A stretch of DNA of 64,000 nt from Streptomyces mobaraensis NBRC 13819 = DSM 40847. Its GTDB lineage: Bacteria; Actinomycetota; Actinomycetes; Streptomycetales; Streptomycetaceae. Position 1 is the first letter of the stretch, and every line of letters starts with the position of its first letter. The stretch spans positions 2,914,001 to 2,978,000 of the forward strand of contig NZ_CP072827.1 of NCBI RefSeq assembly GCF_017916255.1, in the 5' to 3' direction. This document shows positions 1-64,000 of the stretch, in pieces. The position numbers were made by a program, and so were the translations under genes. Under the pieces are notes generated by a model that worked only from the letters and a program-made list of their open reading frames with translations, searched no databases and had not been told where the DNA came from.

Positions 1-21
1 GCCCAGAAGGAGCGACAGACC

Positions 22-1080
22 ATGAACGACTCTCCGGGCCGGAACTCGCCCGGACCCCTACCGCCCGGCCCTCCCGGCCCCCCGCCGCCTCCTGACCGGC
101 AGAACGGCCCGGGCTGGGGCCAACGGCCCTGGGCACCTTTCCCCAACGCGCCACAGCCCGGTGTGGTCCCGCTGCGCCCGCTCGGCTTGGGCGAGATCCT
201 CCAGGGTTCGTTCCGGACCCTGTCCCGGTACTGGCGGACGGTGCTGCCGGTCTCCTTCGGCATCGCCCTGGTCACGCAGGCCGTGACACCGGTGGTGACC
301 GGCCTGTGGCTGAAGGACAGCCCGGCCCTGGACGACGCGCGCGACGACATCAGTGCCCGTGAGGCGCTGGACCTTTTGAAGGACGGCCTCGCGGCCCTGG
401 GACTCACCACGGCGGCCGGCCTGGTCGGGTCGATCCTCGCCTCGTCGATCCTGACGGTCGTGGTCAGCCGCGCCGTTCTCGGACGCCCCGTCAGCGCGGC
501 GGAGGCATGGCGCGACGCCCGCCCTCAACTGGCGCGCATGGCAGGGCTGCTGTGCCTGATCCCGCTGCTGCTCTTCGGTGCACTTGCCGTGGGAACGGCC
601 CCCGGCCTGCTCCTTTTCGCCGCCGGAGCGGAATCCGCCGGCATCGCCCTCGCCCTGGTGGGCTCGCTGGCCGGACTGGTCGCCATGACGTGGCTCTGGA
701 TCCGCTACTCTCTCGCGGCGCCGGCCCTGATGCTGGAAAAGCAGGGCGTGATCGAGTCCATGCGGCGGAGCGCGAAGCTGGTCCGGGGAGTTTGGTGGCG
801 CATTCTCGGAGCGCAGATGGTCACTGTGCTGGTCATATCCGCGATCGCCATGGTCGTGCAGATTCCGGTCAGCGTCATCGAATTGATCGCTACTGGTGAT
901 CTTGATTCCGACACGTCCACCACCTGGCCGGCCCTGATCATTAATGGTGTCGGAGCCGTCATCAGTTCAACGGTCGCCCTGCCGTTTATGGCCGGAGTAA
1001 CAGCGTTGCTTTATACGGACCAGCGGATTCGCCGCGAGTCGCTGGACGTGGAACTCATCCGCGCGACGAACTCCGGCTGA
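22..1080 (+). CDS. Polytopic membrane protein with proline-rich cytosolic N-terminus
   Basis: The product is 352 aa. Its first ~50 residues are dominated by Pro and Gly, followed by a conserved-looking 'RPLGLGEILQGSFRTL' entry and about six hydrophobic segments between residues ~70 and 330. This layout resembles the actinobacterial membrane proteins annotated as glycerophosphodiester phosphodiesterase membrane-domain proteins, which lack the catalytic domain. No catalytic motif is visible, so the function is unknown. The ATG is supported by AAGGAG at 7-12, nine bases upstream. The gene runs toward the rRNA operon and is separated from it by hairpins. Confidence 0.85.
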   Translation: MNDSPGRNSPGPLPPGPPGPPPPPDRQNGPGWGQRPWAPFPNAPQPGVVPLRPLGLGEILQGSFRTLSRYWRTVLPVSFGIALVTQAVTPVVTGLWLKDSPALDDARDDISAREALDLLKDGLAALGLTTAAGLVGSILASSILTVVVSRAVLGRPVSAAEAWRDARPQLARMAGLLCLIPLLLFGALAVGTAPGLLLFAAGAESAGIALALVGSLAGLVAMTWLWIRYSLAAPALMLEKQGVIESMRRSAKLVRGVWWRILGAQMVTVLVISAIAMVVQIPVSVIELIATGDLDSDTSTTWPALIINGVGAVISSTVALPFMAGVTALLYTDQRIRRESLDVELIRATNSG

Positions 1081-1110
1081 CCCACCTCTCTCCACCGCAT
1101 GTCGGCCGCC

Positions 1111-1132
1111 CGGGGGCGCGAAAGCGCCCTCG
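1111..1132 (+). terminator. Hairpin after the membrane protein gene
   Basis: A 9-bp stem (CGGGGGCGC / GCGCCCTCG) closes on a GAAA tetraloop. The one non-Watson-Crick pair is G-U on the plus-strand transcript, which points to termination of the upstream plus-strand gene. There is no clear U-tract, as is common in Streptomyces. Confidence 0.55.
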
Positions 1133-1211
1133 GGGGCAGGGAGGATCCAGGGCAGGGAGGATCCTGAGGGCGGAGGGGATGTGCGGATGGGAAATACAAG
1201 TCGCGTAAACG

Positions 1212-1258
1212 CAAGTAAGCCCTGGCAGGGAGCGATGCTCCCTACCAGGGCTTACTTG
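1212..1258 (-). terminator. rRNA operon terminator
   Basis: A 22-bp stem with a 3-base loop lies 9 bases beyond the 5S 3' end. The single imperfect position becomes a G-U pair on the minus-strand transcript, consistent with termination of the rRNA operon. Confidence 0.85.
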
Positions 1259-1266
1259 TAATTTTA

Positions 1267-1385
1267 GTTCGGCGGCGTCCTACTCTCCCACACGGTCCCC
1301 CATGCAGTACCATCGGCGCTGAAAGGCTTAGCTTCCGGGTTCGGAATGTAACCGGGCGTTTCCCTAACGCTATGACCACCGAAAC
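1267..1385 (-). rRNA. rrf: 5S ribosomal RNA
   Basis: This 119-nt minus-strand segment begins GTTTCGGTGGTCATAGCG and ends GAGTAGGACGCCGCCGAAC, the usual actinobacterial 5S termini, which pair with each other. It is the last gene of the 16S-23S-5S operon. Ends may be off by 1-2 nt. Confidence 0.96.
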
Positions 1386-1439
1386 ACTATGAAACATATC
1401 AACAACCGGCATATTGGTTGTTCGTGGTTTCAGAACCAA

Positions 1440-1456
1440 CACAGTGGACGCGAGCA
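1440..1456 (-). other. 3' arm of the 23S rRNA processing stem
   Basis: These 17 bases just downstream of the 23S 3' end are exactly complementary to 4591-4607, just upstream of the 23S 5' end. Long flanking stems like this are the usual RNase III substrate that excises pre-23S rRNA. The pairing is seen directly; the enzyme is inferred from general knowledge. Confidence 0.8.
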
Positions 1457-1459
1457 ACT

Positions 1460-6386
<4,927 letters not shown>

Positions 6387-6972
6387 TGTTTCCCCGTAAT
6401 CGGGGCGACACCACGAGAGCGGAACGACCAGGCGGAATAAGCCCGGTCGTTCACAGCGTCCTCGCTGTGTTTTTCAAAGGAACCTCATCCAGGACCACAA
6501 GGATCCGTGGACGGGGTTGTTTTATAGTCTGGCGTTGACTTTTGGCACGCTGTTGAGTTCTCAAGGAACGGACGCTTCCTTCGTACTCACCCGAGAGACT
6601 CTCTCAGGCTTTCCTCCGGGCGCTTCCCTTCGGTGTTTCCAACCTTACCAGATCCGTTTTCCGTTCCGTTTCCGGTTCGAATTCCGTTTCCGGCCCCCTG
6701 TTGGAGCGGGGTTTCGCCTTCTCGCTTTCGCTTTCCGGCGATTCCGACTTTATCAGATTTTCAGCGGGCCGATTACACGGCCGATTCGCTTCCTTCTGAG
6801 GAGTCGAGGAGCTTCGCAATCAATGTGAGCGACGCTCACGACTCGAAGCGATGTAGATGCTAACCGTTGACGGCGACCAGGTCCAGTCGTCCCAACCGTT
6901 CGAATCTACCTCCCCCACCCACCCGTGTCAACAGGTCTGTGGGGCAGAAGGAAACCCTACCAGCCCTCCGCC
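6387..6972 (-). promoter_or_regulatory. rRNA operon leader and promoter region
   Basis: There is no protein gene in this 586-bp stretch. Near the 16S it holds small hairpins (6422-6451, 6453-6470) and the leader element TCCTTGAGAACTCAACA (6551-6567). Farther upstream are several -10-like elements typical of multi-promoter Streptomyces rrn operons: TAAGGT at 6642-6647 and GATAAA at 6749-6754. The clearest full promoter is at 6903-6931. Confidence 0.7.
6903..6931 (-). promoter_or_regulatory. Strong vegetative promoter of the rRNA operon
   Basis: The minus strand reads TTGACA (6926-6931), a 17-nt spacer, then TAGATT (6903-6908). This is nearly the full consensus for the principal sigma factor HrdB. 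It is the most upstream promoter seen for the operon and abuts the 3' end of the next minus-strand gene. Confidence 0.75.
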
Positions 6973-7587
6973 TCAGTCGAACACCGACGGTGGGCTCTCC
7001 AGGTCCTCCAGCTCGATGCCCGGAGCCGACAGGACGACGTCGCCGGCCAGGTGGACCGTGTGGCGCTCGCCTGTGTCGAGGGCGCTGACCTGGTACTCGT
7101 CCACGTCCAGGGTCCCGTTGTCAGTGGGGTGTGGTGTCCTGCTGACCAGGGACCACGACTCGTCGACGGTGAGGGGCGCGAGCACGGGGGCGGTGAAGGA
7201 GACCAGGCGGACGCGGGCCGGGGGGCCACCGGGGGTGAGACGGAGCAGCCGGGCGAGGGCCACGTGGAAGGCGGGGGAAACCCCGGTGAAGGCGTGGGCC
7301 CGGACGTTGCCCTCCGTCGCGTGTTCGCCGGAGGGGTCCGTGCGGACCCAGGTCACGCCGTCGAGTGCCGCCGCCCGCACCTGCCAGTCGGCGGACCGGA
7401 GCTGAAGGCGGATGGGCCGGCCCAGCGCGTCGATCGCCAGGTCGACCGAGCCGGCCGGTGCGCCGGACGCGTGTGTGGTCGTGGAGACATAGCGCCAGCC
7501 GGACGGGCCGGTGGCGCACTGGAAGCGTTCCTCACCTAGGGGGGTGTGGTCGTGCGGATCGTGGAGCGAGTAGCGGCCGCGGGGCAT
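6973..7587 (-). CDS. Conserved hypothetical protein next to ahcY
   Basis: The product is 204 aa, soluble, without a signal peptide or membrane segment. It starts MPRGRYSLHDPHDHTPLGEE. The alternating hydrophobic pattern suggests a mostly beta fold; I do not recognise a named family. Reading is open upstream, but the chosen ATG at 7587 has AAGGA about 7 bases before it and follows the ahcY terminator hairpin. It lies downstream of ahcY on the same strand. Its stop is about 40 bp from the rRNA -35 box, so read-through would enter the rRNA promoter region. Confidence 0.75.
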   Translation of the reverse strand: MPRGRYSLHDPHDHTPLGEERFQCATGPSGWRYVSTTTHASGAPAGSVDLAIDALGRPIRLQLRSADWQVRAAALDGVTWVRTDPSGEHATEGNVRAHAFTGVSPAFHVALARLLRLTPGGPPARVRLVSFTAPVLAPLTVDESWSLVSRTPHPTDNGTLDVDEYQVSALDTGERHTVHLAGDVVLSAPGIELEDLESPPSVFD

Positions 7588-7609
7588 GGAGGGTTCCTTG
7601 ACACGAACG

Positions 7610-7644
7610 GGCCAGGCCCCCGCCGCGGGGGCAGGGGCCTGGCC
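7610..7644 (-). terminator. Terminator hairpin after ahcY
   Basis: GGCCAGGCCCC (7610-7620) pairs perfectly with GGGGCCTGGCC (7634-7644), and the loop can form a further G-C pairing. The hairpin sits between ahcY and the downstream hypothetical gene, so it probably limits co-transcription. Confidence 0.6.
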
Positions 7645-7767
7645 GGCCGGCTGGTGGGCCGGCTGCTGACGCTGCTGTGGCTCTCGGCCTCGCGTACGCC
7701 GCGCATACCGCGTGCGGCGCATGCACCGCGAAGGCGGCCGGGAGGGCCGCCGACGCCGAGGGAGCCG

Positions 7768-12898
<5,131 letters not shown>

Positions 12899-13014
12899 AC
12901 GTTCGGGGTGTCCCTTCCGCCACTGGCCCATCACGGATTTCACCGCGACGGTCTTTGCTGTTTCTTTGCCGCCTTCGGCGGGCCATTGTGTCAGCAGGGT
13001 CGGCCGAACCGCCT

Positions 13015-14211
13015 TCAGACGGCGACCGTGGCGCGGAAGAGTGTGCACTCTCCCCGCAGTTCCACGCGCTCCCCCGCCGGGACGAACGCGGACTCGCCCC
13101 GCGCCAGCTCCAGTTCACCGTCGCCCCCCTGGAGGCGGGCGGTGCCGGCGGTGCACAGCAGGATCTGCGGAGCGGGCGCGTCCAGGCGTACGGGCGGCGC
13201 GTCGGCGGCCTGTACGCGCCGGGAGAGGCGGAACTCGTCCACCGGCGCGTCGTACGCCTCCTCCTCGTCCGGCCCGGCCTCCGGCCGGAGCACGGCCGGG
13301 ACGGTGGGGTCGAAGCGGACGACGCGCAGCAGTTCGGGGACGTCGACGTGCTTGGGCGTCAGCCCGCACCGCAGCACGTTGTCGGAGCCGGCCATGATCT
13401 CGACGCCGAACCCGTCCAGGTAGGCGTGCGGTACCCCGGCGTCGAGGTGGAGGGCCTCGCCGGGCTGGAGGCGTACGTGGTTCAGGAGCATGGCGGCGAG
13501 GACGCCCGGGTCGCCGGGGTAGTGGCGGGCGACGAAGGCGTAGGCGGCGCAGTCGTCCCGGTACGGGCCCTCCTCGCCGGCCAGCCGTTCGGCGGCGGCG
13601 GACGCCTGCGCGACGGTCTCCGCGATCGCCGCGCGGTCGGCGGTGAGGACGGCGGTCAGGACCTCGCGGAGCGCGTCGGACGCGGGGTGGGCGTGCAGCA
13701 GGTCGACGTACGGCTTGAGGGCGTCGACGTCCAGGGCCGCGAAGAGGTCCGCCGTCCGCACCGGGTCGCGGAAGCCGCACAGGCCGTCGAACGGCGTGAG
13801 GGCACAGAGGAGTTCGGGCTTGTGGTGCGGGTCCTTGTAGGTGCGGTGGGGCGCGTCGAGGGGGATGCCCCGGGCCTCCTCGGCGGCGAAGCCGGCCTCC
13901 GCGCGGGCGCGGTCGGGGTGCACCTGGAGGGAGAGCGGGGCGGCGGCGGCGAGCAGCTTGAGCAGGAACGGGAGCCGGGGGCCGAAGGCGCGGACGGCCG
14001 GGGCGCCGAGCTCGCGTTCGGGGTCGGCGGCGATGACGTCGGTGAGCGGCCGGGGCCCGTCGCCCCGGTCGACGCGGGAGGGGGCGCCGGGGTGGGCGCC
14101 CATCCAGAGTTCGGCCTGGGGCTCTCCGGTGACCGGGGTGCCGAGCAGGCCGGGGATCGCGGTGGTGGAGCCCCAGGCGTAGGGGCGCACGGTGTTGGCG
14201 AGGCGGTCCAT
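13015..14211 (-). CDS. manA: Mannose-6-phosphate isomerase, class I
   Basis: ManA interconverts fructose-6-phosphate and mannose-6-phosphate, the entry step to GDP-mannose. It is 398 aa and cytosolic with a cupin fold. Visible motifs are the start 'NTVRPYAWGSTTAI', zinc ligands in 'LSLQVHPD' (about residues 95-101), the Glu in 'HHKPELLCAL', and the 'HLDAGVPHAYLDGFGVEIM' signature with the third ligand. It lies downstream of the SIS-domain gene in the manB-Trm112-SIS-manA series, which supplies activated mannose for glycans. Confidence 0.97.
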   Translation of the reverse strand: MDRLANTVRPYAWGSTTAIPGLLGTPVTGEPQAELWMGAHPGAPSRVDRGDGPRPLTDVIAADPERELGAPAVRAFGPRLPFLLKLLAAAAPLSLQVHPDRARAEAGFAAEEARGIPLDAPHRTYKDPHHKPELLCALTPFDGLCGFRDPVRTADLFAALDVDALKPYVDLLHAHPASDALREVLTAVLTADRAAIAETVAQASAAAERLAGEEGPYRDDCAAYAFVARHYPGDPGVLAAMLLNHVRLQPGEALHLDAGVPHAYLDGFGVEIMAGSDNVLRCGLTPKHVDVPELLRVVRFDPTVPAVLRPEAGPDEEEAYDAPVDEFRLSRRVQAADAPPVRLDAPAPQILLCTAGTARLQGGDGELELARGESAFVPAGERVELRGECTLFRATVAV

Positions 14212-14328
14212 GGGAGCGGTTCCTGACGTGTACGGACGGTTCCTGGCGGTTCGGACGGGTCCGGCGCGGCGTAGGGGCGGAGGGCCCGGCGCGCGGGCGG
14301 GCGCCCGCTCCCGGAGCGGGCCGCGGGC

Positions 14329-15498
14329 TTAGGGGGTACCGGCGAGAGCCAGGTAGACGGCGGCGAAGTCGGTGACGGCCAGCAGTTCGGCGGCGGTCTC
14401 CAGGGGGCTCGCCCCCTCGGCGGCCTCCAGCTCGCTGACCGGGGTGTCCCGGTGCAGGGCGAGGTCGCGGGCGCCGGGGACGGCCGAGGTGATGTCGGGG
14501 GCGCGCTCGCGCAGCAGGACGACCCGGGCGTGCAGCGCCTCGGGCTCGTCGACGCGGTCGCGGAAGAAGTCGTCGGGGTCGGCCCCGGCGGCGAAGGAGC
14601 CGGAGAGCAGGGCGCTGTGCGCGGTGAGCGCCTCGGGCAGCTCGGCGGCGAGGGCCGGGCGGCCGGCCAGGGCGGCGAGGACGGTCGCGAAGCGGCGTCC
14701 GGCGGCGGCCGCCAGGTCGCCCTCGGTCCAGATCAGCGGGAGGGTGCCGGCCAGTTCGGCGGCGAGGGTCTTGGCCGGGTTGCCGTAGGTGGCGATGGCC
14801 GGGCCGCAGCGTTCGGCGAGCCGGTCGAGCCGGTCGGCGAGCGCGTCGAGCGCGGACCGCGGTGCCTCGAACAGGCCGATGCGGTCGGCGAGCGCGAGCA
14901 GCGGGGTCAGCAGGGACCAGAGCGTGCCGGGGCCGGTCGGCAGGACGTTCTCGCCGTTCTCGGGGCGCGCGGGGGCGTCGTCGCCGGCCATCGTCGCCTC
15001 GTACGGGGTGCTGGTCAGCGGGATGGTCAGGCCGCGGACCTGGGCGGTGGCGTCGGCGAGCGGGGTGCCGGCCGGGGTGACGCAGACGACGGAGCAGCCG
15101 CGCCGGTACGCCTGTTCCAGCAGCAGGGCGAGGCCCGGCTCGGTGCCGTCGGGACTGACGACGAGGAGCAGGTCGAGGGGGCCGGTCCAGCCGGGGAGCG
15201 TCCAGCGCAGGGCGCCGGGCGCGGAGGCGACGCCGGTGGGGCGGAGCGGGGCGACGGGGCAGCCGCCGCCGGCGAGCGCGCCCAGCAGCTCGGCCGTGGA
15301 GGCGGCGGCCGGGCCGGGGCCCGCGACGAGGACGGCGCGGGGGCGCCCGTCCGGGCGCAGGGCCCCGATGCCCGCCTCGTCGGCGTTGCGGACGGCCGTC
15401 CGGACCCGGGCGCCGGACTCGGCGGCGCCGCGCAGCAGGCCGTGGACGTCGGCGCGGGAGAGGGCGTCGGGGTCATCGAGGAGAGACTCGTCGAACAC
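14329..15498 (-). CDS. SIS-domain protein, phosphoglucose/phosphomannose-isomerase-like
   Basis: This 389-aa cytosolic protein has two SIS-type sugar-phosphate-binding halves and resembles the C-terminal part of bifunctional phosphoglucose/phosphomannose isomerases. The first half has 'AVLVAGPGPAAASTAELLGA' and the hinge 'DLLLVVSPDGTEP'. The GTG at 15498 begins VFDESLLDDPDAL. It sits between a Trm112-like gene and manA, the same place as the uncharacterised Rv3256c family between manA and manB in mycobacteria. A role in mannose or glucose phosphate metabolism is inferred; isomerase activity is not shown by the sequence alone. Confidence 0.85.
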   Translation of the reverse strand: MFDESLLDDPDALSRADVHGLLRGAAESGARVRTAVRNADEAGIGALRPDGRPRAVLVAGPGPAAASTAELLGALAGGGCPVAPLRPTGVASAPGALRWTLPGWTGPLDLLLVVSPDGTEPGLALLLEQAYRRGCSVVCVTPAGTPLADATAQVRGLTIPLTSTPYEATMAGDDAPARPENGENVLPTGPGTLWSLLTPLLALADRIGLFEAPRSALDALADRLDRLAERCGPAIATYGNPAKTLAAELAGTLPLIWTEGDLAAAAGRRFATVLAALAGRPALAAELPEALTAHSALLSGSFAAGADPDDFFRDRVDEPEALHARVVLLRERAPDITSAVPGARDLALHRDTPVSELEAAEGASPLETAAELLAVTDFAAVYLALAGTP

Positions 15499-15553
15499 CG
15501 TTGATCAGCTCCGATCGCCGTGGTGTACGGGGTGCCGGCCGGGGCGGCGCGGC

Positions 15554-15742
15554 TCAGTGGGGGCGTCGGGCCTCGTCCACCAGGAGGACGGGAATGCCGT
15601 CGCGGACGGGGTACGCCAGGGCGCAGCTCTCGCTCTCGCACACCAGCTCGGTGGTCTCGCCGGAGGCATCCGCCTCCTGCCGCAGGGGTGCGTGGCACTC
15701 AGGGCAGGCGAGGATCTCCAGGAGGCCGGCTTCGAGCGGCAT
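15554..15742 (-). CDS. Trm112-family zinc-ribbon-like small protein
   Basis: This 62-aa protein begins '[15 protein letters not shown]' and has a second Cys pair in '[20 protein letters not shown]', the usual Trm112/UPF0434 layout with a '[11 protein letters not shown]' tail. In eukaryotes and archaea Trm112 activates methyltransferases; bacterial members are less clear. It lies 55 bp upstream of the SIS gene and 151 bp downstream of manB, separated from manB by a strong hairpin. Confidence 0.9.
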
Positions 15743-15786
15743 GAGGGTTCCCTTCGGGAGGTGTGCGTCTCTGTGCGGTCAGGGTA

Positions 15787-15819
15787 CCGCCGGACGTCAC
15801 CCGTGGTGACGTCCGGCGG
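15787..15819 (-). terminator. Perfect 15-bp hairpin between manB and the Trm112-like gene
   Basis: CCGCCGGACGTCACC (15787-15801) pairs with GGTGACGTCCGGCGG (15805-15819) across a 3-base loop. It lies 75 bp past the manB stop and 45 bp before the next start. It is probably a terminator or attenuator inside the mannose gene series. Confidence 0.75.
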
Positions 15820-15893
15820 GCGGCCCGGGCCGGCCGCGCGCCCTTCAAACCGTCGAGGGCCTCAGGCGCTCAAGGTCTGAGGCGCTCAGGGCC

Positions 15894-17252
15894 TCAGGCG
15901 CGGACGATGGCGAGGACCTCGTCGCGGACCCGGGCGACCGTCTCCGCGTCGCGCGCCTCGACGTTGAGCCGCAGCAGCGGTTCGGTGTTGGAGGCGCGGA
16001 GGTTGAACCACCAGTCGGCGGCGGTGACCGTGAGGCCGTCCAGCTCGTCGAGCTCGACGCCGTCGCGGTCCGCGTAGGCGGCCCGGACGGCCGCGGCCCG
16101 GCCCGGCTGGTCGGCGACGGTGCTGTTGATCTCGCCGGAGGCGGCGTAGCGGTCGTACTCGCGGACGAGCTCGGAGAGCGGCTTCTCCTGGCCGCCGAGG
16201 GCGGCGAGGACGTGCAGTGCGGCGAGCATGCCGGTGTCGGCGTTCCAGAAGTCGCGGAAGTAGTAGTGGGCGGAGTGCTCGCCGCCGAAGATGGCGCCCG
16301 TGCGGGCCATCTCCTGCTTGATGAACGAGTGTCCGACGCGGGTGCGGACGGGCTTGCCGCCGTGCTCCTTGACGACCTCGGGCACCGACCAGGAGGTGAT
16401 CAGGTTGTGGATGACCGTCCCGCCGGGGTGCTTTCCGAGTTCGCGGGCGGCGACCAGGGCGGTGATCGCGGACGGGGAGACGGGGTCGCCGTTCTCGTCG
16501 ACGACGAAGCAGCGGTCGGCGTCGCCGTCGAAGGCGAGGCCGATATCGGCGCCGGTCTCCCGGACCTTGGCCTGGAGGTCGACCAGGTTCTTGGGGTCGA
16601 GGGGGTTGGCCTCGTGGTTGGGGAACGTCCCGTCGAGCTCGAAGTAGAGGGCGATCAGGTCGATCGGCAGGCCCTCCAGGACGGTGGGGACGGTGTGGCC
16701 GCCCATGCCGTTGCCCGCGTCCACGACGGTCTTCAGCCGCCGGATCCGGCCGAGGTCGACCAGGGAGCGCAGGTGGGCGGCGTAGTCGGCGAGGGTGTCC
16801 CGCTCGGACAGGGTGCCGGGGGTGGCGACGGGCTCGGGGGCGCCGTTCTCCGACCAGTCCTCCACCAGGGCGCGGATCTCGGCGAGGCCGGTGTCCTGGC
16901 CGACGGGGGCGGCGCCGGCGCGGCACATCTTGATGCCGTTGTACTGCGCCGGGTTGTGGCTGGCCGTGAACATAGCGCCGGGCAGGCCGAGATGGCCGCT
17001 GGCGAAGTAGAGCTGGTCGGTCGAGCAGAGCCCGATCTCGGTGACGTCCGCGCCCCGGGCGGCGGCGCCGCGCGCGAAGGCCCGGGCCAGCCCCGGGGAC
17101 GAGGGCCGCATGTCGTGGCCGACGACGATCGCGTCCGCCTCCGTCACCTTGGCGAAGGCAGCGCCGAACAGCTCGGCGAGCGCCTCGTCCCACTGGTCGG
17201 GGACCACACCACGCACGTCGTACGCCTTCACGAGCTGCGACAGATCAGCCAC
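15894..17252 (-). CDS. manB: Phosphomannomutase / phosphoglucomutase
   Basis: The enzyme interconverts mannose-6-phosphate and mannose-1-phosphate (and probably the glucose isomers) through a phosphoserine. It is 452 aa and cytosolic, with four alpha-D-phosphohexomutase domains. The catalytic Ser is in 'TASHNPAQYNGIK' near residue 99, the Mg2+ loop is 'DGDADRC' near residue 242, the sugar loop is 'GGEHSAHYYFRDFWNADTG', and the C-terminal phosphate loop is 'RASNTEPLLRLNVEA'. The GTG start has AGGAGG 7 bases upstream. Its product feeds the NDP-sugar synthase at 30.4 kb. Confidence 0.97.
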   Translation of the reverse strand: MADLSQLVKAYDVRGVVPDQWDEALAELFGAAFAKVTEADAIVVGHDMRPSSPGLARAFARGAAARGADVTEIGLCSTDQLYFASGHLGLPGAMFTASHNPAQYNGIKMCRAGAAPVGQDTGLAEIRALVEDWSENGAPEPVATPGTLSERDTLADYAAHLRSLVDLGRIRRLKTVVDAGNGMGGHTVPTVLEGLPIDLIALYFELDGTFPNHEANPLDPKNLVDLQAKVRETGADIGLAFDGDADRCFVVDENGDPVSPSAITALVAARELGKHPGGTVIHNLITSWSVPEVVKEHGGKPVRTRVGHSFIKQEMARTGAIFGGEHSAHYYFRDFWNADTGMLAALHVLAALGGQEKPLSELVREYDRYAASGEINSTVADQPGRAAAVRAAYADRDGVELDELDGLTVTAADWWFNLRASNTEPLLRLNVEARDAETVARVRDEVLAIVRA

Positions 17253-17598
17253 GTCTCACCCTCCTGGAGTCCGGTACAGGTCCGGTACAGGTACCCAAAC
17301 CTACCCGGACCCACCGCCCGTTCCGGCGCCGGACGGCCGTCGGAGGCGAGAACCGGGGACGAATCCGGGGCGAATCAGGGACGAATCGGGGGGTGGGTCA
17401 GGGTTTGGGCGCCTCGCGACCGCAGATCGGCGCGACGGACGCCGACGCCGGACGGACGCGCTCGACCCGAGTCCGCGAAGCGCCGCGAAATCCCCCGAAC
17501 ACGCCTGAACACGACGCGATGCGGCGGAAAGCGACGAAAGCGCCGGACGGAACGGCCGGAATTCGCCGCCGCGGAACGGGCCTTCGGGTTCCGGCGCG
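17253..17598. other. Intergenic region upstream of manB
   Basis: This 346-bp region contains no gene. An 11-bp perfect tandem repeat (TCCGGTACAGG twice, 17270-17291) sits just upstream of the manB Shine-Dalgarno. A run of imperfect 'GGGACGAATC' repeats lies at about 17352-17390. Nothing else was supported. Confidence 0.6.
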
Positions 17599-18063
17599 TC
17601 AGGAGTCGGGCGAGCGCAGCACCCTGAGGTGGCCCCGGCGGGCGACCTCCATCGGATTGACCTCGCGCGTGCTGGGTCCGACGGGCCCCTTCATCTGGCT
17701 GCCGACGGTTCCGCCGCCGGACCCGCCGCTCGCGGCGCGCTCCTGCGGACGGGCCGCCTCCCGCACGGCGTTGGCCAGCGCTTCGAGATCGTCACTGCTG
17801 GGACGGGCGGGGCCGGTGTCCACGGCGAGCCGGACGACGTCCCACCCGCGGGGGGCCGTCAGCCGCTCGGAGTGCTCGGCGCACAGGTCGTAGCAGTGGG
17901 GTTCGGCGTAGGTGGCGAGCGGGCCGAGGACGGCGGTCGAATCGGCGTAGACGTACGTCAGCGTCGCGACGGCCGGGCGGCCACACGCGGTGCGCGAACA
18001 GCGACGTACAGGGCTCACGAGGTGGGACGGTACCGCACTCTTGAGCGGGCCGCGACGACTCAC
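17599..18063 (-). CDS. DUF3499 family protein
   Basis: This small soluble protein carries 'RRCSRTACGRPAVATLTYVY' and 'HCYDLCAEHSERL', giving C-x4-C and C-x2-C-x-x-H groups that look like a metal site. Both are characteristic of DUF3499; the function is unknown. The start is uncertain: GTG codons at 18108, 18063 and 18018 are all in frame. I favour 18063, which has a GGAGG 12 bases upstream and begins before the conserved core. It lies upstream of manB, as in mycobacteria (Rv3258c), and is divergent from the zincin-like gene. Confidence 0.85.
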   Translation of the reverse strand: MSRRGPLKSAVPSHLVSPVRRCSRTACGRPAVATLTYVYADSTAVLGPLATYAEPHCYDLCAEHSERLTAPRGWDVVRLAVDTGPARPSSDDLEALANAVREAARPQERAASGGSGGGTVGSQMKGPVGPSTREVNPMEVARRGHLRVLRSPDS

Positions 18064-18337
18064 TCCTGGCTCACCCCTCCGTGTCGTGCCGGAGCGCCCG
18101 GTGGACACCGCCCCCGAACCGCCGGGTCGACCTGCGCGGGGAGGGTGTGGAACAGGATGCGCGGCCCTGGAACTTTGTCATCACTCAGCCACCATAGTGT
18201 CATTCGGGATGCGATCGACGGTCTCGCCGTCGGCTTTATCCGATCGCAAGCAACAACGGAACGCTCATCGGGCGACATCCGATGAGATGCGCGGCTACCG
18301 CGCGTACACGGCCGACCGGCGGATACCCTTCGAGGTG

Positions 18338-18841
18338 ATGGACAGCCCCGACAGCCCCGTACCTCCACCGGCCGGCCCGCCCGGTCCGCCCGGGCCCGGT
18401 CCGCTCGGCCGGCGCCCGCGCCACCGCGACCGGCACGGCCGCGGCATGCGCGGTCCGATCGCCCCGCCGCAGGTCCCGCTGTCGGTGAGCCGCGCCGAGG
18501 CGTTCGTCGACCTCGTCCACGACTCGGCGGAGCGGCTGGAGCGCCGCTGGCCGCAACTGGCGTCGGTGGACTTCGTGGTGCGCGAGGTGCCCGTGCCGGG
18601 CGAGGACGGCGAGCCGGGCGAGGCGCTGTTCCTCGACGGCGGCTCGGTCCCGCTCGGCCGGTATGTCGCGGCGCGCGGCGACGAGCCCGACCGGATCGTC
18701 ATCTACCGCCGCCCGGTGGAGATCCGCACCAAGAACCGCGACGACCGCGCGCTGCTGGTGCACGAGGTCGTCGTCGAGCAGGTCGCCGAACTCCTCGGCC
18801 TGGCGCCGGAGTCGGTGGATCCGCGCTACGGGCAGGATTGA
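18338..18841 (+). CDS. Zincin-like metallopeptidase-family protein with an altered HExxH site
   Basis: The 167-aa protein has a Pro-rich then basic N-terminus (residues ~7-35) and the conserved core 'SRAEAFVDLVHDSAERLERR' through 'IVIYRRPVEIRTKNRDDR'. This matches the small metallopeptidase family found next to whiB in actinobacteria (Rv3259-like). The expected zinc motif HExxHxxG is here 'HEVVVEQVAELLG': the first His and Glu remain but the second His is replaced. Proteolytic activity is therefore doubtful. The ATG at 18338 overlaps a GTG one codon upstream, so the start may be 18335. Confidence 0.85.
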   Translation: MDSPDSPVPPPAGPPGPPGPGPLGRRPRHRDRHGRGMRGPIAPPQVPLSVSRAEAFVDLVHDSAERLERRWPQLASVDFVVREVPVPGEDGEPGEALFLDGGSVPLGRYVAARGDEPDRIVIYRRPVEIRTKNRDDRALLVHEVVVEQVAELLGLAPESVDPRYGQD

Positions 18842-18882
18842 CGGGGCGGGGGCGCGGTTTCGCCGCCCACCCCCCGTCCTCG

Positions 18883-20541
18883 CTAGCGCGTGACCGTCGT
18901 CAGGTCGGAGCGCACCGCGGGCACCTCCACCGTGGAACGGTCGTCCGGCACCGGCTGCACGGTGAACGCCGGGACGCCGTCCTGCGGGAGCGTCAGCGTC
19001 CGGGCGGCGTGCACCGGCCCGCCGGAGACCGTCTCGACCGTGAGCGCGTAACCGCCCTTGCCACCGCCCGGAACCGGCGGCTCCACGGTGAGCGTGGTGC
19101 CGGACCGGACGGTGTACGTCCGGGTGGCCGGGGTCCCGCCGCCGGCCACCCACGCCGAGACCCTGACCCGCGCCTCCGCGCCGGGCGCGACCAGGGACAG
19201 CGAGGTGCCCTTGGCCCGGTCGTCCGCCACCGTGCCGCGGGCGCCGACCGGCTCGACCGCCGGCAGGAACGCCGTCTCCTGCTTGTCGCCCTTCCCGCGG
19301 GTCACCCGCAGCCCGGCCACCACCCGCCCGCCGTCCTCGGCGGTGAGCAGCAGCGCCCCGGCCTCGCCCCGGGCGACGCCGTCCAGTTCGACCGTCTCCG
19401 TGGTGCCGCTCCTGACGTGCAGCGTCTCGTGGCCCGCCGGGGTGATCGAGCCCGTGGGGCCCGCGAAGCGGAGCTTGAGGTCGGCGTCGTCGGCGCCGGG
19501 GGCGAAGGCGACGAGCCGCACGGAGGTGGCGTCGGCCGGGATGCCCGGCAGGACGGCCGCCGCGGCCGGCTCGGAAGCGGGCAGCCAGTCGCCGCCCTGC
19601 TTCTCGTCGGACGCCTGCACGGCCGCGCCGACCCGTCCGGAACGGGCGGTGACGTGCAGGGTGAGGTTGTCCGCCGGAGCGTCGGTCAGGGTGCTCAGCA
19701 GGACGGGCACCGACGAGCGCGGCGGGACGGTGACGCCCTCGCCGGCGGGCGCCGCGACGCGGCCGTCCTTGCCGTGCAGTTCCAGGTCGACGACGGCGGC
19801 CGCGGCGGAGTCGGGGTTGGTGAGGTGGACGTAGTCCTGACGGCCCTTGGCCGTGGAGACGCCCGGGAACCAGAACGACGTGTCGGCCGGCCCACAGGTC
19901 AGCCCGTGCAGGCCGCGCCCGCTGCCGGCCGCGACGGCCGTGGTCTGCTGCACGGTGTAGCCGGGGGCGAGCGGTCCCTCGGCGGAGCCGAGGAGGGCGG
20001 GGGCGTCGGAGCGGTCGGTGGTCGCGGTCACGGGGGCGCCGGGAGCCTTGAGGGTCAGGACGGGGCCGGCCCCCGGGGCCGGCGCCTTGCCACCGCTCCC
20101 CTTCTTGCCGTCTTCTTCCTTCTTGCCGTCCTTCTTCGCCGGCGGCCGACTGCTCGTCGTCGTCATCGGCAGCAGATCGGCGGTCCGCCGCGCGTCCCGG
20201 CCGCCGGCGCCCGCCTTGGCGGACGCGGGGGCGCCGGGCGAGAACGCCGTATACGTCGTCTCCGCCACCTCGGAGGAGGTCGGCGCCGGGCAGACCACGG
20301 CCGAGCGCTGGACCGGCATCCGGGCGGCGGACCTCGTCGCCCGGGCGGTGCCGGAGCCGCTGCCGGCGTCGCCCGAGGGCGCGGCGACCACCGCGACGCC
20401 GGTGACGGCGGCCAGCGCCGCCGCCGTGGCGAACAGCGAGAGGGTCGTACGCCCCACTCCCGCCCCCTCGCGCTTCCCCGCCGTCCGCTCGCGCCTCGCT
20501 CCCGGACGCTCACGCTTCACTGCTGATCGCTGGCGCTTCAC
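18883..20541 (-). CDS. DUF5719 family secreted or anchored protein
   Basis: The protein is 552 aa, with a very basic N-terminus, then a signal-anchor-like segment 'TLSLFATAAALAAVTGVAVV' near residue 40, a low-complexity Lys/Gly/Pro linker, and an extracellular part of repeated beta-rich units ('PAVEPVGARG', 'RSGTTLTVEPPVPGGGKG'). It resembles DUF5719 proteins that sit beside the large GT2 gene in Streptomyces. The GTG overlaps the GT stop as GTGA, implying translational coupling. A second in-frame GTG at 20520 is a 21-bp duplicate of the same junction. The function is unknown; an envelope role fits the context. Confidence 0.85.
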   Translation of the reverse strand: MKRQRSAVKRERPGARRERTAGKREGAGVGRTTLSLFATAAALAAVTGVAVVAAPSGDAGSGSGTARATRSAARMPVQRSAVVCPAPTSSEVAETTYTAFSPGAPASAKAGAGGRDARRTADLLPMTTTSSRPPAKKDGKKEEDGKKGSGGKAPAPGAGPVLTLKAPGAPVTATTDRSDAPALLGSAEGPLAPGYTVQQTTAVAAGSGRGLHGLTCGPADTSFWFPGVSTAKGRQDYVHLTNPDSAAAAVVDLELHGKDGRVAAPAGEGVTVPPRSSVPVLLSTLTDAPADNLTLHVTARSGRVGAAVQASDEKQGGDWLPASEPAAAAVLPGIPADATSVRLVAFAPGADDADLKLRFAGPTGSITPAGHETLHVRSGTTETVELDGVARGEAGALLLTAEDGGRVVAGLRVTRGKGDKQETAFLPAVEPVGARGTVADDRAKGTSLSLVAPGAEARVRVSAWVAGGGTPATRTYTVRSGTTLTVEPPVPGGGKGGYALTVETVSGGPVHAARTLTLPQDGVPAFTVQPVPDDRSTVEVPAVRSDLTTVTR

Positions 20542-23500
20542 TGCTGGTCGCTCCCGTCGCGGCGGAGGCCGTGGCCGGCGTCGTACGTCGTGTCGTGGCC
20601 GTTCCGGCCGCCCTGCCCGCCGCCGTATCCGTACGGGTCGTGGACGCCGTACGGGCCCGGGGCGGACGAGGCGTCGTACCCGGCGGTGTCCGGGTGGGCG
20701 CCGGCGTGGTGGCCCTGTCCCGGGTACGCGTCCCCGTACCCGCCCGCGCCGTGCGGGTAGTACTGGGGGTACGCGGCGGACCCGTCCGACCCGTAGGGGG
20801 CGTAGGGGTCGGCCGCCCAGCCGCCGTCCGCCGCCCCCTGGCCGTACTGCGGCGCGGGTGCCGCGGCGTAAGGATCCGCGGCGTACGGATCCGCCGCCGC
20901 GTAAGCGTCCGCCGAGGGCTCCTCGTACGGATCGGCCGAGACCGGTACGGACACCGGCACCGCCTCCGGCGCACCGGTCCCGTCCGCCGCCTGCCGTCCC
21001 TCGGCCGCGGCGCGCAGCCGGCGGGCCCGGCGGCCCTCCCCGGCCGGGGCCTGCTCGGGCAGGGAGACGGGCTCGGCGGCGGGCACCACCGCGTCGGGCA
21101 GGTCGTCGTCCACGTGCCGGCGCCGGCCCGGCAGGGCCAGCACGACCAGGACGACGGCGAGCAGCCCCTGCGTCCACACCCACGCGGTCCGGGCGAACGG
21201 CGTCTCGTAGGAGAGCGCCAGCCTGCCGCCGGCGGCGGGGAGCCGGAAGCCCTGCGCCCAGCCGTCGAGGGTGACGCGCGGCAGCGGCCGGCCGTCGAGG
21301 GTGGCGCGCCAGCCGGGCGCGGCCCGGTCGGCGAGGCGCAGCACCCGGCCGTCCTTCCCGGCGGGGATCGTCGCCCGGGCGCCCACGGGTCCGGAGGGTA
21401 CGGCCACCGGGTCGGCGCCCTCGGTGACGACGCCGACGCGGGAGACCGGCCGGTCGACCCGCCACAGCGCGGTGCGCCCCTCCTGGCTGAGCCGGGTGAG
21501 GCCGGGGGCGGCGTCCAGCGCGGCGCCGAGGTCCTTGGCGGCGCCGTCGCGGACCAGGACGAAGCCGACGGCGTACTCGGCGAGCCGGGCGGCCTGGTCG
21601 GCGCCGGAGCCGGCGACGAGGTCGGCGACGGCGGAGTCCAGCCGCGCGTCCCGGCCGGGGGCCACCGCGTCGTCGCCCATCCGGATCCCGGAGCCGCGGA
21701 CGAGCGCGTAGGTCAGGTGGGTGGTGTGGCCGGGTTCCTGGGCGAGGACCAGGGTCCTGGCCCGGTCGCGGGTGGTCGCCGCCTCGGCGACGAACGCCGG
21801 GACCTGTACGGGGTCGCGCCGCTCCAGCGGTCCCCCGGCCCCGCCGGCCGCCCAGGTGACGGCGGCGGCGAGCGGGCCCGCGGCGGCGGCGAGGGCGACG
21901 AGCCCGGCGACGGGCTGCCGCCAGCCGAAGCTCTTGGCGGCGACCCGTTCGCGGGCCCCCTCCGCCCCGACCACGGCGGCGGCGGTCAGCGCGAGGCCGT
22001 ACACCAGGAGGGCGGGCCCGGCCCAGGCCGTGTGGTTGACGAGCGCCGCGCAGAGCAGGGCGGCGAGCGCGGCCGTCCAGGCGGTGCCCACGGCGGCCCG
22101 CCGGTCGGCGCGGAGCAGCGCGCCGAGCGCGGCGAGCAGGACGCCGGCGAACAGCAGCCCGCCGAAGGTCCGCGGCCCGCCCGGGTCGGCGGTGAGCAGG
22201 CGCAGCGGCGTGCCGGTGCCGCCGCCGTACTCCGTCCCCGCCTCGGTGAGGAGGCGGCCGGGGTCCGTGAGCAGCCCCAGCGACCAGGGCGCGAGGACGA
22301 GGAGCGGGGTGGCGGCGACGGCGAGCAGGGCGAGCGCGTGCGGGACGAGCCCGCCGCCGCGGGCGCGCAGCGCGAGGACGCCGAGGCCGAGCACGACGGC
22401 GAGCGGCCAGACCACCGGGGCGAACGCGGTGGCGACGGTCAGGAGCAGGGCGTACGTCCAGACGGCCCGCCACACCGGCCGGGCGCCCGGCGAGCGGAAC
22501 CCGCCGGCGGCGACGGCGGCCCGGGCGAGGAGCGGCAGCAGGATCGCGAGGACGGCCGTACCGAGCCGGCCCGTCGCGAGGGCGCCGGTGACGGCGGGCA
22601 GGAACGCGTAGGCGACGCTGCCCCAGGCCCGCAGCGGCCGGGAGGCGACCAGCGGGCGGGAGGCGAAGTAGGCGGTCAGCCCGGCCAGCGGGACCGAGCA
22701 GACGAGCAGCAGCGTGACGGCGAGGTCCGGCGAGCCGAGGAGCAGCGTGGAGAGGGCCGCGAGCACCGCCAGGTAGGGCGGGGCGCTCGCGGTGCTGCCG
22801 GTGCCGACGGCGTGCCAGCCGTCCGCGTACAGCGACCACAGGTCGGAGGCGCCCTCCGGCACGGGCAGCAGGGCGCCGCCGGCGAGTGCCCCGCCGCCGT
22901 ACAGCCCCCGGCAGGCGACGGCGGAGACCAGCAGCAGGGCGGTGAAGAGGACGGGCGCGGGTTTGCGGGCGATCCGCCGCAGCCGGGCGAACTGCTCGAT
23001 CTCCAGGAAGTCCGCCTCGTCGCCGCCGGGCCCGGACTCGACGGCGCCGTGCCGCCCCGCCGACCGCGCCTCGGGGTCGGACCGCCCGCCGAAGAAGGTC
23101 ATGACCTGCTCGAACGCGACCCTCAGGGTGGCGCCCGGCGGCGGGAAGAGGGGCCGCAGCTCCTTGGCGTCGACGGCGGCGGCGCGGCGTCCGCGGGCGG
23201 CGCGGATCCGGCCGGGGCGCAGCAGTACGGCGCCCAGCCCGGTGAGTTCGTCGAGGGCCTGGCCGGGGACCTTGCCGACGAGGTGGCCGAGCGCGCTCAG
23301 CAGGGTGCCGAGGACGATCCGCAGCAGGACGTAGGGCAGAGCGGCGGCGCGGGTGTTGGCGAGCAGGGCGTAGACGGCGCCCGCCTTGTCGACGCGGTGC
23401 GGGGAGGCCGGCCGGCGGCCGACGCAGTCCACCGGGCGGCGCTCGCGGGAGGCGGCCTCGGCGTGCCGGAGGACGGCGTCGGGGGCGACGAGGACGCGGT

Positions 23501-24323
23501 GGCCGGCCGCGTGGGCGCGCCAGCAGAAGTCGACGTCGTCCCGCATCAGGGGCAGCCGGGGGTCGAAGCCGCCGAGCGCCTCCCAGACGTCCCGCCGGAC
23601 GAGCATGCCCGCGGAGGAGACGGAGAGGACGGACCGCACCTGGTCGTGCTGCCCCTGGTCCTGTTCGCGGCGGTCGAGGCCGGTCCAGCGGCGCCCGCCG
23701 CGGGCGACGGTGACGCCCACTTCGAGCAGCTGCCTGCGGTCGTACCAGCTCCGGAGCTTGGGGCCGAGGACGGCGGCGGGCCGGCCGGCGGCGATCTCCT
23801 GGTCGGCGACGCGCAGCAGTTCGCGGAGGGCGCCGGGCTCGGGGGCGCAGTCGTCGTGCAGCAGCCAGAGCCACTGGACGGGTTCGGCGTCGCGGTCGTG
23901 CGCGTCCGGGGACCCGTAGGGGTCGTGGGGGTCGTCGCGCCAGGTGCGGCTGACGGGGTCCCAGCCGCTGGAGCCGGCGAGGTAGGGGAGGTCGTCGGCG
24001 GTGGGCGCGGGGGTCGCGCGGACCGCCTCGTCGACGGCGGTGCCGAAGCCGGCGCGGCGGGCGAGGTGCAGGACGCGGTCGGCGCCGAGCGCGTCGGCGA
24101 GCAGCCGGGCCGAGTCGTCGTCGCTCCCGGTGTCGGCGGCGACGGCCCGCTGGACGGGCCGCTCCTGGCCGAGCAGCCCGGCGAGCGCGTCGGGCAGCCA
24201 GCGGGCGCCGTCGTGGGCCACGAGCACGGCGGTGACGACATGGCGGGGGAACGCCGGGGGGTGGCTGAGGTCGAACGCGGGGGGTGCCGGGTGGTGCGCC
24301 GGCGGATCGCTGTGCGCGGACAT
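20538..24323 (-). CDS. Large membrane glycosyltransferase, family 2
   Basis: This is a 1,261-aa protein. Residues ~20-310 form a GT-A GT2 domain with 'VTAVLVAHDGARWLPDALAG', the metal-binding 'LLHDDCAPEP', and 'MRDDVDFCWRAHAAGHRV'. From about residue 430 to 1150 it is rich in membrane helices, consistent with a polyprenyl-linked donor or a GT-C-like polymerising half. The cytosolic C-terminus (residues ~1160-1261) is Tyr/Pro/Asp rich with 'ADPYAADPYAA' repeats. The ATG at 24323 has GGAGGG 10 bases upstream. It probably builds a cell-surface glycan with the coupled DUF5719 protein; the substrate is unknown. Confidence 0.92.
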   Translation of the reverse strand: MSAHSDPPAHHPAPPAFDLSHPPAFPRHVVTAVLVAHDGARWLPDALAGLLGQERPVQRAVAADTGSDDDSARLLADALGADRVLHLARRAGFGTAVDEAVRATPAPTADDLPYLAGSSGWDPVSRTWRDDPHDPYGSPDAHDRDAEPVQWLWLLHDDCAPEPGALRELLRVADQEIAAGRPAAVLGPKLRSWYDRRQLLEVGVTVARGGRRWTGLDRREQDQGQHDQVRSVLSVSSAGMLVRRDVWEALGGFDPRLPLMRDDVDFCWRAHAAGHRVLVAPDAVLRHAEAASRERRPVDCVGRRPASPHRVDKAGAVYALLANTRAAALPYVLLRIVLGTLLSALGHLVGKVPGQALDELTGLGAVLLRPGRIRAARGRRAAAVDAKELRPLFPPPGATLRVAFEQVMTFFGGRSDPEARSAGRHGAVESGPGGDEADFLEIEQFARLRRIARKPAPVLFTALLLVSAVACRGLYGGGALAGGALLPVPEGASDLWSLYADGWHAVGTGSTASAPPYLAVLAALSTLLLGSPDLAVTLLLVCSVPLAGLTAYFASRPLVASRPLRAWGSVAYAFLPAVTGALATGRLGTAVLAILLPLLARAAVAAGGFRSPGARPVWRAVWTYALLLTVATAFAPVVWPLAVVLGLGVLALRARGGGLVPHALALLAVAATPLLVLAPWSLGLLTDPGRLLTEAGTEYGGGTGTPLRLLTADPGGPRTFGGLLFAGVLLAALGALLRADRRAAVGTAWTAALAALLCAALVNHTAWAGPALLVYGLALTAAAVVGAEGARERVAAKSFGWRQPVAGLVALAAAAGPLAAAVTWAAGGAGGPLERRDPVQVPAFVAEAATTRDRARTLVLAQEPGHTTHLTYALVRGSGIRMGDDAVAPGRDARLDSAVADLVAGSGADQAARLAEYAVGFVLVRDGAAKDLGAALDAAPGLTRLSQEGRTALWRVDRPVSRVGVVTEGADPVAVPSGPVGARATIPAGKDGRVLRLADRAAPGWRATLDGRPLPRVTLDGWAQGFRLPAAGGRLALSYETPFARTAWVWTQGLLAVVLVVLALPGRRRHVDDDLPDAVVPAAEPVSLPEQAPAGEGRRARRLRAAAEGRQAADGTGAPEAVPVSVPVSADPYEEPSADAYAAADPYAADPYAAAPAPQYGQGAADGGWAADPYAPYGSDGSAAYPQYYPHGAGGYGDAYPGQGHHAGAHPDTAGYDASSAPGPYGVHDPYGYGGGQGGRNGHDTTYDAGHGLRRDGSDQQ

Positions 24324-24650
24324 CGGGTACGGGCCCTCCGGCCGGGAGCGGCCGGGGAGTGCGGCCGCGGTGCTGGACTGCGGTGGACGCCCGAGGGGCG
24401 TCGGTCGTCTCGGACGGCACCCCACCCTAGTGGCTGGGAACAGGCCGCTCCGCCTCCTCGACGCGGGGCGCGGGAGGCGGCGCCGCGCCGTGCGAGCAGG
24501 CGTTCGATCCGGTGCGGCGGTCGTGCGGGCTTCCCCGGACGGCGGCGGGCGGCGGCGCGCGTGCGGCCGGGAGGGGTGGCGGGCTCGGGCAGCGGAGGCG
24601 TGGCGGAAGGCGGCGGTGGGCGCCGGGGCCGGCGAGTACGCGGGGTTGTT

Positions 24651-24730
24651 CGGTGCACGGCTCTGTTCGCGGTGCACGGCTCCGCTTGGCTCACGGCTCT
24701 GGTCGGTGCACGGCTCCGCTCGGTGCACGG
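24651..24730. repeat. Four copies of CGGTGCACGG
   Basis: Exact copies are at 24651-24660, 24670-24679, 24704-24713 and 24721-24730, with a related 'GGCTCACGGCTC' between them. Each contains the palindrome GTGCAC. The spacing is irregular (19, 34, 17 bp). Confidence 0.75.
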
Positions 24731-24815
24731 CCGACGGGCGTCGGTGGACACCGGTGGGCCGCGCGGGACGCGGTCTGGCGTACCGGCGGGTCTCGCCGCC
24801 GGCGAACGTGCGGGC

Positions 24816-24877
24816 CGGCGACCGCGAAGAACGGCGATCGTGCGGAAAGGATCGGCGACCGCGAAGAACGGCGATCG
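24816..24877. repeat. 25-bp perfect direct repeat, period 37
   Basis: The 25 bp at 24816-24840 are repeated exactly at 24853-24877 (both begin CGGCGACCGCGAAG), with a 12-bp spacer. The repeat is not in a gene. Confidence 0.85.
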
Positions 24878-25091
24878 CGAAAGGGGGCCGGTGCGCGGCC
24901 GGTACGGGCCACGGCCCTCGACGGGCTCGCTCGGGCCTCGCCGAGAACGGCCCGGATGGTGACCCGGCGTCAGGAGCCGGGTGCGGCGCGGCGTCCGAGT
25001 GCTGCGGCGCCGCGGCGTACGGCCCTCGGCCGGTGACGCCCGGGAGGTGGCGCGCAGGCGGTACGCCGGAGGTGACGGGGGGTCAGCCCCC

Positions 25092-25355
25092 TCAGACGGC
25101 CGCCTTCTTCAGGCGGCGGCGCTCCCGCTCGGACAAGCCGCCCCAGATGCCGAAGCGTTCGTCGTTGGCCAGCGCGTATTCAAGGCATTCGGAGCGGACT
25201 TCGCAGGCGAGGCAGACCTTCTTGGCCTCGCGGGTCGATCCGCCTTTCTCGGGGAAGAAGGACTCGGGATCGGTCTGGGCGCACAGTGCGCGCTCCTGCC
25301 AGCCGAGCTCCTCGTCCGCCTCCTCGACCAGCAGTTGCTGAAACAGCTCGGTCAT
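25092..25355 (-). CDS. whiB: WhiB, iron-sulfur developmental transcription regulator
   Basis: The product is 87 aa and begins MTELFQQLLVEEADEEL. Four Cys at 25, 48, 51 and 57 ('ALC', 'VCLACEVRSEC') bind a [4Fe-4S] cluster. The 'GIWGG' turn and basic tail 'RERRRLKKAAV' follow the Wbl pattern. In Streptomyces WhiB works with WhiA to start sporulation septation; the mycobacterial counterpart is WhiB2. The sequence and the position between the zincin/DUF3499 genes and fbiA-fbiB match whiB rather than other Wbl paralogues. It has a long upstream region (427 bp to the leader ORF), consistent with complex control. Confidence 0.96.
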   Translation of the reverse strand: MTELFQQLLVEEADEELGWQERALCAQTDPESFFPEKGGSTREAKKVCLACEVRSECLEYALANDERFGIWGGLSERERRRLKKAAV

Positions 25356-25745
25356 GTGCGCCCCTCGTCTGTCATTGCGTCCCCGTGATGCTGCCGTGAT
25401 CAGGTACGGCAGAACGACACGAGTGAAATTACAAGTGCGCCGATCCGGGCCAGTCAAGCCGAGATCTGCTATTGAGCCCCTTATTCACTCTGCGGAACCA
25501 AGGCCGAGCGGAAAGTTGCCAAACCGCCACAAGAGTGGACACATCTCTCGTCGGCCACAGCCGTCCCGCGGCTCCCTTGTCTTCCAGAGAGACGCGAAGG
25601 GCGGCCGCCCAGTTGCACCGCCCGGAACCGGGCGATGTTTGAACACCAGGATGCCGGGCGATTGTCCCGCGAGCCACGAGACAAACCTTTTTCCGATCTC
25701 CCCTACCGGATGAGGTGAAAGATTGGCATCAAACCGGACATCCGG
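25356..25745. promoter_or_regulatory. whiB upstream region
   Basis: This stretch upstream of whiB contains no gene on either strand. It is relatively AT-rich for this genome around 25400-25560 and 25680-25745 and presumably carries whiB promoters. I could not assign a specific -35/-10 pair or regulator site with confidence. Confidence 0.5.
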
Positions 25746-25783
25746 TTGACATGGCGCCGCGGATGCCGGTCTCCTTGTCAGCA
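25746..25783 (+). promoter_or_regulatory. Putative leaderless promoter for the Cys-rich leader ORF
   Basis: TTGACA at 25746-25751 is a consensus -35. Eighteen bases downstream, TCTCCT (25770-25775) keeps only the first and last T of the -10 consensus. Transcription would start at or next to the A of the ATG at 25783, giving a leaderless message. The -35 is seen; the -10 is weak. Confidence 0.45.
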
Positions 25784-25905
25784 TGCTCGCGACCGCACCC
25801 TCCCCGACGTCCGCCCGGACGTCCGTCCCGGGGATCCCCGGCCTGACCCGTTCCTACGGGTCGCGCTGTGCCGTTCAGGCGCGCTGTCGCTGTTCCAGCT
25901 GTTGA
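25783..25905 (+). CDS. Putative Cys-rich leader peptide upstream of cysteine dioxygenase
   Basis: This is a 40-codon ORF beginning MLATAPSPTSARTS and ending RCAVQARCRCSSC then TGA. Four of its last 12 codons are TGT (Cys), a rare amino acid and codon here. No Shine-Dalgarno precedes the ATG, but a TTGACA at 25746 places transcription start near the ATG. Poly-Cys leaderless ORFs that act as cysteine-responsive attenuators are known from Mycobacterium. Here the downstream gene is cysteine dioxygenase, and 259 nt with possible hairpins separate them. The regulatory role is inferred, not shown. Confidence 0.55.
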   Translation: MLATAPSPTSARTSVPGIPGLTRSYGSRCAVQARCRCSSC

Positions 25906-26164
25906 TGCCGCAGAGCTCCGGCTGACGCCTTCCCTTTCCTCTTTTCCCGAGGTTTCTTCGAGGCTTCTTCGAGGTCTCCCCGGTCCCGTCACCGCAGTCC
26001 CGTCCGTGCTCCGCCGCGGCGTCCGCGTCGTCGTCGGCCACCGGACGCGTCCCCGTACAGCCCGGCCGGTCCTCCGTACCGGCCGCCGCGCCGTACGCGT
26101 GACCGTCCGTACCCCACCGCCCTCCGGCCCCGCGCCTCCCGCCACCCGTCGAGGAACCCCTCTC
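25906..26164 (+). promoter_or_regulatory. Leader mRNA between the Cys-rich ORF and cysteine dioxygenase
   Basis: The region starts pyrimidine-rich (CCTC at 25938-25941), followed by three CGAGG motifs spaced exactly 11 bases apart (25948, 25959, 25970). At the far end, GAGG (26151-26154), the only plausible Shine-Dalgarno for the next gene, can pair with CCTC (26159-26162) across a 4-base loop. Earlier CCTC tracts could also pair with it. This is compatible with ribosome-binding-site sequestration. Confidence 0.45.
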
Positions 26165-26677
26165 ATGAACAGCGACGTCCAGATCGCCGGCGACCCGCTC
26201 GCCCTCCCCCACCTCATGCCGCCGCCCGCCGCCCACCCCTCCACCGTCGCCGAGTTCGCCGGGCTGGCCCGGAGCATCGCCGCCGACCGTGCGGCGTGGT
26301 CCCGGCTGGTCCGCTTCGACGCCGGCAGCCGCTGGTACCACCGGCTGCGTACCGGCCCCGGCTACGAGGTGTGGCTGCTGAGCTGGGTGCCCGGCCAGGG
26401 CAGCGGACTGCACGACCACGGGCGCTCCTCCGGCGTCCTCACCGTTCTCCACGGCACGCTGACCGAACTGCACGAGACGTCCGGGACCACCGTCCGGCGC
26501 CGGCTCCGCGCCGGCGACCAGCGGGTCTTCGCCCCCGGCTACGCCCACGAGGTCGTCAACGAGTCCCTCGAACCGGCCGTCAGCCTCCACGTCTACTCCC
26601 CCGGCCTCACCGAGATGCCACAGCACCGCCCGCTCCGCGCCGCGGCGGGCCGCCCGGCCGCCGCGCCCGTCCGGTGA
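26165..26677 (+). CDS. Cysteine dioxygenase family protein
   Basis: This 170-aa single-domain cupin of the thiol dioxygenase family converts a thiol, most likely L-cysteine, to its sulfinate with Fe(II) and O2. The iron ligands appear in 'GSGLHDHGRSSG' (two His) and 'APGYAHEVVNE' (third His). 'WLLSWVPGQGS' and 'RWYHRLRTGPGYEV' fit the bacterial subgroup. The ATG begins MNSDVQIAGDPLALPH; an upstream in-frame extension is Arg/Pro-rich and unlikely. It follows the putative Cys leader ORF and precedes fbiA by 54 bp. Confidence 0.92.
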   Translation: MNSDVQIAGDPLALPHLMPPPAAHPSTVAEFAGLARSIAADRAAWSRLVRFDAGSRWYHRLRTGPGYEVWLLSWVPGQGSGLHDHGRSSGVLTVLHGTLTELHETSGTTVRRRLRAGDQRVFAPGYAHEVVNESLEPAVSLHVYSPGLTEMPQHRPLRAAAGRPAAAPVR

Positions 26678-26731
26678 CACCCCTCGTACCACCCCTCGGA
26701 GGCGCCGGCCGGGGCTGACAGACTGGCCCGC

Positions 26732-27703
26732 ATGCAGCGCATTGTGGTTCTGGCCGGCGGGATCGGGGGCGCCCGCTTCCTCCGCGGCCTGACATCAGCA
26801 GCCCCGGACGCGGACATCACCGTCATCGGCAACACCGGTGACGACATCCACCTCTTCGGCCTCAAGGTATGTCCCGACCTCGACACGGTGATGTACACGC
26901 TCGGCGGCGGCATCCATGAGGAGCAGGGGTGGGGCCGCGCCGACGAGAGCTTCGCCGTGAAGGAAGAACTGGCCGCCTACGGCGTCGGCCCCGAGTGGTT
27001 CGGGCTGGGCGACCGCGACTTCGCCACGCACATCGTCCGTACGCAGATGCTCGCCGCGGGCTACCCGCTCAGCGCCGTCACCGAGGCGCTGTGCGAGCGG
27101 TGGAAGCCGGGCGTCCGGCTGCTGCCGATGAGCGACGACCGCGTCGAGACGCACGTGATGATCGACGACCCGGACGGCGCCGAGGGCGCTCGCAAGGCCG
27201 TGCACTTCCAGGAGTACTGGGTGCGGCTGCGGGCCCAGGTGCCCGCACACGCGATCATCCCCGTCGGCGCGGAGCAGGCGAAGCCGGCGCCCGGTGTGCT
27301 GGAGGCGATCGGCGCGGCCGACGTCATCCTCTTCCCGCCGTCCAACCCGGTCGTCAGCGTCGGCACCATCCTCGCCGTGCCCGGGGTCCGGGAGGCCGTC
27401 GCCGCCGCCGGCGCGCCGGTCGTCGGACTCTCGCCGATCGTCGGCGACGCGCCGGTGCGCGGCATGGCCGACAAGGTGCTGGCGGCCGTCGGCGTCGAGT
27501 CCACGGCCTCGGCGGTCGCCCGGCACTACGGCCCCGACCTGATCGACGGCTGGCTGGTCGACACCGTCGACGCGGCGCGGACCGCCGAGGTGGAGGCCGC
27601 CGGCATCCGCTGCCGGGCCGTCCCGCTGATGATGACGGACGTCCCGGCCACCGCGCGGATGGCCGCCGAGGCCCTGGCCCTGGCCGAGGAGGTGCGCGCG
27701 TGA
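26732..27703 (+). CDS. fbiA: 2-phospho-L-lactate transferase / FbiA (coenzyme F420 synthesis)
   Basis: FbiA joins the phospho-lactyl/enolpyruvyl-type guanylyl intermediate to the deazaflavin Fo, giving F420-0 or its dehydro form. The 323 aa match family length. The N-terminus has '[16 protein letters not shown]' and '[22 protein letters not shown]', both CofD hallmarks, and '[15 protein letters not shown]' follows further on. The TGA overlaps the GTG of fbiB (GTGA at 27700-27703), so the two are translationally coupled. Confidence 0.97.
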
Positions 27704-29022
27704 CCGAAGCCCCCGCCTACCGGGTCTGGGCCCTGCCCGGCCTGCCGGAGGTCCGGCCCGGCGACGACCTGGTCAAACTCGTCGCCGCGGCGGCCACCGC
27801 CGAGGGAATGCCCGGGCTGGCCGACGGCGACGTCCTGCTCGTCACCTCGAAGATCGTCAGCAAGGCCGAGGGGCGCGTCGCCGAGGCGCCCGACCGCGAG
27901 GCGGCGATCGACGCCGAGACCGTCCGGCTGGTCGCCCGGCGCGGCATGCTGCGCATCGTCGAGAACCGGCTCGGCCTCGTCATGGCCGCCGCGGGCGTCG
28001 ACGCCTCCAACACCCCCGAGGGCACCATCCTGCTGCTGCCCGAGGATCCCGACGCCTCCGCCCGCGCGCTGCGCGCCGGGCTCCGGGACACACTCGGCGT
28101 GGACGTCGGCGTGATCGTCACCGACACCGCCGGGCGGCCCTGGCGCGCCGGCCTGACGGACATGGCGATCGGCGCGGCCGGGGTGCGCGTCCTGGACGAC
28201 CTGCGCGGTGGCACCGACGCGCACGGCAATCCGCTCACGGCCACCGTCGTCGCCACGGCCGACGAACTCGCCGCCGCCGGCGACCTGGTGAAGGGCAAGG
28301 CGGCCGGACTCCCGGTGGCGGTCGTCCGCGGCCTGCCGCACGTCGTGTCCGACGCCGGGGACGCGGCGGGCGCCCGGAAGCTGATCCGCTCGGGCCCGGA
28401 CGACATGTTCCGGCTGGGCACCTCCGAGGCCGTCCGGGAGGCGGTCCGACTGCGGCGCACCGTACGGGAGTTCACGGACGACCCGGTGGACCCGGGCGCG
28501 GTCCGCCGCGCGGTCGCCGCCGCCCTCACCGCTCCCGCGCCGCACCACACCACCCCCTGGCGCTTCGTCCTCCTGGAGTCCGAGGAGTCCCGGCTGCGGC
28601 TGCTCGACGCCATGCGCGACGCCTGGATCGCCGACCTGCGGGCCGACGGGCGCTCCGAGGAGAGCGTCGCCCGGCGGATCCGCCGCGGCGATCTGCTGCG
28701 CAACGCGCCGTATCTGGTGGTGCCGTGTCTGGTCATGGACGGCTCCCATGCGTATCCGGACGCGCGGCGGGCCGCGGCCGAGCGGGAGATGTTCGTCGTC
28801 GCCATGGGTGCCGGTGTGCAGAACTTCCTGGTGGCGCTGGCGGGTGAGCGGCTCGGGTCCGCGTGGGTGTCCTCCACGATGTTCTGCCGGGACGTCGTCC
28901 GGGACGTCCTGGACCTTCCGGACGACTGGGATCCGATGGGGGCGGTGGCGGTGGGGCGGCCGGCGGTGGTGCCTCGGGAGCGGCCGGAGCGGTTGGCTGA
29001 CGCGTATGTGACGGTGCGTTAG
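27700..29022 (+). CDS. fbiB: F420-0:gamma-glutamyl ligase with nitroreductase-like domain, FbiB
   Basis: FbiB adds the glutamate tail to F420-0 and, through its FMN-binding half, reduces the dehydro intermediate. The product is 440 aa. Residues ~5-245 are the ligase domain ('[18 protein letters not shown]', '[14 protein letters not shown]', '[11 protein letters not shown]'). Residues ~250-440 are the nitroreductase-fold domain ('[15 protein letters not shown]', '[12 protein letters not shown]', '[11 protein letters not shown]'). The GTG start overlaps the fbiA stop. Confidence 0.97.
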
Positions 29023-29063
29023 CGCTGCGCTCGGCCCTTTCGCGCCCTTGCCCGGCCCGTCCG

Positions 29064-29180
29064 TCCGGCGTTCGAGGGCGACGCCCGCCCTCACCCGGCC
29101 CATCCGGCGTTCGAGGACAGCGCGCGCTCCCACCCAGCCCGTCCGGCGTTTGAGGACAGCGCGCGCAGCGTGCTGCGGGG
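29064..29180. repeat. Three-unit tandem repeat, period 39 bp
   Basis: 'TCCGGCGTT(C/T)GAGG' starts at 29064, 29103 and 29142, exactly 39 bp apart. Units 1 and 2 are alike along their length; unit 3 matches for about 25 bp and then continues into the reversed junction element. Confidence 0.8.
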
Positions 29181-29221
29181 GTGCGGGGGCTTGCCCCCGC
29201 GGAAACGGTGAAAGGGCGGGG
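29135..29221 (-). repeat. Convergent-junction repeat element, copy 2 (reversed)
   Basis: Read on the minus strand it runs from 'CCCGCCCTTTCACCGTTTCC' through the hairpin GCGGGGGC / GCCCCCGC to the end 'GTCCTCAAACGCCGGACGGG'. It is opposed to copy 3. Confidence 0.8.
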
Positions 29222-29295
29222 CTGGGGCTGCTCCCCCTGGCAGCGTCCGGGAGGGCGGGCCGGTGGATGGACCGGTGAGTGGGGGGATGATGCCC

Positions 29296-29389
29296 CGGTC
29301 CCGCCCTTTCACCGTTTCTCGCAGGGGCTCCGCCCCTGCACCCCCGAGCGCGCCTGCGGCACGCGTCCTCAAACGCCGGACGGGCTGGT
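29296..29389 (+). repeat. Convergent-junction repeat element, copy 3
   Basis: It reads 'CGGTCCCGCCCTTTCACCGT', then the perfect hairpin GCAGGGGC / GCCCCTGC (29321-29339), then 'GCGTCCTCAAACGCCGGACG' and 'GGCTGG'. With copy 2 it forms a large inverted pair. Confidence 0.8.
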
Positions 29390-29420
29390 GGGGCGGGCTG
29401 CCTCGTAGGGTGCGGCGGCG

Positions 29421-30335
29421 CTACAGGTGCCTGATGTCGTTCACCGAGAAGCGCGGCGCCCGGCGTTCCGGGCGGATGCCGGTGAGGAGGATGAGGCGGC
29501 AGGCGCGGTGGCGCTGGCCGGTGTAGGGGGCGAGGAGTTCGAGCATGCGCGCGTCGTCGGTGCCCCGGGCGCCGGTGAGCGCGTAGCCGATGGTCTTCGG
29601 CAGGTGCAGGTCCCCGACCGTCACCGCGTCCGGAGCGCCGTTGCTGCGCTGGAGGGTTTCCGCCGCCGTCCAGGGGCCGACGCCGGGGACGAGCCGGAGG
29701 CGGGCCGCGGCGCGTTCGGCGTCCATCGCCGCGGCCTCCTCCAGGCGGGCGGCGACACGGGCCGCCTGGACGACGGTCGCCGAGCGCTTGCCGTCGACAC
29801 CGGCCCGGTGCCACTCCCAGGAGGGCAGGAGGGCCCAGGCGCGGGCGTCGGGCATGACGCGCATGCGGCCGGCGGGCCCGTCGGCCGGGCCCGGCGCGGG
29901 CTCGCCGTGCCGCTGGAGGAGCAGCCGCCAGGCGCGGTACGCCTCGTCGCTGGTGACCTTCTGCTCCAGGATGGAGGGGATCAGCGACTCCAGCACCAGC
30001 CCGGTGCGGGCCAGCCGCAGGCCGGGGTGGCGGCGGTGCGCCTCGTGCAGGAGGCGGTGGCGCGGGGCGAACGCGGTGGGGTCGTCGTCCGCGCCCAGGA
30101 GCGCGGGGAGGGTGTCCAGGAGCCAGTCCGCGCCGGGGCCCCACGCCTCGGCGCGCACCTCGCCCGCGCGCGCGGCGATCCGGATCGTGCCCGGGCCCTC
30201 GGGGGTGCGGCTGGCGCGCCAGACGGCGCCGTCGGGGGCCACGCGATACGCGGGGTCGCCGGGGCCGCGCGCCAGGACGCCGAGGGTGCGTCCCAGGTCG
30301 AGGGGGCCCGGCGGGGCCCAGGTGCGGGTGGCCAT
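29421..30335 (-). CDS. AlkA-like DNA-3-methyladenine glycosylase family protein
   Basis: This 304-aa protein has a C-terminal helix-hairpin-helix base-excision fold. The HhH and catalytic loop appear as 'LRLVPGVGPWTAAETLQRSN' followed by 'VTVGDLHLPK', with the Asp in the expected catalytic place. 'LIPSILEQKVTSDEAYRAWR' matches the conserved glycosylase helix. It probably removes alkylated purines. No iron-sulfur Cys cluster is present, unlike EndoIII. It lies 30 bp downstream of the NDP-sugar synthase gene on the same strand. Confidence 0.9.
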   Translation of the reverse strand: MATRTWAPPGPLDLGRTLGVLARGPGDPAYRVAPDGAVWRASRTPEGPGTIRIAARAGEVRAEAWGPGADWLLDTLPALLGADDDPTAFAPRHRLLHEAHRRHPGLRLARTGLVLESLIPSILEQKVTSDEAYRAWRLLLQRHGEPAPGPADGPAGRMRVMPDARAWALLPSWEWHRAGVDGKRSATVVQAARVAARLEEAAAMDAERAAARLRLVPGVGPWTAAETLQRSNGAPDAVTVGDLHLPKTIGYALTGARGTDDARMLELLAPYTGQRHRACRLILLTGIRPERRAPRFSVNDIRHL

Positions 30336-30365
30336 CCGGCCAGGGTAACGCCGTCCGGGTGCGGC

Positions 30366-31472
30366 CTACTGGTCCGACGAGAAGCGCACGGCGCCGCGCG
30401 GGATGCGCGCGTCGCACCACACCCGGGCGCCCGTCCGGAACTCGTTGTCGGAGCCGATCTCCGCGTGGTCGCCGACGACCGCGCCGTCCAGGACCGTACG
30501 CGCCCCGACGCGCGCCCCCGCGCCCACGAGGGAGTCGCGGACGGAGGCACCGGCCTCGATGACGGCGCCGTCGAGGACCGTGCTGCCGTCGACCCGGGCG
30601 CCGGGTTCGACGCGGGCGCCGGCGCCGATCACCGTGCCGCCCATGAGCTTGGCGTCGGGGGCGACCTCGGCGGTGGGCAGGACCAGCCGCTCGCCGCAGC
30701 GGCCGGGGACCGCCGGGGAGGGGGCGCGGCCGAGGACGAGGTCGGCGGAGCCGCGGACGAACGCCTGCGGGGTGCCCAGGTCCAGCCAGTAGGTGGAGTC
30801 GACCATGCCGTGCAGGTGGGCGCCGTCGGCCAGCAGGCCGGGGAAGGTCTCGCGCTCGACGGAGACCGGGCGGCCGGCCGGGATGGTGTCGATCACGGAC
30901 CGGTTGAAGACGTAGGCGCCGGCGTTGATCTGGTCGGTGACGATCTCCTCGGGCGTCTGCGGCTTCTCCAGGAAGGCGGTGACGCGCCCGTCGGCGTCGG
31001 TGGGGACGAGCCCGTACGCCCTCGGGTCGGTCACCCGGGTGAGGTGGAGGGAGACGTCCGCGCCCGCCGTGCGGTGGGTGGAGATCAGGGCCTCGATGTC
31101 GAGGCCCGTGAGGATGTCGCCGTTGAAGATGAGGACGGGGTCGTCGGGACCCGAGTGCAGCCGGTGGGCGACATTGCGGATGGCGCCGCCGGTGCCCAGG
31201 GGCTCGACCTCGGTGACGTACTCCAGGTGCAGGCCGAGCGCCGAGCCGTCGCCGAAGTACGGCTCGAAGACCTCGGCCAGGTAGGAGGTGGCGAGCACGA
31301 TGTGCTCGATGCCCGCCGCCCGGGCCCGGGCCAGCTGGTGGGTGAGGAAGGGCACCCCCGCCGCCGGGACCATGGGTTTGGGCGTGTGCACGGTGAGCGG
31401 ACGCAGCCGGGTCCCCTTGCCGCCGACCAGGAGGATCGCTTCTCGTGGAGGCGGCTGATGCGGTTCAGTCAA
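30366..31472 (-). CDS. NDP-sugar synthase, probable mannose-1-phosphate guanylyltransferase
   Basis: This 368-aa enzyme transfers a nucleotidyl group to a sugar-1-phosphate. The N-terminal Rossmann-like domain has 'AILLVGGKGTRLRPLTVHTP', 'PLGTGGAIRNV' and the metal Asp in 'LIFNGDILTGLD'. Residues ~265-360 form a left-handed beta helix of hexapeptide repeats ('GAGARVEPGARVDGSTVLDG'). By position (Rv3264c-like, with manA and manB nearby) GDP-mannose is the likely product. The only start upstream of the conserved core is TTG at 31472, with a weak AGGAAG 14 bases before it. Confidence 0.92.
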   Translation of the reverse strand: MTEPHQPPPREAILLVGGKGTRLRPLTVHTPKPMVPAAGVPFLTHQLARARAAGIEHIVLATSYLAEVFEPYFGDGSALGLHLEYVTEVEPLGTGGAIRNVAHRLHSGPDDPVLIFNGDILTGLDIEALISTHRTAGADVSLHLTRVTDPRAYGLVPTDADGRVTAFLEKPQTPEEIVTDQINAGAYVFNRSVIDTIPAGRPVSVERETFPGLLADGAHLHGMVDSTYWLDLGTPQAFVRGSADLVLGRAPSPAVPGRCGERLVLPTAEVAPDAKLMGGTVIGAGARVEPGARVDGSTVLDGAVIEAGASVRDSLVGAGARVGARTVLDGAVVGDHAEIGSDNEFRTGARVWCDARIPRGAVRFSSDQ

Positions 31473-31590
31473 CGTGTTCGTCTCTGCTTCCTGGTGGGGC
31501 CGGGCCGTGAACGGCGGCCAGTGTATGCAGACCGCACCGGCCCGCCGGACGGTGCGCCTCCGAATACGGCGGTCAGCGGCGGTACGGCGG

Positions 31591-33288
31591 TCAGCGGCCC
31601 TGGAGCCGGGCCGCGGTGCTGCGGGCGGTGCCGAGCTTGGCGTAGAGGCGGTCGCCGGGGCACTCGGTGGAGTAGCCGTCGCGGTGACCGGAGATGACCT
31701 TGAGTTTGACCTTCGCCCCCTTCTTGAAGAGGTTCCCGCCGGCCGACACCAGGGTCGTGGTGCCGCGGGGGTTGGCGTTGTACAGGCCGAGCTTCCAGGC
31801 GGTGAGGGCGGCCACGGCGTTCACCGCGGCCTTGGCCGGGCTGGTGGTCCCATAGGTGCCGAGCACCGCGATCCCCATGCTGTTCGTGTTGAAACCGAGA
31901 GTATGGGCGCCCTTGACGGGCTTCGCCACCCCGCCTGCCCGGCCCTCGTAGACGGTGCCGCACTTGTCGATGAGGAAGTTGTAGCCGATGTCCCGCCAGC
32001 CGCTGCTGACGACGTGATAGCGGTAGATACCTCGGATGACGGAGGGGGACTGGGCGCAGGTGTACCCGTTGCCGGAGGCGGTGTGGTGCACGAAGGCCGC
32101 CTTCACCTTCTTGGTATAGACGAAGCCCCGTTCGCGCATCGACTCGTCGGCCCCCCAGCCGGCCCGGGTGACGATGCGGGGCCGCGGGCCGGCGTGTCCG
32201 GCGTAGACGGCGCCGGTGTCGGTGTCGTCGTCGGCGGCCGCGTCCGCGGGGCCGTTCTCGCCGTTCACACCGGCCTCGCTGGTCTCACCGGACTCGCCGC
32301 TCGTATCGGCGCTCGTGCCCGCGCTCGCACCCGTGCTCGCGTCCGACGCGTCACCGGGGTCCGTGCCCTCGGATCCCTGTCCCTCCGCCGCCGAGGCGTC
32401 CTCCTCCGCCCCGAACCGGTCGCCCGTACCGCCCGTGCCACCGGTGCCGTCCCGGCCGTCCCGGCCGTCCCGCGTAGTGGTGGAGGCGCTCACGCTCGCA
32501 CCCGGCGCGACCGCCGTGAGCGTCGCGACCTCCTCGGCGGTGGGCCGGTGGGTGGCGGCGGGGATCTCGTGGGCGCCCAGCGGGGCGAGCGGGGCGTTGG
32601 CCGCGGAGGTGGCGCGTTCCTCGTCGTCGGGGGCGGGCGCCGCCGCGCGGGAGCGCTGCCGGGCGGCGGGCGCCGAGCCGGGGTCGACGAGTTCGGCGCG
32701 CAGTCCGCGCGGCAGCGTGGCGGAGCCCGCCGGGCGCCCGGCGGCGGCCCCCGGCCGGACCCGCACCTCGATGGCGTCCGAGGCCCCGACCCACAGCGGC
32801 GCCGTGGCCCCGCGCAGGCCGGAGCGGGCCTCGGAGCCGTCCGCGTCGGGCCGGTCGTGGTCCTGGACCTGGACGTCCTGCCACCCGGACCAGGTCCGCG
32901 CGCCCACGGCCCGGGTACGGACCTGGGCCCGGCCGCGGAGTTCGGCCCCCGCGTCGTCCCAGACGATGCCGACCATGGAGAACGGTTTCACCCGCTGGGG
33001 CCGCAGGCCCCGGATGCCGGTCCCGGCCGACTCCGCCTGGGCCCTGCCGGGCGTGGCGGCCCCGCCGCCTTCCGCGGTCGGCAGCGGGACGAGGGGCAGC
33101 GAGTACGTCGCGCCGGGGATCTTCGCCGGGACGGCGGCGGGGGCCCGCACCGGCGCCGCGCCGGGGGCCTTCGGCGGGGCGGCGGCCGGGCGGGCGGGCG
33201 CGGAGACCGCACCGGGCGCGCCGAGGACGGGGAGGGTCAAGGTGGCGGCACAGGCGGTGACCGCCGAGGTGACGAGGAATCCACGCAT
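31591..33288 (-). CDS. Secreted peptidoglycan-recognition N-acetylmuramoyl-L-alanine amidase
   Basis: The product is 565 aa with a signal peptide (MRGFLVTSAVTACAATLTLP). Residues ~100-240 form a beta-rich domain common to large Streptomyces PGRP amidases. A Ser/Thr/Gly/Asp-rich linker follows (~270-360). The amidase_2/PGRP domain at ~365-530 shows zinc ligands in 'KAAFVHHTASGNG', 'VISGHRDGY' and 'TECPGDRLY'. It should cut the lactyl-amide bond between MurNAc and the stem peptide outside the cell. AGGA 8 bases upstream supports the ATG at 33288. Confidence 0.93.
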   Translation of the reverse strand: MRGFLVTSAVTACAATLTLPVLGAPGAVSAPARPAAAPPKAPGAAPVRAPAAVPAKIPGATYSLPLVPLPTAEGGGAATPGRAQAESAGTGIRGLRPQRVKPFSMVGIVWDDAGAELRGRAQVRTRAVGARTWSGWQDVQVQDHDRPDADGSEARSGLRGATAPLWVGASDAIEVRVRPGAAAGRPAGSATLPRGLRAELVDPGSAPAARQRSRAAAPAPDDEERATSAANAPLAPLGAHEIPAATHRPTAEEVATLTAVAPGASVSASTTTRDGRDGRDGTGGTGGTGDRFGAEEDASAAEGQGSEGTDPGDASDASTGASAGTSADTSGESGETSEAGVNGENGPADAAADDDTDTGAVYAGHAGPRPRIVTRAGWGADESMRERGFVYTKKVKAAFVHHTASGNGYTCAQSPSVIRGIYRYHVVSSGWRDIGYNFLIDKCGTVYEGRAGGVAKPVKGAHTLGFNTNSMGIAVLGTYGTTSPAKAAVNAVAALTAWKLGLYNANPRGTTTLVSAGGNLFKKGAKVKLKVISGHRDGYSTECPGDRLYAKLGTARSTAARLQGR

Positions 33289-33427
33289 GACACAGATCCT
33301 GCTCATATCCGGACAAACATGTCCATTCCTGTCCATTCATTCCGTGACGGCCTGTCGGCCCACGACGGCCCGCGCACCGCGCCCGTCCGACTGACCGTCA
33401 CGCCCCGCCCGGCGTACCCTTCCGGGG

Positions 33428-34180
33428 ATGAACGCCACCGACCGCACCCCCGCCGACCTGCTGCGTTCCGCTCTCGCCGCGGACCCGACGCGCCCGCTCG
33501 TGACCTTCTACGACGACGCCACCGGCGAACGCGTGGAACTGTCCGTGGCCACCTTCGCCAATTGGGTGGCCAAGACCGCCAATCTGCTCCAGGGCGAGCT
33601 CGCCGCCGAGCCCGGCGACCGCCTCGCGCTCCTCCTCCCCGCCCACTGGCAGACCGCCGTCTGGCTGGTCGCCTGCTCCTCCGTCGGGGTGGTGGCCGAG
33701 GTGGGCGGCGACCCGGCCTCGGCCGACCTCGTGGTGAGCGGCCCGGACCGGCTGGAGGAGGCGCGCGCCTGCTCCGGGGAGCGCGTGGCACTCGCCCTCC
33801 GCCCACTGGGCGGCCGCTTCCCACAGCCGCCGCAGGGCTTCCTCGATTACGCCGTCGAGGTCCCCGGCCAGGGCGACCGCTTCGCCCCGTACGCCCCGGT
33901 GGACCCTCATGCCCCGGCGCTCGTCGTGGACGGGCGGGAGCTGACGGGTGCGCAGGTGGTCGAACGGGCGCGCGAGGACGCGGCGGGGCGCGGGCTGGAG
34001 CCCGGCGCGCGGCTGCTCTCCGGGCTGCCGTACGACACCTGGGACGGCCTCGCCGCCGGCCTCTACGCCCCACTGGCCGCGGGCGCCTCGGTGGTGCTCT
34101 GCCGTCACCTCGGTGAACTCTCCGAGGAGGCCCTGACGCAGCGCCGGGCGAGCGAACGCGTCACCGTGACGGCCCTCTGA
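33428..34180 (+). CDS. TIGR03089 family protein (truncated acyl-adenylate-enzyme-like fold)
   Basis: This 250-aa cytosolic protein matches the actinobacterial TIGR03089 group, which resembles the N-terminal half of AMP-binding synthetases ('RPLVTFYDDATGERVELSV', 'NWVAKTANLLQGEL', 'LLPAHWQTAVWLVACSSVG') but ends before the adenylation motifs. It is divergent from the PGRP amidase (139 bp) and lies 89 bp upstream of the first LCP gene, as in mycobacteria (Rv3268 beside the Rv3267 LCP). The function is unknown; catalysis is unlikely from the missing half. Confidence 0.9.
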   Translation: MNATDRTPADLLRSALAADPTRPLVTFYDDATGERVELSVATFANWVAKTANLLQGELAAEPGDRLALLLPAHWQTAVWLVACSSVGVVAEVGGDPASADLVVSGPDRLEEARACSGERVALALRPLGGRFPQPPQGFLDYAVEVPGQGDRFAPYAPVDPHAPALVVDGRELTGAQVVERAREDAAGRGLEPGARLLSGLPYDTWDGLAAGLYAPLAAGASVVLCRHLGELSEEALTQRRASERVTVTAL

Positions 34181-34269
34181 CGGCCCTCTGGCGCTGCCGG
34201 GCCGCGACTCCGGGGCGATGATCGACGGGTAGGCACCCCGAGACCCGCTCCGGAGGGAGTCGCGCACCC

Positions 34270-35532
34270 GTGGCCCACAGCTCAGGCGCACCTCTCCGGC
34301 CGTCCGGTCCGTCCGATCCCGGCGCGGACGGCGGTTCCCGCACGCCGCGGCGGCGCCGTTGGGTGCGCCGGCTGCTGCTGGGGCTGGTGGTGCTGCTGGT
34401 GGCGATGACGGTGCTGACCTGGGTGCTCTACGAGCGCCTCGACGGCAACATCACCACGGACACCCGCACGGCGGACGAGCTGGCGCAGTACGAGCGGGAG
34501 CGCCCCACCGCCCTGGTCTCGGGCGCCCAGAACATCCTGATCATCGGCTCCGACACCCGTGGCGGCGCCGAGAACGGCAAGTACGGCACGGACAGCGGCA
34601 CCCAGCGCTCGGACACCACGATCCTGCTGCACCTCGCCGCCGACCGGAGGAGCGCGACGGCCGTCAGCATGCCGCGCGATCTGATGGCGAAGATCCCGAG
34701 TTGCCGTAAACCGGACGGAAGTTACACCAACGAGCATTTCGCCCAGTTCAACTGGGCCTTCGAGGACGCCGGGGCCGCCTGCACCATCCGCACCCTGGAG
34801 AACATCACCCACGTCCGCGTCGACCACCACATCATCGTGGACTTCGCCAGCTTCAAACGGCTGGTGGACGCGGTCGACGGGGTCGAGGTCTGTCTGAAGA
34901 AGCCGATGGACGACCCCGACGCCCGGCTGAAGCTGCCCGCCGGCCGGCAGGTGCTGCACGGCGAGGCGGCCCTCGGCTACGTCCGCGCCCGGCACAGCCT
35001 CGGCGACGGCAGCGACACCGAACGCATGGGGCGTCAGCAGGCGTTCCTGGGGGCCCTGTTCCAGGAGATGCGCAGCGACGGGGTGCTCCTCAACCCCACC
35101 CGCCTCTACCCCGTGCTCGACGCGGCGACGAAGTCCCTCACCACGGACGCCGGGCTGGACTCGCTCCGCAAGATGTACGACCTGGTGCGCACGGTACGCA
35201 ACATCCCCGCCGAGCACGTCCAGTTCCTGACCGTGCCGCGCCGCCCGTACCAGTACAACGCCGACCGCGACGAGTTGGTGCAGCCGGACGCGGACCGGCT
35301 CTTCGAGCTGCTGCGGTACGACCGGCCGGTGCCCGTCACCGCCCATGTCCGCCCGGCCGACGGCAAGAACGCCGACGGCGGGAGCGCCGCCGGCAGACGC
35401 CCCGCGCCGCCCCGCGAACCGGACCCCACCGAGGCCCCCGCGGAGGTCCCTCCCACCGGTTCCGCGAGCCCGTCGCCCACCGCTCCCCCCACCTACGAGG
35501 GCACCACGGCCGCCCGCGGCATCTGCGGTTGA
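34270..35532 (+). CDS. LCP (LytR-CpsA-Psr) family glycopolymer transferase 1
   Basis: This 420-aa protein has a basic cytosolic N-terminus, one membrane helix (residues ~35-58, 'LLLGLVVLLVAMTVLTWVL') and an extracellular LCP domain. LCP motifs seen are 'NILIIGSDTRGG', 'SMPRDLMAKIP', 'VDHHIIVDFASFKRLVDAVDG' and 'GYVRARHSLGDGSDTERMGR' with the Arg pair that binds the lipid pyrophosphate. It lacks a LytR_C domain and ends in a Pro/Thr-rich tail. LCP enzymes move undecaprenyl-linked glycopolymers to peptidoglycan. GGAGGGAG precedes the GTG. Confidence 0.95.
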   Translation: MAHSSGAPLRPSGPSDPGADGGSRTPRRRRWVRRLLLGLVVLLVAMTVLTWVLYERLDGNITTDTRTADELAQYERERPTALVSGAQNILIIGSDTRGGAENGKYGTDSGTQRSDTTILLHLAADRRSATAVSMPRDLMAKIPSCRKPDGSYTNEHFAQFNWAFEDAGAACTIRTLENITHVRVDHHIIVDFASFKRLVDAVDGVEVCLKKPMDDPDARLKLPAGRQVLHGEAALGYVRARHSLGDGSDTERMGRQQAFLGALFQEMRSDGVLLNPTRLYPVLDAATKSLTTDAGLDSLRKMYDLVRTVRNIPAEHVQFLTVPRRPYQYNADRDELVQPDADRLFELLRYDRPVPVTAHVRPADGKNADGGSAAGRRPAPPREPDPTEAPAEVPPTGSASPSPTAPPTYEGTTAARGICG

Positions 35533-35780
35533 CGGCACCGGGGGTACGATCGGACTTTTCGCCCCGGCGAAAGCGTCGGGGCGGCACTCCGGCGAAGAGA
35601 TGGGGCGGATTGCCCAGTTGTAGGGGTGCGTGATTTGTCACTGACGTCGCTAGCCGCTGAACTGGGCGGATAGTGTGAGCGGTCCGGTGCGCACGGCCGG
35701 TGATCGCGCACTGCAAGACGACATGACCGAGCGCCTCGGGGGTAGGCGCCGCGTGGCACCGACGGAGGACTCAAGCGACC

Positions 35781-37613
35781 GTGGACGCGCAAGGCCGTGG
35801 GCGGGCGGACGGCATCGACCCCGCCGACCAGTGGGTGTTCGACCCCAAGACCGGCAGCTACGAGCTGCGCCTCGACCCCTCCGACACGTCGGGTCCCTCC
35901 TCTGACCATGTCTCCCCCGCCGGTGCGCGGTCCAATCCCGTCGGCGGCAATCCGCCGGGTGGCGCCCCCGGCGCGCGGAAGAAGCCCGTGCCGGGCGCGC
36001 GGAGCGGCGGGCGGCCCCTTCCCGAGCAGCGCGGTGGGCGGCGGTCGGGCAAGGCGGCGGCCGGCAGGGCCGCCGGCGGCGGTGCCGCCGCGAACGCCGC
36101 CGCGGGCCGCCGCAAGGCGAAGCCGAAGAAGAGCACGAAGAAGAAGGTCCTGCTGTGGACCGGCGGCACCCTGGCGTTCCTGCTGGTGGGCGGCTCGCTG
36201 GGCGCGTACCTCCTCTACGAGCACCTCAACGGCAACATCGAGAAGGTCGACGTCGGTGTGGACAACGAGGCCGTCCCCGACGGCCCGGTGAACATCCTGG
36301 TGATCGGCACGGACAAGCGCTCGGGCAAGGGCAACACCGGCTACGGCGACGACGGCAGCGTCGGCCACGCCGACACCACGCTCCTCTTCCACGTCGCCGA
36401 GGACCGCTCCAACGCGACGGTGATCTCCATCCCGCGCGACATGATCACCGACATTCCCGAGTGCCCCACCAAGAAGGACGGCACCACCCGGAACATCCCC
36501 GGCTCCAAGAAGGTGCGCTTCAACGAGAGCCTGGGGCAGGAGGACCGCGACCCCGGCTGCACCTGGCGGACGGTGGAGAAGATCACCGGACTGAAGGTCA
36601 GCCACTTCATGATGGCGGACTTCAACGCCGTCAAGTCGCTGTCCTCGGCGGTGGGCGGCGTCGAGGTGTGCGTGGGCAAGGACGTCAACGACCCCAAGTC
36701 CCACCTCAAGCTGTCGGCCGGCAAGCACGAGATCGAGGGTGAGCAGGCGCTGGCGTTCGTCCGCACCCGGCACAGCTTCGGCTTCGAGAGCGACCTGGAC
36801 CGCATCAAGCTCCAGCAGCAGTTCCTGAGTTCGATGATCCGCAAGATGAAGTCGGACGACACCCTCACCAACCCCAAGAAGCTCTACGACCTCAGCAACG
36901 CGGCCACCAAGTCGCTGACCGTCGACACGGGCATAGGGTCCATCACCAAGCTCACCAGTCTGGCCAAGGAGCTCAGCAAGGTGAGCCTGAAGAACATCAC
37001 CTTCACCACGCTGCCGGTCATGGACAACCCCGCCGACGGCAAGATCCGCAAAACGGTCATCATGGACGAGGCCAAGGCCGAGCCGCTGCTCGCCATGGTC
37101 CGCGAGGACGTCTCCCTCACCGAGGTGAAGCGCAAGGAGAAGGCCGCCAAGGAGAAGGCCGACGCCGCCGCGAAGGAGAAGGACGCCAAGCAGGCGGCCC
37201 TGCTCAAGGGTCCCAAGGCCGAGCCGGCCAAGGTCCGCGTCAAGGTGCTCAACGGCAGCGGGAAGGTGGGCGCCGCCCAGGAGACCGTGACCTGGATGCA
37301 GAACGCCAAGGGCATGCCGCACGCCGGCAACGGCGGCAACGCGGGCGCCGGCGGCCAGAAGACCGCCAAGACCACCCTGCAGTTCGCCCCGAACCAGGCC
37401 GATCAGGCGCGGGCCCTGGCGGAGGCCATGGGCCTGCCCGCCGACGCCCTCCACCAGACCGACAAGGACGCGGCCCCCCTGGCCGAGATGACCCTCACCC
37501 TCGGCGCCGACTTCAAGGGGGCCGGCGTGCCGGTCACCCCGCCGAAGGCCCCGAAGCAGGCCCCCAAGGACATCCAGCGGGTAGAAGCGGACAACCAAAT
37601 CTGCGCGAAGTGA
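35781..37613 (+). CDS. LCP family glycopolymer transferase 2, with LytR_C domain
   Basis: This 610-aa protein has a long, charged Ala/Gly/Lys-rich cytosolic N-terminus (~1-120) that starts 'GIDPADQWVFDPKTGSYELR', one membrane helix near 125-145, and an LCP domain with 'NILVIGTDKRSG', 'SIPRDMITDIPEC', 'KVSHFMMADFNAVK' and 'AFVRTRHSFGFESDLDR'. A Lys/Ala/Glu-rich, coiled-coil-like linker (~440-480) leads to a C-terminal LytR_C domain ('KVRVKVLNGSGKVGAAQE'). The GTG has GGAGGA about 10 bases upstream. Confidence 0.95.
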   Translation: MDAQGRGRADGIDPADQWVFDPKTGSYELRLDPSDTSGPSSDHVSPAGARSNPVGGNPPGGAPGARKKPVPGARSGGRPLPEQRGGRRSGKAAAGRAAGGGAAANAAAGRRKAKPKKSTKKKVLLWTGGTLAFLLVGGSLGAYLLYEHLNGNIEKVDVGVDNEAVPDGPVNILVIGTDKRSGKGNTGYGDDGSVGHADTTLLFHVAEDRSNATVISIPRDMITDIPECPTKKDGTTRNIPGSKKVRFNESLGQEDRDPGCTWRTVEKITGLKVSHFMMADFNAVKSLSSAVGGVEVCVGKDVNDPKSHLKLSAGKHEIEGEQALAFVRTRHSFGFESDLDRIKLQQQFLSSMIRKMKSDDTLTNPKKLYDLSNAATKSLTVDTGIGSITKLTSLAKELSKVSLKNITFTTLPVMDNPADGKIRKTVIMDEAKAEPLLAMVREDVSLTEVKRKEKAAKEKADAAAKEKDAKQAALLKGPKAEPAKVRVKVLNGSGKVGAAQETVTWMQNAKGMPHAGNGGNAGAGGQKTAKTTLQFAPNQADQARALAEAMGLPADALHQTDKDAAPLAEMTLTLGADFKGAGVPVTPPKAPKQAPKDIQRVEADNQICAK

Positions 37614-37714
37614 ATCCTGCGAACACACTTGTGCATCTCACTACCCGGTAACAGAGTCACCAGGTACAACGCACCTGCCCTGCGGGCCGTGCGCACCATT
37701 CAGGGGGAGGCCCA

Positions 37715-39493
37715 ATGCGGCTCAACGGTCTACGGGGGGACGAAAAGGCCGAAAACGGGGGCGAAGAGAAGTCCGGGAAGGAGGAGGCGTCCGGCAAGGA
37801 CGCCGCCTCCGCCGCCGGAAACGGCGGCGCGGACAAGGGAACTGACCGTCCGTCGGGCGGTGGCGGCAGACCGCCGCGCCGCCGCGCCGTCCGAATAATC
37901 CGCTGGACCGCGCTCTGCCTCGCACTGCTCGTGCTCGGGGCGTCCGCGGCCGGCTACCTCTACTACCGCCACCTCAACGGCAACATCCGCAAGGGCAAGC
38001 TCAACCTCGGCGACAAACAGCTCGACCGGAGCGTCCCCAACGCGGCGGGCCAGCGCCCCCTGAACATCCTCCTCCTGGGCTCGGACAGCCGGAACAGCAA
38101 GGAGAACCAGGACCTCGGCGGCGCCCGCGAGGACGCCGACCGGCCGGCCCTCGCCGACGTCCAGATGCTGGTCCACGTCTCCGCCGACCGCAGCAACATG
38201 TCGGTCGTCAGCGTCCCGCGCGACACCCGCGTGACCATCCCCAAGTGCACCGACCCGGCGGACGGCAAGGTCTACAAGGAGACCAGCAGCCAGATCATCA
38301 ACACCAGCCTCCAGAACGGCGGTCCCGGCTGCACGGTGGCCACCTGGGAGGAGCTCACCGGCATCCCCATCGACCACTTCATGATGATCGACTTCGCGGG
38401 CGTGGTGAGCATGGCCGACGCGGTGGGCGGCGTGCCGGTCTGCGTGAAGAGCAACATCCGCGACGACAAGTCGGGGCTGCGGCTGGAGAAGGGCACCCAC
38501 ACCATCAAGGGCGAGCAGGCCCTCCAGTGGCTGCGCACCCGGCACGGCTTCGAGGACGGCAGCGACATCGGCCGTACCCACGCCCAGCACCTCTACATGA
38601 ACTCGATGGTCCGTCAGCTGAAGTCCGGCAGCCGGCTCAGCGACCCCGGGCAGCTCACCGACCTCGCCGAGTCGGCCACCAAGGCGCTGACCGTCGACAA
38701 GGACCTGGGATCGGTCAAGAAGCTCTACGACCTCGGCAACGACATCAAGCGGGTGCCGTCGAGCCGGATCACCATGACCACCATGCCCTGGGTGCAGGAC
38801 CCGCAGGACCCGGACGCCCACGTCATCCCCAAGAAGGGCGACGCCGACAAGCTGTTCTCGCTCGTCCGCAACGACATCGCGCTGGACGGCAAGGACAAGA
38901 AGAAGCCCGAGCCCGCCGACGCCAAGGGCCCGGCGAAGCACGCCGCCACGCCGGCCAAGGACAAGATCGCCGTCACCGTCTTCAACGGCACCGGCACCGC
39001 CGTCCTCCCGCCCGCCACCGGCCGCGGCTCGGACATCGCGTCGTACCTCGTCAAGCAGGGCTTCACCAAGACGACGTCGGACTCCACCCCGCGCGCCCAG
39101 GCCGACACCACGATCACCTATCCGAAGCAGACACAGCGCGCGGATGCCCTGGCCGTGGCCAAGGCGCTCGGCCTGCCGGAGGACGCCGTACGGCTGTCCC
39201 CGTCGGCGGAGCAGGTGACGCTGGTGATCGGCGGGGACTGGCGCGAGGGCGACACGTACCCGAAGCCCGCGGACGCCAAGGGGAACGGGAAGGGCGACGC
39301 CAAGAAGGCGGACGGGAAGAAGTCCGGCGGGAGCAAGCCCGGCGGCGGGGACGACGAGGACCCGAAGCACAAACAGGGTGCCAACTCCGACAACACCGAC
39401 AACGCCGACAACAAGGCCCCGGAGAGCGCCGACCCGCTCAACGGCGACGACAAGTCCGCCTGCATGGAGGTCAACCCGATCAACCGGTTCTGA
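37715..39493 (+). CDS. LCP family glycopolymer transferase 3, with LytR_C domain
   Basis: The product is 592 aa: hydrophilic N-terminus (~1-65), membrane helix ~66-88, LCP domain with 'NILLLGSDSRNSKENQDLGG', 'SVPRDTRVTIPKC', 'IDHFMMIDFAGVVSMADAVG' and 'WLRTRHGFEDGSDIGR', then LytR_C ('IAVTVFNGTGTAVLPPATG'). The C-terminal ~80 residues are Lys/Asp/Asn-rich and end 'SACMEVNPINRF'. GGGGGAGG lies 5 bases before the ATG. It is the closest relative of LCP 2, 101 bp upstream, suggesting tandem duplication. Confidence 0.95.
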   Translation: MRLNGLRGDEKAENGGEEKSGKEEASGKDAASAAGNGGADKGTDRPSGGGGRPPRRRAVRIIRWTALCLALLVLGASAAGYLYYRHLNGNIRKGKLNLGDKQLDRSVPNAAGQRPLNILLLGSDSRNSKENQDLGGAREDADRPALADVQMLVHVSADRSNMSVVSVPRDTRVTIPKCTDPADGKVYKETSSQIINTSLQNGGPGCTVATWEELTGIPIDHFMMIDFAGVVSMADAVGGVPVCVKSNIRDDKSGLRLEKGTHTIKGEQALQWLRTRHGFEDGSDIGRTHAQHLYMNSMVRQLKSGSRLSDPGQLTDLAESATKALTVDKDLGSVKKLYDLGNDIKRVPSSRITMTTMPWVQDPQDPDAHVIPKKGDADKLFSLVRNDIALDGKDKKKPEPADAKGPAKHAATPAKDKIAVTVFNGTGTAVLPPATGRGSDIASYLVKQGFTKTTSDSTPRAQADTTITYPKQTQRADALAVAKALGLPEDAVRLSPSAEQVTLVIGGDWREGDTYPKPADAKGNGKGDAKKADGKKSGGSKPGGGDDEDPKHKQGANSDNTDNADNKAPESADPLNGDDKSACMEVNPINRF

Positions 39494-39518
39494 CCGGTTC
39501 TGGCCTGTGGGCCGACGA

Positions 39519-39556
39519 CGACGGGCCGCCCCCCGTACACCGGAGGCGGCCCGTCG
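39519..39556. terminator. Bidirectional hairpin between LCP 3 and the GT2 gene
   Basis: A 12-bp stem (CGACGGGCCGCC / GGCGGCCCGTCG) with a 14-base loop lies between two convergent stops only 77 bp apart. It can serve both strands. Confidence 0.65.
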
Positions 39557-39570
39557 GACGGCGGCGTCCG

Positions 39571-40584
39571 CTACGCCCGCACCGCCGGGCGGCGGCTGGC
39601 GATGACGCGCTTCGCGAGCGAGCGCGGGCTGGTCAGGAAGCCGAAGCCCCACGACATGTGCATGGTGGCCAAGGCCACCGGGATCTGCGCCCGCGCCTTC
39701 AGCGGCAGGCCCTTGCCCGCGGGCACCGAGCCGGCGACGATCGCCGCCAGGTAACCGCCCGGCACGACCAGCGCCCACGGCGTCACCACCGCGCCCACCA
39801 CGAGCCCGGCCGCGATGGCGACGACGGCGGTCGGCGGGGCCAGGTAGCGGAGGTTGATCGAGCCCTTGTGGAAGCGGGCGACGACGTGCCGCCAGCGGCC
39901 GTAGTCCTTGTACTGCTTGGCGAGCGCCCGCACGCTCGGCCGGGGGCGGTACGAGACCTTGAGCTCCGGCGAGAACCAGATCAGCCCGCCGGCCTCGCGG
40001 ATGCGGAAGTTCAGCTCCCAGTCCTGGGCGCGGATGAACTCCTCGTTGTACCCGCCCTGCCGCTCCAGCGCCTCCCGCCGGAAGACGCCCAGGTAGACGG
40101 TCTCGGCCGGGCCCGCCTCGCCACCGGTGTGGAACGCCGCGTTGCCGACCCCGATCTTCGAGGTCATGGCGGCGGCCACGGCCCGCTCCCAGTCGTTCTC
40201 CCCCTCGGCGTGCATGATGCCGCCGACGTTCTGCGCACCCGTCTCGTCCAGCAGCCGCACGGCCGTCTTGATGTAGTCGGGCGAGAGCATGCCGTGCCCG
40301 TCCACCCGCACCACGATCGGGTGACGCGACGCCTTGATCGCCGCGTTCAGGGCGGCGGGGGTGCGGCCGGTCGGGTTGGGCACCGTGTGCACCCGGGGGT
40401 CCTCACGGACGAGCTCGGCGGCGATCTCGTCCGTACGGTCGGCGGACGGGCCGAGGGCGATCACCACCTCCAGCTCACCGGCGTAGTCCTGCTCCAGGAT
40501 GTGCCGCACGGAGGTGCGCAGATGACGCTCCTCGTTGAGCACCGGCATGATCACGGAAACTGCGGGCGGCTGCTGCTCTGGCAT
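39571..40584 (-). CDS. Glycosyltransferase family 2 (WbbL/ExoA-like)
   Basis: This 337-aa protein has an N-terminal GT-A domain with 'VSVIMPVLNEERHLRTSV', the donor-metal 'VRVDGHGMLSPDY' (DxD-like DGH) and 'RAQDWELNFRIREAGGLIWF' (acceptor loop with ED/QDWE). Two hydrophobic segments near residues 245-290 tether it to the membrane. 'PSVRALAKQYKDYGRWR' is typical of ExoA-type transferases. By position it matches the wbbL-like gene next to the LCP genes in other actinobacteria, so it probably adds a sugar to a polyprenyl-linked cell-wall glycan. The donor is unknown. Confidence 0.92.
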   Translation of the reverse strand: MPEQQPPAVSVIMPVLNEERHLRTSVRHILEQDYAGELEVVIALGPSADRTDEIAAELVREDPRVHTVPNPTGRTPAALNAAIKASRHPIVVRVDGHGMLSPDYIKTAVRLLDETGAQNVGGIMHAEGENDWERAVAAAMTSKIGVGNAAFHTGGEAGPAETVYLGVFRREALERQGGYNEEFIRAQDWELNFRIREAGGLIWFSPELKVSYRPRPSVRALAKQYKDYGRWRHVVARFHKGSINLRYLAPPTAVVAIAAGLVVGAVVTPWALVVPGGYLAAIVAGSVPAGKGLPLKARAQIPVALATMHMSWGFGFLTSPRSLAKRVIASRRPAVRA

Positions 40585-40802
40585 GGTTCCTCGGAGGTAC
40601 GGGGGTCAGGGGTTCACCCCGCGGTGGACGGAAACGCCGCCACGTTACCGCGAACGGGGGACGCGGAGCCGCGCCGCCCGGGTGGCGGGCGGGGGCCGGA
40701 CGGCGTGGAACCCCGGCCTGTTGATCGTATTGACCTACGGTGACCCGGTTCCGTCCCCCTGCTGCGCCGGGGGTGCCCCCAGCTCGTCGCGGAGGTCACG
40801 AA

Positions 40803-42629
40803 GTGCCAGTACCAGACCCAGGACCGGACAGCGCCCGCCGCCCGGACCGCGGCCGGCACGGCGCCCCCCGACGGCCCCGCTGGGGACTGCGCGTCGCCAC
40901 CGCGCTCGCCGTCGTCATCCTCGTCGCCGGCGGCGCCGGGCACGCCGTGGTGCACGGCATCGACCGGGGCATCCGCCGCGTGGACCCCTTCACCGGCCTC
41001 TCCCACCGCCCCCGCACGGGCCACGGCACCACCATCCTGGTGGTGGGCACCGACGGCCGCGACACCATCACCGAGGACGAGCGCACCCGCTACCACCTGG
41101 GCGGCGAACCGTGCCACTGCACGGACACCATGCTGCTCGTCCACCTCTCCCGGGGCCGCGACCGGGCCTCCGTCGTCAGCCTCCCGCGCGACACCTACAC
41201 CGTCCTCCCCGCCCGCGCCGACGCCTCCGGCGCCCTCCGCCCGGCCCATCCGCAGAAGCTCAACGCCGCGTACGCGGAGGGCGGGCCCGCGCTGACCGTC
41301 AGCACCGTCGAGCAGCTCACCGGAGTGCACGTCGACCACTACCTGGAGGTCGACTTCGCCGGCTTCATGCGCACGGTCGACCTGGTCGGCGGGGTGCGCG
41401 TGTGCACCGAGGAGCCGCTCCGGGACGACCACAGCGGGCTCGACCTGCCGGCCGGGACCAGCACGCTGAACGGCGGCCAGGCGCTGCAGTATGTCCGCTC
41501 CCGGCACCTCGACGCCAGCGCCGACCTCGGCCGGATGCGCCGCCAGCAGCGCTTCGTCGCCGCCCTGCTCCAGCGGGCGACGAGCAGCGGGGTGCTCCTC
41601 GACCCGCCGGTGTTCCGGCGGGTCGCCGCCGCCCTGCTGGGCGCGGTCCGCGCGGACCGCGGTTTCGACGCGGCCGAGTTCGTCGAGCTGGGCCGTACGC
41701 TGCGGGGGCTCCGGCCGGCCGCGACCGAGTTCACGTCGGTGCCGATCGCGGCCGTCGACTTCCCGGTGCCCGGGGTCGGGTCGACCGTGCGGTGGGACGA
41801 GAACGCGGCCGCGCCGCTGTTCCGGGCGCTGCGGGCGGATCGGCCGCTGGCGGGGGCGGTGGCGGGCGGGGGGCCGAGCGGGGGTCCGACGGAGCCCGCG
41901 GGGGCGGATGCGGACGCGGACGCGGATGCGGATGCGGACGCGGATGCGGATGCGGACGCGGATGCGGATGCGGACGCCGAGGCGGACGGGAAGGGGCCGG
42001 GGGCGGTGGGCGTTCCCGGGGCGGTGGGCGCCGGCGTGCCTCTGGGTGTCCCCGTACCCCTGGGCGTCCCTGGGCCGGTGGGCGTCCCCGGACCGTCGCA
42101 GGCGCCGGCGCCGGTGCCGGTGCCGGTGCCGGTGCCCGGCGGGGCGTCCGCCGCTCCGGCCGTCCCGGGGGTTCCGGGCCCCTCGGGGGTCCCGGGCGTT
42201 TCCGGGGTTCCGGCCGCTTCGGCCTCGCCCGGCGGACCCGCGCCCATCGAGGTGGCCCCCGGGCAGATCCGCGTCCAGCTCCTCAACGGTTCCGGCCGCC
42301 CCGGGCTCGGGCAGGAGACCGACGCGGCGCTGCGGGCCGCCGGCTTCCTCACCACCGGCCTGCCGGCCGACGCCCCGCCGCCGACCGCGCTGCGCACGGT
42401 GATCGCCTTCGACCCGCGCTGGGACCGCTCCGCCCGCTCCCTCGCGGTGGCCCTGCCGGGAGCCGAACTGCGGGCCGTGCCGGGGCAGGGGGCGTTGATG
42501 CAGGTGACGCTGGGGGCGGATTTCGCGGGGGTGCGGGAGGTTCGGGGGCCACGGCCGGCGGCCGGGCAGGGGGCGGGCTCCGTCGCGCAGGGGGTGGTCA
42601 CGGGGGACCGGGTGGTGTGCGGCGACTGA
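40803..42629 (+). CDS. LCP family glycopolymer transferase 4, with Ala-Asp repeat and Pro/Gly/Val-rich linker
   Basis: This 608-aa protein has a membrane helix near residues 30-50, an LCP domain with 'TTILVVGTDGRDTI', 'SLPRDTYTVLPARAD', 'VDHYLEVDFAGFMRTVDLVG' and 'YVRSRHLDASADLGRMRRQ', and a C-terminal LytR_C domain ('IRVQLLNGSGRPGLGQE'). Between them lies a ~130-residue low-complexity linker: twelve Ala-Asp units followed by VPG/VPVP-rich sequence. The GTG at 40803 is chosen because GGAGG precedes it by 7 bases; the frame is open 63 bp further upstream without such a signal. Confidence 0.93.
   Translation: MPVPDPGPDSARRPDRGRHGAPRRPRWGLRVATALAVVILVAGGAGHAVVHGIDRGIRRVDPFTGLSHRPRTGHGTTILVVGTDGRDTITEDERTRYHLGGEPCHCTDTMLLVHLSRGRDRASVVSLPRDTYTVLPARADASGALRPAHPQKLNAAYAEGGPALTVSTVEQLTGVHVDHYLEVDFAGFMRTVDLVGGVRVCTEEPLRDDHSGLDLPAGTSTLNGGQALQYVRSRHLDASADLGRMRRQQRFVAALLQRATSSGVLLDPPVFRRVAAALLGAVRADRGFDAAEFVELGRTLRGLRPAATEFTSVPIAAVDFPVPGVGSTVRWDENAAAPLFRALRADRPLAGAVAGGGPSGGPTEPAGADADADADADADADADADADADADAEADGKGPGAVGVPGAVGAGVPLGVPVPLGVPGPVGVPGPSQAPAPVPVPVPVPGGASAAPAVPGVPGPSGVPGVSGVPAASASPGGPAPIEVAPGQIRVQLLNGSGRPGLGQETDAALRAAGFLTTGLPADAPPPTALRTVIAFDPRWDRSARSLAVALPGAELRAVPGQGALMQVTLGADFAGVREVRGPRPAAGQGAGSVAQGVVTGDRVVCGD
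41904..41987 (+). repeat. GCGGAY hexanucleotide tandem repeat in LCP 4
   Basis: Twelve perfect GCGGAT/GCGGAC units run 41904-41975, followed by GCCGAG and GCGGAC. They encode (Ala-Asp)12-Ala-Glu-Ala-Asp. The array keeps frame for any unit number, so slippage would change linker length without frameshift. Confidence 0.95.
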
Positions 42630-42638
42630 GCGCCGGGG

Positions 42639-42751
42639 TCCCAGTCCCGCCCCTTCCCGTTTCTTGCGGGGGCTCCGCCCCCGCACTCCCGAAACCGCGC
42701 TCCGCGCGGTTGTCCTCAAACTCCACCAGAGGGGGCACCCCCAACGGGCTG
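42639..42751 (+). repeat. Convergent-junction repeat element, copy 4
   Basis: It opens 'GTCCCAGTCCCGCCCCTTCC', has hairpin A TGCGGGGGC / GCCCCCGCA (42665-42685) and hairpin B ACCGCGC / GCGCGGT (42694-42710), and ends 'TTGTCCTCAAACTCCACCAG', 'AGGGGGCACCCCCAACGGGC'. The last ~20 bases carry a variant tail shared with copy 5. It lies between convergent LCP 4 and the thioesterase. Confidence 0.8.
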
Positions 42752-42763
42752 ATCATGCGCCCC

Positions 42764-43321
42764 TCAGTCCTCCAGGCCCTCCGCCGCCCGGTTCATCCGC
42801 AGTTCCTTGATCGCGCGGCGGCGCGCCAGCCGGTGCGTGCGCCGGATCTGCGCCTCCTGGTAGCGCCGCCGGTCCTTCTCCGTCTCCGGCAGGACCGGCG
42901 GCACGGGCCGCGGCTTGCCCTCCTCGTCGACGGCGGCGAAGACGAGGTAGGCGCTGCCGACCTGCACGGCGGGCGTGGACTCGTTCCAGCGCTCGGCCAT
43001 GACGCGGACGCCGACCTCCATGGAGGAGCGCCCGGTCCAGTTGCACTGCGCCTGGACGTGGACGAGGTCACCGACACGGACCGGCTCCAGGAACGCCATC
43101 TCGTCCATGGACGCCGTCACGGCGGGACCGCCGGAGTGCCGGCCGGCGACCGCGCCGGCCACGTCGTCCACCAGTTTCATGATCACCCCGCCGTGCACGG
43201 TGCCCAGAAGGTTCGTGTCGCTCGCGGTCATGATGTGGGACAGCGTCGTACGGGAGGCCGAGGTCGGCTTGCCGGGTATCCCGGCCGTGCCGGACTCGGG
43301 GGCCCGGTCCTGAGTGGTCAT
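42764..43321 (-). CDS. Acyl-CoA thioesterase (hotdog fold)
   Basis: This 185-aa protein begins MTTQDRAPESG and resembles YciA/BACH-type thioesterases, which hydrolyse acyl-CoA to free acid. Marks are 'LSHIMTASDTNLLGTVHGGV', the hotdog helix 'IMKLVDDVAGAVAGRHSGGP', 'VTASMDEMAFLEPVRVGDLV' and 'VGSAYLVFAAVDEEGKP'. The basic C-terminal tail (~30 residues) is Arg-rich. It is divergent from LCP 5 (120 bp). Confidence 0.93.
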   Translation of the reverse strand: MTTQDRAPESGTAGIPGKPTSASRTTLSHIMTASDTNLLGTVHGGVIMKLVDDVAGAVAGRHSGGPAVTASMDEMAFLEPVRVGDLVHVQAQCNWTGRSSMEVGVRVMAERWNESTPAVQVGSAYLVFAAVDEEGKPRPVPPVLPETEKDRRRYQEAQIRRTHRLARRRAIKELRMNRAAEGLED

Positions 43322-43441
43322 GCACCCCACTGTATGCGGGGTGCATGTACCCGGCCGCCCGTGTGTCAGCTCTGCAACAGCCGTGACCCGGTCCGGTACC
43401 ACCCGGCCGGAGCAGTCCCGCGGGCGGGCACACTTCTCCTC

Positions 43442-44701
43442 ATGAGTGAGTGGCCCGAAGTGCGGAACAACGACCGCCGGTACCCGTATGGAGGCGGCGG
43501 CGCGCACCCGCGCCCGGAAGGGGCGCGCGGTGGCCCGCGCGCGCACCAGGGCGGGCCACCGCCGCAGTACGGGCAGCCGGGACCGCCGCCCGGCGCACCG
43601 GGCGGCCACCGTGACGACGGTTACAACACCGGACAGGTCTACGGACGCGGCGGCGGTCCGGGCGGCACCCCCGGCGGGCCGGCCGCGCCGCGGCGCTCGC
43701 CGCGCGGCGGCGGCCGGCCGAACTGGCGCAAGCGGATCACCATAGGTCTGCTCGCCTTCCTCGCCGTGGTGCTGGTGGTCTCCGTGAGCACCTACTTCTG
43801 GGCCGACTCCAAGCTGCGCCGCGAGGTCGACCTCGGGAAGGTGGAGGACCGCCCGTCGGGCGGCGAGGGCACGAACTACCTGATCGTCGGCTCGGACAGC
43901 CGGGAGGGGCTGTCGGACGAGGACAAGAAGGAACTGCACACCGGCTCGGCCGACGGCAAGCGCACCGACTCGATGATGATCCTGCACACCGGTGACAACG
44001 GCACCACCATGCTCAGCCTGCCGCGCGACTCGTACGTCACCATCCCGGCGTTCACCGGCCAGAAGACCGGCAAGCGGTTCCCCGCCTCGACCCACAAGCT
44101 CAACCAGGCGTACGCGGACGGCGGCCCGGAGCTGCTGGTCAGGACCATCGAGTTCAACACCGGACTGCACATCGACCACTACGCGGAGATCGGCTTCGGC
44201 GGGTTCCGCAGCCTGGTCGACTCGCTCGGCGGCGTCGACATGTGCCTCGACAAGCCGATCAAGGACCGCGACTCGGGCGCCGACCTCAAGGCCGGCTGCC
44301 AGACGCTGGACGGCAAGCAGTCGCTGGCCTTCGTCCGCCAGCGCCACCAGGAAGCCGACCAGGACCTCGGCCGGATGCGCAACCAGCAGAAGTTCCTGAA
44401 CACGCTCGCCAAGCAGGCGGCCTCGCCGTCCACCGTCCTCAACCCGTTCACCCTCTACCCGGTGATCGGCTCCGGCCTCGACACCCTGATCGTCGACGAC
44501 GACATGGAGCTGTGGGACCTGACGTCGATGTTCTGGGCGATGAAGGGTGTCACGGGCGGCGACGGCAAGCAGATGACGGTCCCGATAGGCAACGCCAACC
44601 TGGCGACGCGCGGCGACGGCGTCGCGGTGAAGTGGGACCCGGTCAAGTCGAAGCAGCTCTTCGCTCAGCTGAAGAAGGACGAGAAGGTCACGGTGGAGTA
44701 G
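43442..44701 (+). CDS. LCP family glycopolymer transferase 5
   Basis: This 419-aa protein has a Gly/Pro/Arg-rich cytosolic N-terminus of ~95 residues, a membrane helix ('ITIGLLAFLAVVLVVSVSTY') and an LCP domain with 'NYLIVGSDSREGLSDEDKK', 'SLPRDSYVTIPAFTG', 'IDHYAEIGFGGFRSLVDSLG' and 'AFVRQRHQEADQDLGRMRNQ'. There is no LytR_C domain. No strong Shine-Dalgarno is seen before the ATG at 43442. The convergent VOC gene starts its stop only 24 bp beyond. Confidence 0.94.
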   Translation: MSEWPEVRNNDRRYPYGGGGAHPRPEGARGGPRAHQGGPPPQYGQPGPPPGAPGGHRDDGYNTGQVYGRGGGPGGTPGGPAAPRRSPRGGGRPNWRKRITIGLLAFLAVVLVVSVSTYFWADSKLRREVDLGKVEDRPSGGEGTNYLIVGSDSREGLSDEDKKELHTGSADGKRTDSMMILHTGDNGTTMLSLPRDSYVTIPAFTGQKTGKRFPASTHKLNQAYADGGPELLVRTIEFNTGLHIDHYAEIGFGGFRSLVDSLGGVDMCLDKPIKDRDSGADLKAGCQTLDGKQSLAFVRQRHQEADQDLGRMRNQQKFLNTLAKQAASPSTVLNPFTLYPVIGSGLDTLIVDDDMELWDLTSMFWAMKGVTGGDGKQMTVPIGNANLATRGDGVAVKWDPVKSKQLFAQLKKDEKVTVE

Positions 44702-44725
44702 GCGCCGCCGGGGGCGGGGCCGCGC

Positions 44726-45508
44726 TCAGGCCGGTTCCGCCCCCTGGATGACGGCGAAGATCCCGCCCTGCGGGTCGGAGACCACGGACATCCGGCCCGC
44801 GACCATGTCGAACGGCGGTACCAGTACCGAGCCGCCCGCCCGGACGAGCGCGTCGACCGTGGTGTCCGTGCCGTCCACGGCGAAGTACGTCAGCCAGTGC
44901 GAGGGCGTCCCCTCGGGGAACCGCTCCAGCCCCTGCATCCCGCCGACCGGCCGCCCGTCCGCCTTCAGCGCGAAGTAGCCGGGCGCCTCCTCCATCGGCG
45001 CCGCCTCGATCCCGAACGCGGCCCGGTAGAACGTCCCCGCCGCCTCCGGATCCGAGGTGTTCAGCTCGTTCCAGATCACCGCGCCCGGCTCGTTGACCAC
45101 CTCGCACCCGAAGAAGTCCCTGGTCTGCCAGAGTCCGAACACGGCGTCCGTGGAGTCCGCGACGACGGCCATCCGGCCGAAGGTCAGCACGTCCATCCCG
45201 GGCACCAGCACCCGTCCCCCGTGCTCCGCGACCGCGTCCACCGCGGCGTCGGCGTCCGCCACCGCCAGGTACGTCGTCCAGGCGGTCGGCGGCGGGGGCT
45301 GTCCCTCCTGCGCCATCGCGGGCCCGATCCCCGCCACGGCCCGCCCGTCCAGCGTGCACACGGCGTACCCGCCGGTCTCCGGCGGCCCGGGCTCCCCCTG
45401 CCAGCCGAACAGGTCCCGGTAGAAGTCCAGCGCCGCCCGCTGGTCCGGTGCCATCAGATCCACCCAGCACGGCGTACCGGGCGCGTACGCCTCACGTACC
45501 TCGGGCAT
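44726..45508 (-). CDS. Two-domain VOC (glyoxalase/dioxygenase superfamily) protein
   Basis: This 260-aa protein consists of two VOC modules. The first begins near residue 14 ('CWVDLMAPDQRAALDFYRDL') and the second near residue 145 ('IWNELNTSDPEAAGTFYRAA'), each closing with 'AVFGLWQ' or 'GIFAVIQG'. This resembles hydroxylase-like VOC proteins of Streptomyces; the substrate is unknown. AGGAGG lies 8 bases before the ATG. Confidence 0.9.
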   Translation of the reverse strand: MPEVREAYAPGTPCWVDLMAPDQRAALDFYRDLFGWQGEPGPPETGGYAVCTLDGRAVAGIGPAMAQEGQPPPPTAWTTYLAVADADAAVDAVAEHGGRVLVPGMDVLTFGRMAVVADSTDAVFGLWQTRDFFGCEVVNEPGAVIWNELNTSDPEAAGTFYRAAFGIEAAPMEEAPGYFALKADGRPVGGMQGLERFPEGTPSHWLTYFAVDGTDTTVDALVRAGGSVLVPPFDMVAGRMSVVSDPQGGIFAVIQGAEPA

Positions 45509-45660
45509 GACGCTCGCCTCCTGGCGCACGGCGGTCCCCCCAGGGTCGTGTCCAGGGTGGGGCGTGTGGGGCGGGTGCGCCACCGGAAGGAGCCGCCGGC
45601 CGGTGCGCGAACGCCCCCACCGGTTCCGGCGGGGGCGTCGGCGCAGGCGTGCCTCCGTTG

Positions 45661-46818
45661 CTACGGCAGGTTCCTCGCCATGACGATCCGCTGGACCTGG
45701 TTCGTGCCCTCGTAGATTTGCGTGATCTTCGCGTCGCGCATCATCCGCTCCAGCGGGTAGTCGCGCGTGTAGCCGTAGCCGCCGAGGAGCTGGACGGCGT
45801 CCGTGGTGATCTCCATGGCCGCGTCGGAGGCGAAGCACTTCGCCGCCGCGCCGTGGAAGGTGAGGTCGTCGTCGAGGCGCTCGGACTTGGCCGCCGCCGC
45901 GTAGGTGAGCTGGCGGGCCGCCTCCAGCTTCATGGCCATGTCGGCGAGCATGAACTGGACGCCCTGGAAGTCGCCGATCGGCTTGCCGAACTGCTTGCGC
46001 TCCTTGACGTAGCCCTTGGCGTAGTCGAGGGCGCCCTGGGCGATGCCGAGGGCCTGGGCCGCGATGGTGATGCGGGTGTGGTCCAGGGTCTTCATCGCCG
46101 TGGCGAAGCCCGTGCCCTCCTCGCCGATCATGCGGTCGGCGGGGATGCGGACGTTGTCGAGGTAGACCTCGCGGGTCGGCGAGCCCTTGATGCCGAGCTT
46201 CTTCTCCGGCGCGCCGAAGGAGACGCCCTCGTCGGACTTCTCGACGACGAACGCGGAGATGCCCTTGGAGCGCTTCTCCGGGTCGGTCACGGCCATCACC
46301 GTGTAGTACTCGCTGACGCCCGCGTTGGTGATCCAGCGCTTGACGCCGTTGAGCACCCAGAAGTCGCCGTCGCGCACGGCGCGCGTCTTCATGCCGGCCG
46401 CGTCCGAGCCGGCGTCGGGCTCGCTGAGGCAGTACGAGAACATGCCGTCGCCCTTGGCGAGCGGGCTCAGGTACTTCTTCTTCAGCTCCTCGGAGCCGGA
46501 GAGGACGACCGGCAGCGAGCCGAGCTTGTTGACCGCCGGGATGAGGGAGGAGGAGGCGCAGACGCGGGCCACCTCCTCGATGACGATCACCGTCGCGAGG
46601 GCGTCGGCACCCGCGCCGCCGAACTCCTCCGGCACGTGCACCGCGTGCAGATCGGCCGCCGTCAGCGCGTCGAGCGCTTCCTGCGGGAAGCGGCCCTCCT
46701 CGTCCACCTCCGCGGCGAACGGCGCGATCTTCGCCTCGGCGAGCGAGCGAACGACCTTGCGGAGCTCGTCGTGCTCCTCGGACGGCCGGTACAGGTCGAA
46801 GTCCTTGTTTCCCGCCAA
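45661..46818 (-). CDS. Acyl-CoA dehydrogenase
   Basis: The 385-aa FAD enzyme introduces a 2,3 double bond into acyl-CoA and passes electrons to ETF. Marks are 'YCLSEPDAGSDAAGMKTRAV', 'KRWITNAGVSEYYTVMAVT', the substrate/FAD helix 'ERKQFGKPIGDFQGVQFMLA' and 'QLLGGYGYTRDYPLERMMRD'. The catalytic base is Glu in 'QIYEGTNQVQRI'. It matches the FadE25 group by sequence and position. The start is TTG at 46818, supported by GGGGAG 6 bases upstream. An AT-rich inverted repeat lies just upstream. Confidence 0.96.
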   Translation of the reverse strand: MAGNKDFDLYRPSEEHDELRKVVRSLAEAKIAPFAAEVDEEGRFPQEALDALTAADLHAVHVPEEFGGAGADALATVIVIEEVARVCASSSLIPAVNKLGSLPVVLSGSEELKKKYLSPLAKGDGMFSYCLSEPDAGSDAAGMKTRAVRDGDFWVLNGVKRWITNAGVSEYYTVMAVTDPEKRSKGISAFVVEKSDEGVSFGAPEKKLGIKGSPTREVYLDNVRIPADRMIGEEGTGFATAMKTLDHTRITIAAQALGIAQGALDYAKGYVKERKQFGKPIGDFQGVQFMLADMAMKLEAARQLTYAAAAKSERLDDDLTFHGAAAKCFASDAAMEITTDAVQLLGGYGYTRDYPLERMMRDAKITQIYEGTNQVQRIVMARNLP

Positions 46819-46835
46819 GGCGAACTCCCCAGAGC

Positions 46836-46855
46836 GTTAACTACCGTTTAGTAAC
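46836..46855. promoter_or_regulatory. AT-rich imperfect inverted repeat upstream of the acyl-CoA dehydrogenase
   Basis: The 20 bp begin GTTAACTACC and end GTTTAGTAAC, with matching GTTA/TAAC ends, and stand out as AT-rich in a GC-rich genome. The site lies 18 bp before the TTG start and could be an operator for a TetR-type fatty-acid regulator. The regulator is not identified here. Confidence 0.4.
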
Positions 46856-46992
46856 CGTGATTCTAGGGGCCGGGGCCCGGACGGGATACGTGAGCTTGCC
46901 GACAGCTGCAGATCATGGGGAATCTCCCCACGACCGCCCCGGACTATGCTCGGGCCACGCAGTCAGCACGCCCGTACGTACCTGGAGCACGC

Positions 46993-48333
46993 ATGGCCCC
47001 CAAGATCACTGTGATCGGCACCGGCTACCTCGGCGCCACCCACGCGGCGGCCATGGCCGAGCTCGGTTTCGAAGTCCTGGGCCTCGATGTGGTCCCGGAG
47101 AAGGTCGAGATGCTCGCCCGGGCCGAGGTGCCCATGTACGAGCCGGGCCTGGAGGACCTGCTGCGCAAGCACGTCGCGGGGCTGGAGGGATCCAGCGGGC
47201 GGCTGCGGTTCACCACCTCGTGGGAGGAGGTCGGCGAGTTCGGCGACGTCCACTTCATCTGCGTCAACACCCCGCAGAAGCACGGCGAGTACGCGTGCGA
47301 CATGTCGTACGTGGACGCCGCGGTCGCCTCGCTCGCCCCGCGGCTGAACCGGCCCGCGCTCGTCGTCGGCAAGTCCACCGTGCCCGTCGGCAGCGCCGCC
47401 CGCCTGGCCCGCAAGCTCGCCGAACTCGCCCCCGCCGGCGAGGAGGTGGAGCTCGCCTGGAACCCCGAGTTCCTCCGCGAGGGCTTCGCCGTCCAGGACA
47501 CCCTGCACCCCGACCGCATCGTCGTCGGCGTCGAGGGCGAGCGCGCGGAGAAGGTGCTGCGCGAGGTGTACGCGACGCCGATCGGCGAGGGTTCGCCGTT
47601 CGTCGTCACCGACTACCCGACCGCCGAGCTGGTGAAGACCGCCGCCAACTCCTTCCTCGCCACGAAGATCTCCTTCATCAACGCGATGGCCGAGGTGTGC
47701 GAGGCCGCCGACGGCGACGTCGCCAAACTGGCCGAGGCCATAGGGCACGACGAGCGGATCGGGAAGAAGTTCCTGCGCGCCGGCATCGGCTTCGGCGGCG
47801 GCTGCCTGCCCAAGGACATCCGCGCCTTCATGGCCCGCGCCGGCGAGCTGGGTGCCGACCAGGCGCTCACCTTCCTCCGCGAGGTCGACTCCATCAACAT
47901 GCGGCGGCGCGGGCACATGGTCGAGCTCGCTCGCGAAGCGGTGGGGGGTGGCTTCCTCGGACGGCGGGTCGCCGTGCTCGGCGCCACTTTCAAGCCGGAT
48001 TCGGACGATGTGCGGGACTCGCCCGCGCTGAACGTGGCCGGGCAGATCCATCTGCAGGGCGGTCAGGTGACCGTGTACGACCCGAAGGGGATGGAGAACG
48101 CTCGGCGGGTGTTCCCGACGCTTGGTTACGCGGCGAGTGCGTCGGAGGCTTGCCGGGGGGCGCATGTGGTGTTGCACCTGACCGAGTGGGCGGAGTTCCG
48201 GGAGCTGGATCCCGCGGCGCTGCGGGAGGTTGTGGCTTCGCCGCAGATTCTGGACGGTCGCAATGCGTTGCACGCTGGCGCGTGGCGGGCGGCCGGGTGG
48301 ACGTTCCGGGCCATGGGGCGGCCGCGGGCTTAG
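46993..48333 (+). CDS. UDP-glucose 6-dehydrogenase family protein
   Basis: This 446-aa enzyme oxidises UDP-glucose to UDP-glucuronate in two NAD-dependent steps. Domain order is NAD-binding ('ITVIGTGYLGATHAAAMAEL', residues 4-23), central ('ELAWNPEFLREGFAVQDTLH') and UDP-binding. The catalytic Cys is in 'GIGFGGGCLPKDIRAF' near residue 268. 'LGATFKPDSDDVRDSPAL' marks the C-terminal domain. TGGAG lies 6 bases before the ATG. It could supply uronic acid for the glycans attached by the nearby LCP proteins. Confidence 0.95.
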   Translation: MAPKITVIGTGYLGATHAAAMAELGFEVLGLDVVPEKVEMLARAEVPMYEPGLEDLLRKHVAGLEGSSGRLRFTTSWEEVGEFGDVHFICVNTPQKHGEYACDMSYVDAAVASLAPRLNRPALVVGKSTVPVGSAARLARKLAELAPAGEEVELAWNPEFLREGFAVQDTLHPDRIVVGVEGERAEKVLREVYATPIGEGSPFVVTDYPTAELVKTAANSFLATKISFINAMAEVCEAADGDVAKLAEAIGHDERIGKKFLRAGIGFGGGCLPKDIRAFMARAGELGADQALTFLREVDSINMRRRGHMVELAREAVGGGFLGRRVAVLGATFKPDSDDVRDSPALNVAGQIHLQGGQVTVYDPKGMENARRVFPTLGYAASASEACRGAHVVLHLTEWAEFRELDPAALREVVASPQILDGRNALHAGAWRAAGWTFRAMGRPRA

Positions 48334-48350
48334 CCCTTCGGGCGGGTGCC

Positions 48351-48458
48351 CCGGTCCCGCCCTTTCGCCGTTTCCTGGGGCTGCGCCCCAGACCCCCCTT
48401 TCGCGGCTCCGCCGCTCGTCCTCAAACTCCCCCAGAGGGGGCACCCCCAACGGGCTGG
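48351..48458 (+). repeat. Convergent-junction repeat element, copy 5
   Basis: It opens 'CCGGTCCCGCCCTTTCGCCG', has hairpin A CTGGGGC / GCCCCAG (48375-48391), a second short hairpin, 'CGTCCTCAAACTCCCCCAGA' and the variant tail 'GGGGGCACCCCCAACGGGCT' shared with copy 4. It lies between the dehydrogenase and the convergent dipeptidase. Confidence 0.8.
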
Positions 48459-48481
48459 ATAGCGCGCCCGGGCGCACACTT

Positions 48482-48571
48482 CAGCCCGTCCGGCGCTTGA
48501 GGACAACCGCGCGAAGCGCGGTTTCAGGGGGGCGGGGGCCCACCCCCGCAAGAAACGGTGAAAGGGCGGGG
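48482..48571 (-). repeat. Convergent-junction repeat element, copy 6 (reversed)
   Basis: Read on the minus strand it has 'CCCCGCCCTTTCACCGTTTC', a GCGGGGGTGGG hairpin arm, hairpin B ACCGCGC / GCGCGGT (48506-48522) and the end 'GTCCTCAAGCGCCGGACGGG'. It faces copy 5, forming an inverted pair as at 29.1-29.4 kb. Confidence 0.8.
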
Positions 48572-48581
48572 CAGGGGCCAC

Positions 48582-49772
48582 TCACCCGTCCAACTGACCG
48601 ATCGTCGCGATCGAAGGTCCGCGGCGCGCGGCAACGGCCCGGGAAACCGCTTCCGCCTCCCGCAGCACCCGCACCGCGTTCCCCCACGTCAGCTTGGCGA
48701 TGTCCGCCTCCGACCACCCCCGTCGCAGCAACTCCGCGATCAGGTTCGGGTATCCGGCCACGTCCGACAGGTCCGACGGCGTGAAGGCGGTGCCGTCGAA
48801 GTCGCCGCCGATGCCGATGTGGTCGGCCCCGGCGACCTCCCGCATGTGGTCCAGGTGGTCCGCGACCGTCGCCGCCGTCGCGACCGGGCGGGGGTGGCCG
48901 GCCTCGAACGCCTGGTGGACGGCCATCGCCTCGGGCTTGGTGTCGAGGGGGTGGAAGCCGTGCGCGCGCATGTTCTCGTCCGCCGCCTTGGTCCAGGCGA
49001 CTGCCTCGGGGAGGACGAACTTGGGGACGAACGTCACCATCGCGACGCCCCCGTTGGCCGCCAGCGAGGCCAGGACGTCGTCGGGCACGTTGCGCGGGTG
49101 GTCGCAGACCGCGCGGGCGGAGGAGTGCGAGAAGATCACCGGCGCCTCGCTGACCCGGATCGCGTCCCGCATGGTGTCGGCGGAGACGTGCGAGAGGTCG
49201 ACGAGCATGCCGAGGCGGTTCATCTCGCGCACGACCTCCTCGCCGAAGCGGGTGAGGCCGCCGGCGCGCGGCTCGTCGGTCGCGGAGTCCGCCCACGGGA
49301 TGTTGTCGTTGTGGGTGAGGGTCATATAGCGGACGCCCAGCGCGTACAGGGCGCGCAGCGTGGCCAGGGAGCAGTTGATGCTGTGGCCGCCCTCGGCGCC
49401 CATCAGGGAGGCGATGCGGCCCTCTGCGCGGGCGGCCTCCATGTCGTCGGCGGTGAAGGCGAGCCGCAGGTCCGCCGGGTGGCGTTCGGCGAGCCGCCGG
49501 ACGACGTCGATCTGTTCGAGGGTGGCGCTCACCGCGTCGTCGCCGGCCATGTCGCTGCGGACGTACACGGACCAGAACTGGGCGCCCACGCCGCCGGCGC
49601 GCAGCCGGGGCAGGTCGGTGTGGAGGCCGGCGGCGCTCTGGTCGGTGGCGATGTCGCGGCGGTCGAGGTCGTAGGAGACCTGTTCGCGCAGCGCCCAGGG
49701 GAGGTCGTTGTGCCCGTCGACGATCGGGTGGGCGGCCAGCAGTTCGCGGGCGCGGTCGAGCGGTTCCGTCAC
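48582..49772 (-). CDS. Membrane-dipeptidase-type (M19) dipeptidase
   Basis: The 396-aa zinc hydrolase has a TIM-barrel amidohydrolase fold. Metal ligands appear in '[11 protein letters not shown]' (HxD), '[10 protein letters not shown]' (Glu), '[12 protein letters not shown]' and '[10 protein letters not shown]' (His). No signal peptide is seen, so it is probably cytosolic despite the family name. Substrates may be dipeptides, including D-residue ones. The GTG start lies 11 bp after purE, so it is the last gene of a purK-purE-dipeptidase operon. Confidence 0.95.
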
Positions 49773-49783
49773 GTCCGTCCCCC

Positions 49784-50326
49784 CTACTTTCCGAAGCCGA
49801 AGCCGGTCTCGCCCTGTGCCTTGGCGCGCAGGCGGCGGCCCTTCTCCGTCGCCTGCTCGTTGAGCTCCTCCTGGAAGCGGCTCATCCGGGCGCTCAGGCC
49901 GGGGTCGTGCGCGGCGAGCATGCGCACGGCGAGCAGGCCCGCGTTGCGGGCGCCGCCGACGGAGACGGTGGCGACGGGGACGCCGGCCGGCATCTGGACG
50001 ATGGAGAGGAGCGAGTCCATGCCGTCGAGGTACTTGAGCGGGACCGGGACGCCGATCACCGGGAGGGTGGTGACGGAGGCCAGCATGCCGGGCAGGTGGG
50101 CCGCGCCGCCCGCGCCCGCGATGATCGCCTTCAGCCCCCGGCCGGCCGCCCGCTCTCCGTAGGCGACCATCTCGCGGGGCATCCGGTGCGCGGAGACGAC
50201 GTCGACCTCGTAAGGGACCTCGAACTCGGCGAGCGCCTGGGCGGCGGCCTCCATGACGGGCCAGTCGGAGTCGGAGCCCATGACGATGCCGACGACCGGG
50301 GCGCCGGTGCCGGGGGAGCTGCTCAT
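49784..50326 (-). CDS. purE: N5-carboxyaminoimidazole ribonucleotide mutase (class I PurE)
   Basis: PurE moves the carboxylate of N5-CAIR to C4, giving CAIR in purine synthesis. The 180 aa have the signature '[20 protein letters not shown]', the active-site '[10 protein letters not shown]' and '[18 protein letters not shown]', and the '[20 protein letters not shown]' loop. The ATG overlaps the purK stop (ATGA), so translation is coupled. Confidence 0.98.
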
Positions 50327-51462
50327 TCGGTGATCGTCCCTCGCAGGTATCCGGCGGCGTGGGCGGCGCGCTCGCGCACGTCGTCCAGGTCGTCGCCGTA
50401 GGTGTTGACGTGTCCGACCTTGCGGCCGGGCTTGACGTCCTTGCCGTACATATGGATCTTCAGTCCCGGGTCGCGTGCCATGCAATGGAGGTACGCGGAA
50501 TACATGTCCGGATAGTCGCCGCCCAGAACATTGGCCATGACGGTCCACCGGGCGCGCGGGCGCGGGTCGCCGAGCGGCAGGTCGAGGACGGCCCGGACGT
50601 GGTTGGCGAACTGCGAGGTGACCGCGCCGTCCTGGGTCCAGTGGCCGGAGTTGTGCGGGCGCATCGCCAGCTCGTTGACGAGGATCCGGCCGTCCCGGGT
50701 CTCGAACAGCTCGACGGCCAGGTGACCGACGACGCCCAGCTCCTGGGCGACCCGCAGCGCGAGCCGCTGCGCCTCGGCGGACAGCTCGGGGGACAGGCCG
50801 GGGGCGGGGGCGATGACCGTGTCGCAGACGCCGTCGACCTGGATCGACTCGACGACCGGGTAGGCGACGGCCTGGCCGTGCGGGGAGCGCACGACGTTGG
50901 CGGCCAGCTCGCGGACGAAGTCCACCTTCTCCTCGGCGAGGACAGGCACCCCGGCGCGGAAGGCGTCCCGCGCCCCCGCGGCGTCGCGGACCACCCACAC
51001 GCCCTTGCCGTCGTAGCCGCCGCGCACCGTCTTGAGGACGACGGGGAAGCCGTCGCCCTCCGCCGCGAACCGCTCGACGTCGGCCGGATCGGCCACGATG
51101 CGGTGGCGTGGGCAGGGAACGTCGATCTCCGTGAGCTTCGCCCGCATCACGCCCTTGTCCTGGGCGTGCACCAACGCGTCGGGCCCCGGGCGGACGGGGA
51201 TGCCGTCCGCCTCCAGGGCCCGTAGGTGCTCGGTCGGAACGTGCTCGTGATCGAAGGTGATCACATCGCAGCCTTGTGCGAACGCACGAAGGGTGTCGAG
51301 GTCGCGGTAGTCCCCCACCACCACCTCGTTCGCGACCTGCGCCGCCGAGTCCTGCGGAGTGTCACTGAGCAGCTTGAATCTGATGCCGAGGGGGATGCCC
51401 GCCTCGTGGGTCATACGGGCGAGCTGACCGCCGCCGACCATGCCGACTACCGGGAACGTCAC
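50323..51462 (-). CDS. purK: N5-carboxyaminoimidazole ribonucleotide synthase
   Basis: PurK is an ATP-grasp enzyme that makes N5-CAIR from AIR, ATP and bicarbonate; PurE uses the product. The protein is 379 aa. It starts [23 protein letters not shown]-grasp marks are '[18 protein letters not shown]', '[12 protein letters not shown]' and '[20 protein letters not shown]'. The GTG at 51462 begins the conserved N-terminus. It is divergent from gtrA; a 22-bp palindrome lies 39 bp upstream. Confidence 0.97.
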
Positions 51463-51501
51463 GCCAACAGGGTATCCGTACGCACGACCGGCCCGGCCCC
51501 G

Positions 51502-51523
51502 GGCTTGGATGATCATCCAAGCC
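51502..51523. promoter_or_regulatory. 22-bp perfect palindrome between purK and the GtrA gene
   Basis: GGCTTGGATGA is followed directly by its complement TCATCCAAGCC, with no spacer. It lies in the 204-bp divergent region, 39 bp before purK and about 143 bp before the GtrA start. A dimeric regulator site is likely. Confidence 0.55.
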
Positions 51524-51666
51524 GGCCGGTCATCGGACGGTGGCGGGCGGGGCGGCGGGCGTTCGTCCGGTATTCACCCGGCCCCCGGCCGGTAACCGGA
51601 AGCGCTCGCTAGCATGGTGAGTCGCCCCACGCCCTGTCCGCCTTCCCCACGGAGCCTGACGAAACC

Positions 51667-52212
51667 ATGAGTCATCGGCGCGCAGTGCGTTCCCGGCTGG
51701 AGCGGCTGGTCCGCGAGATCGCCAAGTTCGGCGCCATCGGCGCGGTCGGCTTCGTGGTCAACACCGTCATCTTCAACATGTGCCGGCACTCGGGGCTGGC
51801 CGTGGTCCGCTCGGGCGTGATCGCCACCTGCTTCGCCATCGCGGCGAACTACGTCGGCAACCGCTACTGGACGTACCGCGACTGCGACAAGAGCCGCCGC
51901 AGCCGGGAGCTGACGCTGTTCCTGCTGTTCAGCGGCGTCGGCCTGGTGATCGAGAACGGGATCCTGGCGCTGTCGCACTACGGCTTCGGCCTTACTTCCG
52001 CGGTGGCGGACAACATCGCCAAGAACGTGGTGGGGCTGGGCATCGGGACGGTGTTCCGGTTCTGGTCGTACCGGACGTGGGTGTTCAAGCGGCTGCCGGT
52101 GACGCAGGCGACCGTCGAGGCGGCTGAATCGTTTCTGGCGCAGGCTCCGAAGGCTTCCGCCACTCCGGAGATCCCGCGCCAGCGGCACCGGGCTTCGTCG
52201 ACGCGCCACTGA
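51667..52212 (+). CDS. GtrA family membrane protein
   Basis: This 181-aa protein has four hydrophobic segments and the GtrA signature: 'IAKFGAIGAVGFVVNTVIFN', 'CFAIAANYVGNRYWTYRD' and 'FRFWSYRTWVFK'. GtrA-type proteins help move polyprenyl-linked sugars across the membrane; the position after purE-purK matches Rv3277. The C-terminal ~45 residues are hydrophilic and basic. ACGGAG precedes the ATG. Confidence 0.93.
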   Translation: MSHRRAVRSRLERLVREIAKFGAIGAVGFVVNTVIFNMCRHSGLAVVRSGVIATCFAIAANYVGNRYWTYRDCDKSRRSRELTLFLLFSGVGLVIENGILALSHYGFGLTSAVADNIAKNVVGLGIGTVFRFWSYRTWVFKRLPVTQATVEAAESFLAQAPKASATPEIPRQRHRASSTRH

Positions 52213-52269
52213 CGGCCGGGCAGCCCGACCCCCTGACGCCCGGGCCGGCGCCCACACGCCGTCGGGGAA

Positions 52270-53544
52270 TCAGTCCCCCCGCTCCTCCCGCTCCGGCTCC
52301 CGGCTCCCCGGCCCCGCCTCCATGCTCAGGAACAGCGCGAACACCGGCGGGCGCTGCTGGAGCAGTTCCAGCCGGCCGCCGTCCGCCTCCGCGAGGTCCC
52401 GGGCGACGGCCAGGCCCAGGCCCGTCGAGTTCCGGCCGCTGACCGTCCGTTCGAAGACCCGCGCGCCCAGGTCCGTCGGAACGCCCGGACCCTCGTCGGA
52501 GACCTCGACCACCGCCTGGTTGCCGGTGACCCGAGTGCGCAGGGCCACCGCTCCGTCGCCGTGGGTCAGGGAGTTCTCGATCAGCGTCGCGATGACCTGC
52601 GAGACCGCGCCGGGCGTGCCCACCGCGCGGAGCCCCTGTTTGCCGGAGCGGACCAGGGCCCGGCCGCCGGCGCGGATGGCGGGCCGCCATTCCTCCAGCT
52701 GCTGCTTGATCACCTCGTCGAGGTCGAAGGTGACGGCGGAGCCGGTCTTGGGGTCGCGCGAGTTGGTCAGCAGCCGCTGGACGACGTCGGTGAGGCGCTC
52801 GACCTGGGTGAGGGCGATCGTCGCCTCCTCCTTGACCGTGTCCGGGTCGTCGGTGAGCGTGATCTCCTCCAGCCGCATGGACAGCGCGGTCAGCGGGGTG
52901 CGGAGCTGGTGGGAGGCGTCGGCGGCGAGCCGCCGTTCCGCCGTGAGCATCCGGGCGATGCGTTCCGCGCTGCTGTCGAGGACGTCGGCGACCCGGTCCA
53001 GCTCGGGGACGCCGTAGCGGCGGTGGCGGGGGCGGGGGTCTCCGGAGCCGAGCCGCTCGGCGGTCTCGGCGAGGTCGGTGAGGGGCGCGGTCAGGCGGTT
53101 GGCCTGCCGGACGGCGAGGAAGACGGCGGCGACGACGGCCAGCAGGGCCACCGCGAGGATCACCAGCAGCGTCCGGCCGACCTCCTTGCTGACGGCCGAG
53201 CGGGACTCCTCCACCCGGACCCGCTCGCCGTGCTCCCCGGTCTGCTCCGAGACGATCAGCCCGCCCTCGGGGCGGGTGCCGACCTCGATGGGCTTGCGGC
53301 CGGGGATCTCCACCCGCGCGTACCGGTCCTGGGCGATCTGCTGCTGCAGTACGCCCGCCTCGACCCGTTCGCCGCCGGCCAGCCGCCCCTCGACGCTGCT
53401 GACCAGCCGCACCGCCTCGGACTGCACGCTCTCCTGCGCGCTGCTCTCGATGGTCCGCGTCTCGACGATGACCAGCGAGATCCCGAAGACCGCGATCACG
53501 ACGAGGACGACGGCGAGCGTGGAGTTGATCAATCGGCGGCGCAC
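52270..53544 (-). CDS. Two-component sensor histidine kinase
   Basis: This 424-aa membrane kinase has helix 1 at ~8-30, an extracellular sensor of ~115 residues, helix 2 at ~150-172, HAMP ('RQANRLTAPLTDLAETAERL'), HisKA with the phospho-acceptor in 'DASHQLRTPLTALSMRLEEI', and HATPase_c with 'ATLIENSLTHG' (N box), 'VSDEGPGVP' (G1) and 'STGLGLAVARDLAEADGG' (G2). The GTG at 53544 has GGAGAA 6 bases upstream. It follows the response regulator by 83 bp. The signal is unknown; I did not match it to a named Streptomyces pair. Confidence 0.95.
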   Translation of the reverse strand: MRRRLINSTLAVVLVVIAVFGISLVIVETRTIESSAQESVQSEAVRLVSSVEGRLAGGERVEAGVLQQQIAQDRYARVEIPGRKPIEVGTRPEGGLIVSEQTGEHGERVRVEESRSAVSKEVGRTLLVILAVALLAVVAAVFLAVRQANRLTAPLTDLAETAERLGSGDPRPRHRRYGVPELDRVADVLDSSAERIARMLTAERRLAADASHQLRTPLTALSMRLEEITLTDDPDTVKEEATIALTQVERLTDVVQRLLTNSRDPKTGSAVTFDLDEVIKQQLEEWRPAIRAGGRALVRSGKQGLRAVGTPGAVSQVIATLIENSLTHGDGAVALRTRVTGNQAVVEVSDEGPGVPTDLGARVFERTVSGRNSTGLGLAVARDLAEADGGRLELLQQRPPVFALFLSMEAGPGSREPEREERGD

Positions 53545-53627
53545 GGGCGGTTCTCCGGCTCGTTGTTCCGTTGTTCGGTGCCCCCCGGTTGCCCCGGGCG
53601 CGGGGCGTCGCCCCTCCGGCGCGGGGG

Positions 53628-54308
53628 CTAGTTCTTCTCGAACCGGAAGCCGACGCCGCGCACGGTGGCGATGTAGCGCGGGTTGGCCGCGTCGTCCCCG
53701 AGCTTCTTGCGCAGCCAGGAGATGTGCATGTCGAGGGTCTTGGTGGACGACCACCAGGTGGTGTCCCAGACCTCGCGCATCAGCTGGTCGCGGGTGACGA
53801 CCCGGCCCGCGTCCCGGACCAGGACCCGGAGCAGGTCGAACTCCTTGGCGGTGAGCTGGAGTTCCTCGTCGCCCATCCAGGCGCGGTGCGACTCGACGTC
53901 GATCCGGACGCCGTGCGTCGCCGTCCCCTGCTGGGGGGACTCGGCGGCGCCGCGCCGGAGCAGGGCCCGGACGCGGGCGAGCAGCTCGGCGAGGCGGAAC
54001 GGCTTGGTGACGTAGTCGTCGGCGCCGGCGTCCAGCCCGACGACGGTGTCGACCTCGTCGGCCCGGGCGGTGAGGACCAGCACCGGGAAGCCGTGGCCCT
54101 CGGTGCGCAGCCGCCGGCAGACCTCCAGACCGTCCATTCCGGGCAGCCCGAGATCGAGGACGAGCAGGTCGACGTCTCCCTTGATCCCCGCGGCGAGCGC
54201 TGTGGGACCGTCTTCTCGTACCTCCACCTCATACCCCTCACGGCGCAGCGCGCGTGCGAGCGGCTCCGAGATGGACGCGTCATCCTCGGCGAGCAGTACT
54301 CGGGTCAT
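53628..54308 (-). CDS. OmpR-family response regulator
   Basis: The product is 226 aa. The receiver domain has acidic 'VLLAEDDAS', phospho-Asp in 'LLVLDLGLPGMDG' (about residue 51), Thr in 'VLVLTARADEV' and Lys in 'DDYVTKPFRLAELLARVRAL'. The winged-helix output domain runs ~130-226 ('LTAKEFDLLRVLVRDAGRVV', 'STKTLDMHISWLRKKLGDDA'). It is the first gene of the pair, divergent from the peptide transporter, with two tandem inverted repeats about 83-117 bp upstream. Confidence 0.96.
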   Translation of the reverse strand: MTRVLLAEDDASISEPLARALRREGYEVEVREDGPTALAAGIKGDVDLLVLDLGLPGMDGLEVCRRLRTEGHGFPVLVLTARADEVDTVVGLDAGADDYVTKPFRLAELLARVRALLRRGAAESPQQGTATHGVRIDVESHRAWMGDEELQLTAKEFDLLRVLVRDAGRVVTRDQLMREVWDTTWWSSTKTLDMHISWLRKKLGDDAANPRYIATVRGVGFRFEKN

Positions 54309-54774
54309 GCACGTGATGGTAGTCCGCTCGGGCGCACGTCAGAGCGCACTCCGGGCACCCGGGACCCGGGGAACGCCGAAGGGGATGACACATCGGAACC
54401 CCGATGAATGGTTCCGCCAACCATTGTGATCCATGTCTCAACTCCTTCCATATGCGGGCGGGGTGTGACGTATGGTTACCGGAAGTCTGGACCAGCGTGT
54501 GGGACCTTCGGCTCGGCAGTAGCGCCGGAGGTCTCTTCCGTACGCGGGACTGATACGTCACTCTTATGTGAAACCTGAACGACCTGTCGGCCGGGTCCGC
54601 CGCGCGAAGGTGCGCGGGGGCGTGGATCCCGGAATCAAGGCCGCTCTGCCGGCTCCCCCACGGGAGGCGAACCCCAAGGGCGTGGGGGCGGGCGGTGTCG
54701 TGATCCGGTGCCGGCCAACCCCCACACGGGTGCGCAGCAGCTCCACGCGCGTCCTCGGAACCCAAGGATCGACC
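54309..54774. promoter_or_regulatory. Divergent region between the two-component genes and the POT transporter
   Basis: This 466-bp region contains no supported gene. It holds two adjacent inverted repeats (54391-54425) and the transporter's AAGGA Shine-Dalgarno. An open frame runs from 54568 into the transporter, but its sequence (Pro/Arg/Val-rich, no homology I recognise) looks untranslated. Confidence 0.55.
54391..54425. promoter_or_regulatory. Two tandem inverted repeats upstream of the response regulator
   Basis: CATCGG-AACC-CCGATG (54391-54406) is followed directly by AATGGTT-CCGCC-AACCATT (54407-54425). Both have perfect arms. They may be binding sites for the adjacent regulator or another protein controlling this divergent promoter. 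Confidence 0.5.
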
Positions 54775-56307
54775 ATGGCGTCCAGCCTGACGAAGGAGTC
54801 AACCGCGCGGGACAACACCCCCGTCGCCGGCGGTAAGACCCTCTTCGGCCACCCCCTCGGCCTGGCCCCCCTCTTCCTGACGGAGATGTGGGAGCGCTTT
54901 TCCTACTACGGAATGCGCGCCCTCCTCGTCCTCTACCTGATCTCCGGTGGCCCGGACGCCAAGTCCGGCAGCCAGGGCGGCGGTCTGGCCATGCCGGAGT
55001 CGACGTCGCTGGCCATCTACTCGGTGTACGTGGCCATGGTGTACCTGCTGGCCATGCCCGGCGGCTGGTTCGGCGACCGCGTCTGGGGTCCCCGCAAGAC
55101 GGTGGCCATCGCGGCCAGCGTGATCATGTGCGGTCACCTGCTGCTCGCGCTGCCGGGCAAGCCCACCTTCTTCGCCGGTCTGGCGCTGGTGGCGATCGGT
55201 TCGGGTCTGCTGAAGTCCAACATCTCGACGATGGTCGGCCACCTCTACAACGGCCCCAAGGACCCGCGTCGCGACGGCGGCTTCACGCTCTTCTACATCG
55301 GCATCAACCTCGGTGGTCTCGGCGCGCCGCTGGTCATCGGCACCGTCGGCCAGCAGGTCAGCTGGCACCTGGGCTTCACCCTCGCCGCGATCGGCATGGG
55401 CCTCGGCCTGGTGGCGTTCCTCATCGGCACCCGCTGGCTGGACCCGAAGAGCGCCGAGGTCCCGATGCCGCTGACGGCGGCCGAGCGGAACTCGTGGCTG
55501 CTCAAGGGCCTGATCTGGCTCGTCATCGCCGCGATCTTCTACGGCGTCGTGGTCGGCACCGGTCACTTCACGATCAACTGGGCCCTCGTTCCGATCGCCC
55601 TCATCGGCCTGATCGTCCCGATCTTCGTCCTGGCCCGCATCAAGCGGGACAAGGAGCTGACGTCGGAGGAGCAGACCAAGGTCAGCGGCTACATCTGGTT
55701 CTTCGTCGCCGCCGCCGTGTTCTGGGGCATCTTCGACCAGGCCGGTTCGACGATGTCGACGTTCGCCGAGAAGAAGACCACGGACAACGTCTTCGGCATC
55801 CACTTCCCGTCCACCTGGTTCCAGTCGGTCAACTCCGCGTGGGTCCTGGTCCTCGCCCCGATCTTCGCGGCGATGTGGGTGTCGATGGCGCGCCGCAAGC
55901 GCGAGCCCAGCTCCACGGTGAAGTTCTCCGCGGCGATGCTGCTGGCCGGTGCCTCCTTCGTGCTCTTCGCCATCCCCATGAAGATGGCGACGGGCGGCTC
56001 GACCGTCAGCCCCATGTGGCTGATCACCATCTACATGCTGCAGACGCTCGGTGAACTCTGCCTGTCCCCCGTGGGTCTGTCGCTGACCACGAAGATGGCG
56101 CCCAAGAAGTACGCCAGCCAGATGATGGGTGTCTGGTTCCTCGCGGTCACCGCGGGTGACTGCGTCATGACCCTGATGGCCACGGCGGGCGTGGACCTCA
56201 ACGGCTTCGGCGTGATCCTCGGCGAGGCCGGGGTCGCGGCCCTGGCGGGCGTCGCGGTCTGGTCGTCCCGCAAGAAGATCGAGGCCCTCATGGGCGACGT
56301 GCGCTGA
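54775..56307 (+). CDS. Proton-dependent oligopeptide (POT/PTR2) transporter
   Basis: This 510-aa protein has 12-14 membrane helices and imports di- and tripeptides with protons. The PTR2 signatures are visible: 'FLTEMWERFSYYGMRALLVL' (the ExxERFxYYG proton/peptide site) near residue 38, 'FTLFYIGINLGGLGAPLVIG', 'WGIFDQAGSTMSTFAEKKT' and 'GELCLSPVGLSLTTKMAPKK'. The ATG at 54775 has AAGGA 6 bases upstream. It ends at a strong terminator. Confidence 0.96.
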   Translation: MASSLTKESTARDNTPVAGGKTLFGHPLGLAPLFLTEMWERFSYYGMRALLVLYLISGGPDAKSGSQGGGLAMPESTSLAIYSVYVAMVYLLAMPGGWFGDRVWGPRKTVAIAASVIMCGHLLLALPGKPTFFAGLALVAIGSGLLKSNISTMVGHLYNGPKDPRRDGGFTLFYIGINLGGLGAPLVIGTVGQQVSWHLGFTLAAIGMGLGLVAFLIGTRWLDPKSAEVPMPLTAAERNSWLLKGLIWLVIAAIFYGVVVGTGHFTINWALVPIALIGLIVPIFVLARIKRDKELTSEEQTKVSGYIWFFVAAAVFWGIFDQAGSTMSTFAEKKTTDNVFGIHFPSTWFQSVNSAWVLVLAPIFAAMWVSMARRKREPSSTVKFSAAMLLAGASFVLFAIPMKMATGGSTVSPMWLITIYMLQTLGELCLSPVGLSLTTKMAPKKYASQMMGVWFLAVTAGDCVMTLMATAGVDLNGFGVILGEAGVAALAGVAVWSSRKKIEALMGDVR

Positions 56308-56344
56308 CGCGCACCTGAGGCGAGCCGTCGGCCGCCTCCCGCAC

Positions 56345-56378
56345 AATGCCCCCGGCGCGATGACGCGCCGGGGGCATT
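56345..56378 (+). terminator. Terminator after the POT transporter
   Basis: A perfect 15-bp stem (AATGCCCCCGGCGCG / CGCGCCGGGGGCATT) with an ATGA loop lies 37 bp past the stop. Confidence 0.85.
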
Positions 56379-56822
56379 CGTGTGCGCGGGGCGGGCGCGC
56401 GGGGCTGGGCGGGCGCGGGTGGGGGCTTCCGTGCGTGGGTGGCGGGGCTGCTGAGGGGGTGGCGGGGGGCCGGGCCCGGGCGGAGGGGGGCCTCTACGTC
56501 GCCCCTTGGCGCCTGCCAGAGGCACTCGGCTGTTCGGCGGTCTCGGCGCTCCTCGGCGGGCGCCCTGCGGACGTCAGATGGCGTCAGGGCGCTTCAGAGA
56601 GCGGTCAGCGGGCGCCATGGGCGTCATCGGGCCCGGCGGTCCCCGGCGGGCGTCAGCGGTCCCCTGCGGGCATCAGCGGGCGACAAGCGGCCCGTCAGCG
56701 GGGTGTGGCCGCGGCGGCTTCCCCACGGCGTCCGGGCGCACCAAAGCGGCCACCGGCGAAGCGCCGTGGCCGTACGGGACAGGGTCGGGGCGTGCGAGGT
56801 GGCACGCCGTACGAGCGTCCGT
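56379..56822. other. Convergent intergenic region with GTCAGCGG-like repeats
   Basis: There is no supported gene. Between about 56573 and 56701 the plus strand carries seven related motifs of the form GTCA(G/T)NGG, the clearest at 56604, 56623, 56652, 56672 and 56694. Open frames over this stretch read through the anti-sigma gene antisense and look like shadows. Confidence 0.55.
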
Positions 56823-57332
56823 CTACGAGGGGGCGGCCAGTTCCGCCCAGACCGTCTTTCCCGCGCCGTCCGCGTTGCGGACGACACCCCAGTCCAGGCA
56901 CAGCCGCTGGACGATGAACATGCCGTGCCCGCCGGGGCGGCCCGCGCGGTGCGGGGTCCGGGGCACCGGCTCGCCGTTGCCGAGGTCGGAGACCTCCAGC
57001 CGCAGCACCTTCGTCCCGCGGTTGCTGACGAGCAGCTCGGCCGGGCCGCCCGCGTGCAGGCAGGCGTTGGTGACGAGCTCGGAGACGACCAGCAGGACGT
57101 CCTCGGCGGCGGCCCGGTGATCGGCGTTGGCCGCGGGCAGCCACCCCCAGTCGCGGAGCGCCTGGCGGGTGAAGTCACGGGACAGGGGAACGGCGCCGCT
57201 GACCCCGACGAGGGGGAGCCTGCGGGCCGGCCCGCCCGGTGGCCCCGCTTCGGCGGGCTCGGCCGCGGCTGAGCCGTGCGCCTCCGGGCCGGGGTCGCCC
57301 GGCGCCGGCGGGTACGGCCGGGTGGTGCTCAT
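56823..57332 (-). CDS. Anti-sigma factor, RsbW/SpoIIAB-type HATPase kinase
   Basis: This 169-aa protein has a Pro/Ala-rich N-terminus (~1-40) and a GHKL ATPase domain: N box 'AAAEDVLLVVSELVTNACLH', G1 'EVSDLGNGEPVP' and G2 'GRPGGHGMFIVQRL'. Such proteins hold a sigma-B-type factor and phosphorylate their anti-anti-sigma partner. The neighbours are a STAS protein (160 bp upstream, same strand) and a divergent sigma factor. This arrangement resembles the S. coelicolor PrsI-ArsI-SigI partner-switching set; orthology is inferred. Confidence 0.9.
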   Translation of the reverse strand: MSTTRPYPPAPGDPGPEAHGSAAAEPAEAGPPGGPARRLPLVGVSGAVPLSRDFTRQALRDWGWLPAANADHRAAAEDVLLVVSELVTNACLHAGGPAELLVSNRGTKVLRLEVSDLGNGEPVPRTPHRAGRPGGHGMFIVQRLCLDWGVVRNADGAGKTVWAELAAPS

Positions 57333-57492
57333 CAGCGCTTCACCTCACCGATTCACCGATTGAGAAAGAGACTCTGTCGTCGCGTACACAGTCTTCGCGT
57401 ACAAAGCGGTCAGCCTGCTCCTGCCCGGACGTACGCGGTGAACACCTACGGCACCGTTCCGGTGGTCCGCACAACGCACCGTCGCCCGCCCG

Positions 57493-57882
57493 TCACTCGG
57501 CGAGAGCCGCGTCGAGACTGCTGTGCACCGCGAAGACCGCGCCGGCGCCCGTGATCTCGAACACCCGGGCCACCACCGGCCGCATCGCCGCCAGATGGAC
57601 GGAACCGCCGGCGGCCTCCGCCTTCAACCGGGCACCGAGCAGTACGTTGAGGCCGGTGGAGTCGCAGAACTCCAGCCCCGAGCAGTCGACGACGATGCGC
57701 GCGCCGACCTCCTCGGCGCAGCTCTCCAGCGGCTCGCGCAGGAGATCGGCCGTATGGTGATCGAGCTCACCCTCCGGCTTCACGACCGCGCTCGCCCCGT
57801 GCCGCCGGACCTCCACCCGCAGCCGGGTCCCGCTCACGACTCCGACACCTTTTTCCTGGTATCTCCGCATGCCATCGCGCAT
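57493..57882 (-). CDS. Anti-anti-sigma factor, STAS domain
   Basis: This protein has up to 129 aa and one STAS domain. The phosphorylatable Ser sits in 'VVDCSGLEFCDSTGLNVLLG', flanked by 'KPEGELDHHTADLLREPLES'. In its unphosphorylated form it should bind the adjacent anti-sigma kinase and free the sigma factor. The start is uncertain: ATG at 57882 or 57870, or the GTG before SGTRLRVEV (57837, GGAG close upstream). The conserved core is complete with any of these. Confidence 0.9.
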   Translation of the reverse strand: MRDGMRRYQEKGVGVVSGTRLRVEVRRHGASAVVKPEGELDHHTADLLREPLESCAEEVGARIVVDCSGLEFCDSTGLNVLLGARLKAEAAGGSVHLAAMRPVVARVFEITGAGAVFAVHSSLDAALAE

Positions 57883-58134
57883 CCCTTCATGGTGTGCCCG
57901 TGCCCTGCCTGCCCGCTCAGGACAGCGGAAACCCTACGCGTTCCCTACGCCTGCGGAAAGTCGAACAACCGTCATTTAGCACCAAATACGGACAATCGAG
58001 ACTTGCCAAGCATAGGTAAAGACCGGTACGGCTAGAGGAAGACATCACCCACCACGGACGGCCCGGAGGCGCCGCAAACCGCAGCACGAGCTCATGGCAC
58101 CGGCGGCCATATGCCGAGAACGATGGAGGAGACC

Positions 58135-59052
58135 ATGTCACCCCGGCTCGACGAACCGCGTTCCCCCCTCTCCCCGGAGGCAATCCTTCCGCGCTCTGAG
58201 GACGAGGACACCGTCCCCTACGGGACGGCGGAGACCGCCTCGTCGACATTCCCGCCCCTTCCGGACATCCCCCCGTACGACGAGGTGGAACCGGTGGACG
58301 CGCGGGCCCTGTCCAAAACCCTCTTCGCCCGCCTCGAATCGCTCGAGGAAGGCACGCACGAGTACGCCTACGTGCGCAACACCCTGGTCGAACTCAACCT
58401 GGCCCTCGTCAGGTTCGCCGCCTCCCGGTTCCGCACCCGCAGCGAACCGATGGAGGACATCGTCCAGGTCGGCACCATCGGCCTCATCAAGGCCATCGAC
58501 CGCTTCGAGCTCAGCCGCGGCGTCGAGTTCCCGACCTTCGCGATGCCGACCATCATCGGCGAGATCAAGCGCTTCTTCCGCGACACCAGCTGGTCCGTGC
58601 GCGTCCCGCGCCGGCTCCAGGAGCTCCGGCTCACCCTCGCCAAGGCCGGCGACGAACTCGCCCAGCGCCTCGACCGCTCCCCCACGGTCGCCGAACTCGC
58701 CCGGCACCTGGGCATCTCGGAGGACGAGGTCGTCGAGGGCATGGGCGCCAGCAACGCGTACACCGCGAGCTCGCTGGACGCGCCCTCCGAGGACGACGAC
58801 CACGAGGGCACCCTCTCGGCCCGGATCGGCTACGAGGACCACGACCTCGAAGGGGTCGAGTACGTCGAGTCGTTGAAGCCCCTGATCGCCGAGCTGCCGC
58901 CGCGCGACCGCAAGATCCTGTCGCTGCGGTTCGTCGGCAACATGACCCAGTCGGAGATCGGCGAGGAACTCGGCATCTCGCAGATGCACGTCTCCCGGCT
59001 GCTCTCCCGGACGCTCGTGCGGCTGCGGCGCGGGCTGCTGGCCGACGAGTAG
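58135..59052 (+). CDS. RNA polymerase sigma factor of the SigB/SigF group (probable SigI)
   Basis: The product is 305 aa. Region 2 is 'NLALVRFAASRFRTRSEPME' then 'DIVQVGTIGLIKAIDRFELS' and 'FPTFAMPTIIGEIKRFFRD'. Region 3 starts 'VPRRLQELRLTLAKAGDELA'. Region 4 is 'PPRDRKILSLRFVGNMTQSE' with the helix-turn-helix 'IGEELGISQMHVSRLLSRTL'. The acidic ~60-residue N-terminus is family-typical. The ATG at 58135 has AGGAG 4-5 bases upstream; an in-frame ATG at 58111 lacks one. Divergence from the STAS and anti-sigma genes suggests it is their target. Confidence 0.94.
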   Translation: MSPRLDEPRSPLSPEAILPRSEDEDTVPYGTAETASSTFPPLPDIPPYDEVEPVDARALSKTLFARLESLEEGTHEYAYVRNTLVELNLALVRFAASRFRTRSEPMEDIVQVGTIGLIKAIDRFELSRGVEFPTFAMPTIIGEIKRFFRDTSWSVRVPRRLQELRLTLAKAGDELAQRLDRSPTVAELARHLGISEDEVVEGMGASNAYTASSLDAPSEDDDHEGTLSARIGYEDHDLEGVEYVESLKPLIAELPPRDRKILSLRFVGNMTQSEIGEELGISQMHVSRLLSRTLVRLRRGLLADE

Positions 59053-59057
59053 CACGA

Positions 59058-59077
59058 CGGACCGGCCTGCCGGTCCG
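59058..59077. terminator. Short hairpin after the sigma factor gene
   Basis: A perfect CGGACCGG / CCGGTCCG stem with a CCTG loop lies 6 bases past the sigma stop. It forms a pair with the longer hairpin at 59093-59127. Confidence 0.55.
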
Positions 59078-59092
59078 CCGCCTCCGGGTGCG

Positions 59093-59127
59093 CGAAGCGC
59101 CGCGCGGAACCCCCGCGCGGCGCTTCG
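59093..59127. terminator. Bidirectional terminator between the sigma factor and racemase genes
   Basis: A perfect 15-bp stem (CGAAGCGCCGCGCGG / CCGCGCGGCGCTTCG) with a 5-base loop sits midway between two convergent stops. Confidence 0.8.
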
Positions 59128-59181
59128 TCGTTCGCCGGTCCGGCGGGGTCTCCTTCCCCCGCTGCCGCTCGCCTCCCCCCG

Positions 59182-59898
59182 TCAGGAGGTCGGCGCCGCC
59201 TCCGGCACATCGGCCAGCGCCCGGGCGACCGCCGCCTCCGCGTGCAGCCGGGCGGTCGGGAAGACCGGGACCGGGCTGTCCTCGGCACCGATGAGGAGTT
59301 CGATCTCCGTGCAGCCGAGGATGATCCCCTCCGCCCCGGCCGCGACGAGGTCGCGGATGACCGCCCGGTACGCCTCGCGGGACTCCTCGCGGACGATCCC
59401 GGCGCACAGCTCCTCGTAGATCACCCGGTGCACGGTCGCGCGGCCCTCCCCGTCCGGCACCAGGACCTCCAGGCCGCCCGCCGTGAGCCGGTCGCGGTAG
59501 AAGTCCTGCTCCATGGTGAAGGCGGTGCCGAGCAGACCGACGCGGCGCGGACCGGCCGCGTGCACGGCCTCGGCGGTGGCGTCCCCGATGTGCAGCAGCG
59601 GGACGTCGACCTCCGCCGCGACCCGGTCCGCCACCTTGTGCATGGTGTTGGTGCAGATCAGCAGCAGCTCCGCGCCCGCCGCCGACAGGGACTTCGCGGC
59701 GGCGGCCAGCACGTCGCCGGCCTCCTCCCAGCGGCCCTCGACCTGGAGCCGCTCGATCTCCGCGAAGTCCACCGAGTACAGCACGCACTTGGCGGAGTGC
59801 AGTCCTCCGAGGCGCTCCCGCGTGCGCTCGTTCAGCAGCCGGTAGTACTCGGCGGTGGACTCCCAGCTCATGCCACCCAACAGCCCGATCGTCTTCAT
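59182..59898 (-). CDS. Aspartate/glutamate racemase family protein
   Basis: This 238-aa cofactor-independent racemase has two catalytic Cys in 'LLLICTNTMHKVADRV' and 'GIILGCTEIELLIG', and the start 'MKTIGLLGGMSWESTAEYYR' typical of the YgeA/aspartate-racemase group. It may supply a D-amino acid or racemise another acid; the substrate cannot be read from sequence. The ATG at 59898 begins the conserved region; the open frame upstream to 60063 looks untranslated. Confidence 0.92.
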   Translation of the reverse strand: MKTIGLLGGMSWESTAEYYRLLNERTRERLGGLHSAKCVLYSVDFAEIERLQVEGRWEEAGDVLAAAAKSLSAAGAELLLICTNTMHKVADRVAAEVDVPLLHIGDATAEAVHAAGPRRVGLLGTAFTMEQDFYRDRLTAGGLEVLVPDGEGRATVHRVIYEELCAGIVREESREAYRAVIRDLVAAGAEGIILGCTEIELLIGAEDSPVPVFPTARLHAEAAVARALADVPEAAPTS

Positions 59899-60057
59899 CG
59901 GGTCACTTTCGCCCCGTGCGCCCCTGGAGGCAATCGAGTTGTGATGTGACGGTGGCCGCAACGGGGGTTCCGCGGGAAACGTGGGGGTGATGTGATGACG
60001 GCGATGATCCACACTCGATCCCTCGATCTCGGCCGCTTCGCTTGGGAGAAGAGACGC

Positions 60058-61302
60058 ATGCAACGTTCCGGCACCTGCGGGGCGTCCGACACGCCCCCTG
60101 CCTCGTTAGGGCGCCGCTCGCTCCTCCGCGCCTCGGCGGGCGCGGTGGGCGCCGCCCTGACCGGTGGCGCCGCGGGCGCCCTGGGCCCGGCGGCGCACGC
60201 CGCGACGCCCGCGCCCCGCACACCGTCCATGGACCCCGTACCCCTCCCGGCCCCCTCCGGCCCCTGCCCGGTGGGCACCACCCGACTGCACCTGGTGGAC
60301 ACCCGCCGTACGGACCCCTACGCGCCCACTCGGACGCCGCGTGAGCTCATGGTGCAGCTCTGGTACGCCGCGGACGGCGGCTCCGCGCGGACGACCGCCC
60401 CCTACCTCACCGGTGGCCTGCTGCCTTTGGTGGAGCAGCGCTTCACCCTGCCGGCGGGCTCGCTCTCCCGGGTGCGCACGCAGTCGCGCGCCGGCGCGCC
60501 CGTGAGCCGTGCGCTCCGGGACGCGCCCCTGATCCTCTACAGCCCCGGCCGCCAGGACCCGGCCGCGACGGGCACCGCGTTCGCCCAGGAACTGGCCTCC
60601 CAGGGCTGTGTCGTAGCGGGCGTCAACCACACCTACGACGGACCGGTCGAGTTCCCCGACGGCCGCGTCGTCCCCGGCAATCCGCCGACGAGCGACCCCG
60701 AGGAGCTGCGGCGGTACTCCGACGTCCGGGCCGCGGACCTGCGCTTCGTCCTGGACGTGCTGAGCGGCGAGCGGGGCCCGAGCCCGGCGCCCGCGGTGAG
60801 CGCCGCCGTGGACTTCGGCCGCGTCGGCGCGTTCGGGCACTCGCTGGGCGGCTCGGCCTCCGCCGAGGCGCTGCGTACGGACGCCCGGTTCTCGGCCGGG
60901 GTCGTGCTCGACGGGCGGCTGCGGACGGACGCCGTCCGCACCGGGCTGACGCGGCCGTTCATGCTGTTCACAGAGGACTCGACGGACGCGGGCTGGGACG
61001 CCTTCATGGCGGCCCACCGGGCGTGGGGCCGCAAGGTGAACCTGCTGGGCACCCGGCACTACGGCGTCACCGACCTCGCACCGCTGGGCGTCGGCCTGGA
61101 GCTGGCGGACACCTGGCCACCGGAGCGGTTCCAGCGGTTCTTCGGCAGCCTCGACGGGCGCCGGGCGCAGGCGGTGACGAGCCGTTACGTGGCGGCCTTC
61201 TTCGGTCTGCACCTGTGCGGCCGGGCCGCGCCGGAACTGGACGCGCCGGGGGCGGACCTGCCGGAGGTGCGGATCGCCTGGCGGCAGGAGGCGGAGGGCT
61301 GA
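60058..61302 (+). CDS. Tat-exported alpha/beta hydrolase, PAF-acetylhydrolase-like
   Basis: This 414-aa protein has a twin-arginine signal (GRRSLLRASAGAVGAALTGG) ending near AAHAA. The hydrolase domain has nucleophile Ser in 'GRVGAFGHSLGGSASAEALR', 'PLILYSPGRQDPAATGTAFA' before it, Asp in 'AGVVLDGRLRTDAVRTG' and a late His ('LGTRHYGVTDLAPLG'). It resembles platelet-activating-factor acetylhydrolase/lipase proteins of Streptomyces. GGAGAAG precedes the ATG at 60058. It is divergent from the racemase (159 bp). The substrate is unknown. Confidence 0.9.
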   Translation: MQRSGTCGASDTPPASLGRRSLLRASAGAVGAALTGGAAGALGPAAHAATPAPRTPSMDPVPLPAPSGPCPVGTTRLHLVDTRRTDPYAPTRTPRELMVQLWYAADGGSARTTAPYLTGGLLPLVEQRFTLPAGSLSRVRTQSRAGAPVSRALRDAPLILYSPGRQDPAATGTAFAQELASQGCVVAGVNHTYDGPVEFPDGRVVPGNPPTSDPEELRRYSDVRAADLRFVLDVLSGERGPSPAPAVSAAVDFGRVGAFGHSLGGSASAEALRTDARFSAGVVLDGRLRTDAVRTGLTRPFMLFTEDSTDAGWDAFMAAHRAWGRKVNLLGTRHYGVTDLAPLGVGLELADTWPPERFQRFFGSLDGRRAQAVTSRYVAAFFGLHLCGRAAPELDAPGADLPEVRIAWRQEAEG

Positions 61303-61535
61303 GGGGTGGCGGCCGGCCGAGCCGTCGGGCCGGCCGCCCGTGCCGGGGCCCTTCCTGGCGTGGGGGCCCTGGGCCCCGGCGTGCGGCGGGCCCCGCCCGA
61401 GGGGCGTCGTGACGCCACGGCGGCCGGGGCGCGCGTCCGGAAGCCGTCGTGGTGGGAGCGGTCGTTCGCCGGCCGTCGCCCCGATTCCCCCGGTCGCTCC
61501 ATCGCCCGGGGCCCTTGTCAGACTCCGCGCCCTTG
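61303..61535. other. Convergent intergenic region, hydrolase / hutI
   Basis: The 233 bp hold no gene and, unlike the four long repeat-bearing junctions, no copy of the junction element. GC-rich inverted sequences (for example GGCCGGC near 61314 with GCCGGCC near 61329) may terminate transcription. Confidence 0.45.
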
Positions 61536-62714
61536 TCAGACCTCGCGCACGCCCCGGCGCCAGACCGCGGAGACCAGCGGGACGCCCGGCCGGTAGGCGA
61601 GGTGGACGTGGCTCGGCGCGTCCAGCAGGAGGAGGTCGGCGCGGGCGCCGGGGGTGACGCGTCCGACGTCGGTGCGGCGCAGGGCCGCGGCGCCGCCCGC
61701 GGTGGCGGCCCAGACGGCCTCGTCGGGGGTCATCCCCATGTCGCGCACGGCCAGGGCGACGCAGAACGGCACCGAACTGGTGAAGGACGAGCCGGGGTTG
61801 CAGTCCGTGGAGAGCGCGACGGTGACGCCCGCGTCGAGGAGTCGGCGCGCGTCGGGCCAGGGGGCGCGCGTGGAGAACTCCGCGCCGGGCAGCAGGGTGG
61901 CGACCGTGTCGCCGGAGGCCAGGGCGTCGACGTCCGCGTCGGTGAGGTGGGTGCAGTGGTCGGCGGAGGCGGCGCCGAGTTCGACGGCGAGCCGGACTCC
62001 GGGGCCGTGGCCCAGCTGGTTGGCGTGGACGCGGGCGTGCAGCCCCTTGGCGATCCCGGCCTCGAGGACCGTACGGGCCTGGTCGCCGTCGAACGCGCCG
62101 CGCTCGCAGAAGACGTCGACCCAACGGGCGTGCGGAGCGCAGGCGTCGAGCATCTCGCCGGTGACGAGCGCGACGTAGCCGTCGGGGTCGTCGGCGAACT
62201 CGGGGGCGACGACGTGGGCGCCGAGGTAGGTGACCTCGTCGGTGTGGGCGGCGGCGATCCGCAGGGCGCGGGCCTCGTCGTGGACGCTGAGGCCGTAGCC
62301 GGACTTGGTCTCCAGGGTGGTGGTGCCCTGGCGGAGGGCCTCGTCGAGGTGGCGCCGGAGGTTGGCCTCCAGCTCGGCGTCGGTCGCGGCGCGGGTGGCG
62401 GCGACGGTGGTGCGGATGCCGCCGGCGCTGTAGCTCCGGCCGGACATCCGGGCGTTGAACTCCTCGGTCCGGTCGCCGGCGAAGACCAGGTGGGAGTGGG
62501 AGTCCACGAAGCCCGGGAGGGCCGCCCGGCCCTCGGCGTCGACGGCGTTGTCAGTGGCGGGTGCTTTGCTTGTCGGACCGACCCAGGCGATGCGGTCGCC
62601 GTCGATGACGACCGCCGCGTCCTGGATCACGCCGAGGGGGCCGGTGCCGGGGAGGGAGGGATCGTTGGTGACGAGGCTGCCGATGTTGGTGATCGCCGTG
62701 GTGTTGGGGGCCAT
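61536..62714 (-). CDS. hutI: Imidazolonepropionase
   Basis: HutI opens the imidazolone ring to N-formimidoyl-L-glutamate, the third step of histidine degradation. This cytosolic amidohydrolase has 392 aa. Metal ligands and substrate motifs are '[20 protein letters not shown]' (HxH), '[16 protein letters not shown]', '[15 protein letters not shown]' and '[20 protein letters not shown]' (Asp). The ATG at 62714 begins [10 protein letters not shown] near the family's normal start. The frame stays open far upstream through a collagen-like spacer, and a GTG at 63203 would add 163 residues. Confidence 0.95.
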
Positions 62715-63217
62715 GGGGGTGATGACGTCCTTCGGGTTCGTGCGCTTCGGGTTCGGCCGCTTCTTGTCAGGGGTTCGGGCGGGGTGCGTGTCGGGGATGC
62801 GGCCGGGCTTCCGGTCGGGGATCCCGGCGGACGTTCGGACGGGGGTGCCGTCTCGTGGCCCGGCGGGGGCCGCGCCCGGCTTCTCGCCCGGTTCCTCTTC
62901 CCGGCGCTCCGGGGACGGACACTCGCGAGCCGGGACCAGCCGCTCCGCCGCCGAACCTACCCGCCCTGGCGGACCGGGCGGCCCCGGCGGTCCCGTCGGA
63001 CCGGGCGGGCCTGGCAGAACCCCCGGACCGGACGGGTCCGGGATGCCGAGCGGGCCGGGCGAGCCGGGCGGAGCTGTCGGAGCGCACGCGCCGGGCTGGT
63101 CCCCGGATCCGAACGGTCCCGGGACGCCGACCGGACCGAACGAGCCGGGCCGCTCCGCCGGACCGAACGGACCCGGCGAGCCCGTCGCGCCGAACAGGTT
63201 CACTGGGCCCGCCCGTT
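62715..63217 (-). other. 503-bp collagen-like spacer between hutF and hutI
   Basis: In the hutI frame this minus-strand stretch has no stop and reads Gly-Pro rich: '[20 protein letters not shown]', '[12 protein letters not shown]', then a basic Pro/Thr/Lys part ('[15 protein letters not shown]') joining MAPNTT. A GTG lies 14 bases past the hutF stop (63203). The plus strand is also Gly-Pro rich. It may be an N-terminal extension of HutI, a separate collagen-like remnant or an untranslated repeat array. Confidence 0.6.
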
Positions 63218-64000
63218 TCAGGAGCGCAGGGCCGCGATGGAGTCGGCCAGCGCGCCCGCCACATCCTCCACGAGTTGGTGGACACCGTCCCGTACGACGT
63301 GCCGTCCGCCGACGACGGTGTGCCGTACGTCCGCGTTGGTCGCCGCGAATACGGCCGTCTCGGCGCCCAGCCGTGGGTGTGGGCCCGCCGTGCGGACGGA
63401 GTCCAGCGCGACGGTCGTGAGGTCGGCGAGGGCGCCGGGCTCGATGCGGCCGGCGTCGGACCAGCCGAGGGCGGCGTGCCCGTCGGCGGTGGCCGCGCGC
63501 AGCAGGGCGGCGGCCGTCCAGTGGCCCCGGGTGCGGGTGCGCAGGCGCTCGTCGAGCTCCATCGCGCGGGCCTCTTCGAGCAGGTCGATGACGGCGTGGC
63601 TGTCGCTGCCCAGGGACAGCGGGGAGCCGGCCCGCTGGAGGGCCGCGGCCGGGCCGATGCCGTCGGCGAGGTCGCGTTCGGTGGTGGGGCACATGCAGGT
63701 GCCGGTGGAGGAGCCGCCGAGCAGGGCGATGTCCTCGTCGGTGAGGTGGGTGGCGTGCACGGCGGTGGTGCGCGGCCCGAGGACGCCGTGGTCGGCGAGG
63801 AGCCGGGTCGGGGTGACGCCGTGGGCGGCGCGGCAGGCGTCGTTCTCGGCGGTCTGCTCGGAGAGGTGGACGTGCAGCGGGGCATCCCGGTCGGCGGCCC
63901 AGGCGGCGACGGTCGCCAGCTGGGCGGCGGGCACCGCGCGCACGGAGTGCACGGCCGCGCCGATCCTGGCGTGCCCGCACCCCTTGAGGGCGTCGGCGCG
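63218..64000 (-). CDS. hutF: Formimidoylglutamate deiminase, 3' part (cut by the window edge)
   Basis: The visible 260 C-terminal residues end '...DSIAALRS'. HutF deaminates N-formimidoyl-glutamate to N-formyl-glutamate. Amidohydrolase motifs are '[20 protein letters not shown]' (His), '[17 protein letters not shown]' (His) and '[20 protein letters not shown]' (metal Asp). The frame continues to the window end, reading '[13 protein letters not shown]' upstream, so the start and N-terminal metal motif lie outside. hutI follows on the same strand after an unusual spacer. Confidence 0.93.

What the first reader, a model, noticed from the sequence alone, without database searches (positions are those of the whole stretch)
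25746..26167. Leaderless Cys-rich ORF with a foldable ribosome-binding site upstream of cysteine dioxygenase
A 40-codon ORF (25783-25905) ends RCAVQARCRCSSC-stop: four TGT codons in its last 12. Four Cys so close together is rare for a chance frame in GC-rich DNA. A TTGACA 18 bases before a weak -10 would start the mRNA at the ATG itself. The downstream gene oxidises cysteine. Its GAGG Shine-Dalgarno (26151-26154) can pair with CCTC (26159-26162), and upstream CCTC and three CGAGG motifs could form alternative pairs. Poly-Cys leaderless ORFs acting as cysteine-sensing attenuators are established in mycobacteria. Here the target is a cysteine-consuming enzyme linked to fbiA-fbiB, so the sign of control and a link between sulfur and F420 are open questions.
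Basis: partly seen in the sequence, partly recalled or inferred. Interest (0 to 1): 0.85.

Follow-up and report, generated by a model that had tools for sequence, protein, structure and literature searches.

The report
Cysteine-codon switch before cysteine dioxygenase
A tiny cysteine-rich reading frame ahead of a Streptomyces cysteine dioxygenase gene is complementary to the start of that gene, so that a ribosome stalled for lack of cysteine would uncover it; the arrangement is conserved in relatives and puts a cysteine-oxidising enzyme under what looks like cysteine-starvation control.

Summary
The ORF at 25783-25905, with four TGT codons near its end and TTGACA 37 nt before its ATG, is present in 147 of 148 whiB-linked loci read (134 distinct). 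It has no Shine-Dalgarno. The proposed GAGG:CCTC switch is not conserved (4 of 134). Instead the Cys codons are the reverse complement of the start of cysteine dioxygenase: 25885-25895 pairs with 26167-26177. The longest helix averages 11.9 bp against 5.4 bp for synonymous reshuffles, and both strands are constrained at synonymous sites. In a model, a ribosome on the last Cys codons frees the start (0.21 to 0.51 unpaired); one on the far upstream Cys codon does not. Best reading: a cysteine-responsive translational attenuator of the kind known in mycobacteria, outside the NCBIfam leader families, masking start codons rather than the SD. The genome's second CDO gene has a separate Cys leader whose end complements its SD. 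In published S. coelicolor data the genes that correspond to both CDOs rise together with cysteine biosynthesis, so induction by cysteine shortage, though paradoxical, is favoured. Nothing was tested at the bench.

The parts
25746..25775 (+). Putative promoter of the leader ORF: TTGACA 25746-25751, 18 nt, hexamer TCTCCT 25770-25775
   Evidence: TTGAC 35-37 nt before the ATG in 99 of 99 distinct loci; hexamer is a poor -10 and one search reports no promoter; no start-site data
25783..25905 (+). Leader ORF, presumed leaderless, Cys codons at 25867, 25885, 25891 and 25900 (first bases)
   Evidence: Frame kept in 147 of 148 whiB-linked loci; no SD
25845..25862 (+). H1, hairpin inside the ORF (GACCCGT / ACGGGTC)
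   Evidence: MFE; GACCCG..CGGGT present in 102 of 134 distinct leaders
25885..25895 (+). 5' strand of helix P2 (TGTCGCTGTTC), made of Cys codons
   Evidence: 11-bp helix, 0 of 200 synonymous reshuffles as long; pairing probability near 1 over most of it
25896..25924 (+). H3, weakly supported hairpin around the stop codon (25896-25901 with 25919-25924)
   Evidence: Helix of at least 6 bp possible in 82 of 134 leaders against 20 of 134 in one shuffle each
26151..26156 (+). Shine-Dalgarno of the dioxygenase gene (GAGGAA)
   Evidence: [AG]AGG within 20 nt of the start in 130 of 134
26167..26177 (+). 3' strand of helix P2 (GAACAGCGACG), last base of the start codon to codon 5
   Evidence: Ser codon 3 is AGC or AGT in 134 of 134, against 478 of 1,267 Ser codons later in the gene
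26165..26677 (+). Cysteine dioxygenase type I family gene (CDO1), the presumed target
   Evidence: PF05995, 73 bits against a cut-off of 23; substrate not tested

Best explanation
A cysteine-responsive translational attenuator. Transcription starts at or next to the ATG of the short ORF, and ribosomes translate it without a 5' leader (both inferred). When Cys-tRNA is plentiful the ribosome finishes and leaves; the UGU-codon run then pairs with the start of the dioxygenase gene about 270 nt downstream and blocks its translation (pairing shown in silico and by sequence constraint; block inferred). When Cys-tRNA is scarce the ribosome stalls on the last UGU codons, covers that strand and frees the start (modelled), so the enzyme rises when cysteine is limiting (inferred, favoured by published mRNA data). 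The Cys codons are sensor and sequestering strand at once.
For: ORF in 147 of 148 whiB-linked loci. Promoter at fixed spacing, no SD. Longest helix 11.9 bp against 5.4 bp for synonymous reshuffles in 99 loci. Cys third base facing A in the partner: TGT 257, TGC 4; facing G: TGT 30, TGC 59. CDO codon 3 AGC/AGT in 134 of 134. Footprint on Cys codons at -18 to -3 raises start accessibility from 0.21 to 0.51, control footprints leave it at 0.22 and 0.21, 123 of 134 leaders gain over 0.1. The second CDO gene of the genome has a separate Cys leader; AGGACGG in its SD region in 27 of 28 loci, 0.12 expected. That leader and the one before the sulfite-reductase operon match NCBIfam NF042934. SCO3035 up 6.54x and SCO5772 up 8.0x with the cysteine-biosynthesis genes (PMC4991794).
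Against: No transcription-start, ribosome or reporter data. The -10 is poor and one search finds no promoter. SD accessibility in the window does not rise in the model (0.55 free, 0.47-0.48 stalled). The first Cys codon of the window (-36) has no effect in the model. A ribosome at the stop codon also opens the start (0.44). TGT is also preferred where the partner is C (43:2) or unpaired (175:62), which pairing does not explain. Two-sided changes within the genus are few. A cysteine-oxidising enzyme induced by cysteine shortage is unexpected, and two cdo mRNAs rise on cysteine-rich feather medium in Streptomyces SCUT-3 (PMC7181669 passages; orthology unknown).
Confidence: 0.7

Rival explanations
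1. Same leader and helix, opposite sign: with ample cysteine, frequent passage of ribosomes keeps P2 open and the enzyme is made; in severe starvation ribosomes stall at the far upstream Cys codon and P2 stays shut.
For: Fits a cysteine-disposing enzyme; a stall at -36 leaves P2 closed in the 37 leaders that have that codon, the window included, and a ribosome at the stop codon opens the start; cdo1 and cdo2 mRNA up on feather medium in SCUT-3.
Against: Most Cys codons lie in or beside P2, where a stall opens it; the -36 codon is absent from most leaders; SCO3035 and SCO5772 rise with cysteine biosynthesis.
Confidence: 0.15
2. P2 is a plain RNA lock on the dioxygenase start, opened by translation of the leader as such; the Cys codons are a by-product of the sequence needed for pairing, and cysteine is not sensed.
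For: The paired strand accounts for most of the conserved Cys codons; codon-position pattern gives no sign of selection on the peptide.
Against: Cys codons outside P2 are common (-36 in 37 leaders; -3 in 123 of 134); the CDO2 leader and family f4 leaders keep Cys codons although their sequences differ.
Confidence: 0.1
3. Transcription attenuation: the position of the ribosome decides whether the C-rich untranslated linker (C 0.47, G 0.26 in the window) is terminated, for example by Rho, and P2 is secondary.
For: C-rich linker; published changes are at the mRNA level.
Against: No terminator-like site between the ORF and the gene; linker length varies from 51 to 302 nt and its sequence is poorly conserved in the alignment; P2 is the constrained element.
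Confidence: 0.08
4. The ORF makes a functional cysteine-rich (for example metal-binding) small protein.
For: Three to seven Cys in the last 16 codons; conserved place.
Against: Cys number and spacing vary; third codon positions vary less than first and second (0.14 against 0.32 and 0.28 in 60 leaders), unlike CDO; no homologue in the protein search and no NCBIfam match.
Confidence: 0.03

Closest known systems
Polycysteine-encoding leaderless short-ORF attenuators of mycobacteria (Canestrari et al. 2020; not held, known here from passages of citing papers, and recall)
   Same: Leaderless short ORF, clustered Cys codons, presumed stall that uncovers the start of a downstream sulfur-metabolism gene.
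   Different: Streptomyces; a cysteine dioxygenase as target; the lock is on the start codon and first codons about 270 nt away, and the Cys codons themselves form it.
Cys-rich leaderless uORFs at cysA2/Msmeg_5788, Rv0485/Msmeg_0932 and nirA/Msmeg_4527 (Shell et al. 2015, PMC4633059, passages read)
   Same: Short Cys-rich leaderless ORF conserved ahead of a gene, in part of cysteine metabolism.
   Different: Other genes; the passages read give no pairing model.
NCBIfam NF042934 cis_reg_atten (putative leader peptide), NF042933 (Ms5788A) and NF042936 (Ms4527A) leader families
   Same: The CDO2 leader and the sulfite-reductase leader of this genome match NF042934 above its cut-off.
   Different: The window ORF and the MLAN-type ORF match none at E up to 10.

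Membership tests
Polycysteine leaderless short-ORF attenuator | Short ORF with Cys codons clustered at its end | tested here: met
   At least 3 Cys in the last 16 codons, 134 of 134 distinct leaders
Polycysteine leaderless short-ORF attenuator | Transcript starts at the start codon | not testable with these tools
   Only indirect: fixed TTGAC spacing and no SD in 99 distinct loci
Polycysteine leaderless short-ORF attenuator | Sits ahead of a cysteine-metabolism gene, conserved in relatives | tested here: met
   CDO_I family gene; 147 of 148 loci
Polycysteine leaderless short-ORF attenuator | RNA structure hides the downstream initiation site and a stalled ribosome relieves it | tested here: met
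   In silico only: start region 0.21 to 0.51 unpaired; the SD itself is not freed in the window
Polycysteine leaderless short-ORF attenuator | Expression responds to cysteine limitation | not testable with these tools
   Only indirect mRNA data under H2O2
NCBIfam NF042934, NF042933, NF042936 leader peptides | Profile match of the leader peptide | tested here: not met
   Window ORF: 0 families at E up to 10
Cysteine dioxygenase type I (PF05995) | Match above the gathering score | tested here: met
   73 bits against 23
Cysteine dioxygenase type I (PF05995) | Oxidises L-cysteine | not testable with these tools
   Nearest PDB chains are labelled cysteine dioxygenase; no activity data seen

The most novel reading that the evidence does not exclude
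Cysteine dioxygenase genes of actinomycetes belong to the cysteine-starvation response through Cys-codon leaders of different sequence and different masking targets (start codons for CDO1; SD for CDO2 and for the CDO of G672; another form in family f4). These enzymes would then serve sulfur supply, for instance by turning other thiols or persulfides into sulfite, rather than disposal of excess cysteine; and the CDO1 leader is a switch in which the sensing codons of one ORF are antisense to the start of the next.
Probability: 0.4. Interest if true: 0.75.

Novelty: new variant of a known kind. Interest (0 to 1): 0.63.

Why it matters
It would extend cysteine-codon attenuation from mycobacteria to streptomycetes, show a simple design in which the sensor codons are also the lock, and make directly testable why an enzyme that oxidises cysteine should be switched on together with cysteine synthesis. 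The predictions (break and restore P2 by matched synonymous changes) are clean and can be run in ordinary laboratory species.

Tried and rejected
GAGG:CCTC as the switch: rejected as the conserved element (exact equivalent in 4 of 134), though predicted in the window. Ranking the start window by duplex energy against other windows was not informative in G+C-rich DNA (best in 7 of 99 loci); replaced by helix length against a synonymous null. Rfam: no match at E up to 1 in 25400-26300. Protein search with the leader: no homologue. Scans for ORFs with at least 3 Cys near the cysH/sulfite reductase, CysK/M-type (12 loci) and rhodanese (8 loci) genes of the own genome gave one convincing case, the CDO2 leader; that cut-off missed the one-Cys leader before the sulfite-reductase operon, found by motif. 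Genome pattern scans gave hits at the rate of the reversed control (1 against 2; 12 against 11), and these patterns would not match the window's own leader, so other such leaders are not excluded. A stricter pattern of the CDO1 leader end occurs in 19 of 120 relatives, 0 reversed. Outside family f4 most CDO loci showed no leader (4 of 32, by a loose criterion), and none was found in 11 loci of 10 genomes of family f50, so the arrangement is not universal. For CDO2 the longest helix fell on the SD in only about 6 of 28 loci, and 20 of 28 leaders end in exact CCGTCCTG (recount). The helices listed for family f4 (6-9 bp) have no control and are not used. In one search the ATG of the 37 second-set leaders was chosen with preference for one preceded by TTGAC, so the promoter count rests. 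In one search one locus (L009) had a misplaced CDO start, corrected. Left out of the 148: paralogous CDO loci of the genus not next to whiB (L154, L170), which showed no such ORF. No structure prediction was run. Literature searches for a Streptomyces CDO leader returned none, but only open-licence papers are held.

Full report
What is there. The reading frame at 25783-25905 is as described: 40 codons, ending CAVQARCRCSSC-TGA, all four Cys as TGT. Of 1,252 open 12-codon tails in the window, 3 carry at least four Cys, and this is the only one with four TGT. It lies between divergent whiB (25092-25355, minus) and a cysteine dioxygenase gene (26165-26677; PF05995), followed by cofD/fbiA (26732-27703).

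Conservation. Homologues of the dioxygenase were found in 295 of 295 genomes of the genus searched (paralogs included). I read 110 loci first: the 30 best and the 80 best. 110 of 110 have a sense ORF upstream with at least three Cys in its last 16 codons (109 show whiB, L047 is cut by its contig end). In a second set of 38 whiB-linked loci (28 new from the best matches, 10 lower-scoring ones), 37 have it and L148 does not. That is 147 of 148, or 134 distinct leaders. Among the 99 distinct loci of the first set, with the ATG chosen by peptide motif, TTGAC stands 35-37 nt before the ATG in 99 of 99, and no SD-like 4-mer precedes it. ORF lengths run from 84 to 147 nt. In 60 leaders of the commonest type, third codon positions of codons 2-17 vary less (0.14) than first and second (0.32, 0.28); in CDO it is the reverse (0.50 against 0.14, 0.14). 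The peptide as such does not look selected.

The switch. In the minimum-energy folds of ten leaders I saw that the Cys codons CGC UGU CGC UGU UC pair with GAACAGCGAC(AGCG), the end of the dioxygenase start codon and its first codons. In the window TGTCGCTGTTC 25885-25895 pairs with GAACAGCGACG 26167-26177 (11 bp, one of them U-G). Over 99 distinct loci the longest helix averages 11.9 bp (7-16); with the ORF tail recoded synonymously at CDO codon usage it averages 5.4 bp, set means 5.11-5.71 over 200 draws. The third base of Cys codons follows the partner: facing A, TGT 257, TGC 4; facing G, TGT 30, TGC 59. Facing C it is 43:2, and unpaired 175:62, so pairing is not the whole reason for TGT. 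At the main register 9 of 11 pair positions are standard in 87-99% of 134 leaders, the last two in 74% and 78%. On the other strand, CDO codon 3 is AGC or AGT in 134 of 134, against 478 of 1,267 Ser codons later in the gene. Two-sided changes within the genus are few, because MNSD is conserved. L148, the one locus without the ORF, also has a changed start (MNNDNE).

Modelling a ribosome. With the mRNA starting at the ATG, positions +1 to +13 of CDO are 21% unpaired on average; a 30-nt footprint on Cys codons at -18 to -3 raises this to 51%, two control footprints leave it at 22% and 21%, a ribosome at the stop codon gives 44%, and one at the first Cys codon 41%. 123 of 134 leaders gain more than 0.1. 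The -36 Cys codon, present in the window and 36 other leaders, has no effect (-0.02). In the window the values are 0.17 free and 0.49-0.51 stalled, but its SD region does not open (0.55 free, 0.47-0.48 stalled).

Related arrangements. The second CDO gene of the same genome (L222, with a rhodanese gene and recX beside it) has its own leader, MTDGGARFWRRVHVDLLRYAGCVCRPSC. A leader of this kind with TTGAC or a close variant upstream was found in 28 of the 30 loci read. Its end complements the SD: AGGACGG is present in 27 of 28 loci against 0.12 expected from shuffles, and 20 of 28 leaders end in exact CCGTCCTG. This leader, and one before the sulfite-reductase operon (L114), match NCBIfam NF042934 above its cut-off; the window ORF matches nothing. 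In the unnamed family f4, 16 of 18 CDO loci read carry short ORFs with paired or triple Cys near the end, 39-74 nt upstream. In G672, another family of the order, a leader ending SALCCCLCCRPSL has an end that pairs with the CDO SD (GTCCTTCGC with GCGAAGGAC) in the predicted fold. Masking of initiation by the end of a Cys leader thus recurs with unrelated sequences.

Sign. Geometry predicts more enzyme when cysteine is scarce. In S. coelicolor treated with H2O2, SCO3035 (6.54x) and SCO5772 (8.0x) rise with cysN, cysD, cysC, cysH, cysI, cysM and ssuABC (PMC4991794, section 20 part 1). That these two are CDO1 and CDO2 is inferred: whiB is SCO3034 (PMC5845573 passage), recX is SCO5770 (PMC6637917 passages), and the gene order is that seen here. 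These are mRNA levels under oxidative stress, which the authors attribute to the HbpS-SenS-SenR system, not translation under cysteine limitation. On the other side, Streptomyces SCUT-3 raises two cdo mRNAs (50.2x and 8.3x) on feather medium (PMC7181669 passages), which could mean induction by cysteine; orthology is unknown. Dominy et al. 2006 on bacterial cysteine dioxygenases was seen only in a reference list; that it tested an S. coelicolor enzyme is recalled.

Known kind. Passages of citing papers describe mycobacterial leaderless short ORFs with Cys codons that control downstream genes by attenuation depending on cysteine, and Shell et al. 2015 describe Cys-rich leaderless uORFs ahead of cysA2 and nirA. 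Canestrari et al. 2020 itself was not held. The window leader works like these. Verdict: new variant of a known kind, with start-codon masking by the sensor codons and an unexpected target. Conservation and pairing are shown; leaderless start, stalling and direction of control are inferred.

Noticed in passing
L222 2577-2491 (minus strand), own genome: Second CDO gene, with rhodanese gene beside recX, has its own Cys leader whose end complements the SD (27 of 28 loci hold AGGACGG there).
   Followed up: partly
L114 about 6276 (minus strand), own genome: Leader MSRAGVALVSRRHVDLGRVSSAICPAG upstream of the sulfite-reductase/cysH genes; matches NF042934.
   Followed up: partly
window 25705-25720: Block ACCGGATGAGGTGAAA, most of its positions 70-95% conserved in 99 distinct loci, about 25 nt upstream of the TTGACA; function unknown (operator, or divergent whiB promoter).
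   Followed up: no
window 25732-25747: Inverted repeat AACCGG-ACAT-CCGGTT overlapping the TTGACA; not obvious in the relatives listed.
   Followed up: no
L148 (G512:C28:14800-16600): The one whiB-linked locus without the leader ORF; TTGACA 90 nt before the CDO start and the first codons changed to MNNDNE.
   Followed up: partly
L176-L193 (unnamed family f4): Short ORFs with paired or triple Cys near the end, 39-74 nt before CDO in 16 of 18 loci, a different form of Cys leader.
   Followed up: partly
L265 (G672): Leader MYQRADRLHHVKLRRVASALCCCLCCRPSL joins an HVDL-like motif and a polyCys run ahead of CDO; its end pairs with the SD in the fold.
   Followed up: partly
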